The notes beneath the pieces were generated by a model. The model made no database searches and was not told the DNA's origin. It saw nothing but the letters and a program-made list of their open reading frames with translations. From assembly GCA_014925825.1 (NCBI GenBank), contig JACGCK010000007.1, positions 1 to 64,000 on the forward strand: a stretch of DNA of 64,000 nt, written 5' to 3'. Both the position numbers and the translations under genes were made by a program. Positions 1-64,000 of the stretch are shown piece by piece (within the stretch, counting starts at the first letter, position 1; every line of letters begins with the position of its first letter). The stretch is from Pholiota molesta. Its lineage: Eukaryota > Basidiomycota > Agaricomycetes > Agaricales > Strophariaceae.

Positions 1-990
1 GGAGACCTCGCCGGTGATGTAGTGTTTACTCACTGGCCGATCAAACCACCACGATAACGAGAGGGTGCGGATGGCAGGGAGGTGGACGTCCGTGAAGAGC
101 GCGCTGAACGGCGTGTGTTTCGAGGAGTGTTCATCCTCGTACATGGCCACGTACAGCGTGGAAAGGTGGGGAAGGGTGATGCTGTTGGGTGGAGCACACC
201 GTTTGTGGTCGGGCGGTTCCGCCATCCCGAAGTTCCCCCATTCCAGTTTAGGGAGTCCGCTGAGGAGGACGAACCAGTACGTGAGGGATGTCTCGATGAT
301 GCCCAACGAGATATGGGTTAGTGTCGAGCAAAACATGGAAAGAACGCCGGGCCTCATTTGAAAATTCTGTTCATGGATGGATATTCGCCGCAAGTTGCAG
401 GCTTGAGAGAGTACTTGGGTTTCAAAAACATAGTAAGCCAACCCCGTGTTGACTGATGGTTCCACTACGTCCCTAACCAGCGTATGCAACTTTGACGGCA
501 CAAACACATAGCCAGCTTTGTTCCTCCTGTAAAGGTACCTCCAGAAGACAGTAGCAAGCGCGAGGTACTGCGCTGATGCTGCGTATTCCAAGACGAAATC
601 CATCCCGCCCTGCGCCAGCTCGCCAATGTATGTTCTGCGGTTGTCGTACCCTTTTTTGACAGAAAGGTGGAGAAACGGAGGTATCGTGCCTTGGTTTTGT
701 CTCCACCACTGTACAAATTCTACTTCGCGTGCGAGCAATTTGTATTCGTGCCATTGTTGGATAACGCAGACGGTGAATGAATAGTGCAAATGAGACCACA
801 ATCTGGGTGACACCAGAGCGACTGTTCGCCAGGAAGAGCAGACTTGGCATAAGAGCAATGGGGCGACCTCGATGTTCGGTTGTCTGTATGCGAGGGCATA
901 TTCCGGGAGACAGTGCACGAAAATCTCCCTAAGAACGTCGTAGTCGATCTTACTGATAGGGCATGCAGATGATGTTGATGAGTCGGCCAT
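1..990 (-). CDS. F-box protein, C-terminally cut by the window edge
   Basis: An uninterrupted minus-strand frame of 330 codons starts at the ATG at 990-988 and leaves the window at base 1. The N terminus (MADSSTSSACPISKIDYDVL) leads into an F-box at about residues 12-75, with the mushroom signature of a Leu/Cys-rich block followed by CSSWRTVALVSPRLWSHL. In this class the F-box binds Skp1 in an SCF ubiquitin ligase and the C-terminal part recruits the substrate. Downstream are leucine-spaced segments (for example LTHISLGIIETSLTYWFVLL) that resemble degenerate LRRs. No intron is needed. The substrate cannot be inferred. The family call is firm from the F-box; the C terminus is missing. Confidence 0.8.
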   Translation of the reverse strand, partial: MADSSTSSACPISKIDYDVLREIFVHCLPEYALAYRQPNIEVAPLLLCQVCSSWRTVALVSPRLWSHLHYSFTVCVIQQWHEYKLLAREVEFVQWWRQNQGTIPPFLHLSVKKGYDNRRTYIGELAQGGMDFVLEYAASAQYLALATVFWRYLYRRNKAGYVFVPSKLHTLVRDVVEPSVNTGLAYYVFETQVLSQACNLRRISIHEQNFQMRPGVLSMFCSTLTHISLGIIETSLTYWFVLLSGLPKLEWGNFGMAEPPDHKRCAPPNSITLPHLSTLYVAMYEDEHSSKHTPFSALFTDVHLPAIRTLSLSWWFDRPVSKHYITGEVS

Positions 991-1721
991 CAGGCTGCTA
1001 CAGGCAGTACAGGAGTTTCGTCGGCGAGGTGGGATGATTATGAAGAGGGCCAGAACGCGAACAGTGGGCATGCGTGTTGCACGCGACAGATAACGGAGGT
1101 CGGCCCAGGGCCGATTGTTTGGATCATGTTTGCCTTTCGTACCAGTCATACATGATAGCCATCCTCGACGTTCAACTTAGGTTCCAAGCTTCATTCCGCG
1201 ATACTTTGGTACAATAATCAAATAACAAAAACTAGGTGCGTGTTGATAAGAATTCAACTGCCAGAGAACTTCATCGAGAAATCCATCTCAGTGGAACACA
1301 TCGATTCCTCAAGTTCGCACAAAGTTCGCAGGCAGAAGAAGTCTTCGAGGAGCCGCATAGCTAAGCCACGCCGCCTTGTTCTACTTCAACCAACGAGCGA
1401 TGTACCAGCTGTTTGTAAGTCTGCATCGACGTCGAACATATTACTTAAACGTCAGTTGACGACCTCTCTGCTTGTTAATAGCGAACAACCAGCCGCGAGA
1501 CCGGGACGCGACGGCCTTCCACCTCTTCGGGCATTGGAACTGACAACATTTTTTCACAACTTCATATCTGCTATCCGACGGGACCTGAGGCGTACATTCT
1601 GAGCATGATCCCAAAAAGCCCAATAACAAAATGGATTTACGCCTACATTACGACTGCTATGTAAACTAATACGAAGGTGTACATATCACGTCGCGTTTTT
1701 CTGATGGGCCGTGACAAAGAT
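991..1721. other. Intergenic, nothing supportable
   Basis: This lies between the start of the left-edge F-box gene and the 3' end of the arabinofuranosidase gene. A 120-codon plus-strand frame (1240-1602) has no recognisable domain and its composition looks random. Confidence 0.5.
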
Positions 1722-3200
1722 TCACGCGAAGCCAGCGCTGACTACCCAGCTCACGTCGTCATTGAACGAAGCGGTAGCATCAAACGCATCTGATCCGCCG
1801 TTACTTGCGGCGTAGAGAATAGCGTTGTAGTGGCGGAAATAGTGGGTGGGATAACTCCACGAGCGAATCGAGTTGCCCTGCCCATTGAGCCCCGCCTGCG
1901 GGCAGTACGTGGCGTCCTCGCCGAAGAGCTTGCTCCCGTCATTGGCGTTCACGTAAAGTTCGAAGCCCGAATGGCGGATGAAGCTCCCGGGCGTGTCGAC
2001 GGACTCGAAAGAGAAGCACGCGCTGTTGCCCAGGCCGGTGCGCACGATCCAGCTGGCCTGCTGCTTCAGCGCGGTGGCGCTCGACGACGAGACGACCTGC
2101 GTATTGACGGTCGCGCCGGTGTGGGCGATGTAGCGCGTCGTGCAGCACGCGGTGGTGGCGCGGAACGAGACGGAGGAGCCGACCGTGAACGCGGGGCCGC
2201 TGGTCAGCGAGGTGGTGGCGTATCCGGCGGCGACGATGTTGGCCTGCACCGCGTTCTCGGTGGCGTCGGACGGGTAGCCGGAGGTCATGACGCCCTCGTA
2301 AAACGTGCCCTGCGCGCCGTTGCTGTTGTCACCGCCGATGCCGAGGATGATCGCGCCTTCCTTCGACATCGGATTGTAGCCCCCGCTGGGGCGCACACCG
2401 CTGTAGAACGTCGATAGGGAACCGGAGGCGGCGTTGCCGCCGCGGATCGCCCATTGATTGGGCTCGCCTTTGACCACCGCGGTTACGAAGCGGGAGGAGA
2501 TCGACTGGTCGGCGGGGTTTGATGACGGGCTGGCACCCGAGAACAGTCCATTCTCGAGGTCCGCCATGATCCAGGGCCCGCTGCCAGAGCCCGAGCCGCC
2601 CCCGGTGCCGAAGTAAATCGCCTCCATGTGGCCGTTGCCCGTGTCGTCGGAGCTGGTCTCAGCGTTGCCGTAGTCGAAGCAGCAGGCGCTGTTGAAGTGC
2701 GTCCCGTCGAAGACGGCGTACATGCCCTCCGGGGCGTCGCCCGTCGCGGTCCCGCTCGCAGCGTTGTTACGGTAGCCCGTGCCCGGCGAGGAGAAGACGC
2801 CGTACGCCTTCTGGCCGTTCAATGTGACGGGCGCACCTGTCGCGCTCGCGAGGTTGTCGATAACGTTGGCTGCGCCGCCGGGCGGCGCCTGGGTGAGGTG
2901 ATTGCCACGCCCGGTCTGGTCGAAGATGGTGGTGATGAGGCAGGTCGTGCTTGCGCAGAAGGAGTCTTGGGCTGCGGCGTTAGCAACGCCGCCAGCGGAG
3001 AGCGTTCCGATGTTGAGCGTGGCGCTGTCGGAGCCGCGTATGACCTGGTAGAGCGAGCCGCTGAAGGCGCTGAAGAGGGCGCGAGTAGTACTGTGCGCAG
3101 CGACGCATGGCGTACCGCCGGAGGCGTAGAGATCGCAGGGCCCTGCGGCGACAAGAGAAACTGTGGCGGCGAGGCCTACTGCGAGGACGTCGGTGCGCAT
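1722..3200 (-). CDS. abfB: Alpha-L-arabinofuranosidase B, GH54 with CBM42
   Basis: This 492-residue secreted enzyme releases terminal alpha-L-arabinofuranosyl groups from arabinan and arabinoxylan outside the cell. Residues 1-20 form a signal peptide (MRTDVLAVGLAATVSLVAAG), with mature PCDLYASGGTPC. The GH54 catalytic domain spans about 21-335 and keeps the nucleophile Glu in MADLENGLF (E216), the acid/base Asp in GIGGDNSN (D291), and the adjacent Cys pair C173-C174 known as a vicinal disulfide in this family. The arabinose-binding CBM42 beta-trefoil fills about 336-492. Length matches characterised fungal AbfB enzymes. The gene has no intron. A TTTAAA-type TATA element lies about 45 bp upstream of the ATG (3243-3251). 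Function is assigned with high confidence from conserved residues. Confidence 0.97.
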   Translation of the reverse strand: MRTDVLAVGLAATVSLVAAGPCDLYASGGTPCVAAHSTTRALFSAFSGSLYQVIRGSDSATLNIGTLSAGGVANAAAQDSFCASTTCLITTIFDQTGRGNHLTQAPPGGAANVIDNLASATGAPVTLNGQKAYGVFSSPGTGYRNNAASGTATGDAPEGMYAVFDGTHFNSACCFDYGNAETSSDDTGNGHMEAIYFGTGGGSGSGSGPWIMADLENGLFSGASPSSNPADQSISSRFVTAVVKGEPNQWAIRGGNAASGSLSTFYSGVRPSGGYNPMSKEGAIILGIGGDNSNGAQGTFYEGVMTSGYPSDATENAVQANIVAAGYATTSLTSGPAFTVGSSVSFRATTACCTTRYIAHTGATVNTQVVSSSSATALKQQASWIVRTGLGNSACFSFESVDTPGSFIRHSGFELYVNANDGSKLFGEDATYCPQAGLNGQGNSIRSWSYPTHYFRHYNAILYAASNGGSDAFDATASFNDDVSWVVSAGFA

Positions 3201-3242
3201 ATTTGATCACTTCGTGTGGGGACTCTGAGCATACATCATCGC

Positions 3243-3251
3243 CTTTTAAAT
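3243..3251 (-). promoter_or_regulatory. Candidate TATA element of the arabinofuranosidase gene
   Basis: Read on the minus strand this is ATTTAAAAG, 43-51 bases upstream of the ATG at 3200. The position suits a fungal core promoter. Based on sequence and spacing only. Confidence 0.4.
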
Positions 3252-3809
3252 CACTTAGACGGCTCAGTTCAAGTGTATCCCGTGTCTAAAGGCTATGTCC
3301 TGGAGAAGCGAGCGCGCATGGGACGAAGGGGTGTGACTTCATTGCATCATCATGGGGGTCGATGGAGAAGTTGAAGAGGTGGGGTAACACATGCGATCAG
3401 CCTACATGTGACGACACAAGCTGTGCAGTGCCCCTGGGAACCAGGATCAAGCCAGCATCTTTGCGTTCTTTTCCAAACTTACTCTGTCAATCCTACTGGA
3501 TATCATCTGTTCGTTAATCCTTATTCACGGGCCCGATGTATCCTTGAACGTTTCTGTCAGCTAAGCTCGTCTGCTCAGGAACGCAGTTGTGCGAACAGGC
3601 AAATTTTCGGTTGATTTTTTGGGTCAGGTGAGGACGAGTTGAAGGTCAACTGCAGCGAGGGGATGGCAGCGAGCTCGTTCAGCTACCGCAGCCTCAGACA
3701 AACGAGGCGTTCACGGTCATATCCTGCTGGGATGATAAAGCGGTGACAGACGATGCCCGCGCTTCAGAAGAGTACACGCAGAGCATACACAACAGATCGA
3801 GCTAGCATC

Positions 3810-4260
3810 TGGGCAGGTCGTACGACTCGTACCGCTTGAGGTGTTGCCGCCTGAAACGCTGGCACAGGGCATCGTAAAACCCCAGCTCGCATTCCGCCCT
3901 AACGAAAAACTAGACTAAACGAGAGAAGATCTAAAAAAGCCATAGATACACACCTAAACCGCATCGTCGACCCATGTTTGGCCTCCCATGGCATACTCTT
4001 CTCCGTCGCCAGCGGACGCACGAATGCCTGCATCCCCGCCTCCCGAACCCTGCGCATCGCATGGCGCGCTCTCCACGAGCTCCTCCACGTCCAGCCTCGC
4101 GTCGCCGACGTGGTCATTCGACGACAGCTTGGCCCTGTCGAACACAAGTATCACGAACGGCAGCTCTCCTGCATGCGGGGCCAACGAATTGCGGTCACTG
4201 CCTCTCTCAGCGCGTATGACGAGCACTCTAGGCGGGCGCGCCGCGGATTCGAGCACGCGT
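3810..4260 (-). pseudogene. Relic of phosphatidylserine decarboxylase 2 (C2 / EF-hand-proximal region)
   Basis: Three minus-strand segments in different frames line up with the Psd2-type decarboxylase of endomembranes: AKLSSNDHVGDARLDVEELV (end of a calcium-binding C2 domain, about 4075-4135), MPWEAKHGSTMRFR (about 3960-4005), and ALCQRFRRQHLKRYESYDL (about 3814-3872). A plausible intron (GTGTGT...TTAG, about 3904-3955) still separates the last two. A frameshift separates the C2 piece from MPWEAKH, and a stop follows ESYDLPRC. No proenzyme cleavage motif or catalytic half is present. It is an intron-containing segmental relic, not a retrocopy. Family recognised from memory of conserved motifs. 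Confidence 0.65.
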
Positions 4261-4891
4261 CTGATCTTGGTGCCTTTTGGCGGGGACGAAAGATGAGAGA
4301 AGGAAGACTGATTGCACAGGGATTCGTCGAGATGTGGGACACGTCGCGAACTCCTAGATATTATAGCTCGGATCGCAGGACACGAGGAACCTCGAGAGCT
4401 CGACGCATTCACCACTTGTGCGCCCAGTCGCAGCGTGTTCCGCCCACGCTCGCTGTATTCGCCTGATCACGTCCGTGACTTTATCCCCTTTGTTCCAACC
4501 TACATACTCCTTCTACAGCATGCGTGGCAGGAGGTGGACGCGAGGCGAACGAGAATTGTGAGGTGAGGTCAGGCAGGCATTGGGCGGGAGATGGTGGCAA
4601 AAGTCAAGGAGGCTGACGAAGAGTCGATAGGGTGCTTGAAGGCGGCGTTGGCGCGAGTCGTAACAGTGACAGGATCAACGGGCGGGTGTAGGCGGGAGAG
4701 GGCTTGCGAGTGCGGTCGCGGTAGGTTGGCAACGGTTTGGATGGACAGGATTGGATGTGGGATCTGGACGTCGCCGCGTGAAGCACTGGTGTTGGCAAGA
4801 AACGTACGTGTAGTTATTGGTAAGTCGAGTCTACATGCAGATGTTAGCGTTCTGAAAGAAGAAGAAAATACGAAGGCTTACCAAACAGCGC

Positions 4892-5089
4892 TTTGTCGAC
4901 GAAGAGACACTCAACACTCGCCTCAACGTCGAGGCTCGACGTGCAGCATTCCTTCCTCAAGGCCTCATCTACGACATTACCACCCCCCTCGATCATTGCC
5001 TTCGCCGCTACATTCCCCCCATCCCATCCCATCGCATCTCACACCGCCCTGACACCTCCACCAACTTCATCGATGTACTCCGTGCTTGA
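4892..5089 (+). pseudogene. Protein-like segment, unassigned
   Basis: A 66-codon frame begins around FVDEETLNTRLNVEARRAAF, continues through ITTPLDHCLRRYIPP, and ends at a stop (5087-5089). The composition is protein-like, unlike surrounding frames, and it has no start codon of its own. It may be a surviving last exon of a decayed gene. I do not recognise the family. Confidence 0.3.
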
Positions 5090-6611
5090 CGTTCTGCGCT
5101 CTCAATGCTCGCGCCCCTTAACGTAAACTGCGCCGAGATTAAGTCCTTAGTTTCGTTGCGCTCCTGTAGTTCGGCATGATATATGGAGTCCGACGACGTG
5201 AGATGAAGCCTTCGCGAAGATCGAGAGCCACCGCGCGAGCTGGTGGGTAGGCGCCAGGAACAGCCTACAGGGATTCAACGCGTGCAACAAGGGGGATGTC
5301 GCCTGGGCTTCAGAGGACAGGGTTGCGAGATAGGGTTGCGAGATGTTCTGTTCCTGCGCATTCGGCGGCCTTGGTGCCCCATAGCAACAGCGAGAGGAAC
5401 CGATAAACTTCCCAGCGCCAGTCTCGCAGTCAAAAGGAAATGCTTCCATCCGCGGCGCCCTCGGTAAATCTCGACAGAAGGCAGTTGGCGTCGGGTGATG
5501 AAGAAATTTGGCGAATATTTTTTTCAGGGCGGAAACGATGCCGGGAGGAGAGGGTGGAAATAGTTGTCGAGATATTAGGGGTACCATATGTGTTTTCTTC
5601 GAGGGCCGAGCTCTGTCTCCCCGTAGTGCGTTCCCGAATGACGTAGACGGCAGGAAGATGTGTCGTACCGGCGAGGGAAGGAGGTACGCACGACGTGCGG
5701 TGCTCAATAACGAGAGGGTCGGAACGAGTCACGATTCGACTCGGCGCCGTTCGCAGAGGGGTATTGGGGTAGACGGCGATGCAACCGCGGTAAATTCACT
5801 GTGTCTTCGCAGTCAGACCACCCCACCCATGGTATCTATCCAACTCACGTTCGCCCATAAATGCCTTGCGTAAGAGGGTGGCCCATGCCGGATGGTGGTG
5901 TCTGGGCCTCGATTTGCCCATCCAGGCGTGGCAGCGGTGGAGGTCGATACTCCTGTTTGGTGCGACTATAGGCGCCTGTTCGGAATGGGGCAACGTGTCG
6001 CATGTGAAATCGACGCGAGAGGCTCTTATGTTGAGAGACGCTTCTTCCATTCGCAATCTACACCATGTAGACGTATCTGTGACTACCTCCTGCGGCTGGG
6101 AGACATGGTCTATCATACAAAGGAAATATGAGATGTGTTGAAAATGACGTGAAAAAAAAAATACGCACCAAATCAGTTCCCCAACAAGACGACCCTATGT
6201 CGCAACAGATCCCTTCTAAAACCCATCCTAGTGGAGTGTTCATGGGAGTAATGAGAGATGCTAGAGTGTTTGGAATGTTTGGAAGTTGAGTTGAAGGGTT
6301 TACAGGAATTTACTTCGCCATCGACATTGGTCAAGGTCAAGAAGGAAGCGTCACAGGTGTTCATTTTCAATCACATACATAACGTGACTTGCGGCGCGCG
6401 GAGGAAGCGCGCCGGTGGCTCCAGCAAGCGTCCAAAATCCACACCACGTCTTGCTCGGCTTCCTTCTGCCCACTGCTTTGTTTGGCTCGCTGTTCCATTC
6501 TATCCCACAAGTAGTTTGCAGACGATCTCCTCTCAGAGCTCGCTGCTTGGGGACGCACGAATTCATATCGACCGACAACGAACTTGCTAGCACTCCAAGA
6601 CAGACACTGCG
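5090..6611. other. Gene-free stretch, decayed sequence
   Basis: Frames up to 186 codons occur (5147-5707 minus), but none shows a domain, consistent splice sites or protein-like composition. No repeat was recognised. Confidence 0.4.
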
Positions 6612-7145
6612 ATGATGGACGCCGTCGTCCCGTCTAAAATCATCTCAGAGCTCACCCAGATTCTGTCGAATCTAGATGCTAGGCGACAACGAGATTCGGG
6701 CTAGGTGAGTACGGCAGCTACAGCTCTCAGGCTTGTCTACTTATGACGCCACAGTGCGGAGAAGGTGGTGACCGAGCGCTTGGCGCATACGCCTGAGCTG
6801 TGCCTTCTAGCGCTCGCCCAGCTCTCGATTACGGCGGATACTGAAGTGGTACGTCGATATTTCTCTCGTGTTTATATACACAGCGCGAGATGCTGATTTG
6901 TGCTTCCCTTGTTCTGGCACCAGTAGCGATACCCTCGTCGACGATCGTTCCGAGCACATTCGACGCGTCCATCGCTCAGAACGGCATCACCTCAGGCAAA
7001 AGGTGAGTACAAAAATTCACATTTCAGCGACGGCTTTCTAAGATGGCGCTGAATAAATAGGCGCGTGTTGGACGATATTTCTGGACGCTCTGTAAGGAAA
7101 GGCAGGAAGGCGGACAAAAAACGAGCCACAACTCGAAATCTTCGG
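6612..7145 (+). pseudogene. Relic of importin-5/Kap121-type karyopherin N terminus
   Basis: The frame from 6612 starts MMDAVVPSKIISELTQILSN and, after a one-base shift near 6675, reads LGDNEIRAS. A canonical intron (GTGAGT...CACAG, about 6703-6751) then joins it to AEKVVTERLAHTPELCLLAL and LAQLSITADTEVV. This is the first HEAT repeat of importin-beta-3/Kap121 proteins, which carry cargo into the nucleus. Further introns with intact GT/AG sites follow, but only about 120 residues can be matched against more than 1000 in the family. The next exon, at 7208, reads an unrelated frame. A truncated, frameshifted copy directly upstream of F-box gene A. Confidence 0.6.
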
Positions 7146-7207
7146 TAAGCTTTATATGCTCGTCTCGAAGTGTATTGCACGACTGATTTACGCCTTACTT
7201 TACTAAG

Positions 7208-7570
7208 AGTACCCATCGATTGGTTTGCACCACCGCCTATGGTTATCGTTCGCGTCGCGTCAATCTCCACCACGTCGGCGCCACCGTTACGCGCCTAAAT
7301 ATACATCGCGGTCTGCAAGATCTCACCGGCGGCGCTTCAGGCTCGATGACGCAGAAGGCCAATGGATCGGCCTCCAGCTCCGAGATACGCTGTTCGTCCT
7401 TTTCTGATGAGCAAGCTCATGCGCAAGATGCCATGGAGATTCTTGATAACGAGGCAGAGGTGGACGTGGCAAATGCGATGGCGAGGATCCAATTAAGCGG
7501 AAAAAGCATTCGTTTGGGTGATGTTGAAGATGTCATTGTTAGCCTGCATACGGAGATTTTTTCACTGTAG
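7208..7570 (+). CDS. Hypothetical coding segment shared by both duplication arms
   Basis: An open frame reads YGYRSRRVNLHHVGATVTRL and then RGLQDLTGGASGSMTQKANG, ending in DVEDVIVSLHTEIFSL and a stop at 7568-7570. The same frame stays open in arm B (20674-20856 and upstream) with mostly conservative changes, so it may be or have been coding. It follows an intron acceptor (TACTAAG, about 7207) of the importin relic. The importin frame itself has stops here, so this is either a fused new 3' part or a separate remnant. Family unknown. Confidence 0.35.
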   Translation, partial: STHRLVCTTAYGYRSRRVNLHHVGATVTRLNIHRGLQDLTGGASGSMTQKANGSASSSEIRCSSFSDEQAHAQDAMEILDNEAEVDVANAMARIQLSGKSIRLGDVEDVIVSLHTEIFSL

Positions 7571-7790
7571 CGAGGGGTGATGACTTGCTTCTTGTACACT
7601 TACCTTCTCTACGCATACGCATCTGACATGTGCATGTTGTATTCTTACTACTATTAGCATAAACGTTCTTATCAGCTGACAGACGAAAGCTGTGGCGGAT
7701 AAGGGATACACAGCGTACTCCCACAGTGATCGTGTCCACTGTTGACGGTCTTCCTTCATCCAACACCACCCTTGACTACTCTCTTTCCAA

Positions 7791-9790
7791 ATGGCGAACG
7801 ACATCCTCGGTATACCAGAAGAGCTCCTCATCAAAATACTCGCCAACCTCGATGCCGTTGCTCTCACTCGCTGCGCCATGGTATTATGATAGTCTCTTCC
7901 TTACGTGAAAAAATATTGAAATCGCAAGGGCAGACCTGCACATCAGTCTCTGAAACAGTCAAGAGCTCGTCGCTGTTAGCCTACACCATCCAGCTGCACT
8001 TCAACGGCGTCTGTACCACCGGCAAATCCGTTACCCAGCCTTATCACGAACTCATCGATCTACTTTTGCACCGTCGGCAGGCGCAAATGTTCCCGAAGTG
8101 GACCATCAACACGACTCTGCAGATGCGGTGTACTTGTTTCTCATCTGACCTTTCGGGTAGCATATTTTTCAGCACGGATACCAAAAATCTCGAGCTCGGC
8201 GTGCTTCCCACTTTTGGCAGCGCCAACGAACCAGGCGTTCTGTCCAAAAGCCTGGAAAAACCTGATTTTTCGGTTAGCAGGTTCGCAGTTGATGTGTCGC
8301 AGAATTTGATAGTGATGATAGAAGACGACTCTGAGATGTGAGTATCATGTATCGCTGTTCCCCTTCGATGTATCTATCTAGACTTCTCGACAGAATGTCA
8401 TCGAGGACTGACACTCGTGTCGTCAACATCCACATTCGCACTCTCATGGATACTCCGCACCCACTAGCGCTCCAGGATCATCTACAGTTCATTGTCGAGC
8501 CTGATGAGTCGGGCAACACTGCTGACAATGCCTCTATACAAATCGCACGCAACATCCTATCGTTCTTTTTCTGCTCCGACCAAGAGTTCGGGCAGAGTGA
8601 GCCCCGAGTGCTGATATGGGATTGGGTCACATCGGACTTGCTATTGGTGCGCTGATACGTCCCACATATTCGGAGCCTATTTGATGAATTGTGGATTGCT
8701 CAGGATTCCGCCACCTCCTCCCCCCCGTTGCTCCCCTCATGGCGGTCTGACTTCGCTCTCCTCGATGCCACGTATTTCTTCGTAACATGTGCGTCCAACT
8801 CCGGGTCCATCAAACTGTACAAACTTGCACGCTCTCCCGCATCCACTGCCCACGCCGTCCACCTTGCGACACTTCATCTTCCTCCGATTGGTCTTCACGT
8901 CGAGATCGAACGCATCGTCTCTCACGCTGGGGGTATCGAAGCACTTCCGCTCCCCCACACCCCGTTCGCAGTACACGATGACGACCGTCTACATGTGTTC
9001 ACGATAGAGTACATCTACAGCGACCCTGCACAGGCGCATAACATGCAGCGGTCACGGTTGGCGTACCTCAACCTATTTGTGCATCAGCGCGTGCTGACAA
9101 GGTATTGCACGCAACGGGGGCGCAGTCGGGATACTATGCCTCTGGACATCCCATGGGCGGCATGGGGCCCACCCAACACGAAGATCATCTACCCCGCCCG
9201 CTTCAGCGGAGAACACTCGGGGTGATCCTGTTCACTTGCTCTTCGAACGCGTACATTTAATTGACTATTTTATCCGCATTTTATTCGCAGTACAAGGACT
9301 GTTCATGGCCAACGCGTAGTGCACTCGCGCGTTGACAGGCCTGCGCACGGTTTTCACGGGCTTGACCTTGTGCCCACCTATGATTCTGTCGAGGTCCTTG
9401 ATTTCTCCTTGGCAGCGGTGTTATCCGCCGGCGGCGTTCTACCGATGCCTCAATCATCTTCGGAGGGGCACTTCCCGGGGAAACTGTTGTCATCGAGCAA
9501 GCTCGGTGCTTCGCAGTGTCCTCTTTTCGCGGACGACGTGGAGACGCGTCTTCCTTGCGTATCCTTCACGGCGAAACTCGACCGTAGGTATGCGAAGTTT
9601 ATGATCTATGCAGACGGCGTTGTCGGTTTAAATGTAAGTTTATCATTCTCTCCACCCGGGCTCATGCTATTGCTTTTGTCAATTTCGAATACAGTTTGAA
9701 ATGCTGTTATTGACATCTCGTTTCTTCTAGTTCCCTTCCGACCTGTTGACTATGGCGTTGGCTGCGTGTTTAGACGTATACACCATCTAA
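7791..9790 (+). CDS. F-box protein A, six exons
   Basis: Exons are 7791-7880, 7934-8337, 8394-8646, 8704-9221, 9291-9633 and 9731-9790. All junctions are GT-AG, phases agree, and the product is 555 residues. Residues 1-30 (MANDILGIPEELLIKILANL...) form the F-box core, followed by a long region with beta-rich repeats such as PRVLIWDWVTSDLL and SGSIKLYKLA, as in F-box proteins with propeller-like C termini. In this family the F-box engages Skp1 and the C-terminal part binds substrate. A closely matching paralogue with the same six exons lies inverted at 18377-20352, which supports every splice choice. Substrate unknown. Expression cannot be judged from sequence. Confidence 0.85.
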
Positions 9791-9838
9791 CGTGACAACG
9801 ACGCACGCAATGAAAGTTTAGTGCATCAGGAGGAACTG

Positions 9839-10004
9839 CGCGCTCGTTGCGTGCAATATCTTTTCATCATGCGCTGAAGTATACGTATCATTCCCCTATT
9901 CCTATAAATTTGTAGATCAACGTGTAGATCAAGTGTAGGTCTGCCCTAGCGAATTCAATCACGTTCCAGAACGTATATCATACTTAGTACCATGGAGCTG
10001 CGTG
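9839..10004 (-). pseudogene. Mosaic F-box gene fragment (exon 1/intron 1 next to exon 4 piece)
   Basis: On the minus strand, the end of exon 1, intron 1 and the start of exon 2 of the F-box A/B gene (AGGGCAGACCT at the acceptor) lie only some 60 bases before a piece resembling the exon 4 motif LTRYCTQR. The middle of the gene is missing. The same mosaic occurs at 17456-17640. Confidence 0.6.
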
Positions 10005-11676
10005 ACTTTGTGCGTTAACTACCGCCGCTGCATGGTGTGAGCACTGAAGTGCACGCAATGCTGCAGCTCGAATACAATTGTTTATCTTTTCTGTAGAAAC
10101 TCTGAGTTTGCTCGATGCTCGCTCGGTGCCACAATGATTTGTGTTCTATGACAAAAAAGTGAAATTCTCTAAGTACAATCCCAAATTTGAATCAGGATTG
10201 AATTGTCCGCGAGACGTACGTTCACGATACATATTCCGTTCGCCGAATCTTGTCAACTGCGAGTCGCGCCATTGATTCCTTGCATTATGGGAGAATAGAA
10301 TTGAACCCCATCCAGTAAGTTGGGCCGAATTACCAAAATTTATCTCGCAAAACTTGATCAGAAGTGCTGACCTCACGTTCTATGCGAGCTTTATAGGCTT
10401 TCGTGCATCCAAATTTTAAACTTGAAAGGGTGGGTTAATAATTTTCCGTTGGGCGCCTAATTTAGATTGTACTTCATACACGACAGATGCACATTTATTT
10501 CTGCGTTTGTTCGTCTCGTCGAGGAATCGGAAGCGCGAATCTTTCCTATGATATCAAATAACAGTGACGCGAAATCCTTGGTGATGGCGCGAGACTTGGA
10601 AGTTGCTGTACGACAGCAGTCAGTTCAGGAGTGATATATGGACCTAGTGGTGGGATATTGCAGGGATCAATCACGACCCTGGCTCGTTATAGCTTGATGC
10701 ATGATTTTGGAGACGAACTTGTCCTACCCTTCTACATTTTGCTTTGCTGTGCAGCGAGCGGACGATGACCGAGGCGATGGAGGATTGATGGAGGAGGTAG
10801 TCGGGGTGAATGAAGACGAGAGCAGTGCGGAAAGGGGTTGTCAGAGGACGTACATACGTGTAGATTCGTTCTGACTTGACCAAGGTCAGGATTTGCGTAT
10901 GCCACGTCGCCATGTGATGTGTACGGATTACATGTTACCATTCCGCGCAGTTGACGATCTTGACTCCCTCCTCCTGCACGACCCATGTACAATTCATCAT
11001 GTTGCTAACGGCCCTTTCTGTATCCCCAGAGTCCGTGCACTTTATCATCGGTGCTCGAACTCCTGAACCTCTTTCCGCCTCGGTGTGGTCGCATCGTATC
11101 AGAATTAAGCGCCCAAGTGTCAATCATAATGTTCATCGCATAAAATATATATGTTCCGTTGTAGGGTCGTAATTATGTACATGAAAGACATCCCAAAATC
11201 GTTAACTCGTAATCTGTAGATCGTGCGTAACTACTAAAAGTCCAGCTCTTGTATGTGAATATGTAAAATATAGCTACTGAAGATGATAATGATAACGGGA
11301 ATTGGAAAATTATAAATGGGCTAAAATATTTTATGATCGAAATAGGGAAGAATAATAATATTCGGAAGTGGTAGCAAGATGAAGGCCAAGGCGATTTGAA
11401 GGGATCATCATCTGGAAGGCCAGCGAGGGCCGATAAATATGGCTGCAGATAGCAACCAGACTACTGCTCGTGTTCTTGATGGCTGGTGAAGTCGCAAATC
11501 CTAAGGAGGAAGCGGGAAATAACGCGATACCGGCAGCGAGACAAAAAAGCAAGTGTATGTACTTCGGCGCTGAGTAGCACCGAAGCGGGATGCTGTGGCG
11601 ACGGCATGAGCCACAGCGAGATCCAAGAATTGAATGGATAAAGACGCAAGAAATACGAGAGGGGGTATTAGTCGTG
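10005..11676. other. Gene-poor stretch
   Basis: Between the F-box mosaic fragment and the DUF6699 gene. Short minus-strand frames near 10671-11123 (for example WVVQEEGVKIVNCAEW) are protein-like but isolated. 11150-11350 is AT-rich. No gene model can be supported. Confidence 0.4.
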
Positions 11677-12339
11677 TCAAGTGATGTTGAGGTTCCATTC
11701 ATCCGCACGCCGCAAAGTGTTGGACAGCCCCGCGAAGCGAGTGCGCTCCATGAGGAAGTCGACGCGCTTCATGCCGCCGCGCTTCTCCTCTTCGTAGAGC
11801 GCCGTGCTGCGTTGGCGCCTATACCGCTGTTGATACGCACGCGTGGCGCGGCGTTGATCGGTCGCTGACGCAACCGTGCGGAATTCTGTCTCTTTGATGT
11901 TCTTGCGCAGAGACATGTAGATCGTCCCAACCACGTCCTCGAATGTGACGTAGTTGTGGGTTGACGCGTAGACAATGAATTTCCAAGGGAAGTTGGCGAT
12001 GGTGATGGACATGGAGGGCAAAGGGGGCGATGTGGCCGGCTCCTTCCATGCGCGGCCTGAAATTGAGTGGTGGTTTCGTGACATGGTAGACGGATGATCC
12101 ATCATGTCCCAGCTGATCCCTTGGATATCGAGGTAGGGATGAGGACGCGCACTTCCAGCATGGTATGATTTGTTGGGAAGCGGCACCGGATAGAACGCCG
12201 ATGGCGGCGTGATCACACCCAAGGACGATGGATCAGTCGAAGACGAGAAAGTCAATGGAGGCATCGCAGGAGTAACCGGCGCCGAATGGAAGACGTTTTT
12301 GTACGCAAATCGTACGTGCTTGGTGTTGTGGCTGGGCAT
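11677..12339 (-). CDS. DUF6699 domain protein
   Basis: This is a single-exon protein of 220 residues. The N terminus (MPSHNTKHVRFAYKNVF) is followed by a Pro/Ser-rich linker. A conserved core starts at ISWDMMDHPSTMS, passes through FIVYASTHNYVTFEDVVGTI and YMSLRKNIKETEF, and ends in RVDFLMERTRFAGLS. This order and these phrases are typical of the DUF6699 proteins expanded in Agaricomycetes. Length is typical and no signal peptide or membrane segment is visible. The biochemical role of the family is not known. It lies between the two arms of the inverted F-box duplication. Confidence 0.85.
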   Translation of the reverse strand: MPSHNTKHVRFAYKNVFHSAPVTPAMPPLTFSSSTDPSSLGVITPPSAFYPVPLPNKSYHAGSARPHPYLDIQGISWDMMDHPSTMSRNHHSISGRAWKEPATSPPLPSMSITIANFPWKFIVYASTHNYVTFEDVVGTIYMSLRKNIKETEFRTVASATDQRRATRAYQQRYRRQRSTALYEEEKRGGMKRVDFLMERTRFAGLSNTLRRADEWNLNIT

Positions 12340-14190
12340 TGTGTTAGCGGCGCGTTGAATGTTTTACGGTATGGGGCGGATTATCTGCGGGTAGGAAAAT
12401 GGCGATTGAGCAAACACGAGGCCGGCCTTTATACCTCGAGGCCTTCATATGGTAATGTACCTACCGTATCGCCTTCCAATAGAAATGAATGGGACTGTGG
12501 ATCCGGATCGGAGATTTGGATTCCGTCCTTTTTGCAGTGCACCGCCAAAAATAGACAGTGCACCGCCGCGTCATAGCTAAACTGGGCGTCAAAAATCGTT
12601 GACACGACAACAAACCACTGCTGAAGGACCCGAGGGCAAAACAGATGCTATGTAAGAGAAATACAAGAGAAGTAACAATACAGCGGTCCTAGAAGAGAGT
12701 GAATAATTCGAATTACAATTGTCAATCCCTACTATGAAGCGGATTTTGACGGAATATAGACGAGATTCCGTGCTCCAATCAAACTTACATGGAAAGCGAA
12801 TTACTTCTACTACGAAACGTTGAGCTACTGAGTATCCCTTAGACAGCTACATTCAACCCGGAAATGTTGCGTCATAAGTACAGCATCCCTCAATACGAAA
12901 AGGGCCTTGTCATGGGTAGAGATGCCCGGCGCTTAACCCACATAGAATCCGAAAATTGAACGGGGCACTGCCAACATTGTGAGTACAGCTCGCAGGCGCT
13001 TATTTGCCGCAGGTATGAACAACGTCACTGAGCGGTCGGAGTGGGGGGCTCATGACTATGCAGTGTGACTACCTTGATCCGCGATGGAGATGATGACGCA
13101 TCATCGCACAGCTTGTTCCAAGGAGCGCAGTCGCCGCCTCTTGGCCGCCTCCTACGTGGAGTTAACCATATCCCGAAAATTCCGGCGGGCTTGCGTGTCC
13201 TGCACACCATTGTACTTTGGACATTCCGTAGCCTCGTGTTTCGACGAGGGGCAGCCAAGTCATTCTATTGGGGCGCTCCAATGCGGGCTGTGCATTTTGG
13301 ATGACTTGATGATGTAAACATTCGCAAGAATGTACTTGGACGTACGCAGCAGACGTTTTATGGTTATGGACGGCTGGACGTGTGGAATTGTATCTCCTAT
13401 AATTAACACTATTCCGCCTACGAAGAATTTAAGCGCCCAACGGCGCAGTCAAGAGAAACAGAGCTCTGTCTAATGTGCACGACAAACCATATATATCCGC
13501 TTATTTCGGCTGCACCTCATACATAGAAGATATCTAATCCAAATGATGTCAACATTGTTTTCATATTGCGTTCAATTTCAGTTACAATTATGGTTAGGAA
13601 TGACAGGTCTACAAGCAATGTGAGTAATAATTATAGATAAACGGTGGCCAGATTTGGGCTCATAATTGTCCAACAATGATGTTGATTCGCCAAATCAATG
13701 TTCATAGTATCACCCATTGAACAGTCAGCTAAGGCTCTGCAACTGAGATAGGGAGAGGGGTATGACTGCGCACGCTTTAACATTGCGCCCGTTTTGTCGA
13801 TGTAATGATTCATCAGCCCAAGTACCGAACGAGTAACCACGACGGGCGCTTAATCACGACACAAAGCCAGTACGCAGGCTCATGGCTCACAGCACGGGAG
13901 AATGAACATAACCGAACATAATTCTATAAATAGTCATCATCTATCCGCCCGACATAGATTGAAAAGTAAAGATCGCAAAGGATATTGTACCAGCGTACGA
14001 AATATAGAAAAAAAGAAAGCAGATATAAACACAGCGATAAAGATCCGGGGATAAAGAATGCAATGCAGAGAATAGTAAACAACAGATGACTGAGTAGGCG
14101 TGGCAGCAGACGTAAATTGGATGCAATATTTGAGTGGGATTCAAGTTCCCGATTCCAGCCGAAAGATAACACGAGAACGGAAACCAAAGT
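12340..14190. other. Intergenic, no gene seen
   Basis: 1.85 kb between the start of the DUF6699 gene and the 3' end of the G-alpha gene. Short frames near 13025-13317 lack any intact motif. AT-rich stretches occur around 13900-14050. Nothing else recognised. Confidence 0.5.
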
Positions 14191-17085
14191 CTAGACGAAG
14201 TCGGCCTTTTTGAGATAGTTCTGTAAGATGCTGTCGCGTACTAATCCAACGCGCAAAGTCATAGTCAGTATCGCGTCTTATAAAAAACAACCATAAACGA
14301 AACACACCAGCGGAGATCGTAGTCGCAGTGGCTTCTGTGTCCTACAAACGATAATAAAACGCATGATAAGTAAGCGTCCCCGGCCGACAGGCATCAAGGA
14401 AATAAAACGCAAGGAAAAGAATAAACGAGGGAGACGTACGACGACAGACGTAGCATAGAAGTAACTCCACCTCTGCTCCGGCGAGCTCTGCTTCATCACC
14501 TCGCGGAACTTCTCCCTTAGATCTACACCCCACACATCAGCACCACCCCAAACTCCAAACCAAAAAAGCACACCACGTACATTTAACAACCGCGCCCGCC
14601 TCATTCGGGCGCGCGCCAAAGCTCGGCAGGTAGTGCTTCACCTGCACGCCCGCGCGCAGCTTCCGCTTCAGCAGATCGCACTTGTTCAGGAACAGGATCA
14701 TCGTCGCCTTCGCGAGCAGCTTCGAGCTACATATCTCGCGGAAGAGGAGGAAGGAGTCCTCGAGGCGGTTCACCTTGGAGTCCTCCGAGAGCCGCTCGTC
14801 GAAGCAGGACACGGCTGAGTAGCACGGACGAGGAAGGTTAGGGGGCTTGACTTGGGGTGAATAGACTTTGTTGACGTACGAGCAACTGCGATGATACAAG
14901 AGCGGAGTCAACAACACGCAGGAATAGCACATAAAAAACCAACGCACGGAATATGATCGCCTGGATATTATCAAAATACGGCACCCACGCAGGCCGCTAC
15001 TCCCCACCCACCAGTCAGCCCTCACCCAAACCACACACACCCAAATACACAAGCACGCACCGTCGTCCGCGACCCGCCCACATCATACAGAATCCAGTCC
15101 TGCCCCATATCGTTGCTGATCGCTGCCCCATGTGAGCCTACGCCGGCGCCGCGGTCAGCGAAGGCCCATCGCGAGACGGAGGAAAAAAACGGAAGGGAAG
15201 GGAAGGGAGGAGGACTCACGCGTGTGCCCCTGGAAATGGATGCGGTACTCCTGCACGCCGAGCGTGCGCAGGCGCGCGCGGACGACGTCCGCGTCGGACG
15301 GGGTGTAGTCCTTCTGCGCGATGCGGTCGAGGTCGTCGAGGAAGCTGCAGGTGGGTGAAGGGTGGTCAATATAGGTCGTGCAAGCGCAATGCGAGACAAA
15401 CACAGAGACGAAGTCAGCCCCAGAGAAGAAGGGGATGGACTGGCGCGAGGATGTGTGGACCAAAAATGGACCAAAAGGATACAAACAAACGGGCAGAAAA
15501 GAAGAAGGGCAAGGATGAAATAAAGAATCGTGGTAAAGCAGCGCGAACTCATACAAGACGAGGAATGGAGCAGACAAGGAAAGAAACGCCGCATCTCTCC
15601 AATGATCGGGCAACGGCCGCACCCAACTGTAGCCAGATTCCAAAAGAAAGGGGAAAGACGAAAAGCGGCCGATAGTCAAGGACAGAAGCTAAGGTAACAG
15701 ATGTACGAAACAAATGAACGTGCAAATATAAGTACCGAGAGCGCACATGCACACTGGTGCAACACGCAAACTCGTAGAAAGAAAAACGGCTGCGCCAAAA
15801 GAGAAAAGAAAAAAATTGCAAAAGGATAAGAACATAACAAGAAAGGACTTACAAGCCAGCGCCATCTTCGACCCTCACCCTTCTCCTCCTAAGCACCGTA
15901 CGCACACCCTCGTCCGCCCAAAGCACCTTCGCCACCGCACGATGCTCCGCGAGCCACACCGTCGGCGTATCCTCCTCCTTCCCCGCCTCCTCCCCATCCA
16001 CCACCCCCTCCGCACTCGGCGATGGCCCCCGCGAGCCCGACGCGCCCTGCAGCCTTGAGCCCACGGAAGGGAGCGGTGCGCGCGCGACGGGCGGCGGCGA
16101 CGGCGACGAGCGCGCGCTGCGCACGAGCGCGTCCTGCAGGCGCTGCACGCCCCACTCCGGCTTCGCGCGCGGCTCCGCCACCGCCGCCGCCGGGCCCGGC
16201 GCGCTCGGATCGAGCGTGTACAGCACACTACCACTACCGCTACTCGGCGCCGCAGGATCGCCCTCGCTGGCGGCGGCGGCATCAAGCCTCTCGGTGGCGG
16301 TCTCCCCATAATCCTCCTCGCTGCCGGCGCCCAGGCGGCGCATCAGCGTCCTCTCGACGTCTTCGAGGCCCTCGAGCTGGCGGCGCAGCGCGGTGTACGT
16401 GTCCGTGAGCGCCTGCGACTGCTTCTCCGTGAGGCTGGGATGGTGCTTCGACGGGATCGAAACGGAGATCACATGGCGCGCGGACGACGTGTGCGACAGG
16501 CCTGGGGCTGAGGGCTGCACAGGGGTCGCAGGCGCCGGGGAGGCGGGAGCCGAAGAAGGATTAGAGGCGAGTGGGTCTGCTGGCAGCGGGAAGGCGGTGA
16601 TCGTGGGCGTCGTCGTGGGGGTGGTGAGGCCGACATCGTCCGGGTGCGTCGTGGCGGCGCCGTCGACCTCCGCCTGCACGGCGTCGAGCACGGCGCGCAG
16701 CGAGCGCACGACGTTCAGCTGGATGACAGAGCGCCACGCGAGGCGCTCCGCGTCCCACGCCGCGCGGGCGTAGCGCAGGCGGAAATCTGGCGGCGTACGA
16801 GGTGAGTGGGCGTGGGCGTGGGCAGTGCGAGAAGAGAGAGGGGGGGGTGTGCGTACTTTTGAGCGTGGTGGACTTGCCGCTCTCGCTCTGGCCTAGCAAC
16901 AGGACACGCACGACACGCTCGCGCTTCAGCCGCGCCTTCTCCGCGCGCAGCTCGTCGTCGATGCGCTCGGAGACCTTGCGGGCGGCGGCTTCGTTGGCTT
17001 CTCTCGCTGCGCGCTCGCCGGCGGACTCGTTTGGGGGCGGGGTGTGGAAGAGGGCGAAGGGGTCGGGGGAGTCGGTGCTGCCCAT
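14191..17085 (-). CDS. Divergent heterotrimeric G protein alpha subunit, nine exons
   Basis: Exons on the minus strand: 17085-16857, 16786-15853, 15344-15220, 15137-15061, 14996-14948, 14814-14581, 14522-14440, 14341-14308 and 14240-14191, giving 604 residues. G-alpha subunits bind GTP at the plasma membrane and relay receptor signals. Motifs: N-myristoylation type MGSTDS; G1 GQSESGKST (65-73); switch I region DVVRARLRTLGVQE; G3 DVGGSRTT (448-455); G4 FLNKCDLL (515-518); G5 FYATSV; C terminus YLKKADFV. The usual length is about 350; the excess is a low-complexity insert of about 220 residues in the helical domain. The catalytic Gln of G3 is Ser452. Intron 2 is 508 nt, far longer than the others. 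The last four residues lack the pertussis-type Cys. Confidence 0.93.
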
Positions 17086-17455
17086 GGTGGTGAGGAAGAG
17101 AGGTGAGTTTGTACATAATCATCATCAGAAGCATCACTTACCGCGTTCCGTACTTCCGACTTCACCGGCGCGCTCCCATGCATCCAAATCCAAATCATTG
17201 ATACTCTTTCCAAACAGAATGGTGATTGCAGGTGATTGCAATGAAGCAAATGCCAAGTAGATGCTGTACTTGAAGATGGCGTGCCTTGGCGTGCTCGCAA
17301 ACAGCAGCCGAACATCGGCACCATAGCGTACTGATTCTCAGAACATTTTCACGTCGGTCGCATAAATTTTGAGAAACATATTTGGGTATATCATATCGAC
17401 CATCTTCGTGCAAAATAGGGCACCTACGGCAGGCCACAAGTACTGCATATCTGCG

Positions 17456-17640
17456 CGCTCGGTGCGCGCAATATCTTGTCAACGCGCGCTGATGTATCAT
17501 ACCCCTATTCCTATTAATTTATAGATCAACGAGCAGGTCTGCCCTTGCGAATTCAACGTTCCAGGACGTCTAACACAATAGCATGGTGCAGTGATTCAGA
17601 GAAACAGCATCGTGGTCGGGGAGTATCTTCATGAAAGGCT
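17456..17640 (-). pseudogene. Second mosaic F-box gene fragment
   Basis: The minus strand shows a decayed exon 1 end (ending HCTM), intron 1 with acceptor AAGGGCAG, and then a piece resembling exon 4 (IHQRALTRYCAHRA). It has the same order and the same missing middle as the fragment at 9839-10004, and it sits 0.7 kb beyond F-box gene B. Confidence 0.6.
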
Positions 17641-18344
17641 CTGCTGATACCACTCTCTTTCGAAAATACAAGAGCTAAAATCATTCTGTTTCAGGACATT
17701 TCTTTGGAAATTGACTCGTAAGTATTATTAATTTATTCTTCAGCGGCCGCGATGTTACGGACCGAAGGTCGATGCGAATACCTCAAAATACCCATTGCAT
17801 CAAATTGTACAGAGATGGAAACTTCTCCTCACTCAAACACCACCGCTGGATAATAATAAAACATCGCACCCACATCGATTCCTCCCACGTCAACCCAAAA
17901 ATCACTGGAAGCCAAGATAATGCTCGCTAAGCCACTAACCAACCACTGACGACGAGAGACTCAGTGTCTCATATGCGTTGGGTATGGGGCGGATAGCGGA
18001 TGAGGCCTGAGGTGGCGATGTGCAGATGTAGATGGTCATTGACTCTGATGTCAAAGGCGAAGTCACCGCCAGAGGCCACAAAGACCCGTTGTATGTAGGT
18101 GCACATGTCGGGATCTTTGTAAAACCATTCACAGAGATACTATGATGCTTTTCCGTGACTGTGCCGCAAAAAAATTAGTAATCACGTCTTAGGCGAAGAG
18201 AGGCGGTATTGGACAAAAAAAGAATTATTCAATTGAAGTTGTTGAGTAACAATTTCTCAAATTATGTAAAACACATTCGAACTATAGTTTCTCTTGGTAA
18301 ATCAAAAAATCAGTAAACAAAATAGCTTCGACCTATACTGGCTG
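17641..18344. other. Intergenic, nothing recognised
   Basis: AT-rich sequence between the mosaic fragment and arm B of the duplication. No gene, repeat or RNA motif is supportable. Confidence 0.4.
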
Positions 18345-18376
18345 GATAGACTTTTATTGCGTGCGTCGTTATTACG

Positions 18377-20352
18377 TTAGATGGTGTATACGTCTAAACA
18401 CGCAGTCAACAAGTTGGAGGTGAACTAGAAGAAACGAGATGTCAATAACAGCATTCAAACTGCATTCAAAACCGACAAAAGAAATAGCATGAACCCGGGT
18501 GGAGGAAATGATAAACGTACATTTAAACCGACCATGCCGTCTGCATAGAGCGTAAACTTCGCATACCTACGGTCAAGATTTGCCGTAAAGGATACGCAAG
18601 GAAGATGGGTCTCCACGTCGTTCGCGAAAAGATTACATTGCGAAGTATCGAGCTTACTCGATGACAACAGTTTCCCCGGGAAGTGCCCCTCCGAAGATGA
18701 CTGAGGCATCGGTAGAACGCCTCCGGCAGATAACACCGCTGCCAAAGAGAAATCAAGGATCTCGAGAGAATTATAGGTGGGGTTAAGGTCAAGCCGGCGA
18801 AAACCGTGCGCAGGAGCGTGAACGCGCGAGTGCACGACACGTTGGCCATGAACAGTCCTTGTACTGCAAATCAAATAGTCAATTAAACGTCCTCGTTCGA
18901 AGAGCAAGTGAACAGGATCACCCCGAGTTTTCTCCACGGAAGCGGGCGGGGTAGACGATCTTCGTGTTGGGTGGGCCCCATGCCGACCATGGAATATCCA
19001 GAGGCACATCCCGACTGTGCCATCGTTGCGTGCAATACCTTGTCAGCACGCGCTGATGCACAAATAGATCGAGGTACTCCAACCGGTGCATGCTATGCGC
19101 CTGTGCAATCCCGGGGTCGTGATAGCAGTACGCTATTGTGAACACATGTAAACGGTCATCATCGTGTACTGCGAACGGGGTGTGGGGGAGCGGAGATGCT
19201 TCAATACCCCCAGCAAGAGAGGCGATGCGTTCGATCTCAACATGAAGACCCGTGGGAGGAAGATGAAGTGTCGCAAGGTGGACGGCTTGGGCAGTGGATG
19301 CGTGAGATCGTGAAAGTTTGTACAGTTTGATGGACCCGGAGTTGGATGCACATGTTACGAAGCAATACGTAGAATCGAGGAGAGCGAAGTCAGACCGCAA
19401 AGACGGGAGCAACGGTGGGGAGGAGGTGGCGGAATCCTGAGCAATCCACAATTCGTCAAATAAGCTGCAAATACGTGAGACATCAATCAGCGCACCAATA
19501 GCAAGTCCGATGTGACCCAATCCCATATCAGCACTCGGGGCTGACTCTGCCCGAAATCTTGGTCGGTGTAGAAAAAGAGCGATAGGATGTTTCGTGCGAT
19601 TTGTATAGAGGCGTTGTCAGCAGTGTTGCCCGAATCATCAGGCTCGACAATGAACTGTAATTGACCCTGGCGCGCTCGTGGGTGAGGAGTATCGATGAGA
19701 GTACGAATGTGGATGTCGACGACACGAGTGTCAGTCGTCGATGAATTTCTGTCGAGACATTTAGATAGATCCATCGAAGAGGAACAGTTGATACATCATA
19801 CTCACATCTCAGAGTCGTCTTCTATCATTATTATCAAACTCTGCGTCATATCAACTGCTAATTGGGCAGTAGAAAAATTAGGCCTTCGGAGGCTTTTGGA
19901 CAGAACGCCCGATTCGTTGGCGCTGCCAAAAGTAGGAAGCAAGCCGAGCTCGAGATTTTTGGTATCCGTGCTGAAAAATATGCTACCTGAAAGGTCAGAT
20001 GAGAAACAAGTACACCGCATCTGCAAAGTCTTGTTGATGGTCCACTTCGGGAACATTTGCGCCTGCCGACGGTGCAAAAGTAGATCAATGAGTTCGTGGT
20101 AAGGCTGGGTGACGGATTTCCCGGTGGTACAGACGCCGTTGAAGTGCAGCTGGATGGTGTAGGCTAAGAGCGACGAGCTCTTGACTGATTCAGAGACTGA
20201 TGTGCAGGTCTGCCCTTGCGATTTCAATATCTTTTCACGTAAGGAAGAGACTATCATAATACCATGGCGCAGCGAGTGAGAGAAACGGCATCGAGGTTGG
20301 CGAGTATCTTGATGAGGAGCTCTTCTGGTATAGTGAGGAGGTCGTTCGCCAT
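18377..20352 (-). CDS. F-box protein B, six exons, inverted paralogue of A
   Basis: Exons: 20352-20263, 20209-19806, 19748-19496, 19436-18922, 18863-18521 and 18424-18377. All introns are GT-AG with the same phases as gene A, and the product is 550 residues. It starts MANDLLTIPEELLIKILANL and ends LLTACLDVYTI. Compared with A it lacks a few residues near the C terminus (MALA in A) and one in exon 4, and shows scattered substitutions but no stop or frameshift. That both copies keep six clean exons suggests recent duplication, continued constraint, or both. The likely role is as for A: SCF substrate adaptor of unknown target. Confidence 0.85.
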
Positions 20353-20599
20353 TCGGAAAGAGTCAAGAGTGGTGCTGGATGAAGGAAGACCGTCAACCGT
20401 GGATACGATAATGGGAGTCCGCCGCTGTGTATCCCTTATCCGCCACAGCTTTCGTCTGTCAGCTGATAAGGACGTTTATGCTAAGAATACAATATGCACA
20501 TGTCAGATGCGTAGAGAAGGGAAGTGTATGAGAAGCAAGTCACCACCCCTCCCTAGAGTGAAAAAATCTCCGTATGCAGGCTAACATCCTTCAACATCA

Positions 20600-21060
20600 C
20601 CCAAACGAATGCTTCTTCCGCTCAACTGGATCCTCGCCACCGCATTTGCCACGTCTTCAATCAGTCCCACGGGTTAGCTGGCACACACAGCAAGCCTGCC
20701 GCCCTCCTGCGCGACGAAAGCGACACGCGGGGCCACAGCCACCTCTGCCTCGTTATCATGAATCTCTATGGTATGTTGTGCGTAGGCTTGCTCATCAGAA
20801 GTGGACGAGGGACGTATCTCAAAGCTGGAGATCGATCCTTTGGCATTCTGCGTCATCGATCCCGAAGCGCCGCCGGTGAGATCTTGCAGACCGCGATGTA
20901 TATTTAGTCGCGTAACGGTGGCGCCGACGAGGCGGAGGTTGACGCGACGCGAACGATTTCCATAGGAGCTGGTGCAAACCAGTCAATGGGTACTTCTATA
21001 AAGTAAGGCATAAATTAGTCGTGTAATACACTTCAAGACGAGCACATAAAGCTCACCGAA
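20600..21060 (-). CDS. Arm B copy of the shared hypothetical segment
   Basis: The minus-strand frame reads RSRRVNLRLVGATVTRLNIH and then GLQDLTGGASGSMTQNAKGS, as at 7208-7570, but the C-terminal part diverges (APRVAFVAQEGGRLAVCAS and stop at 20674-20676). Upstream, importin-relic exons and introns are recognisable to about 21262. Either a decaying copy or a fast-evolving unknown gene. Confidence 0.3.
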
Positions 21061-21262
21061 AATTTCGCACATGAAAACTCGTTGTGGCTCGTTCTTTCGC
21101 GTCCAGCAATATCGTCCAACATGCGCCTATTTATTCAGAGCCATCTTAAAAAACGGTCGCCGAAAGGTCAATTTTTGTACTTACCTTTTGTCCGAGGCGA
21201 TGCCGATGGAAGCGTTGAATGTACTCAGTTTCTGTAATGATCGTCGTCGAATGTGTCGCTAC

Positions 21263-22574
21263 TGCTGGGCTCTGATTTCATTGCTCTTTGAACCATGAGG
21301 CGCCTTGTAGAGAGGAGTGCCGCTGGAATCAGACCTAAGCTACCACCGAAGGAGCTGAGGGCACGAAGCACGGGTAGGCGCTGGGTTTGAGAAGAGGGTA
21401 GAGGGACTGGAAGAGATTGATTGTGTCGACTACATTTACCTATGGGTATATGTCAGAATTCGATACCAGAAGCCATAAACCGATGAACATACTACGAAAT
21501 GTTCAGGGAACTCGTGAATCGGCGCCTCGTGTATCTTGCCGATGTTATTGGATATTGCTGAAGTGTATCTGACACAAGGCGAGCTTCTTCGCCAGTGTCG
21601 TGGTATCTTCGTGCGAGCAACGATTTCCGCGAGTTGGGAAGAGCTAGCAGCCAACGGGTCGCGGGCGCCGGCATAGACACTGCGAAAGGGTCTGCCAAAG
21701 CAATGGGGTTAATAAGAGCAAGACCTATGCTGTGGATTCACCTGTTAGAGCAAGGAGTAAGCGAAAGCACATTCTGGAAGAGGGATACTCGCCTATGCCT
21801 CGAATCGCATCTGTAAGAAAGTAGATGGTTGCCGGAGAATCAGACATGGCTTGGAAAAAGTGTTTAAGTTCGAACTAACCGTCAACGAAGGCATACATAA
21901 GGTACTTATAGCGCGCAGACTGGGCATCCGATTGGCCTGGACATGTTGCTGTTCACGAAATCTTCCGTTCTTCGCCATCGCTAATGGTTCTTTCGAGAAG
22001 AGAGAAAACAAGTTTTGGGCTGGATCCTATACAAAAAACGTCGTATCAGTTTAGAATCAGTCTGCAGATAATGAAGTGAAAGTACCGAAATGTTCGTATA
22101 ATTATGTCAGTTACGTTTGCTAAATACGTCGCGACCTGTGTGTACGTTGCATAATTGTACGAGGCAAATTTAAGCAGAGTCCGAATGGTAGGAATAACGA
22201 AGAACGAACGGCCACGTTGATGCGGATGGCTGCACTGGCGCGAACTGTTCCCACGCTTCACTTTCCCGCTATCACCCCGCCTTAGCTATGTTCGATTTCC
22301 ACTATCTCACTCGCTGACCGCCCATCATCGTTCTAGGTGGTAAGCGATTATCTTATTAATTTTGGAGGCGCATGCTATTAATCTACCATGCTGTATTAAT
22401 TTATCGCTATCAACGATTGAAACACACCAGAGTATGGGAATAGAAATGGTATGACTCTGGTTATGACAATTTCTTTAGCGGCGACGAGTGCTGAGCGCTG
22501 AGCTGTTGATTAAGTGAATCTGTGGGCGGTTGGATGAGATAAACTGAGACGTTGGATTCGTCGCGTGTGAGGCC
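21263..22574. other. Unassigned stretch, possibly decayed gene on minus strand
   Basis: Minus-strand frames near 21436-21698 (SDTLQQYPITSARYTRRRF) and 21793-22011 (MAKNGRFREQQHVQANRMP) look protein-like, but no consistent splice model joins them and no family is recognised. 22060-22570 holds nothing visible. Confidence 0.3.
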
Positions 22575-23680
22575 TCAAGGCACGCTCGATTCCGCCTGGC
22601 CCTCTCTGACTCTGCCAAACCTCAACTTCTTAAAATCCCCACTCATAATATCCTCATCGCTCACGCCCTCCAGCCGCTTCAGCTCCCTCCGACAGTACGC
22701 GACCACATCGCGCATGACCTCGGGGTACGTGAGGTACTTGTCCACCTCGCTCGGCGGGAAGTCGTGCACGCCCGACGCGTCGTCCTTCCGCGCCTCCCGC
22801 TCCCAGTCGACCTTCGCGACGTCGACGACCTCGCCGCCGACGAGGTTCACCGCGCGCCGGAACGCGGCCTCGCCCGCGTAGTCGATGCCCGCCGCCCCGC
22901 GCGCGCCGAGCAGGTTGCGCCACACCGCGCCCGCGAGCTCCGCGTCGCCCCTGACGAGGCCCAGGTCGAAGGCGATGCCCATGCCGGACCACTGCTCCTT
23001 GAAGATCTTCATCTGGCGCGTGACGATGCGGTCCGGCGCGCGGCTGCGCTTCTTATTTGGGGCGGGCGCGTTGGGGTTGACGTAGAAGGCCGAGGCGAAG
23101 GTGTACGGCTTCGTGGGGGTGGGCGGCGGCTGGAGGACGGTGCGGATGCGGTCCTCGATGTCGATGAAGAAGTGGTCGATGAGCGCCTGGTGGTAGTGCC
23201 GCCCGTGCTCCGCGGGGAGCGCGCGCAGCCGCGTGGTGAGGAGCCAGATGTGCAGGTTGGTGACGGTGAACCAGGACTGGAAGGTCGGCGGGAGGTAGCA
23301 CGCTGGGTGCATGGGTGGAGGAATCAGTGTATGTACGCGGTGGAGGCGGGGGGCGACGTACCCTTCTGCCAAAACTCCTTGTCCTCGTCGGGCTTGACCG
23401 CGCATATCTGCTCGTAGAGCCCAAACGCCCTCATCCCGGCCATCTGCTTCGGGCTGCGGTACCCAAGGACCTTCGCGAGCGCAAAGAACGCCGTCTTCGC
23501 TGCTGGCGAGCTCTCGACTTTGCGCGTCAGCCAGTTCGGCTGGTGGGGCTCCTCGGTGGTGGGTTTCGGTACTGGGGTTGCGTTTTTCTGTGTGCTCATG
23601 AGCCGTAGAGAGGCGGGCGAGGGCCGTATGGCCATTTTGGACGCGCGCAGATGGCGCAGGACGATAGAGCGTGCTACCAT
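22575..23680 (-). CDS. CBP3: Mitochondrial complex III assembly chaperone (CBP3/UQCC1 family)
   Basis: Exons 23680-23362 and 23302-22575 encode 348 residues. CBP3/UQCC1 proteins act with Cbp6 at mitochondrial ribosomes to promote translation and assembly of cytochrome b. The first 30 residues (MVARSIVLRHLRASKMAIRP) form an Arg-rich, acid-free presequence. The ubiquinol-cytochrome c chaperone domain covers about residues 95-270, beginning ACYLPPTFQSWFTVTNLHIW, with ALIDHFFIDIEDRIR and QMKIFKEQWSGMGIAFDLGL. A further in-frame Met 12 codons upstream (23716) is possible; I chose the later start because it gives the better presequence. Intron of 59 nt, GT-AG. Length fits the family. Confidence 0.93.
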
Positions 23681-24053
23681 TTTGTGGTTTTTCTTTTTGG
23701 CTGGGGGTCGGTGCACTGGCTAAAGAGCTTTAGACAAGAATAGTATATCAATGGAGGGTCAAGTACCTCTATGCAGATATCCTTTTGAATGAGTTGTTCC
23801 GGGATTGGGATTGGGATGGATGAAGTTGGGTTGAAGACGAGACGGAGGCGGAGCTGGACGTGACTGGACGGCAGAGAATTATTGATGGGTGGCTGTGCAT
23901 CGCTTAGTTCGCCCTCCTCAGAATGCCTCGCGTCCCCTCGAAGTCGCGTTGCAAAACTCCTTTTCTCTTACCACCATGTTCCGACCCCCCTTACGTGCTC
24001 CTCCCACTCTAAAGACAAAGCTATGAGCTCGATAACGAAATGTGTCGAGCCTA

Positions 24054-24900
24054 CAGACATTCACCGGTCAATGACATTATGACACACACCGGTCAATGAC
24101 CCAAGTCCAGATTACGGACTCAAAACTTTATGTAGTCCTCTATAATTTTAAGACAGCATCTATGTACTACATGGCTATAGCTATGTGCAAGGAATAATTT
24201 TATAGATCTCTGCAGAATTTGATATTCGCAGAATGGGTGCATTTGGCTACTCTTGTGAATATTGTTTGGGTGATGTTGGTGAGTTTCAGCCTGTTTTCTG
24301 CCATTTCTTCTCACTAGCACATCTTTCTCATATAGAATATTTCAAATATGACTGCTCTAATGTGGTAGAAGCCTCGATACTTTGTGAATAGACCAAATGC
24401 ATGGCTTTGAGCTTGATCAGGGTGTCTGACCGCGTCGCATCAGACTTGCCGAGATAGGATGCCGAATTCGGAGCAATTCTATTTTTACGGTGCATATCCA
24501 TTATACCGATGTTTACCAGAATGATTGAGAGGGAAATAATTACAGGGAGCAAGAAAACATCGATTAGCCACTGGAAAAGGTGGTCAGATATTAGATTTAT
24601 TGCTCCTGCAGGTGGTGGCGGCGACAGTAACTTAGTAGTACTAAGCACGATGCATCCATATTTGGATTCACATCATGATGGGACGTTGGGTCATTGACCG
24701 GTTTTGACACAAAAGGCTTCAATCACTTCTTTTCAAAACAAGGCCACAAAGAATGGGTTTCTCCATATTCCAAAGGTGCAGAATTATAGTCTACATCCAA
24801 ATGAATCAATCTGTCTACTCAGAATATTTACAGCCATGAATACACAACAATACAAGGCAATTCAAATTTGGTTGGGTCATAGACCGGTGAATGACTGTAA
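24054..24900. mobile_element. DNA-transposon-like element with nested terminal inverted repeats
   Basis: An outer pair at 24054-24076 (ACAGACATTCACCGGTCAAT...) and 24878-24900 is inverted with two mismatches over 23 bases. An inner pair, CCGGTCAATGACCCAA, at 24089-24104 and 24686-24701 is a perfect 16-bp inverted match. The interior (about 0.6-0.85 kb) encodes no transposase I can recognise, so the element is probably non-autonomous. The flanks show no clear target-site duplication. The same CCGGTC core in all four termini suggests one element inserted beside or into the end of a relative. Confidence 0.7.
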
Positions 24901-25157
24901 GTACTTCGATACTTCTTGCCATGCATATTATGCCCCAGCCCCTAGGAACAACTGTAACTACTGCCAATATCACAACCCAGCAGCGAATTTTCCAGGTCAC
25001 AGAATCCCTTCAACTGGTTTGATGTCGAAGATATGAAGGTACGTAACTCTCATCTGCCAAAATTTATCTAATTGCATGAATATATGCGCTCACCAAGCGC
25101 TCACACAAGCTTTAGCGCCCATGATACAAGACAAACCTCATATAGCTGGCCACTAGA

Positions 25158-25706
25158 CATATGGATCGCCATGCCATGTATTTTGGGTGCCCACGGTAGA
25201 TTAAAAGGGCTGTAATATGTTTCCGATGCATATATGCGGTCAATCTGCTCGACGACTTGAATCATCTACCGCAAGAAGTGAGTTTGCTTTCCTCTTACCA
25301 CCATGCCGACCCCTTGCGTGCTCTTTCCTCTCTAATGATTCTGATACGAAACAATCCTCCTGTAGGCTTTGTTTAGGCTGGATGCAAGACATATGGATTG
25401 CCATGCCATGTATTTTGGGTGCCCACGGTCCGGGTCAATTCAGAAGGTTCCGATGCATATATGCGGTCAATCTGCTCACGCTTGACTTCAGTGGGACGGG
25501 CTTGAGACGGCTGGCAGGGGATGTGACCACGGAGGTCCACAATGCCATTGTGCCAATGACTTCGGTCGAAAACCCATCGTAAGTTTGGCGTAAGTAATTC
25601 AATTCAACTAATTATATAAATTCAACTGCTGATAGTAAACTTTTGTTTTGACCTCGCGACAGTTTTCCTCGCCGACTTGAATCATCTACCGCAAGAAGTG
25701 AGGAGT
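25158..25706 (+). repeat. Locally duplicated segment
   Basis: Three blocks occur twice in direct orientation: a 39-bp block around GCCATGCCATGTATTTTGGG (25167 and 25397), CCGATGCATATATGCGGTCA (about 25223 and 25451), and ACTTGAATCATCTACCGCAA (about 25255 and 25676). A further block (CTCTTACCACCATG...) links 25295 with 23966, on the other side of the inverted-repeat element. The source gene is not recognised. Confidence 0.6.
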
Positions 25707-25867
25707 TCGATGGTATCTGCATTTCTCTCTGGGGTTCAGTGTTAACCTGGCCTCAAAAATAAAACAGGGCTAGAGAGTGATGCGCGTGCCGTCACACGCG
25801 CGTGTCTGGTCACGGCGTCACTGTTCGCAGCCATACGCTGCTCATCCTCTTGTCTTAGACGTTCACT

Positions 25868-26935
25868 ATGTCTCGCTCTTTCTGCGTTAACCATCATGCT
25901 GCCCCTGCCTATATTCCAGCTTCCTCTCCCACCCAGGGGCCACCTCTTGGATATGATTTGGGAGAACGCGATGTCTCGGTCTCGTCGTCAACCACGGCGT
26001 TCAAGGAGGCACTCTACGAACGAGACGTATTCTTCGGCCTGCCGCGCTGCGTCATCTGCGGCGACTCTACGGAAATATACAACGAGTCTTGGCCTATCGT
26101 CAGAGATTTACACCCCGTAAGCAGACACCATGTTCAACCCTGCATCCTTAGGCTAATCCGAAACACAGTGGACTGATCTCAAGGAGCGCGGTTGGATTCC
26201 TCCGCACGCCAAAGCGCATCCCAACCACGAACCGCGCAACAGCCTCGTCATGTGCATCACCCACCGCACCGCCTTCAAAGCGCACCGCTTCTTCATCCGC
26301 TTCTTCCCCTCTGTGCGTTCGCCCCATCCATCCATCCTTACTTCTCCCCAAGTATTCACGGAAAAACAAAAACAATAGTTCCAGAAGTTCGTCTTCGTCA
26401 ACTACTCCGGCTCCGACAAGCTGCAGCAATACCACGGCAAAGCCATCGCGCTCGACATCAAGGACCACCACGCCCCTTCCCCGCGCTCTTCATCATCCAC
26501 GAGATGCGCATCCGCGGCTACTGGCCCTTCCGCCCCGTCGCGCCCTTCATCCCGCACGACATCCCGTGGCAGGACTGGATCGTCTCCGCGGGCGCGTTCG
26601 ACGACGCCGCGGGGGCGTTCAAGCGCGACTTCCCCGCGTGCGGCAGTGTTCTTCCGCAGCCTGCAAGGCGGGACGCGGATATGGACACCACGCCGGGAAT
26701 GGAAAGGCAAGCGCAGCTGCCCGTGCTGAGCGCCAAGGGGGTCGACGACATCCTCGTCGTCCAGCGCGCGGCGCCGTCTTGGCGGGCCTGCGAGCGCGAG
26801 GGCACGAGCTGGACGGGCACCGCCGACGAAAATACACATAAGTACGTCTCGTCTATCGGCGTGGACGATCGGCAACATGGGAGCCGGTCGCCTGCGGAAG
26901 AGACGAGGGGTATCGATGCTGCCGCAAAGAATTGA
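25868..26935 (+). pseudogene. HNH-endonuclease-like protein with a one-base frameshift
   Basis: Exons 25868-26116, 26169-26312 and 26379-26935 have clean GT-AG introns. The product shows CVICGD (zinc-type pair), HEPRNSLVMC and ITHRTAFKAH, the layout of the HNH-type nuclease-like proteins common in Agaricomycetes, followed by KFVFVNYSG and a C-terminal block starting FPALFIIHEMRIRG. The C-terminal block is one base out of frame: reading continues to IKDHHAP (26475) and must shift to reach FPALF. Without the shift it stops at about 26731. This is either a recent null allele or a base missing in the assembly at a C-run. DNase activity of this subfamily is not established. Confidence 0.7.
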
Positions 26936-27699
26936 ATGGATACAGGGGAATGGAGGCACGGGGTGACGTGGCGACTTAGGAAGTTGGGTGAAGCGCGCAG
27001 GATACTGTGGGGTGGTGGTGAGAAGGAAGAGATGTGCAAGGTGTGTTACTTTGTTCTTCCGATGGTCATCTAACTAGATTGCAGCCTACGGTACTCGCAG
27101 CGGTCGTAAAACCTGATTTCAAGCAGATGCCAGCATTACGGTAAGACAGTAGATCTTCTCTTTTGTAAACCACATCAATATTTTCACGATGTATCTAGTA
27201 TCGAGTTCAAATGTATAATCAAAGTTGCTTGGGACAATGAATACGACATGAGAGAGAATTAGAGCACATATCAGCGGCGAAGAGAAGTCTGATTTTCTGG
27301 TAGAAGGAGGTGAGAAGAAATATACTAGCAAATGCTTCAGATTTGATATATACTCTTGAAGTTGGTGGTTTCTTTCGGGATAATATGAGCTCTCAAAGGT
27401 TAAGGATGGTGTAGCCAGCAGCAATTGATGATATGTGACAAGACAGAATAAAAATGGCAAAGAATGATCGTATAGCATGGGACAAGAAAGGATGAAGATA
27501 TATTATATGATATAGCACAAAAATGAAAGGATAGACGAGATTAAATCAATAGCGAGAGTTCAGATAGGATGCGGTCAAAGTACGTTGAAGACCTCATAGG
27601 CTACATTGTTCGAATATGATACAAAACCGAGGGATGGGTCGAGAAAACATTCAATAGCCAAGCTTGGGATAAGCAGACAGCAGCCAATTCAAACAGGAG
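26936..27699. other. Intergenic, AT-rich
   Basis: Between the convergent ends of the HNH-like and F-box genes. Minus-strand frame 27119-27478 has no protein features. Probably 3' flanking sequence. Confidence 0.5.
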
Positions 27700-29394
27700 C
27701 TACGTGGCATGTCCGAGCGCGTTGAGATGTACGCCTGAAGCCTGCCCCGGGGCTCGCAAATGAGATTGCATGGCATCGACCGCGGTCTTCGTCTTCATCA
27801 TCGGCAAGGGAAGAATGTCGGTGTTCTGAACATCGCATCTGATCCCGAGCCCCCGAAGCGCCCGTGCCTCGGCGGCAAGCGCCTGCTGCTCATCTCCACT
27901 GCAGCCGTAGCGCGGGATCAGTACGTTGACGCTTCTGAGACCGAACGGCTGCAATCGGTACCCCATCGTCTGCTGAGACGGACCAGGCGCGAAAGACTGC
28001 GCTAGATAGCAGTGCGCGGCATGTCTCCGCCTAACCATGGAGAGAACGTGCCATCCGTTGACCGCACCTAGCTCGAGCGAATAGAGTTGGGGAAGAAGCG
28101 CACAGGATGCCATCTTCTCCAACGTAGGTGCGTGGATATATACCCCCAATGGGAGATTCAACTGTTCCAGGTTCGGTGTGAGCTGGAAGAGTCTCTCGAG
28201 AGAACGGTAAGTCGTCTCGCGATGGCGGCGCCTAATCACCAACTCGCTGTCTGCGGCGACGATGCCTTGTGCAGGCTCCGTGCCAGGGGCCGGATAGTCC
28301 GTGAGGCGTAATATCCGCAGGGTTTTTGTAGACGCTCGCAAGAGTTTGGTGTACAATGCAAGGTCCCAGTCTTGAAACTGGTCGTGCATCTCAAACCACA
28401 CGAGCTGTGGCGCGGGAAAGCGGAGGAGGGAGAACAGGCGCGTGTCCTCGCTTGGAAACAGCAGCCGCACTCGCAGCGTTTGCAGAGCGTGCATGATAAA
28501 TGGGCGCTTCCATAATTTATGCTGTGCGCGTGGGGGTCTGGTGAACTTGACGTAGAAAAATCCTGCTTCGAGCTGTATGGAAGTGGAGTCCATGATTTTG
28601 AGGAATATTTTTGGTTCCATAGCGGTTGTGCCCATATCCAGCGTGGTGAGTTGGCCCCATGGAAGCTTGAGGTCGATGGGGCGAAGGTTGTTCAACAGTC
28701 GGAAAGTGACGTTGCGAAGGCGCGGCGCACTGCACAACCCGTTGAAGCGAAGAGAGACCTCGGGAATGAACGACGAGACTCGCTCGTCCCATGTGTTGAC
28801 GAAGTAAATCTCCATAGACTCCAAAATGCTGAACGGCCCTTCTTGAATGGTCATAAACTTGATGATATCACCGTTCCCGTATATTGGACACCTCAGCGAT
28901 TTTATTCGATGTATGTGAGGGATGATGACTGAACGAACGATGCTAAACGTCCAGCCGTCGCATATCATATTGAAAACGATGGACAATGGGTTTTGCCCAC
29001 TGCGTACCGCGCAAAGGGCGAATTGGTGTAGGAGGGGGTATGGCTCGAAGGCTTCGTTACCGCCCGGCTTTGAAAAGTGAACGTTGTCCCAGAGGGAACA
29101 CGTGGAGCGGACGGTGTTGACCCATCGTCGACATACGAGACTGAGGATGTATCGTGGGTCCGAGGGTTGCAGTGGAAGGTGAACGGGCTCGTTGTTGCAA
29201 AAATATTGGAATATAGCCGCCAACGATGTGGTTGAAATGTTGCGGAAGTAGTTCTGAGCTGAGGTCGACATTGTAAGGGACGTTCCACTGAGCGGAGACT
29301 GGAGTTGTTGTGGGGACTGGTAGATCTGGAGGTAGGAAGGAAGGGCTGTTGAAGGTTCATTGGAAAGTGGGTGAGTATTGGCGGGCAGTTTCAA
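27700..29394 (-). CDS. F-box protein with LRR-like C-terminal half
   Basis: A single exon of 564 residues. After a 41-residue leader with a second candidate start (MSTSAQNYF at 29271) comes an F-box-like segment: RNISTTSLAAIFQYF, then YILSLVCRRWVNTVRSTCSL and WDNVHF. The rest has repeated leucine-spaced blocks (LRNVTFRLLNNLRPIDLKL; LEQLNLPLG; LYSLELGAVNG) typical of the degenerate LRR arrays in mushroom F-box proteins. Such proteins are predicted SCF adaptors; the target is unknown. Not closely related to F-box A/B, which have six exons and different C termini. Confidence 0.85.
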   Translation of the reverse strand: MKLPANTHPLSNEPSTALPSYLQIYQSPQQLQSPLSGTSLTMSTSAQNYFRNISTTSLAAIFQYFCNNEPVHLPLQPSDPRYILSLVCRRWVNTVRSTCSLWDNVHFSKPGGNEAFEPYPLLHQFALCAVRSGQNPLSIVFNMICDGWTFSIVRSVIIPHIHRIKSLRCPIYGNGDIIKFMTIQEGPFSILESMEIYFVNTWDERVSSFIPEVSLRFNGLCSAPRLRNVTFRLLNNLRPIDLKLPWGQLTTLDMGTTAMEPKIFLKIMDSTSIQLEAGFFYVKFTRPPRAQHKLWKRPFIMHALQTLRVRLLFPSEDTRLFSLLRFPAPQLVWFEMHDQFQDWDLALYTKLLRASTKTLRILRLTDYPAPGTEPAQGIVAADSELVIRRRHRETTYRSLERLFQLTPNLEQLNLPLGVYIHAPTLEKMASCALLPQLYSLELGAVNGWHVLSMVRRRHAAHCYLAQSFAPGPSQQTMGYRLQPFGLRSVNVLIPRYGCSGDEQQALAAEARALRGLGIRCDVQNTDILPLPMMKTKTAVDAMQSHLRAPGQASGVHLNALGHAT

Positions 29395-30708
29395 TGGGTG
29401 CTAGGAAGCGTGGGCATGTTCCTTGCCAGGCCTTCAGCGTTCCTGCAAAGAAACGTCAAACCCTAAAGTGCACCCCACTTGTTCAAAGAGAACACATCAT
29501 CACAAATGAAGAAAACAGCACATTGTCACCCTCAGTTATTCTGTGAAAGATCAAGAATTTGAACTGGCGGCATATTTAGTAGAGATGAAACAGCCCGGAC
29601 GAGGCATGGCGCACAAATTGAGGTTTTATCAGGGTTTTATTATACTTCAAATACAAGATATTCCTCGGTCACTGGTAACATGCTTTCTGACTGTCGGTCA
29701 CCCGTCTCCTCTGAAAGCTGGTCATTGGGAAATATGGACATGTTGTGCATTGGCTGACACGTTACCATTCAATTTTGCTAGGGCAATTGCAGTTCATAGT
29801 AAAAAAAACGGCCTTCACAACATCAAAACACTTGTCCCGGTCTCGAATCAGCTTCTCGCATCCTGTTCTCTACATTTTAGGGCCAGCAATGTGGAAGAAA
29901 CACTCTTTATCAACGTCTATTTGGGCTTATATTGGCGAATTCTCCCTTTTTCTCTTACATTTTACATAAGTTGTTCCCAATCAAGAGCTCTGCGGACTAA
30001 AAAACGTGTAAGGTAAGTACACGCCTCACAAAAGTCGAGATCAGGTATGAAATTTGAGATACTACTTGCTTTCTTGATTCTTCGTTTACATGACACAGTT
30101 TAACGATTTCCAGGAACATTAGAGAATGCTGTAATCGGAGCGATTGTTCTTGGCGGCGGCATAATAGGCATAGTTGAGCTTGGGCCCAAGCCTCAAGGAA
30201 ATGGCAACAATTTACCATGTGCAACGAACCCAGTGACAATACGCGAGCATGCAAAGCGAAGCAGGATCTACTAAATTTAGTTAAACAGCCAGCGGTGGAT
30301 ATATAGACATTGCCTAAGAAGGAAAATAATGTAAGGTTGTTTCAATGAATTTCAAATTGAAAGTTCGAAAGTGAACTTCTTCATTGTGAACAGATTGGTG
30401 TTCTATTTCTTCATTTGAGTGTCTATCAGATAATTGAGAACAGTATAGCAATGGAAGTACACACCCCTCCTCCTACATTTAAAACGGCATATTCGACCAT
30501 TATGGTAACGGGCCACCTCAGATCGGACAATGATCTAGGTACATTGCGAAGGCCCATTCGATACGTCTGTTTTTGGTGCACGCGCTTTTAACATGCCACT
30601 GAGTACTGATGGTTGGGCCAGACAGCATACAAAAGGTGCCGTCCAAATCCTCCAACGCGCATTTTCTAATCGCCTTCTCTCAACACCACTGTCTGCACCA
30701 TAGCGGTG
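29395..30708. other. Intergenic with one orphan open frame
   Basis: Plus-strand frame 29543-30016 (157 codons, beginning MKDQEFELAAYLVEMKQPGR) has no recognisable domain and ends in basic residues. It could be a gene, but nothing beyond its length supports it. The remaining sequence is AT-rich, the likely promoter of the FHA-kinase. Confidence 0.3.
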
Positions 30709-33031
30709 ATGGACCTCGACAACTCTATCCATGATTCTGATACGGGCGCTAAGAATGAACCTAGTATCGATTGGGAGATGGATACGGAGCTCTCTTCTCT
30801 GGCTGTGACGGCTCAGGACTCGAACTCGGTAACGGATTCAGAAAACGGAAACCTTCAGGTATTCGGAAACGCTGGTCTGGACGCTCACCTATGGGGTTAT
30901 TTGCTGCCATTTCAATGCCATGACGGTCGGCCACGTCTCGATTTTTGGAGAGCTGCACCTTGTGTCACAATCGGCCGTGAGCTGGACAACGTGATAGTAA
31001 TTGAAGGACATAAAATTAGTAAGTAACTCAACTGATTTCGACTTGGTTCACTCACTGAATTATATAGGTGCACATCATTGCATTTTGACTTGGGACGGAA
31101 ACGACAGCGAACCAAGTGTCGTTGTGCATGACCTCTCACATAACGGAACATTCGTAAGTTCTTAATATATGCTCTTTCCTCTCACATACCGACACCCATC
31201 GATACACGACTAGATAAACGGCTACAAAATTGGGCAAAATCAAAGGCGCATCCTGAGGGATGGGAACGAAATTTCTTTCGGTAGTTCAACTTCACAACCC
31301 GGAAACGAAAACTATCGTGAGCATCTGAATCGTTCACGAAAATAACAACCTCTAATTCCCATGCAGGATATATATATCGTCATGCAGCGCCTCCCGCACC
31401 ACAAACCGCTTTCAACGTCAACTACGAGCTAACTCCAACAGTTTTGGGTACCGGGTCCTTTGGGATTGTCCAACTGGCTATTCAGAAGACTACCGGTATT
31501 TGGTATGCTGTAAAGAAAGTCGAAAAAACGAAGGTCATGAACACACAGTACAGAGTTTCGCAAGAAATCGGCATCATGGAAGGTTTGGCCCACAGGAATA
31601 TTTGTCGCTTGCATGAGACATTTGTTTCCGAGGGGGGTAGAAATATTTGCATCAGTGAGTATCCATTTCGTCATATCGTCTGCGAAGTTTGAGAATCAAA
31701 GCTAATGCAATCCGCAACACAGGACTGATTCTGGAATACGTACAAGGAGGGAATTTGAAGATCTATACCGATGCGCGACACCCAAATGGCTTGCGTAAGT
31801 GCATAGATCACTTCAAAAGTAGATCCTCCTAACTGATTCATAGTGGAGGCTGAGGTGATGGACATTGTGTACCAAATATGCGATGGCATGACAGTAAGTC
31901 TGATTCGCTACCCACGCACGAGCACGGCTGATAAGCGTTTAATCTGAACAGTACGTACATTCAAAAGGCATAGCGCATCGCGACCTAAAACCCGAGGTAA
32001 ATCTTTCTCTTTCCTGAGTTCGAACAGCGTCTGACATGTGAGCTAGAATATTCTCCTTACCAAGGACGTTCCCCCGCTAGTCAAGATTGCCGACTTCGGT
32101 CTCTCTAAAGAGGTTGACAAAATGACGGAGCTCAGAGTACGTCAAGAATTCTCATATTGCGAGCCCTGATGCTGAGCCTTTCTTTATTTTCAGAGCGTTT
32201 GTGGGACAGGGACCTACGTCGCACCTGAAGTCGCTCAGCGAGGTTTTTATGATGACCACGTCGACAGCTTCAGTCTCGGCGCAATATTGTATTTCATGTG
32301 CGTTCTGGTGCTCTCCCATGTTTCCGACGCTGACCCAATTTATAGGCTCACCGGTGAAGAGGCTTTCACGTTTCCTGACAGCGTCGAGACAGAGAAACTC
32401 AACATCATGGCCGGCACACCGAAGCTGATAATGGCTGTCATGCTTCGCGTGCTCAGCTTGGAAAAGATGGACGGCACACACATCAGCGTTAACGGTAGGT
32501 GCCTTATATTATGATTACCTACCTACAGGGGTGAAACTTCACTGACTTTCCTTCCTATCTGCGCCCACAGTACGCGACCTCATCCGCTGCCTCCTCGACA
32601 ACGACCCTCGTAAGCGGCCGTCAATGAAGGATGTGTTGCGCCACCCATGGCTCGTCGACTACAGGCCATACTACGGACCAAGCGACTGGGAAGACGACGA
32701 ACCACAGGACGAGCCAAGCGCCGCCACCTCGGATTCGGATTCGCATACGCCCAGAGCCAAAGGCAGGAACCGATCGACCACAAAAACACCAGGCAAGACC
32801 AGAGCCAGGACGAAGTCGCGGGCCGCCATCGTTCGAGCGCCGCGACAGCGCGCGCCCCTGTCGCCTCTGCGTGAGGTCTACAATACCGACGCGGACGGCG
32901 ACCGCGAGATGAGGCCCGGCACGCCCTCGCGTATGCGGACACGCAGCCGGGCTTACCAGGAGAACGCGGGTATGGGGCGAGGGAAGCGCGAAAAGAAGCC
33001 TTCGTGGAAGATACTGGAGATGCGCCGTTGA
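30709..33031 (+). CDS. FHA-domain serine/threonine kinase, Rad53/Cds1/Chk2 type
   Basis: Eleven exons: 30709-31018, 31068-31153, 31214-31316, 31367-31654, 31723-31794, 31844-31893, 31952-31996, 32047-32136, 32194-32297, 32346-32494 and 32571-33031; 585 residues. Checkpoint kinases of this class act in the nucleus after DNA damage or replication stress. The FHA domain (about 80-160) has TIGRE, KISAHHC and HDLSHNGTFING, the residues that bind phosphothreonine. The kinase domain (about 185-450) has GTGSFGIV, YAVKK, AHRDLKPEN, IADFGLSK and CGTGTYVAPE, so catalytic residues are complete. The tail is basic, with clustered R-T-K-S. No SQ/TQ cluster is seen before the FHA domain. The usual DxWSLG is VDSFSLG. 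Confidence 0.92.
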
Positions 33032-33384
33032 ACTTGGCCCACTGGCGCTTGACCTGCTCAAAACTGAGTTAACGACGATTCGAATGCAGAGACTCCGTGG
33101 ATTCATGGAATAGTATACTTGTACAACTGATATGTAGATTATTGAATCGATATGGATTGATATGAAACTTGAATTGAAAGGAGTGCAAAACATTCTAGCC
33201 TCTAAGAGAAAGAAAATGCGTGTGTAAGTATCTCCTGTGCCCGAATAAAAACGAAAACATCTACACTAATCGTTAGAACCATGTACATAGATAAAACCGT
33301 CCCACAGACGACAGAAGAAGAAAGAAAAAGAAGGAAAACCGAAAAAAAAGTGTAGGACAACACCTAAGGCCGAATTCGAACCAA
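33032..33384. other. Convergent 3' intergenic region
   Basis: 353 bases between the stop codons of the FHA-kinase and the large hydrolase-like gene, A-rich near 33310-33350. It probably holds both polyadenylation regions. No distinct signal is identified. Confidence 0.4.
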
Positions 33385-36300
33385 TCAAAGCTTGCTCGTT
33401 CCCGTTCCAGCAGAGAACGTCGACGACAGCCTCTGGATCGGCTGTAGCTTGCGCTTCAAATCACGCAGGATCGTCGTCTTGGGGTGCCATTCCCTAAAGG
33501 CGTCGCGCAGCCCGGCGATCTCCTTCCCAAAGAAATACGCGACGCGCTCGTCCGCGATGACTTCGCGGAGTGACCACGGAATCTGTTAGGCGAGATGGAA
33601 GTCAACATCCTGACTGAAACAGGGCAGGAAGGAAGACGCGGACCTCGTAGTCATTTTGCTCCTGGGTCGCATTAAACGGCTCCACTTCAAGCCGCGACTC
33701 CTCTGTTACACCCTCATTCGCCATGAAAAGGTATTGCACGGCAAGTCTATAAACAAGCCATAAAAAGGGGGTCATATTTAGCAGCGAACAAATCAAATCA
33801 AAGGTTCGGAAGCTCGACGTACGAATACGTGGCAACCTCTTCATACGCCGTCGAATGGCCGACCCCATTCAGCGAGCCCGCCGTCGCCTCCGAGAGGTGT
33901 GCGAGCAAGCCGGAGTCCGACATGCCCGCGTTCAGGATACGTAAAAGCAGCACTAGCAGGTTCGACAGAAAATCAGACGAGCTAAATCGAACAAAAAATT
34001 GCAACACGTCAGCTCAACAACATAAATCAGGATAGGCACAGGAAGAGGATAGACGCACTGGTACGCATCGCCGTCGATGTACAGCGCGCGCAGGATGAGG
34101 GGATGCGAGGCAGCCGTGAACAACCCCGAGTAGATGGGCACCACCTGGTCGTTTAGCGACGCCACATACACGATCTTCGTCTACCAAAACAAACAAAAAA
34201 GCCAGCACCCAAAAGCAGAGAGGTCAGCCCAGATAACGACGCTGAAAGCGCAGTAGCGCCGTAGAGACGCACCCCTTGATCCAACACGGTGTTCAGTGCG
34301 GCGACGTAGGCCTTCGACACCGCACTCTCGGTGTTCTGCGGCGAGAAGGATATGATGGCGTAATCGATGCACGGAAGGCAGGCAGAGAACAGAAGGAATG
34401 CACATATGCAGAAAGATAGGAGAAAGCAACACAGATCAGCTAACCCGAAGGAGCACAAACCGCCCAGCAGGGGGCAACAAACGAGCCGGCGTACCTGGAA
34501 CTCAAACAGCTCGCGCGCGGCAGTCGACTCGAAGTACTGCACAGAACAAGGCGTCGTCAGCGGATCGATGAAGTCGAAGGACGAAAGTATGCACACCTGG
34601 AGATACGGCCCGACGAGCGTGCTGCTGCTCAGGTAGCGCAGGGGGCCCAGATGGATGCCGCACAGCGCCAGCACACATACGCGCTGCACCTTCCTATGCA
34701 CCAGCCCACCCACACCCGCGCCATCGCCATCCTTCCTTGCCGCATCGACAGCCGCACCCGCCTCGCCGCCCATACCCAGCGCCAGCGCCGCCATACCGCC
34801 GCCCGCATCCATCGCGGCCGCGGAGGCAGCAGCGTCCGAGGCAGCAGAAGCGGCGCGGCTGCGCGCGGTGACGATGTGCCCGTCGCGGATGAGGCGGGCG
34901 AGGAGGTGCGTCGACACCACGGAACCCTGCGAGTGCGTCGCGACGAGCACCGCGTCCGCCGCGTGTAGGTCCGCCATCCACGCCGCGTTTGCCTGGAGGT
35001 TCGCGTACAGTCTACAATGAAGAAAAAACGAATTAGGCGATGTGGCGATTGGATGCAGGGAAAGATGCGCGTGACGTACTTTTCCACTCTCCTCGCGATC
35101 GTACCGTCTCCTTCGAGTGGGATTTGCGTGATCTTGTCCAGATGCACACCATGTGCCGCCTCGAACGCATGCAGCGCCTGCTCCATCATGCTAGCGAATT
35201 TGGTGCTCGTGCCCGTCGGCTCGCCGAGGACGGTGCGGATCATCGCGCCTGATGAAGGAGTGACGTGTCAGATTTGAGGTAATATGAGACGGGAAGAATT
35301 CAAGGGTGGAGGCGAAAGAAGAGAAAACGAAGAAAGAAAGAAAGGAGTCAATGGTGGATGGTGGAATAATAAAGCAAGTATAGCAAAGGATGAAGGCGGA
35401 GGAACAGCCAGAACGGACAAGCCAACAACGAAATAACAACAAGCCACTTACCAGGGAACCACCCATGTACCCCAATAACCACCACCCGCCGACACCCGCG
35501 CAGCACGTCCTCCATCTGCGCCCCTCCATCTGCTCCAACGCCCGCCTCCGCCCCAATGTCAACGCCATCAACAACGCGCCACGCCTTTGGCAGGGCGCGC
35601 CCGAACTGCGCAAATCGCGCCCTTCGATCCTGCTCGAGTAACGACAGCCGCTGCTCGCCATCGTCGCTCGCCATCGACGCCTCGGATCCAGCGCTGAATG
35701 TCCGCTGCACCACACGCTCCTTGCCCTTGCCCTTCTCCCTGCCCTTGCCCTTCGCCGACGTGTCTGGCGCGTGCGCATGCGCGCTGGGACTGGCGCTGTC
35801 CTTGGCGAACAAAACATGGTTCATGAAATGCAGTGTCTTACCCAGCATACCGCCGCCGCCAGCGGCAGCAGTGTCCCCGCTGGCGCCGCGGATGGGCGTG
35901 GGCTTGGGTCTGGGCGGCGGGATGCTGCGCGGCGCGACGTGGAACGTGTCCGCCCACGTGGGCAGGACGAGGTTCGGCGGCGCGGGTTTCTTGGCGGGCA
36001 GCGTGGGCGTCGGCGACGCTGGGCGCGTGGTCGTCGTCGCGGTCGTGGTGGTCGTCAAAGTCGAGGTCGAAGTCGACGTGGCAGTGGTCGTCGAGGTTCC
36101 GGCGGCACTCGTGGTCGAGGTAGTATTCGCAGATCCAGGCGCGTTCGTAGCAGCGCTGGACGGCAAAGACGCGGTCCGCGCCCCGTCCAGCGCAGGCGAC
36201 CGCCCACGCACAGGCGTGTTCGCCGCCGACGCCGACCGGCTGCTGCTGCCACTGCCCGCCAGCTTCAGCCGCGCGCTGTCCTTCCGCACCTCCGCGGAGA

Positions 36301-38161
36301 TCTGGAGCGGCGGCGCCCGTGTGATAGACGCGACGCGCGGGCTCGGAGTGCGTGGCGGCGACGCGGCGGGGTGCAGGGAGGCAGCGGCACTTGCACTTGC
36401 TGCACGGCTGCTGCTGGCGCCGCCGACGGGCTTGGGCTCGCCGCCGCGCCCTCTCTGCGCCTCCGCGCCTGGCGTGTTTTCCAGCCCCTGCCCGTCCTCG
36501 TCAAAGTCGACCTCCATGACCTCCACACCATTCTCATCGCGCTGCACATTCTCTATCGCACGCGACGCCGCGCCGACGCCGTACCCGAGCGTGCGGCCTA
36601 CGAGCGCGCGCGAGCTGAAGAACGACGCCCAGCTGGATGTGTGCTGGCTGATGCTCGCGGAGATCGGGTTGATGGGCTCTGCCTCGAGTTCTGGAGGCGG
36701 AGAGGAAGGAGGCGCGAGGGTGGTTTCTGGGTCTTGCGTGGGAGGAGGAGGGTTGTCGTCGATGGGAGGTAGTCGTGTAGTGCCGGTGATTTCTTTCTCC
36801 TCCTCAGTTTCGCGTTCGGGCGCATATGCATCCATGTTCGGCTGATTGGCGATCGAGGCACCCGTGGCGGAGGAGTACCATGCCCAAGGAGAGAACCACG
36901 TTGATAGCTCGCCACCTGTCGCAGCTGCAGCCGCATTTTCCGTCATAGTCGTGATAGTCGTTGCAGATACATCCTCCTCCTGAACTTGCTCTACAAGCGC
37001 CGCGACCTTGGCCTCATCCTCCTCGTCCTGTTCGCGCCGCACCCTCTCCTCCTCCTCCTCCTCTGCCTTCCTCCGAGCCTCAGCTTCGCGCTCTTCAGCC
37101 TCTCTAGTGAGGCGCACGGCCTCGCTCTGTTGTTCCACGGCCGCTGCAGAGTCTTCCTTGCTTGACGACGCCAGTGTGCCGGCGCCTGTAAGCCCCCACC
37201 CGACGTATTCCCACCAGGACGCACCGGCAGCCGCTGCGGGTGCAGTGGAAGGCGGCGGCACATGGCTGGCGTTATCGATGTCGGATGGGTTGGCTGGCTC
37301 GTGTGGGTGTGGGTCGTGGGTTGAATCGGTTTGCGCGCTCGCCTGCGGCGGGGTCTGGCCTTGGCTGTGGGTGGCGTGGGTCGGGGACGGATCGCGATGT
37401 GTTAGCGCTGACGTTGACGGCGAACTAGGCCTCGGCGAGATGCGATCTGGGCAGCGAAAGAAGGTTAGATCGTGTATTAGCACCCGAGGGCGTTAAGGAA
37501 AAAGAAAAAACGAAACAAGATGGAAAGGAAAAGAAGAGAAAGAGAAAGAAAAAAACCGCGCAGACGAGTGGGAACAGCCGCACGACGGCGTCGGCATCAG
37601 CCACACGCACACACCCAATACGCTCTGGCAGGGAACGGGAACCGAATACCCAAAACTGGAAAGACCCCAAGCGCGTGAGCGGGTGCAAAGGCCAAAGTGT
37701 GCAGGTAGGCGACGACATTGAGATAGAAAGATAGAAGGCGGGATAGATAGAAGCGTTTCACACAACAATATAAAAGTGATGCAACACGCAGATCTCAAGA
37801 TCCCCATGATCTTCACAACGCGCTTAAGAAAGTAAAAGCGCACACACTGCACACTGCACCCAGCACTGCACCCAGCACATCGCACATTGCACCCTCTATT
37901 CTCCCAGCGGACCCTTTGACAAGCGTGCGTGTGTTTTCAAGGATCGACATGGCCAACATCAAAGCCGAACCATACACGGAAAAGCCACGCAGTCCGACCC
38001 ATACACCCTAAAACCCAAAATACTCCGCTGCAACCGCCGCACGCAAACAAGAACCAAGAGGCGCATGCATGTGCAACAGCCCGACCCAACACGCCTTGCC
38101 CTGTCAAACCAGAAGACTGAACAACATCGGAACCCCCCAACGAAGGTTGAAGAAAAAAGCG

Positions 38162-38196
<35 letters not shown>

Positions 38197-40972
38197 CGGC
38201 CATGCAGCCCAAACAGGAAAGATACCCAAAAAGCCTTAATCGACCGAAATGCCATCGCGCAAACGCCAACAACACGACTCTGACAGCACACTGACAGCAC
38301 AGGGCAGACGGAGGCCGGCGCAGATTATCACCCGCGCCCGCCGCCGGGGATCAGGCATCCGAATAACCGTCGCCATGCCCAAAGGACGGTATCTCACCAA
38401 GCAAGCAAAAAGCAACAAAAAGAGAAGAAAAGGAATAGATGCTCGCGGAATTTGAGAAGACAGAACAAAATCATAGACCGCAGAGGCGTGCAAAATAAAG
38501 AGAAAGCAGAGCCGAAAGGGAAAAAGAGAGGGTACACACCTCCGCTCGTCGCCACCCCCTTGTCCTCCACACCAGACCCCAAATCTTCCCGCCGCATCTG
38601 CGCCTCCCGCGCCGCGGACGGTTTGTCTGATAACAGAAGTTAGTACGATTCCATAGACAAGTAAGAGGAGCGAGCATAAGCAATATGAAAGATCCAAGAA
38701 GGACCATACGAGAACCAGCAAGACATAATGAATGGATACAAGGAAAAAGGAGGACGTAGATGGCGGAACGACGGCATAGCCAGACAGCGCAAGCACCAAA
38801 GACGTCATGCCCAATCGCGCACTCTCGGGCCGCACAAAATGGATCAGCACGCCACCGCTGACTGCGAAGCCCCGTTCTTTGGACGCAAGCAAGCAAGAAG
38901 GAAAAGGAAAGGAAAGCGGAAAATAAACCAAATGACAAGCAGATGACGTGCACCACGAGCAAGGGGTGCAAATGAAGAAAAGGATAACAAAAGAGTAGAA
39001 ATAGAAAGGGAGAGGGTACACACCTTCGCTCGCCGCCTTCGTGTCCTCCACACCAGATCCTGATTCTTCCTGTCGTGTCTGCACGGATGGTTCATCTAAT
39101 AAATAAAAAGAGTCAGCATAATTCCAGAGCACACGGAGAGCGAAAGCAAGCAGCGATCATAAGCAACAAGCAAGATCAGAAGAAACCGTACGAGAACCAA
39201 CAACACAAGACGAGGAAGCATAATGACAGACGGCAGCGCAGAACCGCCAGAAAAACGAAGAGCACAAAGGACGCAACGACGATATAGCTCGAATGCGAAA
39301 AGTACTCACCCTTCCCATCCTCACCCTGGCGCTCCTTCAACGCCTCCCGACTCAACTCCTCCCCACTCACCCCACCCACCACCCCCCTCCCAAGCCCAAG
39401 CGGCACCTTCGTCCTTCCCAGCAGCGGGAACGCCAGCACGAACCGGCGCTCCGTCTCCTTCCCACTGCCCCCCGCCGGCGACGCGGTGCCGTCCCTCTTG
39501 ATACTCTCTGCCTTCGGCACCACGACGGGTTCCGCCGCCGCCCCCTTCCCCTTCTCCGCGCGCGTCCCCGGTTCCGCGAGCGCCCCAGGGCGCTCGGTGG
39601 GGGTGTACACCGGCGGCTCGTCGCCCCCCTCCTCGTCGCTATTAATGTTGTTGTTGTGGGCGGAAAAGGTAGATCCCGGGAGGCGCATGGCGCTGGCGTC
39701 CACGACGCCGCCGACGTCGAGCTGCAGCTCGAGCGGGTACGTGGGCGGCGGCGTGCGCGGGAGCGGCGGGGGTGTTGGGGTGTGGGGCGCGTTTGTTGTT
39801 GATGTGCCTGCGGCTGAGGGTGGGGATGTGGATGCGGATCCTGATGCGGATGCGGGCAATGGTGTTGACAGCGGCGAGGACGGCTTGGAGGGCGACGACG
39901 GGACGGACCCGCGCGGCGTGCGCGAGGGCGAGGCGAACCACGAGCGCGTTCGTGCGGGCGGCGGCGGCGGCGTTGGTCGCGGAGGCACGGGCACCGCGGG
40001 CGCGGGTGGCGGCGAGTGCGGGGGGCCCTGCTCTAAAGCCGGGGTCGGCGGGTGCACGTGGAACGCGGGCGGTGAGGTCGGTTCCGGAGATGGAATGGAT
40101 GGTGGTATGGGTGATAGCGCCGGTGACGCGTCTGGAGCAGCATCTGCCGCGCTATCGGCGCCGATGGCGGATGCTGCAGGCACGCTAGGCATCAACACGG
40201 GATCCGCAGCAGCGCTTTCCGCGATAGGGGTGCGGGCGGGGGCGGGGCGCGCGGGCTGCTTGCCTTTGGCGCGGGTGATGGAGGTGAGCCACGACGTCGA
40301 CGAGGACGCGGCGGGGGGCTGGATGATGGTCGCCTGGGGGGTCGGTTGGGTGTGTACAGAGAGAGGGAGCGCGGGGTCGGGCGTACCCCTGGACGGGCTG
40401 GTGGAGGGCCTGCGGGGTTTAGCATAAAGGGAAGCCGGCGAAGCCCTCGCCGGCGTCGGTCGTCGTTGGTCATCTGCATACAACCAGCGTCAGTCCAACA
40501 ACACCTGCTAGGGGAACGCAGACATACTATGTGTCGTCGCATCATCGTCGTTATCATCATCATCATCCACGCGCCTGCTCCCACTCGACATCCGCCGCCG
40601 CGCCGCCTCCTCTCTCCCAGCCTCAGCGCCCGCACTCCCAGCCTGAATCGCACGGGTCGCAGCAGCAGCAGCACTCGCCGCCCCTACCCGTGTCCCCGCC
40701 CCACCACCGCTCCCGCTCCCCGAGGCCGGCGCGGCGGCGTGCACCGCAGACACACTGGCCGCAACAGGCTGCGCGGATGTCCGCAGCCCCGGCGCCGCCG
40801 CGCGCCATCCCGCGGGGCGCAGCGAAGGTGAGAATGCGCTGCGGGTCGAGCGGTGCGAGGAGCGCCGGCTGCGCGGCGCGGCGGTGTCGATGCTGGCTGT
40901 GGACGGCGTGGGTGGGGTATCTGTAGTTCCGGGGCGTGCGGGGGGTGTGCTGGGGGTGCTGCTGGGGCTCAT
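33385..40972 (-). CDS. Large YML020W-like alpha/beta-hydrolase-fold protein, thirteen exons
   Basis: Exons: 40972-40528, 40473-39310, 39095-39024, 38626-38540, 37446-35452, 35248-35080, 35011-34597, 34536-34495, 34335-34273, 34180-34059, 33981-33823, 33746-33644 and 33582-33385; all phases agree, 1677 residues. The C-terminal 450 residues match the family of yeast YML020W: VVIGVHGWFPGAM (oxyanion-type His-Gly), RTVLGEPTGTSTKFA, VATHSQGS (nucleophile-elbow variant, Ser near 1338), and VASLNDQVVPIYSG for the second catalytic region. A conserved SWWEYVGWGLTGAG lies mid-protein. The N-terminal 800 residues are Pro/Ser/Ala-rich and disordered. Exons 3 and 4 are tandem duplicates. Substrate unknown; lipase or thioesterase is a guess. 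Confidence 0.85.
38162..38195 (+). repeat. 34-base poly(A) tract in intron 4 of the hydrolase-like gene
   Basis: An uninterrupted run of A on the plus strand (T in the transcript sense) lies inside the 1093-nt fourth intron. It is too far from the acceptor to act as its polypyrimidine tract. No target-site duplication or retroposed gene is seen upstream, so a retroposon tail is unproven. Confidence 0.9.
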
Positions 40973-42159
40973 GGAGGGGGTGGATGGTAGGGAGGTCGAG
41001 GACGGGGTCGTTGGGATTGCAGGGTGGGCGCTGCGTCATGTGATTCGCCGTCATTGTGCTGCGTGGCATGCTCCCGGCCCGGAGTATGACGCACTCATCA
41101 GGAACGTTTGAACGTTTTGAACACCCAAGTGTGCAACCTCCACGCATGTTTGAATTTCTTCTGGGCATTATGGTGTTCGAAAACCGCAAGGCTCACTCGA
41201 CATTCGCTTGTGCGCTTCACTCAGCCGAGTCACATGCGACTTTCATCTTTCACAGCCCCGCTTTTCACCCCCCATCCATTCAATCTTTGGATTTCATAAT
41301 AATACTCTTGTTTTACTAATAATTCCATATTCTACTCTGTAGGTAGTAGTATGTTGTAAGTAGATACCTGGCAGTGCAAACCACAAAACGCTCAAGTTGT
41401 ACCATGCCGTGATGGCATCAAACCAAGTCCCAACCCAAAAAAACCAAGCCGCTCACCAATTTGAGCAGGAACCACTTGGTTATATGCTAATTTTCAGGCA
41501 AATTCGGGCGCTCGAATCCTCTACGAAAAGAAAAATGTTATAGCTTTGCGTAACGTGAGCGCACCTACTGACGATGCCGTTGCGCGACTCTGCTTACCCA
41601 CCACCTGATGCGTACGAGTGACGCGACTTCGCTCCCAAGATCCTTCCGAGGCCACGTCCCCAACGCGCATGCCCACCCCATGCCCACCCCAACTCAATGC
41701 GAGAATCTTATCTGACGCGCGCACCTGCCACCTCGGACGCCCATGCTTCTATGAAACCTGTCGCTTCACGTATCCACTGATTTCAACATGCCGTTCCACA
41801 CTCCCACGAAAGCTCACGAAAGACGATAATCACACTCCAGGAGTCCAGGTGCACTCACCCCGTTCTCCGCAAAGAGCTCGTAAGGATACAATCATTAGGC
41901 TTTTACGCGGCATTCCAAAAGCCAACCCGCTGATCAAACAGAACGCACCCTTATTCCAGCTTATTCCCCACCCCGCCTTCCCTAACGCCACCCGAAGGGC
42001 GGTCGCCTAACCACAACTAACCGACGAGATCCCCGTCGGCCTCTCGATCCCACCCCTGCCCGCGCCGCTCACTCACATAGTCGCCGCCGCTGGCGCTTAT
42101 TAAACGTTGAACACGATGTCTATCCAGAATTTGACGCGTGTGCTCACCTCACTAGAGGT
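40973..42159. other. Upstream region of the hydrolase-like gene, no gene seen
   Basis: The plus-strand frame 41618-42010 (130 codons, Pro/Arg/Thr-rich) has no domain. A segment near 42070 (CACATAGTCGCCGC) recurs near 44255 beyond the tandem repeat array. Confidence 0.35.
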
Positions 42160-43660
42160 TTGCAAACTGTCCCGTACTTTTCTCATCTAGTTCTTCTTTT
42201 GGCCAACAAGGCAAGTACTGGCCGTATCTGCTAACAACTGTCGAAATTATGCAAACAAGCTTTCGGCTCTATGCCAAAGATATTTCGGAATTCGTCGGTC
42301 AATCGCATCGCTGCGAGAGGGCAGCAGGAACGCCCTGGCAACTGAATACTGAGTACTGAGTGCCAATCGATTACAACAAAAAAAATGAGACTAAATACTG
42401 ATTAAATGACATGTCAATGACGTGCTACGATAAGATAACCGCGAAGCTCGTATTCAATTTTCCAACATAGACACTATTGTGAAACTTCATCATCTCGAGT
42501 CGGCGCAAGGCTGACTGTAGTGAATTTGTTAGAATGTAAGGAATCCAGAAACTTCGAAGCGTAGGTTTCCATTCGCGTCTACTTCAAAATATTGAACCAA
42601 CCAGAGGGAAACCGCAGACCTGTTGGCGTCTGAATCGGCCTAGGGTTGAGCTTACCGCTTTCATCTAAATTCGCGCTCAAGACCCGATTCACTACTTACT
42701 TGAAGTTTGCAAGCCGTAATTTCCCCATCTAATTCTTTTTGTGTGTGTTGGGCTATGAGGGCAACTACTGGCCGTATCTGTCAACAAGCTGTCGAATTTA
42801 TGCCAACACGCTCTCTGAATTTGTCGGTTCGCGTCGCGATGAGATGGCTGCAGGAACGCCGTGGCAATTGAATACCACTACCGATTAATTGCACAAAAAA
42901 TTGACACTAGATACTTACTAGTTAAATGACATGTCAATGACGTGCTACGATAAGACAACCGTGAAGGTCGTATTTAATTGCCAAAAACAGGCACTACTAT
43001 GTATGAAACTTCATGTCAAGTCGGCGCAAAGCTGAACGTAGTGAATTTGAGCAGAATGCAAGGAATTCAGTGATTTCGAAGTAGGTTTCCATTCGCGTGT
43101 ACTTCAAATATTGAACCAACCAGAGGGGAACCTGTTGGCGTCGGCCTAGGGCTGAGCTTGCCGCTGTCATCTAAATTCGCGGTCGAGATTCCATTCACTA
43201 GTCAACTAGTCACTACTTACATGAAGCTTGCAAGCCGTAATTTCCCCATCTTTTTTAGTTAGCCATTGAGGCAACTTCTGGCCGTATCTGCAGGAACGCC
43301 GTGGCAATTGAATACTAATGAGTACTGAGTACATACTGAGTAACGATTGATTACAGAAAAAAATGTGACTAAATACTGATTCACGACGAAAATCTACGCT
43401 TCAAAGTCACTGAATTCCTTGCATTCTACTAAGTTCTAATGCAACCAGCCTTACGACTACTGCAGCGAAGTTTCAAAGTAGTGCCTTTGTTAGAAAATTA
43501 AATATGAGCTTCGCGGTTATCTTATCGTAGCACGTCATTGACATTGACATGTCATTGAGTACTTCAAAATATTGAATCCACCAGAGGGAAACTTGTTGGC
43601 GTCGGCCTACAAATTAGGCTTACCGCTTTTATCTAAATTCGAGCTCTAGACCCCATTCGC
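42160..43660. repeat. Three-unit tandem repeat array, about 520 bp per unit
   Basis: Unit landmarks recur at a 520-bp offset: AAATGACATGTCAATGACGT at 42405 and 42925; AAGCCGTAATTTCCCCATCT at 42711 and about 43231. Unit 1 is the most divergent. In unit 3 the block 43383-43556 is inverted relative to units 1 and 2, while sequence on both sides (ACTAAATACTGATT before, ACTTCAAAATATTGAA after) keeps the original orientation. No coding potential. Confidence 0.85.
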
Positions 43661-46600
43661 AGGATGCGATTCAGACGCCAAATTCTCACGTACGTTGGGG
43701 CACTACTGTTAATCATGGCAGATTATGAAGTCAACATCACCGCCTTGCACGCCAACGCGAAGCGGCGCGACATAATTCTAGAACAACGTTCGTGATTTGC
43801 GTAATTTCAAGCACACATTCGACGATGATACCTTGAACGCGCCATCCTTCGTATTCTGCAGCTGGGTGATCATGCGTGCCCGCCCTTCCTTTGGGTCCTC
43901 TAGATCCTTCCGCCTTCGCGTGTTACCACCCCATGACTGAGATCTTATCCAGCTCTCGGGAAGCTACATGCTTCTATCTAGCCTCTGTTTTCATTTGCTG
44001 CCCAATCGTACTTACGCTGTGCGTGATCCCGAGTCACAACGAAACCAGCGTTTATCTAAATGCTCTCCAGAAGAGGTATTCATCAAGGAGAGTGAAGCAA
44101 ACCGACCCGAATCTCTTACTTCGATTTCCCAATTCCCCTCGGCGATGGTACAGTACACCCCCATATCTAATTAACCGGCGCGATCTCCTTCTGCATATCT
44201 CAATCCCAACGCTCCGAATTGGGGTGCATGATCCTTGCCAGTCCAAGGGGATTCACATAGTCGCCGCAACCAAAAGGAACACCCCCTTCAGCTCCATCCT
44301 CCGTCGCGCTTCGTCTCCAGTGTGCTCCATACGTGACCCGAAATAGGCGCGCATTTCCTCTTACGGCGGGTGCCTCTTGCGCTCGCCTTGCAGACGCAGC
44401 CGACGCTGTACTGGCTATATATATCCGGCATCGGGTTTGTCATCAACGCGAATAAATATAGGTTAACGAGTGTACGATGGAGCTCGCAGTGATCTTGTTT
44501 TAGGACGGGCATGGGCACAAGTGGGCGAGGCGCTTTGGGCGTATACCATGAGACACCATATGATACGCGCACTGCTGACCTCAATGCATTTGTTTTACGG
44601 CTCTCATCGTATTCAAGCTTTCGAATAGGAGAAGAACAGCCCAATGACGCCCCTCGGTCTCACGGACTGCGTGCGGGGCACAAGTCAAGCACGAGTTCTA
44701 ATTATGTTAATTGTCGATCATATGTTCACTGCATTGAGGTGTTTTACGAGGTCGTATGCGTAAAAAAACGAATCAGACTCAAATACTTAGTGCTGTTTAT
44801 ATCTCAATGACAAGAATCTCATTGCCTCAACAGCAAGCTTGCAGATAGAAGCTCAGTGGGGCCTGTAGGGCCACATCCACGGTTCCGTATAAAGTACCGG
44901 CACAAGAAATGGAAGGTTATTTTTGAGACTGCAGATCAGGTGTGCGCCCTTTCTTTGGTACACCTTTTGAACCGGCAAGTAAGTTTGCATTGCAAAGGCC
45001 AGCAACATTCGTTGTTGCAAATAAAGACCGGTGAAATCTGGGCATCAGCGATGGGATGTACCGAAATCTAATCTGGACCAATAGATAATGAGGTTAAAAG
45101 ATACTCCACTCACTCCTTGGGCTGATGTCGATGAGATAGAAGTTGCTCTATTTATGTATTCCATGCAACTGGAGATTGCATTTATGGATTCGTAATCCGC
45201 ACAAACAGCCTCTCTCACTCGATACCAATGAACCCGGCTTGAGGCATGCCTAAAACTTGCGGAAGAAAGGACGCAATGCCATGAGGTGTCTCTCCGGGAC
45301 GTTGAACTGTACATAGTGAGTCTCGTGTGGCGGCTGGCCTTGAAACGTTTATTTTAGGGTATCTCTTAACTATGTACGGGTCCACGGTCTTCGGTTAATA
45401 TACCATTCAAACCCTTCCGTTTGGTCTTTCTGGAACCTAGAATGCCGCTTATACCCAAAGCGAATGACCTTCCTCATTGTTCAAGTTGCGTGAATTATCC
45501 TACATATTTGGAATTGACCATGCTTAGAGTCGGTCATCTACGAATCTTTGGCATGGTAATTTACCTGGACAAACCTGAAGGTTCATTCGTAGACGGTTCG
45601 CGACGGGATTGCATGTCAAGTCCCTAGTCGGCCACGTTATGCAAATATACTCCCCATCGCGGGAGCCTGATCGATAACATTGGCGCCCTTCAGGTAATTG
45701 AGATAGGAGTTTCACTGGTCGATTTAAAAATAAATTCGCGTTCGTAGCTCCCAAGGGCAAGGGGCTATAACGCTGCCTATACCCATGAACGAATCACTTC
45801 CTGTGAGTCGCCTGGCATTGAAATGGTCGCCGGTTACTTTCTTCTGCCCTCCTTGCACCATGGAGATCGACTGAGGGTACAGATAACCACAATAGATAAT
45901 CCGGCTCGTTGCGACATTGAATTGAAAGTCCTTTTATAGTATATGTACATAAGTAGCTAAGTATCATATACCGACCGTTTCCCCCGACCGGCCAGGGACG
46001 CATTATAGGATCGGTAGTTGCCGAATGACATCATCCAATCTAATCAATAGGATTTGCCTCTCTGGATGCACGTTCTTGTTTCCGGCCTTTACGCGTACGT
46101 TCCAAGCCGTGGACATACTTTTAACTACATGGCTTTGCGGAATACGCACTCATTCCACGCGAAACGCGTTTCCGGCAAGTTCGCGATCTAAGTCTCCGGG
46201 ACGTCATTCGTCGTCGCATTGACAAGCTTTCTAAATATTCTGGCAGCCACCTTGAAGTTTGAGAAGGGAGTTTGATTCGCCATTGGCCAGTGGATCATTC
46301 CCATTAGTTTATCGTAGACATTTGTGTTCTGCGAACAGGCACTTCATCTAATTACCAAGGCGAAATCAAGGCAAGGCCTTGAAGTACGAACGAATAAGTC
46401 ACTGAACAATTCAGACTTGATAGTATTGAGTCTGATTAGCCATTCGCTTCTTATCATTTGGACGATGTCGTTCATTATGATTATAACCAATTTCCCACAC
46501 TTTGCTTCCGCCAGTGTCTCCAGTGACAGCGTATGTCTAAATTGCCGGCGCGGCATCAATGCTCAAAAAGCCAAGAGAACCACAAGGCAACTAACATTCA

Positions 46601-49390
46601 TCCATTAAAGAAAGGCAGATAAACTTCCATCGGTCTTCTAAGGACTCACCGTAGAGCCATGGGTAAAGGGTATGCAGATGCAGGGGATTCATTTATGACA
46701 ACTGCAGACTCAGTGTAGAGATGTGCATGTTTTTCGATTGGGAATGGTAATGTTGGATCGTGGCACAGTTTATGTTGCTGTGCTTCGGCCACGGAAATTT
46801 TCAAATCCCACATATCCCAGCTTACGGCGATTATGTCAATCTTTCCTAAAGGTATAGTCATAGGATTGAACTGGTCCACAAAATCTCACACCGCTTGAAT
46901 GCAAGGTTTGGTGTGGGCCATTTGTTTATCTTCCCAAACTGAATTACTAGCCCACGACACTTCAATTCAAAATTGATCATAGCTATCTTGCGATAAGATG
47001 TAACGGCAGCTAAAGGAACGTTAGATTTATCCAATATATTGCGATAGCCAGGGAATAAAGCTTGTCTAACATCTAGCATCATTTACAAGGCATTCAATAC
47101 GCAAAAAAATCGCGCTTAAGGATGTATACGTGACCGCTCCGCATGGTATTCCCATTTTCTGGTTATCTTTCACATTTATCCGCACGGTTCTTATGCAATA
47201 TGTAGCGGTCTGAGTCGAATACTGGTTGAATACTAACCCTGAACCGGCAGGCCAGTAAGGTTGCGGTCGCGCATATTCTTAGGCCTGGCAATGGGTCTCG
47301 GCTTTGTCGTGACACTGATTTCCTAATAAAGATTGTCTAGCGCTCGTGACCGCTCTACTACTACCGAGATAATAACGGACCAGAGATTCTTCATTCAGGT
47401 CAGATACGAGCATAATTTCTGGCTTTATCGAAGTCTGATAGATTACGAAGGTTACACCCAGACATTGTACACAGACATTGTAGTAGATGGCGACAAATGT
47501 GATACAGGTATGCAATTGATCTCAAGACGATATCGCCTTCAAATCTTCGAGATGTTGGGATATATGTGAGGATTCCCTTACAGAAAATCAGCATGTGGCA
47601 CCCTTGGCCGAGAACACCCAGTAGCTACGGTAATGAACTGTATGAGAGGCAACTATTTGTCTCCATCTAGAAGGTACTTAATACGATCTGTTGGGGACAA
47701 GAATACCCTGGTAACATTCATTCTGTTACAGTGCGATAAGTTTCCCATAATAAATTGTAATCCTGACATTGGTGTACAATATATGCTTTACCAGATGGGA
47801 TTCGCTTAGGGCGTAGTTCTAGATGTTCCCATTGAGTAGAAAATTACTCTGGCTTACTCCAAAAGCTTGCGACCGCCAGGGAGAAATAACATTCACCAAA
47901 GTTCATTCTACTAATCGTTTCTTACATTTTCTGATAGTACTATTAACCCCTTTCGTCTATGTCGTCAGCGGACACTTATCATCGCATTGGTGATAGGATT
48001 CACGGAAGTTGTACTTGCCAAATAATGGATACGCGGAGAGTTTCCAGAACCACGCTATCTGCGGCAAATTGTGCTCACCGGCAGGTACCGTAGGGAATAG
48101 CTGTTAGAAAATTAGGACGAATGGGATAAATTATCTGATCCATTACGAAGACGAAGCAAAGACGATTCAATGCCTTTCCATGACTCCTAGGAAAGGAAAT
48201 TCATTCAGTGTACCGCCATGCATCGGATTCACTGTGCTTGGGATATAGCGTGGAATATTTGAGCTGAAATAGACAATTTTTGCCCTTAAAATGGGCACAA
48301 ACACCCCGTATACATGGCTGGCGGACCTAGAGAGATATTATACTACAAGAGTGTTAACAATGACACCCTCTTATAAACACCATTTCATTAGGGATATGAT
48401 GCAAGTACAAGCGCATATCAAATATCCCTCAGTCATATGACTCACCCCTCATTAATTCAGCTTTCATTTTCTCATATTTTCTACTTCTTGTGTAGTCATC
48501 GTGTACCATCTTAACTTATATCACCCGCGTTCATCTTTCTACCATATGGAACGTTGAAACTTTTAAGCCTTGAGGAAGTAGTGTGCGACACGACACAGGA
48601 GAATACCGCTTAGACAGGGTCTATCTTATCATAAAGTTAGAATTAGACTTTTGTCTTCAATCCCTGAATCGAACCGGGTTTGCGGTAAGGACTTCGGTGA
48701 TTAAGGTCCCGACATATCGGGCGATTGCCATGCGTTGACTTCATGTATTGTTAGCTCGGATGGTACAACGTGTAGACGAAGATATGGTTTACTATAGACT
48801 GGTCGTGATTCCATGAAACGCTGACTATATACGACTTCGATATTCATGTACATTGGGGCTTAGATGAAGTTCGAACCAACCTTAGCAAATAATTTGAACA
48901 CTCAAATCCCTACTCGTTAGGATCAAAGCCTGGCCAGCGAACAAAGTTATTTAATAACGATTGGAGTTATGGAAGCTAGTGTTTCCCCGGGACAGCTATG
49001 AGGTTATGGATCATGCCCCCCTAAAGCCAGGAATATCACCGCGGGATTAGAATGTAACAGAGGCGTATTGATAACGCTACATAAATAGTGCTTCTCTGCG
49101 GAGTACTGATTCAGACCTAAAGCTCCTTAGCTGCATTAAAATGGTGCGTTATAGCGCTTGGGCTTCAAGCATCAATGGATGTGCAGGGTATCAATTATCG
49201 ACGATAATACCCTTTGGGAATTGTTATCGGCTTCGTAAATCATCTAATAATAATAAGATCTCCCTGCAAGTGACAAAGTACATACGTGGAGATCAGGGGA
49301 TATGTACATTTTTCGTGTATTGAAGGTCAATCAGTCACCCTCGAATTACTTTAGGTTTGTCGGGAAAAGAGTAAGGTTTTCGTCCGCTAG
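43661..49390. other. Gene-poor zone, nothing supportable
   Basis: 5.7 kb of roughly balanced base composition with only short frames. The largest, 43876-44346 plus (156 codons) and 44288-44644 minus (118 codons), show no domains and no splice-supported extensions. No transposase, reverse transcriptase or RNA gene was recognised. May be strongly decayed mobile DNA. Confidence 0.4.
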
Positions 49391-50970
49391 TTACCGATAT
49401 TCCGCTCCGCAGTCACCTATCGACGTGATAATAGTGCGCCCGTTAGAACGGTCTAAGATGTTTTCAATGTTGGCGTTGTCACTATCAGTCAAGTGAAATC
49501 CATAGACGTGTCGGTTTTCGTCCGGATGCTCCGATATACCAAGTCGGGCTCCTAGAAAGCATGTTTAATCACAGATGCAGAACGTAACGATAGAGATGCG
49601 CACCGATGATTACTGCACCGACGAAAGGGTGGTCTAACACCCATCTAGTCGCAATATTGGAGATACTCTTGCCGTGTCGATCGCCGATTTTCCTTAAAAC
49701 CACAAGGAGGGCTTGGAAGAGTTCCCAGGATCCCCATGCCTTGACGATCATATCGAGATACTGAACGCAATGTCGGATGTTAAGCGACGACCAGAAGGAT
49801 GGGAATCACGATAATCTCACCTTCCGTTGAGAAGGCGTGAGATTTCCAGAGTATGGATCGGGTTCTGGAGATCCAAGCCACTTGTCAGCCAAGAAGCCCC
49901 CGCACTGAGGTATGATATCATTGAATGAATGGGTAAGCCGAGAATATATCAACGTTCACGCACCAGAGTTCCATATGTCAGTAGTTTGAGGCCGTGTCTC
50001 TCACAGACGTCGGACATCCCATGGAGAGGTCTGGTATCAATTAATGAGAACTACACGTGGGATAGAAGTAAACATTCGCGCGGGATGGGAGAATAGAACG
50101 TAGTAGAATTGCTACCTGGACTTGATTTGATACGATGGCTCCAGGCCCGAGCTCGGTACATATCTCGTCTGTCCTGATCGCGTCGAAATTGCAAAGCCCA
50201 ATGGCGGATATTGCACCATGAATCTTGAGGTCCAAAAGGAATTCGAGGGCGGTAATGTAACCCTTGTCCGAGTAATCCTGCCAATGAAACTAGAATAACA
50301 TTAGGACCTGAATAAATCGAAAGAGAATCTAAAAAGTTACGTACCTGCAGTAGATCGATGCGGTTGGTTCTCATACGCTCCATGCGCTCAAGAACAGCAG
50401 CTTGAACTACTGCTCTAGAAGGGTTTATGCGTTTGAAAACACACCATTTCGTTGCGCCGAGCACCTGTTCCGGGGCTGGGAGCGCTGACCGAAATTGTCC
50501 CTAAACAGCGTATCGCATCAATTGGGTGTAATAACGTCAACAGCACAGATGCAGCGTACGAAGATGATTTCTGCACTACCATAGTGATCGGCTAATTATG
50601 CACAAGTGCGCTATGTTAATCAGAGAGCAGAATCATAAGCAGTACCCTCGTGCTTACCCTAGTAATAAGATTAGAACCAGAGAGCATCAGACAACCTCTC
50701 AGCGTTGATCATTGAATACGCATGCATACCATATCTATAAAACCAAGAAGAACGATAGTGAGAATTATATGAGATGAAGAAGAGGACGTGACGAAGACAC
50801 GTACCAAATGCTGTATAACCCATCTCGACATGACGCGCCATCCCCTGACGAACCTTTCCAACAGAGGCACTTCCCCATGCATTGCTAGAGAGTTGCCATA
50901 AGCCGGTCCATATTCGTGGCACAACGAAAGGACCCAAACGGAAGGTTTCGCGATGCGAGAGAGACGACAT
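49391..50970 (-). CDS. Aldo/keto reductase, ten exons including 5-nt and 1-nt microexons
   Basis: Exons in order: 50970-50805, 50734-50730 (5 nt), 50658 (1 nt), 50591-50560, 50500-50345, 50289-50116, 50050-49964, 49904-49821, 49760-49604 and 49551-49391; 340 residues. Aldo/keto reductases reduce carbonyls with NADPH in the cytosol. Seen: GLWQLSSNAWGSAS near the N terminus; DMADHYGSAEIIF (catalytic Asp and Tyr); GATKWCVF (Lys); FHWQDYSDKGYITALEFLLD (His); SAIGLCNFDAIRTDEI; ATRWVLDHPFVGAVIIGARL (cofactor phosphate region); C terminus IGDCGAEYR. The TIM-barrel order is complete and length is usual. All large exons join in phase. The join supplying catalytic Asp-Met requires the two microexons; other explanations are given in the findings. 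Divergently transcribed from the gene at 51509. Confidence 0.88.
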
Positions 50971-51011
50971 CGAGAGCTGGCCCCTATTATCACGTCGAAA
51001 ATACTGCGGCC

Positions 51012-51017
51012 TTTATA
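51012..51017 (-). promoter_or_regulatory. TATA box of the aldo/keto reductase gene
   Basis: TATAAA on the minus strand, about 42 bases upstream of the ATG at 50970, in the 538-bp divergent intergenic region. Position and perfect consensus support it. Confidence 0.5.
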
Positions 51018-51405
51018 GGTGTGGCAATGTATAGGCCGGCGAATAGTGCAATACCGACCAGAAAATCGAAACAAACTGAGTGGGTGGGAAGTGGACAGAG
51101 TCGAGCCGTCATTTGTGAGTGTGACAGTGTAAGCCAACCAGCCAAGCGAATGAAACAGACTTTACGATTATTGATTGCAGGGACCTATCTAGCCGAGGAC
51201 GAGATTAGACGACATTTATTGTCCGCCGCTCGCTCCCCGATTTATCAACCCCGTATGGACTCTGGTTGATCTGGAGTTTAGCGGCTACGAGAAAATATAC
51301 CGGAACAGTCCCCGCGGAATCAGAACTGATCTCTTTTCGGGACTCAACAGATCTCTTTACCTTCTACGTCCCTGATACACACGATTTCGATTTCGCTTTC
51401 CAGAC

Positions 51406-51411
51406 TATAAA
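51406..51411 (+). promoter_or_regulatory. TATA box of the divergent hypothetical gene
   Basis: TATAAA on the plus strand, about 100 bases upstream of the ATG at 51509, followed by a pyrimidine-rich stretch suitable for transcription start. Confidence 0.5.
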
Positions 51412-51508
51412 GCCTTGACCACTATGAAAAGGATTTTCGACCACCTTTCGTTGAAGCCCTGCAAACGCCATCCTACCTATACCCTCTTCTACGCCGCTCT
51501 AGACCACG

Positions 51509-52298
51509 ATGCCTGCTCCAGAAACCGTTTTCCAAAAGCATCTTGATGCACGACCAGCCCTTGGGCATGTGTGAGTTCTGCCGTGTTACCTTGAAATGTA
51601 CAATGCTCATGTCGTCTGTAGAAATTTAATGGTGGACACATTCATTGCCAATGCATCCCCAGACGAGTGCGTCGTACCCAAGCATGGATCCATGACCAAC
51701 ACTAACCACTTGCGCTCCACAGTCTTCGTTCTATTATCCGAAATTTGTTGGCAACAGGGCCACCTGGTATTGCTCCGGCATTCTCAAACGCAGCGCGGTC
51801 TCGTCTACGCCAAACGATATCCAAACCTCTCCCCAGCCCCTATTCATTATTCCGTAGGCAGACTCGCGACGGCTATGCTGTACCTTTACCCCACCTCCAA
51901 GACGTCTTGACACGCGCGCGATCGCTTTACGGGGCAGGCTTGGGATTCTTGAGCTTGCCAGTGCTGGCGTCGATAGTGCGAGCCACTATTGGTCTCCGAT
52001 GGGAAGACGATGGTGATATGGCGGATATCCTTGCCGTTATTGATGCTGATATCGGTCAGGCTATACAGGTAAGTTTCCTAGCCCCATGTCACATACTACA
52101 CCCGAGACTTATCAGACCCATTCCCAGAGCTCGAAGGAAGAAATCGAAGGAAGTCGCGTCATGGACCTTGCATCAGCACGTGAAGCAAAGAATGAGTTGC
52201 GCTCCGCAGTGAACGACAGCATGGCCGACGTAGAATCTTGGGGTGGTGAATTTCCATTCGAAAGAGCTTCTTCAAGTATCGAATATTGGAAGTTCTGA
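51509..52298 (+). CDS. Conserved basidiomycete hypothetical protein, four exons
   Basis: Exons 51509-51570, 51622-51666, 51723-52068 and 52116-52298 are joined by GT-AG introns with matching phases; 211 residues. It starts MPAPETVFQKHLDARPALGH, has a helical N-terminal part (DDLRSIIRNLLATGPPGIAP), a middle with LTRARSLYGAGLGFLSLPVL and VRATIGLRWEDDGDMADILA, and an acidic, Ala/Glu-rich C-terminal helix ending ADVESWGGEFPFERASSSIE. Protein-like composition and the four-exon fit make it a real gene. I recall similar uncharacterised proteins in other mushrooms but no function. No signal peptide or membrane span. Shares a divergent promoter region with the aldo/keto reductase, so co-regulation is possible. 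Confidence 0.75.
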
Positions 52299-52642
52299 TT
52301 CTGCGATAGCACCACATAGATTACTTACATATAGTTATTGTTCCTCCTTAGTTGTCGTCTGCTGTGCTTGCTGTACAAAACCATCTCAAAATGACCTCTG
52401 TCCTGCTTTAATCTATTTATAGTTTGTACACAATTTCACGCGCAAAGAAAGGCTCCGTGATTTATCTCATCCTAGACACCAACTGACACCAAGCACGAAA
52501 CTTCAAATTCAATAATCTAGTAGTGTGAGAATCGAAACAGTGCACGTTGAAGATTGGGAACCAAAATAGCTGTAAGTTACTTGCGAATTTCAGATAGTAA
52601 AGGTGAGAACGTCGCCAATAATATTGGCAGGGAGAAATTCTT

Positions 52643-53230
52643 CTAGATCAGAATCCTCGCACAAGCACGGAGTATTCGCACATGATTCATATGTGCCGGC
52701 CTATTCTCGTCACCCACAGTCAAATGGTCGCCACCTGGTGTATTGACCAATGCGTGGATTCTTGTCGATTGGCGAAGTGCGACAAGCACCGTCTGGGATT
52801 TCAACACCTGAAACGGACAACAATTTGATGTATGGGAAGTAACTAAGCAGGCAGCTATATCTACATAGATGAAGAAGATGTCGTGGCGCGTGGCTCCAAC
52901 GTGGTTTGGAAGGCCGTCAGAAGAGCGATCGCTACGAGTAATAACAGTTTTGGGTAACGACGCATACCTGGTTGGTTTGACTCTGTAGGAGCCGTTGTTC
53001 ATGGTTCTGGGCTTGTATGGCGCTAGGACACCCTTTTCGCTGACAGTGACAAGCGACCAAAAGCGTTCGGCACAGCCGGCGCTGAGCCACCCGAAACCAA
53101 CGCGTGATTCAACCGAGTTTAGCATTGCTGCGACTGTCATGGGTGATAGCTTGACAATGTTAGTATGCGAATCGGTGAGTAATCGGTAGTACATCTTGAG
53201 TACATCTTGAGTACATCTGATAATTTTCAC
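52643..53230 (-). CDS. Hypothetical protein, probably two exons
   Basis: The minus-strand frame stays open for 195 codons. A likely in-frame intron of 57 nt (52864-52808, GTAGAT...TTTCAG) joins RHDIFFIY to VLKSQTVLVALRQSTRIHAL, leaving 176 residues. Other phrases: PMTVAAMLNSVESRVGFGWL; KGVLAPYKPRTMNNGSYRVK; NTPGGDHLTVGDENRPAHMN. Composition is protein-like and the C-terminal half looks folded. The start is uncertain, because the first codons overlap a small GTACATCTTGA tandem repeat (about 53190-53216) and an upstream exon may exist. Family not recognised. Confidence 0.45.
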   Translation of the reverse strand: MKIIRCTQDVLKMYYRLLTDSHTNIVKLSPMTVAAMLNSVESRVGFGWLSAGCAERFWSLVTVSEKGVLAPYKPRTMNNGSYRVKPTRYASLPKTVITRSDRSSDGLPNHVGATRHDIFFIYVDIAACLVTSHTSNCCPFQVLKSQTVLVALRQSTRIHALVNTPGGDHLTVGDENRPAHMNHVRILRACARILI

Positions 53231-56200
53231 ATATCAACCCATTATATAGTCACACACTACATATGCTCATAACTAAGGTTTCGGCCTTCGGTGAATTTAC
53301 AGAACGTGATTTATTAAAACTCAGACGGCATTTGGTTCAAGGCAGCATCCACGGCGGGTTCCCTTCCAGTTCTGTTGCTTGCAACGTTGATTTCGGTGAG
53401 ACAGAGTGACTTGTCCGCAACGTGTATACTAACCTGTATTTTTCCACATCACTCTCGATCGGACACGACGATTATGTTAATAGGGAAAAGTAGGTGGTAT
53501 CGCCTAAGCTTTCCACTTCTTGTACGCCTGCGTTGACAAGATAAGATAGAGTCTGCTTGTCCCAGACACCTTGAAATTAGCCGGGAACCTTGGTTGTAGT
53601 CAGAGGCCTCTATAGATAGCTAAGTTCCGGTTCGTTTTAAATAATCTACTATATGCATTGTAGCTAGTATCTATCCTTCCAGAGCCCCATAAGGCTCTGA
53701 CGCGGCACGACGGGCGCGCCAGAAAAATATGTTACACGTCGATTACAACTTCTAAGCAGATTTTCTTTCCTCGAACTCCGAACCAATCCTCTTAGAATCC
53801 ACTACTCAGGAATTTATGTACGTATGTATGGTAAATAAAAGCCCCTTTACAAATTACTCAACTATCTTGGGAGAATACAAAACAGCGGCGGCATTGACCG
53901 GGGTTTATTTCATGTTCATGTGCCGTCATGAAGTCATGGGAATTACAATCGGAAGTATTATGATTATCGAGGCCTCCATCTTAGACATGTTGTGTGTCAA
54001 GTGGAAGCCCTCAGAATGTTTCGCCGTGATATACGAGATATACATATCAGACTCCTAATGATGTGCGGTTGTACGTCACGTCGATTTCGAACAGAGCAAT
54101 AATCATTCGTGATATAGAAGGTGAGATTTCAGTGCTTCATCGCCTCCATGTTGTTCACCTGAACAAGAGGCTTGGAAGCTCGAGGAATTTCTCCGATTAT
54201 TCTTCATAATGAAATCAGCTTCGATGACCATACTTAATCGTAACTACGCACGAAATACCACCGCACATAAGTAAGCATAAACGCCGTTGACTCTAAACTC
54301 CGTCGGCATTCTATAAATTTCCCGACTTACGTGCTCTATCAAGTCAACGAGACCAGTGAAATGGACGATATCTTCAACCTCATCGGCAGGTGAAGCAACT
54401 GATTCTGATTAGTATGGAGTAATTAAAACATAAATGTTGAATGATCTTACCAGAGAACTTGTATTTATTATCTTTGGGGCGTATAACACAAGTTATTCAA
54501 TCATAACTAGGCAAGGATACTGCGCACAAGCGATAGCTTTGTGGGCGCTCCGACGTGTGTGGCCGTAGCGTGTCAGTAGCAAAAATCTTCCATGTCACGA
54601 AAATGGGTGTACATAAATCTGACCGAGCCCATGACACAGGCGCTTTATTTTACAAAGGAGCATGTATACTTAAATGCATACTTGACTGCAAGTGACGCTG
54701 AGAAGCTTCTAATAGCCAGTACTTAAAGTCGCAGTAAATTTGGGGCTCATGAGTTTCCAGTTTAGTGAATCAGATAACATGTGTATGATTTTAGTACTTG
54801 GCCGAATCTCTATAGCTAAAAAGATATTGATACGGGTTTCGCCGTGATGTCCAGAGTCCACTATCTACCGCTCGAAGCTTAGCCTTTCATTGGTAAGAAG
54901 TTTCATAAGAAGTTCCATGGATTTAGCTAAAAATGTACAATTCCCTCAAAACCTAAACCTTACTTCTAGCTACTGCAATTCGTGTTTAATTGTTAGTAAC
55001 TCTTATTAAAGAACGGAAGATAACGAGAGAACCACTCTTCTGGAATCATGGTTGGCAGTTCTTGCCCGTTGATGTGGTGCAACAGAATTTGAAAAAATTG
55101 AATTATTCACTGACCATGCCTGTATACAAGGCAATATGCATAAATTACGCGTGGTATATGGTTGGTGTATCATGCAAAGAGGCCGAGTTACGCATTCGCC
55201 CATCCTCTGACTTGCTCTTACAACGTACCATATTAAGTTTTGACGCCATTTGGATGGTCGGGATTTGTATTATGTACTAAATAATGCCTCCGCATGTCAC
55301 CATGGTTGTTTCGTTTCTAACTGCTTGACGTACGGAGAATTGTAACACCATAACACTCAAATGCAAATGCTTCAGTATGATTGTAACGAGTCATATTATT
55401 AACACGAGCGTAACCTCGCAATTCCTCCGGATTTCAACGCAACCAATGAAACTCGTTCATTTCAAAGACGCCTTAAGCGCACAGCACCTGGGCCAAACCC
55501 CTCTCTATCCTCTGATCGTGTTCCTCGAATCCTTCCGGGGTAGAGAAAATACATCAGATATCGTAGATAGCCTTCGAAGAACTTGCAACTGCATACATCA
55601 TTCTATGAGTGTCTATCCCTGGAATGACGGACGTCAGACAGAGGACGGTATTGTCATGTGTTCTGTGGGAGATTAAATATCGACCCTGGCGTCTCTCCAT
55701 TCTGTTATGAATCACTTCCAAACAGAACAACCGTGACTGCATCTCGAAGGCTCCCAAATATAACAGGCAGCCCAGGCCCCAAACCATCCAAGAAAGCGCC
55801 GGTAATCATTTCTAATTAGCGCCTGCGGGGCACGGACCGGAACCAACGCAGAATCTGTAGAGATCAGTAATAACGTTACTTGATCACTTACCGACACCGT
55901 GCTTTGCCTATTTCTTCTGTTCTGGTTCACGAAGTAGAAAAAAGGTGCATATTTCTGAATTCAATGGCCCATGAACATGATCATAAGATACGCAAAACCT
56001 ACTTACAATTCCATTATGAATCTAAATTGAGATACGATTAGCACACCAGCCACGAAATGTCAGAGCCGACGAGGAGTCACTTCCAAGTTGCCGTGAACGA
56101 CCACGCAGATACCCTTCTGGTTAACAAAGAATGCAACGCAATTCGTGTAGCGGATATACAACGAGTTGTCTTGATTGCATTTCTCAACAGACCTCGGCAA

Positions 56201-56941
56201 CTCAACGTTAAATCCGGACGAGGCAGTACGCTAGATCCCGCTGAACATGTGATGGTTATGGAAAGTGAGACCCAGAGCGTCAGTATTTGTTGACGTAGAT
56301 CATGGATTATCTAGATTCTGCTAGCGTGCTTGTTTTGCGTTCGAGAGGACATCTATGGACGTTCGGTAGCGAGAGAATTATCAGATTAGCTGGTAGTGGT
56401 GCATATTCAAGTTTCTCTGACCACGCGCTCGCCAGGATAGAATATAGACAGCGGTAGGTAAGGTAGAACTCGTAGTTCTATAAAGTGATGAATGCTAATG
56501 AATGAAGGCGGCAGTAATTGACATACAATTCACTGACATACAATTCATTTCACTGGCCCATGTATGCGACTGCGAGTACGATTTCTCTCGCGTTCCTTCG
56601 CGTCCCCTGGCAATCCATATAAAATTATGCCAAACCATGCATGTACTTAAGTATCTGTTTGCTAGCAACGACAGCGTCCGAGAAGAGCTTTCCATCCAAG
56701 ATTTACACTCCATCTACGAAGGATCGCGAACCCCAGATACAGGTACGACCGGCAGATAGTTGACCACCTCTGTGTGAATCGCAGGGCGTATACTACTTAC
56801 CCTTACGACGGGAGGAATGCTGTCCCAGGAAACATTGGACTAAGTATAACAGGCGATCTTTAAAAAGCTGCATACCAAGGCTCCATTATTGGGGCTCTGC
56901 AGAAGTCGACGTCGACGTTGGACAACGGTGGTACTATATTA
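53231..56941. other. Gene-poor zone
   Basis: Only short frames (up to about 100 codons). A segment near 53300-53400 is open on both strands (plus ERDLLKLRRHLVQGSIHGGF, minus VASNRTGREPAVDAALNQMP) and may be an exon of a lost gene. Nothing else recognised. Confidence 0.35.
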
Positions 56942-57157
56942 GTCGGAAACTTCCAAAAGGCATTGTAAAGTGACTGCTCGCTTACAATCGTTCCTGTCAT
57001 TATAACGTGCATTGTAAGCTAAAAAAAAGCCATTATGATGGCCGAAATTGCATTATCAGCTATTATAAGGGCTTTTTTTCGCTTGCAACGGTTATTATAA
57101 TGATTTTTTTTCCATTATAAGCTAGCCTGATTACAACGTGTTCTGGAAGTTTCCGAC
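56942..57157. mobile_element. MITE of about 216 bp
   Basis: The ends GTCGGAAACTTCCA (56942-56955 and, inverted, 57144-57157) are perfect over 14 bases and continue imperfectly to about 27 (…TTGTAA). The interior is an AT-rich imperfect palindrome with repeated CATTATAA/TTATAATG blocks and runs of A and T, giving strong hairpin potential. No coding capacity. The flanks are AT-rich (TATTA and ATATA) without a clear target-site duplication. Confidence 0.75.
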
Positions 57158-59515
57158 ATATATGCAGTCAGTTATCTTTAGCGTCTGCCAAGTATACGAG
57201 TCGTATACTGGCCATTCCGCGTATCGTGTGAGCGGGGTGGATAGAGCTGGAGTTGGGGTCGTTGTCAGTGCTTTGTGGCACGTTGGATCGGATGAGTTCT
57301 TTGCTATGGGCCAGTGCAGAGTAGCTAATAAAGCATGGGTTCGATGATCGATCGAGAGACGAGCGTGCGTAAGAGCTAGCTTAGAGCTCCAACTGCGATT
57401 TCCATGAACTCTAATTTAAGTATTACGAATTCCTGGGTACTGACTTGGCCAACCCGGTCAGAATAGCTCATGGTCCTCGATCAGCGCGCGCCTCGACTTT
57501 CGAAATTCACAACCCAACAGTTACAATTTACACACAGTAAGGATTGGGAATTAGTGACATATCAACATGATAGCTTACTTTCCTTGAGATGTTTATTCCA
57601 GCTGTTGAATTCATAAGGTCGGGACGTACTTAACATAATAAATCGTCGCGCAAATTTCTCGTATCCGTGATCAAGTACGAAGCGCCGCATCGCGGTTCGT
57701 ATTTCTGGTAGAAATTCTTCAATCAAAAGAATTTCTTGTGTTGATGAGCCACGATATTGAGGAAAAGTTCGACAAGGAGCGAGTAAACACATTAGCAGGC
57801 AAGCTGCAAGCCCCATGTGTGGCGTGTCATTTTATCCAAAATTTCTGTCGTGTACAGATGTGCTCCTCATCCAGCCGTACTCCGAGCACGAGAAACAAAT
57901 CATGAGAAGGATATCGATGGATATAGTCTGGCAGCATGGTGCCAGTTGGAGATGTGAGGGTTCTACAGAGTGCGCGTAACGTGTGCCAGACTGTGGGCTA
58001 CTGTGGGCGGTTATTCATTCAGTTGTCGTTGCAAGATATTGAGTCCAATTTCCATCCACAATCCGCAGCACGGCAATCTGTCTGGGCATTATTTACCGTT
58101 GACTCAACGTGGCGTGAACGTGGATGTGGATACTCTATTACTCTTACTTACGATCCGCCACGCGAGGTGAATATCCTACCCTACGCGATCCCTTCCACGG
58201 GGATAGCTCGCGTTGTCGGCCTGTATCAGGGTTTTGACTTTCTGACAGACAACCATGGATGCTGCCTTGAGCGGGTAGTTGGGTGCCACTATCATGGGAA
58301 GAAATCGACGAACTGGAGCCCGAAGGCGGCCGTTCCTTGCGTTTGGACCCGTTACCGCGCGTGCGTCTCTCACATTAAGTATCCACGAGCCGCCAGATGG
58401 AATAATAGAAGCCGGCGTATATCCCTGCTTCTAAATTTTACTCCAGGCTTGGGAAGGAAACGACGAACACGCAGGATCTCCCCCGTCCTGCGAATAAAAA
58501 CCGCAGAAGTAGACACTGTCCTGCGCTGCTTAGATAGGTAATAGGTCTTCGGTACTGTGAGAATCGAGATGGAGGAATACCTAAACGCATCTGGAGGACC
58601 ACAAGATCGCGCCCTATCCTCGGAAATTTCTCCTGACAAGCGGCGTATACAAGATACGACGCCTGTGAACCAAAAAAATGCCATATCATTGGGGGCGCCG
58701 CACGGATATAGGAACCCCGTCTGATTCATTTGGGACCACACCGTGCGTAGGGAGGAATATTCCAAAGGACGCCAGAGCGTCGCTAGAGGTCGCTAGGAAG
58801 AACATTAGAAGAACATGGGCTAAATACCGGTAACTATTCTGATCTCGTCCCGACTCCCCCATCGCGCGGCTACATTATCGGCCGCCCCATCGTGCAATGG
58901 GTCGCATACCGGAGTCTAGGCTGGGGCGCCGGCGGCGGCCGCACGGCACAGAATCCAGATCACGTGTGGCTCGGATACGCCCAGCCAATAGGGAAATAGG
59001 CTCGTTCCCACGGGTTGATGCTCGCGGAAAAGCCTCATGGGAGGGACGCCGTCTCTTCCCCGACCCCCATCATCCCATCCCCCCGCCTCCTCCCCTGCTT
59101 CCTCTCGCCCGCCCGTCCTCCGTTCTGGGCCTCCGTCTGTGGTTGCGCTCTCGGATTTTTGAGTATGGTCTTTGCAATGCGCACGCCTTCCAAGCACTCT
59201 GTGTGCCCAGCGAGGGGCATTTTATCTTATAAGACACACGAGGTGTTTTTGCGGACTTACACTTGGGCCTCGTTGGGCGCTTTTTCGATCTTGTCTCTGG
59301 CCTCTACTTCTCAGGATCTCTATCTTTCTTCCTCAAGTCTCGGACCAAGACAGCTCTGCATCTGGTAGCCATCGACGGCCACGAATGGTTTACTGGGTGG
59401 AGGGGTAAGCGAGAGCGCAGTCCTCACGAAGCCCAACCCTCCTCCCTCATCTCCCCTGGCGGCCGAGTATTCTCTCGACGCCGCTCCGACTAACCAGTCT
59501 ACCTTTATTCTCAGG
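57158..59515. other. Gene-poor, then GC-rich transition
   Basis: A plus-strand frame of 201 codons (57936-58541) is Cys/Arg-rich with no domain; a real gene cannot be excluded. From about 58860 base composition changes sharply to GC-rich with C/T tracts (59060-59110). No family recognised. Confidence 0.3.
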
Positions 59516-59746
59516 ATGGCCTACACCTCCGCCCGCATCCCGCCCTCCAAAAATGCCTCGTTCACCGCCAGGTACGCGCCTCCTCTAATTTTTTTTCTTC
59601 TTCACTCGTCATCACTTCCGTCTTCCGTACATTCACTCTTCTCATCGATTGTTCCGCTGCCAAATTGAAGTTCTCCCCATCCCGTCACCCTTCGCAGCCA
59701 CAAGGCCAAGTGGGCGTCCCCACGCCCCCTCGCTCTGATTCTCTGA
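59516..59746 (+). CDS. Possible two-exon micropeptide or upstream leader
   Basis: An acceptor-like TTATTCTCAG ends immediately before base 59515, and ATG at 59516 opens MAYTSARIPPSKNASFTA. A donor at 59572 and an acceptor at 59697 (TTCGCAG) join in phase to HKAKWASPRPLALIL and a stop, 34 residues in all. The flanking splice signals are good, but so short a product is weak evidence. It may instead be the 5' leader of a transcript running toward the copper transporter gene. Confidence 0.25.
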
Positions 59747-60458
59747 CCCCACCCACGTTGGTGCGCCGCCGTCGCACCGGCAGCCTCTTTACGGTTGGGG
59801 GCCACCACCTACCTCATGCTCATGTGTGCTGCGCGGTCTAGATGCTTCGCGGTGATAGCCAGTGTGGCTCGGGGAATGGCTCGGGACCCGGGCGTGTCCT
59901 GCGGTCGTTCGGGGTTCTTTCTACTTAGGTGTCAGGGAAACGGGGCGTGTTTCTTAGTCTAGGTGTTTCTCCTTTTGCGCGCGGCGGCCGCGCCAGCGCC
60001 ATGTGCATGCAGAGGGAGATGGGATAAGGATGACGCGGGTGGCTGCCGTGGCTTCGCACCCACCTGAGTTTTTGAGGGCTGCCCTTTCCTTTGGTTTGGG
60101 GCGGGTTGGGGATTTTCTTGGGATTTTCTGGATTTCTTGCGGATGGATTTTTGGGTTGGGCACATGTGTTTGGTTTTTTTATTTGGGGTTTTCTGAGCTG
60201 CTGCGTTTCATGCGCTGGTGAACTTGAATCGGGGAAATCAGGCTTATGCGTTATCTTCAGTCACAATCTCCGGATGGGGCGGGCCGTCAATTTATCTATT
60301 TGCTCGTGCTTGGCTTGATTCTTCTTTACTTTCGCCATTCCCTCTGCTCGTTCAATCTTACGACCCTTGGGCTCAGACTAGCTCGCAGGCTTCACTAACT
60401 GAAGTCAATCCGTATAACACTCATTTCCCTTGCTCTGCACCAATAACCTGCACCGAGC

Positions 60459-61308
60459 ATGCCGCACCTGCCCACCCAAATCCCCCTCGCGCTTGTCCTC
60501 CTCTCCGGCGCCATCCACATCGTGCGCGCAGCGGACAACGGGATGGACATGTCCATGGACGGCTCCATGGCCCTCGCCGCCGGCGCGATGCGCCCGTACC
60601 TGCACTTCACGTTCGGGGGGGACACGCTCTGGTTCCTCGGGTGGGTGCCGGCGAGCCGGGGCGCGATGGCGGGCGCGTGTGTGGGCTTGTTCCTGTTGGG
60701 GGTGGTGGACCGGTGGTTGGCGGCGGTGAGGGCTGTGGCGGAGAGGGCGTGGCGGCAAAGGTATGTGTGCATCCTCTCTCTGTGGATGCGGGTGCGTTTG
60801 GCTGATGGGATACGACTTGGTGTTGTAGGGAGCAGATCAGCGCAGCGAATCTGCTGAACGCATCCAAAGCATCGGAGAAAGACAGGGCAGGGGCGCGGCA
60901 GGGGATAAGGAACGTGCTTACGCTGCGGACGCTGCCGCCGTTCGTCGCCTCGCACGACGTCGTGCGCGGGGTGCTGCACGCGGGGCAGGCGGCGCTGCTG
61001 TACACGTTCATGTTGGCGATCATGTGAGTGGCGTCTACGTCTAGTCTATCTGGTTGGCTGGTTCTTTTGCTTCGCTCCGTGGCGGTCGCTGCTTCCCTCC
61101 TGCCTGTGCACGCCACTACTACTTACTACTTTGCTTCTCTTTCTTTTTGGGTTGCTTTTGGTATTATCCCCGGATTGTGAGCTAATACTAATGTCGTTGC
61201 GCTTATTATAGGACGTTCAATGCGGCGTTCCTAATCGCGATTGTGGTGGGCCTGGGGGTGGGAGAGACGCTGTTTGGGCGGTTTACGAGCGCCGCTGGGC
61301 TGCATTAA
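60459..61308 (+). CDS. Ctr-family copper transporter, three exons
   Basis: Exons 60459-60760, 60829-61023 and 61212-61308; 197 residues. Ctr proteins form trimers that import Cu(I) across the plasma membrane or export it from the vacuole. The N terminus has a hydrophobic segment (LALVLLSGAIHIVRA), likely a signal peptide, then a Met-rich copper-collecting motif (GMDMSMDGSM). TM1 is near WFLGWVPASRGAMAGACVGL. TM2 has the family filter motif MLAIM (MxxxM) followed by TFNAAFLIAIVVGLGVGETL, whose GLGVG matches the GxxxG packing motif of TM3. The loop is Ala/Lys-rich. Length is usual for the family. All three splice phases agree. Confidence 0.92.
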
Positions 61309-62204
61309 CGCCTACTAGTACTTATGGACGGTGCTTTCGGGGTTCTTATTTACGTTGTAAGAGGGTGTATTAGTAGTATAACGTTTTATGAAAGCTGCTT
61401 CGGATTACTGGGAAAGGTGCTATCAGGACACTATAGTTGTACGCTACGGTATGCAAGTGATGTAAGTGTGTGCATCCGCGGATGCGCGTCGTTACCGCTA
61501 TCCGTGCTGTTCCGTTGTTGTCTGTAGCTGCTAGCACCCCCGTCGTCATTGGAGGTCGCAGTTATGGAAAGCGGGACTGATCTGCTCATTGTTTGTGTCT
61601 GCCGCGCGATGGCCGAAGCAGTTAGACAAAAGATAATTTATGTTTTGTAATTAGCATTCATTATATAATATTTGACAATGAAAAAACATAAGTACAAGTG
61701 GGGATGCAGCACGCACGACTGCACCTGTAGCTCGCCTCTATAGAATGAATATATTTGCAGACCATTTCCCTGTTGCTAGATCCAGTGGTAAAATATTGAT
61801 CTTTAAGAAGAAGAAAAAAAATGAAAACTTGCCGAAGCAAGAGGCCTAATTGTGCAAGGGGTGAAAATGCCCTTGCTTGGACTTGAACTGCGGACCTCCA
61901 ATAACATGACGGACGTAATCGACCAGCGTTGAACACAGCCTTTGGATCATAGCCCACTACACTATAGAGGATAATATATATTCGTGAAATAAGCTGGCCA
62001 CATTGCACAACTGTTAAATATCCGACGCGACATATGAAAACGATTCCTTATGAAACACGTGTTGCTAACTTTGCACGTATTTGCACTGGAAGATCCCGAA
62101 TCGTGCACATCGCGTTGAACTCAACTTCAAAGGTACCCTACGCCCTGCCCACATTCCGTGACGCCCTGCTTCCGGCACATCCACCATCCTCTTCTATTTC
62201 TAAC
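61309..62204. other. Intergenic with tRNA-like unit
   Basis: AT-rich sequence between the copper transporter and the last gene. Apart from the tRNA-like segment listed separately, nothing is recognised. Confidence 0.4.
61862..61975 (-). ncRNA. tRNA-like Pol III unit (tRNA relic or SINE head)
   Basis: The minus strand shows an A-box-like TAGTGTAGTGG (about 61957-61967), a B-box-like AGTTCAAGTCC (about 61879-61889), and a TTTT terminator (61863-61866). The A-B distance of about 65 bases would need an intron-containing tRNA, but the T-stem and acceptor stem do not pair, so it is not an intact tRNA. It may be a relic or the head of a short retroelement. Confidence 0.35.
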
Positions 62205-64000
62205 ATGGAGCACCTTACGAAGAAACAACTTAAAGAATATAGGAGGATCCAGGCTTCTAGTACGTGAATTCGATTACCTAGTATCACATTTTGACATGCA
62301 CAACATCCTACCAACCATATCTAGAGATCGACTCGGCGATTATGGGAGAGTTAGCACGTATAAGATTGCTCTCTCCTGAAGACATTTCTACTTCCTCTCC
62401 GCCTCTGGGAATGGTTCTTTCTGCGATAAATATCGCTTCAGGACTCGACATGCACACAGTAAGTTCCTATCTTCAAACACACAACATTCGATACTAATTA
62501 ACATTTAGGCGTCCGACCTTCTTGATTGCTACAATAAATCTCGTCAACTTAGAGAGAATGGCGAAGTTAAGGAAGTCTTTCGCATGTTTTCGGACTCTCT
62601 CCGAACTCAGAAAACACACCAGGCTAAGCGAAAGCTTGTGAGTGAATTACCATCGATGTTTACAATTTAGTTTTGTGACGATATACTTTCTGCAGCTTCA
62701 GGACCTGGGAATATTGCTCAAGCCTTATTCCGCACTTGAACTTCTGTCAATGACGCGGGACGAGCGCCCATTTCGGATCAAGTTGGAAAAACGCGACCCT
62801 ATACCACCTTCGGTCAACCGCCATACCTTCTTTACTGATACAGAAGAACCAGACACGGAATATCATTATGTAGGAAAAGAAGCCGGATATTACATTGTCA
62901 GTCCAGAAGAGTCGGTCGTTTTTTACTCCCAATCCCCAGGGGCAGGTATGACAACGATTTTGGTTGAAACATGATCTGATCTATTTCATTTTCTTATGTT
63001 TAAAGATATTACACTTGAACTCGTCGTTATACGAGGAGTCGCACACAACTGTTCCCTTCATAGCGAACTCTATCAATGGCTCACTGGGGTGGTACAGGCG
63101 GCATGCAATGTCCGTCGTAATGTTCGAGTATGTCGGCTGTACAATATTTTTCGAATGGGCGTGTACAGAAGCTAATATATTTTTTGATTAGCCTACCCAC
63201 CGGGGTTCTATGACTCAGGTGGGCTTAAATCTGGCTGCACGCCATGTACGTGTTTTGGGATTTGCAAAATCATTTACTGCAAAACTTAGTAAGGGCGAAC
63301 TCATACATCATGATCAAGAGGCTATCGGTGCAGCGTCAATTGCATGGGGTTTCATGCAAGCCACTATACCAAATGAAATCACTGCGGCTGTCAACGGTAC
63401 ACTTTCGTCAGAGGGCCTCCCGCGTCTTGCCACGCAAAACATTGGCCCTGGTATGTTTTAATCTTATTACTGTTAATTTCAGTGCTGCTGTCCTAATGTT
63501 AGTCTGATCGCCTATGCAGGATCGGGATTTTCTTTCTGTTTGGGCAACGATTATATTTCATTGCCTATGGCCGAACGTGCCCCCCCGGAAGCATATTTCA
63601 CCCTAGGTTACGAATCGTGCGTGTTCATTTGATTTTGCATTTCGATTATATTGATTGTATATTTTCTAGTTGGGCCCACGTAGATCCCGCATACTGCAAG
63701 TATGCTTTTTTTTTATGTGTTAATCGCTCTATATCCCCAGAGGAAATATCCACCGCCACTAATACTGATCCTAAAAACTTGAGGTCTACTCGCACTCGGA
63801 ATGCGATAGCGAAGCCTCCCGTTGTCCACAAACCTGGTGCAAATTTTGTCGATGCTACCCTGCGTGTCGTTGTTGAACAGGCATCGGGAACCATCATATC
63901 CTTCCAGCCAGATCACCTCCATGGCACATCCCGCGGATATGGGGCGAGCAACGCTATTATCAGTATCAATTTTTCTAAGCGGGTTGGTGATGCATGGGCC
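62205..64000 (+). CDS. Uncharacterised protein, 5' part of an eight-or-more-exon gene
   Basis: Exons 62205-62259, 62325-62458, 62509-62637, 62696-62945, 63006-63127, 63192-63450, 63520-63616 and 63670 onward run past the window end; 459 codons so far, all GT-AG with matching phases. It starts MEHLTKKQLKEYRRIQASKI. The first 130 residues are helical and charged. From about 200 a beta-rich domain follows: EYHYVGKEAGYYIVSPEESV, THRGSMTQVGLNLAARHVRV, ATLRVVVEQASGTIISFQPD, then HLHGTSRGYGASNAIISINF. A late HxH-like HLHGT before a beta strand recalls double-stranded beta-helix dioxygenases, but the first metal-binding HxD is not evident, so no function is assigned. Confidence 0.75.

What the first reader, a model, noticed from the sequence alone, without database searches (positions are those of the whole stretch)
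50560..50970. Aldo/keto reductase whose catalytic Asp appears to be encoded by a 5-nt plus a 1-nt microexon
Exon 1 ends in phase 1 with G (50805) and the exon beginning CCGATCACTATGG (50591) needs one preceding base. Between them lies ATATG (50734-50730) with perfect AG/GT borders, then CTAG-G-GTAAGC at 50658: a lone G between a perfect acceptor and a perfect donor. Joining G+ATATG+G+CC gives GAT ATG GCC GAT CAC TAT, the family motif DMADHYG with the catalytic Asp. The three resulting introns are 70, 71 and 66 nt; intron 2 has a CTAAT branch-like site just before its acceptor. Without the 1-nt exon the remaining intron would be 138 nt, unlike all others in this gene, and the frame breaks. Skipping both microexons (5+1=6 nt) keeps frame but deletes Asp-Met, giving FADHYG: a possible splice switch for activity. 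One-nucleotide exons are extremely rare.
Basis: partly seen in the sequence, partly recalled or inferred. Interest (0 to 1): 0.9.

Follow-up and report, generated by a model that had tools for sequence, protein, structure and literature searches.

The report
Mushroom gene with one-nucleotide exon
In a mushroom enzyme gene, the codons around the catalytic aspartate seem to be stitched together from a five-letter and a one-letter exon, which most of the related public gene models examined here miss or garble.

Summary
The window lies on a contig (994,365 bp) whose public protein is named Pholiota molesta. An intact 340-aa aldo/keto reductase gene (50970-49391, minus) needs a 5-nt exon (ATATG, 50734-50730) and a 1-nt exon (G, 50658), which give Asp-Met and the first base of Ala in FDMADHYG. 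The second haplotype agrees, and the downstream frame is under purifying selection. The deposited protein skips both microexons (FADHYG), as do 76 of 140 annotated homologues listed; 31 of 31 transcript-like ones read FDMADHYG. Mis-annotated homologues that translate through introns support a 5-nt exon in six genera and a single 6-nt exon in two; a lone-G site could be read clearly in one (Laccaria). The proposed activity switch has no support. Nuclear one-nucleotide exons are known in plants (APC11, VPS55) and Fusarium (CYP621A), so this is a new member of a known kind, the first I found in Basidiomycota, paired with a 5-nt exon. No RNA from this species was available, so the splicing itself is inferred.

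The parts
50805..50970 (-). exon 1 (166 nt), ATG to ...TTT G, phase 1
50735..50804 (-). intron 1, 70 nt, GTACGT...TTATAG
   Evidence: same borders in the second haplotype
50730..50734 (-). 5-nt exon ATATG: last two bases of the Asp56 codon and Met57
50659..50729 (-). intron 2, 71 nt, GTATGC...TACTAG, with CTAAT starting 16 nt before its end
50658..50658 (-). 1-nt exon G: first base of the Ala58 codon
50592..50657 (-). intron 3, 66 nt, GTAAGC...AATTAG
50560..50591 (-). exon 4 (32 nt), CC GAT CAC TAT GGT..., carries Tyr61
50345..50500 (-). exon 5 (156 nt), carries Lys86 of the ATK motif
   Evidence: aligned to 1pz1
50116..50289 (-). exon 6 (174 nt), carries His122 of the FHW motif
   Evidence: aligned to 1pz1
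49964..50050 (-). exon 7 (87 nt)
49821..49904 (-). exon 8 (84 nt)
49604..49760 (-). exon 9 (157 nt)
49391..49551 (-). exon 10 to the stop codon
50646..50646 (-). alternative lone G (CGAG|G|GTACTG), weaker signals; the other haplotype changes this donor to GTCCTG

Best explanation
An ordinary, working aldo/keto reductase gene of Pholiota molesta has three short introns packed around six coding bases. The U2 spliceosome, pairing splice sites across each short intron, removes introns 1, 2 and 3 in separate steps. Introns 2 and 3 must go one after the other, because their splice sites are one base apart; removing either leaves a normal junction for the other. The mRNA then reads G-ATATG-G-CC = Asp-Met-Ala-Asp-His-Tyr, restoring the catalytic Asp56 five residues before Tyr61. 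Inclusion is probably constitutive. Shown: sequence, borders, frame arithmetic, haplotype agreement, selection on the downstream frame, homologue proteins. Inferred: the splicing itself, its order, and enzyme activity.
For: Only canonical solution: 2 of 8,647 GT-AG chains (and the same 2 of 45,522 with GC donors) give the motif, both ATATG + G; one has consensus sites. Best profile score of 17 frame-keeping chains out of 87. Shuffles. Second haplotype identical at both microexons and all six splice borders. Between haplotypes 15 synonymous in ~236 sites against 4 non-synonymous in ~784 (Fisher p 3e-7); codon 58 onward 12/197 against 4/652 (p 1.4e-5), so the frame after the microexons is used. 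31 of 31 transcript-like homologues read FDMADHYG. Gene-model arithmetic in other mushrooms: Coprinopsis cinerea (P0029) and Cyclocybe aegerita (P0022) models keep intron 1 (58 nt each) and end in Arg-Tyr-Ala, compatible with AG|ATATG joined to CC; this leaves exactly one base missing for the family motif. Laccaria bicolor (P0034) reads AGA TAT GGT (AG|ATATG|GT) and 73 nt on is compatible with YAG|G|GTRNGY, while a near-identical transcript-like protein (P0010) has DMADHYG.
Against: No RNA from this species was available. No other fungal DNA could be fetched, so the structure elsewhere is read from proteins only. The Laccaria lone-G match alone is weak (1,650 of 20,000 shuffled peptides have one). 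In two other models that show ATATG|GT, the translated stretch after it has no YAG-G-GTRNGY-compatible site: Tricholomella P0037 has only a YAG-G-GTC-type site at 52 nt, Bondarzewia P0163 none at all; the models may have spliced in between, which cannot be told. Lyophyllum shimeji P0025 and Phlebia brevispora P0097 spell a single 6-nt exon (ATATGG|GT), so the lone G is not universal. A weaker lone G 12 nt downstream in this gene could be used instead.
Confidence: 0.88

Rival explanations
1. Double skip: one 213-nt intron joins exon 1 to exon 4, giving FADHYG (338 aa), either as the only product or as a regulated inactive isoform.
For: It is the deposited protein of this locus (P0001) and the form of 76 of 140 annotated homologues, P0001 among them; the frame is kept.
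Against: 31 of 31 transcript-like homologues and 40 of 140 annotated ones include Asp-Met or Asp-Ile; the skip form loses the catalytic Asp; a 213-nt intron is over three times the gene's six other introns. Caveat: the database is clustered at 90% identity, so a minor skip isoform could be hidden inside a cluster.
Confidence: 0.05
2. 5-nt exon followed by one 138-nt intron: the gene is frameshifted (92-aa product) and has lost function in this species.
For: The donor after ATATG and the acceptor before CC are canonical.
Against: Purifying selection on the frame after codon 57 between haplotypes (12/197 against 4/652); all other exons and borders intact; a consensus acceptor-G-donor sits in the middle of the 138 nt.
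Confidence: 0.03
3. A 6-nt exon in truth: a base is missing in the assembly, or the spliceosome uses a non-canonical 137-nt intron (GT-TA or TA-AG), both giving ATATGG.
For: Two homologues spell ATATGG|GT; only these two rule-breaking two-intron routes give the motif.
Against: Both haplotypes, on separate contigs with 36 differences over the 1,580-nt gene, read ATATGGTATGC; the non-canonical borders are not needed because a fully canonical route exists.
Confidence: 0.03
4. The alternative lone G at 50646 (CGAG|G|GTACTG) is the one used; introns of 83 and 54 nt. The mRNA would be the same.
For: It gives the same protein.
Against: Non-YAG acceptor, donor off consensus, and the second haplotype turns the donor into GTCCTG while leaving the 50658 site intact.
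Confidence: 0.01

Closest known systems
1-nt exon of APC11 and VPS55 in land plants (PMC4674806: abstract and discussion; PMC8831610: passages)
   Same: A one-base exon between canonical introns, missed by annotation, needed for the frame.
   Different: Plants; splicing shown there by RT-PCR and RNA-seq; in the passages read it is not next to another ultra-short exon.
1-nt exon of CYP621A in Fusarium (Nelson & Syed 2026, PMC12940212: abstract, results, discussion)
   Same: Fungal enzyme gene; same AG-G-GT form; lone base in a conserved motif; an apparent 139-nt intron split in two (138 here).
   Different: Ascomycota; a single microexon; supported there by 18 SRA reads and 20 or more orthologous genes.
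Adjacent microexons (5-nt and 12-nt) in a rice gene (PMC8831610: passage)
   Same: Two ultra-short exons in a row, one of 5 nt.
   Different: The other exon there is 12 nt.
Microexons of Phanerochaete chrysosporium P450 genes (PMC1184071: passages)
   Same: Basidiomycete enzyme genes with tiny exons and small introns; shortest exon reported 6 bp.
   Different: No 5- or 1-nt exon in the passages read.
One-nucleotide exons of mitochondrial genes (Ophiostoma rnl, PMC12308204; placozoan cox1, PMC5436844: passages)
   Same: A single base between two introns; the Ophiostoma case is fungal.
   Different: Mitochondrial; in Ophiostoma between group II introns, not the nuclear spliceosome.
Stwintrons (PMC9024468, PMC12403724: search listing and abstract starts only)
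   Same: Two introns of a fungal gene removed one after the other.
   Different: There an intron interrupts a splice element of another; here both introns have whole splice elements and a base is left in the mRNA.

Membership tests
Single-nucleotide exon | one base flanked by a canonical acceptor and donor | tested here: met
   CTAG|G|GTAAGC at 50658
Single-nucleotide exon | the base is needed for frame and conserved motif | tested here: met
Single-nucleotide exon | more than chance | tested here: met
   9 of 20,000 shuffles for YAG-G-GTRNGY; 0 for YAG-G-GTAAGY
Single-nucleotide exon | conserved in orthologous genes | tested here: inconclusive
   second haplotype identical; one base missing in Coprinopsis and Cyclocybe models and a compatible site in Laccaria, but no consensus site in the Tricholomella and Bondarzewia stretches and a 6-nt exon in two others; no orthologous DNA available
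Single-nucleotide exon | RNA reads across both junctions | not testable with these tools
   no reads of this species on hand
Stwintron | an internal intron splits the donor, branch or acceptor element of an external intron | tested here: not met
   intron 3 has an unbroken GTAAGC and TTAG, intron 2 an unbroken GTATGC and CTAG; the G between them is needed in the mRNA
Aldo/keto reductase (PF00248) | matches the curated profile above cut-off | tested here: met
   158 bits, cut-off 24, residues 20-320, with the microexons included
Aldo/keto reductase (PF00248) | catalytic Asp-Tyr-Lys-His | tested here: met
   D56, Y61, K86, H122 align with 1pz1; that these four are the catalytic residues is recalled. 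Met only if the microexons are included
Aldo/keto reductase (PF00248) | NAD(P)H-dependent reductase activity | not testable with these tools

The most novel reading that the evidence does not exclude
The 5-nt + 1-nt exon pair is an old feature of this gene across mushroom-forming fungi (Agaricales, perhaps Russulales). It converts to and from a single 6-nt exon by gain or loss of one intron inside the six bases, so relatives would show the birth or death of a one-nucleotide exon. A large share of the public models of this enzyme lack their catalytic Asp only because gene callers cannot see these exons. (Lowered from 0.55 to 0.45 on recheck: the Tricholomella and Bondarzewia stretches show no consensus lone-G site.)
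Probability: 0.45. Interest if true: 0.65.

Novelty: new member of a known kind. Interest (0 to 1): 0.55.

Why it matters
Nuclear one-nucleotide exons are in print for very few genes: two in plants and one in Fusarium among the papers found; mitochondrial cases are known too. This one would add a lineage, Basidiomycota, beside a 5-nt exon and at an active site. The same gene in relatives seems to exist with a 5-nt and with a 6-nt exon, so how such exons arise could be tested by comparing named species. It also shows a systematic error: 76 of the 140 annotated homologues listed drop the two residues that include the catalytic Asp.

Tried and rejected
Close paralogues: the protein search of the own genome gave 14 matches, all at two loci, the window's and C63; the wider family (103 matches to PF00248, a lower bound) was not examined gene by gene.

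Origin of introns 2 and 3 by tandem duplication: local similarity 19, with 7 of 200 shuffles as high; over the six pairs compared this is not significant. Rejected as unsupported.

Splice-switch idea: no skip form among 31 transcript-like proteins. Not excluded as a minor form, because the database is clustered at 90%.

Gene models that could not be read for 5 against 6 nt: of the 15 annotated homologues in the 'longer/other' class, nine were informative (P0022, P0029, P0034, P0037, P0157, P0158, P0163 for 5 nt; P0025, P0097 for 6 nt) and six were not (P0046, P0067, P0093, P0147, P0166, P0171). The pattern script was given 13 proteins (12 of these 15, without P0067, P0157 and P0158, plus P0126); P0157 and P0158 were read by eye from its output and checked. 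P0147 could be forced to fit ATATG joined to CC and was left out as ambiguous. Of the nine models with two wrong residues, eight read F-G-x-x, as if exon 1 ran six bases into its donor; P0126 reads F-V-V-A (my reading, no DNA).

Splice-site consensus: GTRNGY fits 4 of the gene's 6 other donors; no genome-trained model was built. The chain enumerations allowed donors and acceptors only from base 121 of the gene to the end of exon 4.

Not done: structure prediction and fold search; they would not test the splicing.

Full report
What is there. On the minus strand, 50970-49391, lies a complete 340-aa aldo/keto reductase gene with ten exons; all nine introns are GT-AG, 52-71 nt long. PF00248 matches at 158 bits against a cut-off of 24; the closest solved sequence is General stress protein 69 (1pz1), with D56, Y61, K86 and H122 aligned (the catalytic role of these four is recalled). 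The window is G000:C593:1-64000; that contig is 994,365 bases long, and the database protein from a contig of that length is named Pholiota molesta (P0001; an agaric of the Strophariaceae).

The observation. Exon 1 ends TTT G, the next long exon starts CC GAT CAC TAT GG. Six bases are missing for the family motif FDMADHYG. They are supplied by ATATG at 50734-50730 and G at 50658. The lone G begins the Ala58 codon; the Asp56 codon is G from exon 1 plus AT from the 5-nt exon.

Is there another way? I enumerated splice chains from base 121 of the gene to the end of exon 4. With near-consensus donors, YAG acceptors, introns of at least 40 nt and up to four introns there are 87 chains, of which 17 keep the frame to the end; against a profile built from 31 transcript-like homologues the 5+1 chain scores highest (661.1 bits; 651.0 for the next; 646.3 for the double skip). 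With any GT-AG intron of at least 20 nt there are 8,647 chains of up to three introns and two give the motif; adding GC donors gives 45,522 chains and the same two. Both use ATATG and a lone G. The second uses G at 50646 with a CGAG acceptor and GTACTG donor, and the other haplotype turns that donor into GTCCTG. If the second of two introns may have any borders, only GT-TA or TA-AG routes of 137 nt remain.

Chance. Dinucleotide shuffles of the 138-nt stretch (20,000) gave a usable AGGGT in 339, YAG-G-GTRNGY in 9 and YAG-G-GTAAGY in 0. Shuffles of the 213-nt stretch (20,000) gave one 6-nt exon in 154 (4 of them coding Asp-x-Ala) and two microexons summing to 6 nt in 0. GTRNGY fits 4 of the gene's 6 other donors; no genome-trained model was used. 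In the window YAG-G-GTRNGY occurs twice: here and at 41023 (+), which lies inside a long open frame.

Second haplotype. The protein search found one other copy, on C63, 97.7% alike over the gene (1,544 of 1,580 bases) and probably the other nuclear haplotype. It has the same two microexons and the same six borders, with four substitutions in introns 1-3. A missing base is therefore unlikely. Between the copies the coding sequence has 15 synonymous and 4 non-synonymous changes (about 236 and 784 sites; Fisher p 3e-7); for codon 58 onward 12 and 4 (197 and 652 sites; p 1.4e-5). The frame after the microexons is under selection, so the cell must restore it; without the lone G the product stops at 92 residues.

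Homologues. Three protein searches (each lists only the best 120 of thousands) gave 171 distinct proteins. I split them by source: 31 come only from 'jgi' or 'lgn', on contigs of 1.2 to 6.7 kb, and since a 340-aa open frame would not run through nine introns I take them as transcripts (my reading of the source labels). All 31 read FDMADHYG. Of the 140 others, 76 read FADHYG, 40 read FD[MI]ADHYG, 9 have two wrong residues and 15 are longer or otherwise garbled. FADHYG is what a gene caller makes if it joins the phase-1 G to CC and misses six bases. The deposited P. molesta protein is of this kind. So six hidden bases are a feature of this gene in many mushrooms, and the 'skipped isoform' is most simply an annotation error. 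A rare real skip form could hide inside a 90% cluster.

Five plus one, or six, elsewhere? No fungal DNA could be fetched, but garbled models translate through introns and so spell the DNA, within codon degeneracy. Coprinopsis cinerea (P0029) and Cyclocybe aegerita (P0022) models keep a 58-nt intron 1 and end in Arg-Tyr-Ala-Asp-His, compatible with AG|ATATG joined to CC. A 6-nt exon would not give this, because no GT would follow ATATG; and 1+5+2 bases leave exactly one base missing for the motif. Laccaria bicolor (P0034) reads Arg-Tyr-Gly-Ala, i.e. AG|ATATG|GT, and 73 nt on is compatible with YAG|G|GTRNGY; that match alone is weak (1,650 of 20,000 shuffled peptides). A transcript-like Laccaria-like protein (P0010, same first 61 and last 164 residues) has DMADHYG. 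Tricholomella (P0037), Bondarzewia (P0163) and two Lactarius (P0157, P0158) read Phe-Asp-Met-Val, i.e. ATATG|GT.

Results against 5+1 elsewhere. In Tricholomella the translated stretch after ATATG|GT holds no YAG-G-GTRNGY-compatible site, only YAG-G-GTC types (at 28 and 52 nt); in Bondarzewia there is none of any kind; in Lactarius the stretch is too short to tell. If those models did not splice in between, the distance to exon 4 would be too short for two introns. Lyophyllum shimeji (P0025) and Phlebia brevispora (P0097) read Phe-Asp-Met-Gly followed by a GTAC.. or GTAA.. donor, i.e. a single 6-nt exon.

How it works. Short fungal introns are thought to be recognised across the intron (recalled), so a tiny exon is no great obstacle; introns 2 and 3 must be removed one after the other because their splice sites are a base apart. 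The Arabidopsis authors argue the same for APC11 (PMC4674806, discussion read). This is inference.

Known cases. A 1-nt exon is in print for plant APC11 and VPS55 (PMC4674806, abstract and discussion; passages of PMC8831610) and for Fusarium CYP621A (PMC12940212: abstract, results and discussion read), whose authors call it the first in a fungal gene and propose that a lost base is rescued by a cryptic AGGGT. Mitochondrial one-base exons are reported for Ophiostoma rnl, between group II introns, and placozoan cox1 (passages). Adjacent 5-nt and 12-nt microexons are in print for rice. Basidiomycete P450 genes have exons down to 6 bp (PMC1184071, passages). I found no nuclear 1-nt exon reported in Basidiomycota in searches of the open-licence library, which lacks most subscription journals; three of the basidiomycete papers listed there mention microexons only as an aligner setting (passages), and the other listed papers were not opened for this.

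Verdict. It is a new member of a known, very rare kind, with a likely wide, mis-annotated distribution of the six hidden bases, and an unsettled distribution of the lone G.

Noticed in passing
L023 (G000:C63:46500-48900): A second copy of the gene and its upstream region, 97.7% alike over the gene, on a 108-kb contig: probably the other nuclear haplotype kept apart in the assembly.
   Followed up: yes
window 50646: A second AG-G-GT 12 nt after the first would restore the same frame with weaker signals; its donor is broken in the other haplotype.
   Followed up: yes
window 41023 (+): The only other YAG-G-GTRNGY in the window; it lies in an open frame of 154 codons and looks like chance.
   Followed up: partly
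window 50344-50290 (intron 5): The two haplotypes differ in the donor (GTACGT/GTTCGT) and in the CTAAT branch-like site (CTGAG in C63), so this intron may splice less well from one haplotype.
   Followed up: no
P0006, P0013, P0041, P0042, P0049, P0080, P0154, P0168: Eight database models with two wrong residues before DHYG (FGMA, FGTS and the like; P0126 FVVA is similar), as if the gene caller ran exon 1 six bases into its donor to fill the gap.
   Followed up: partly
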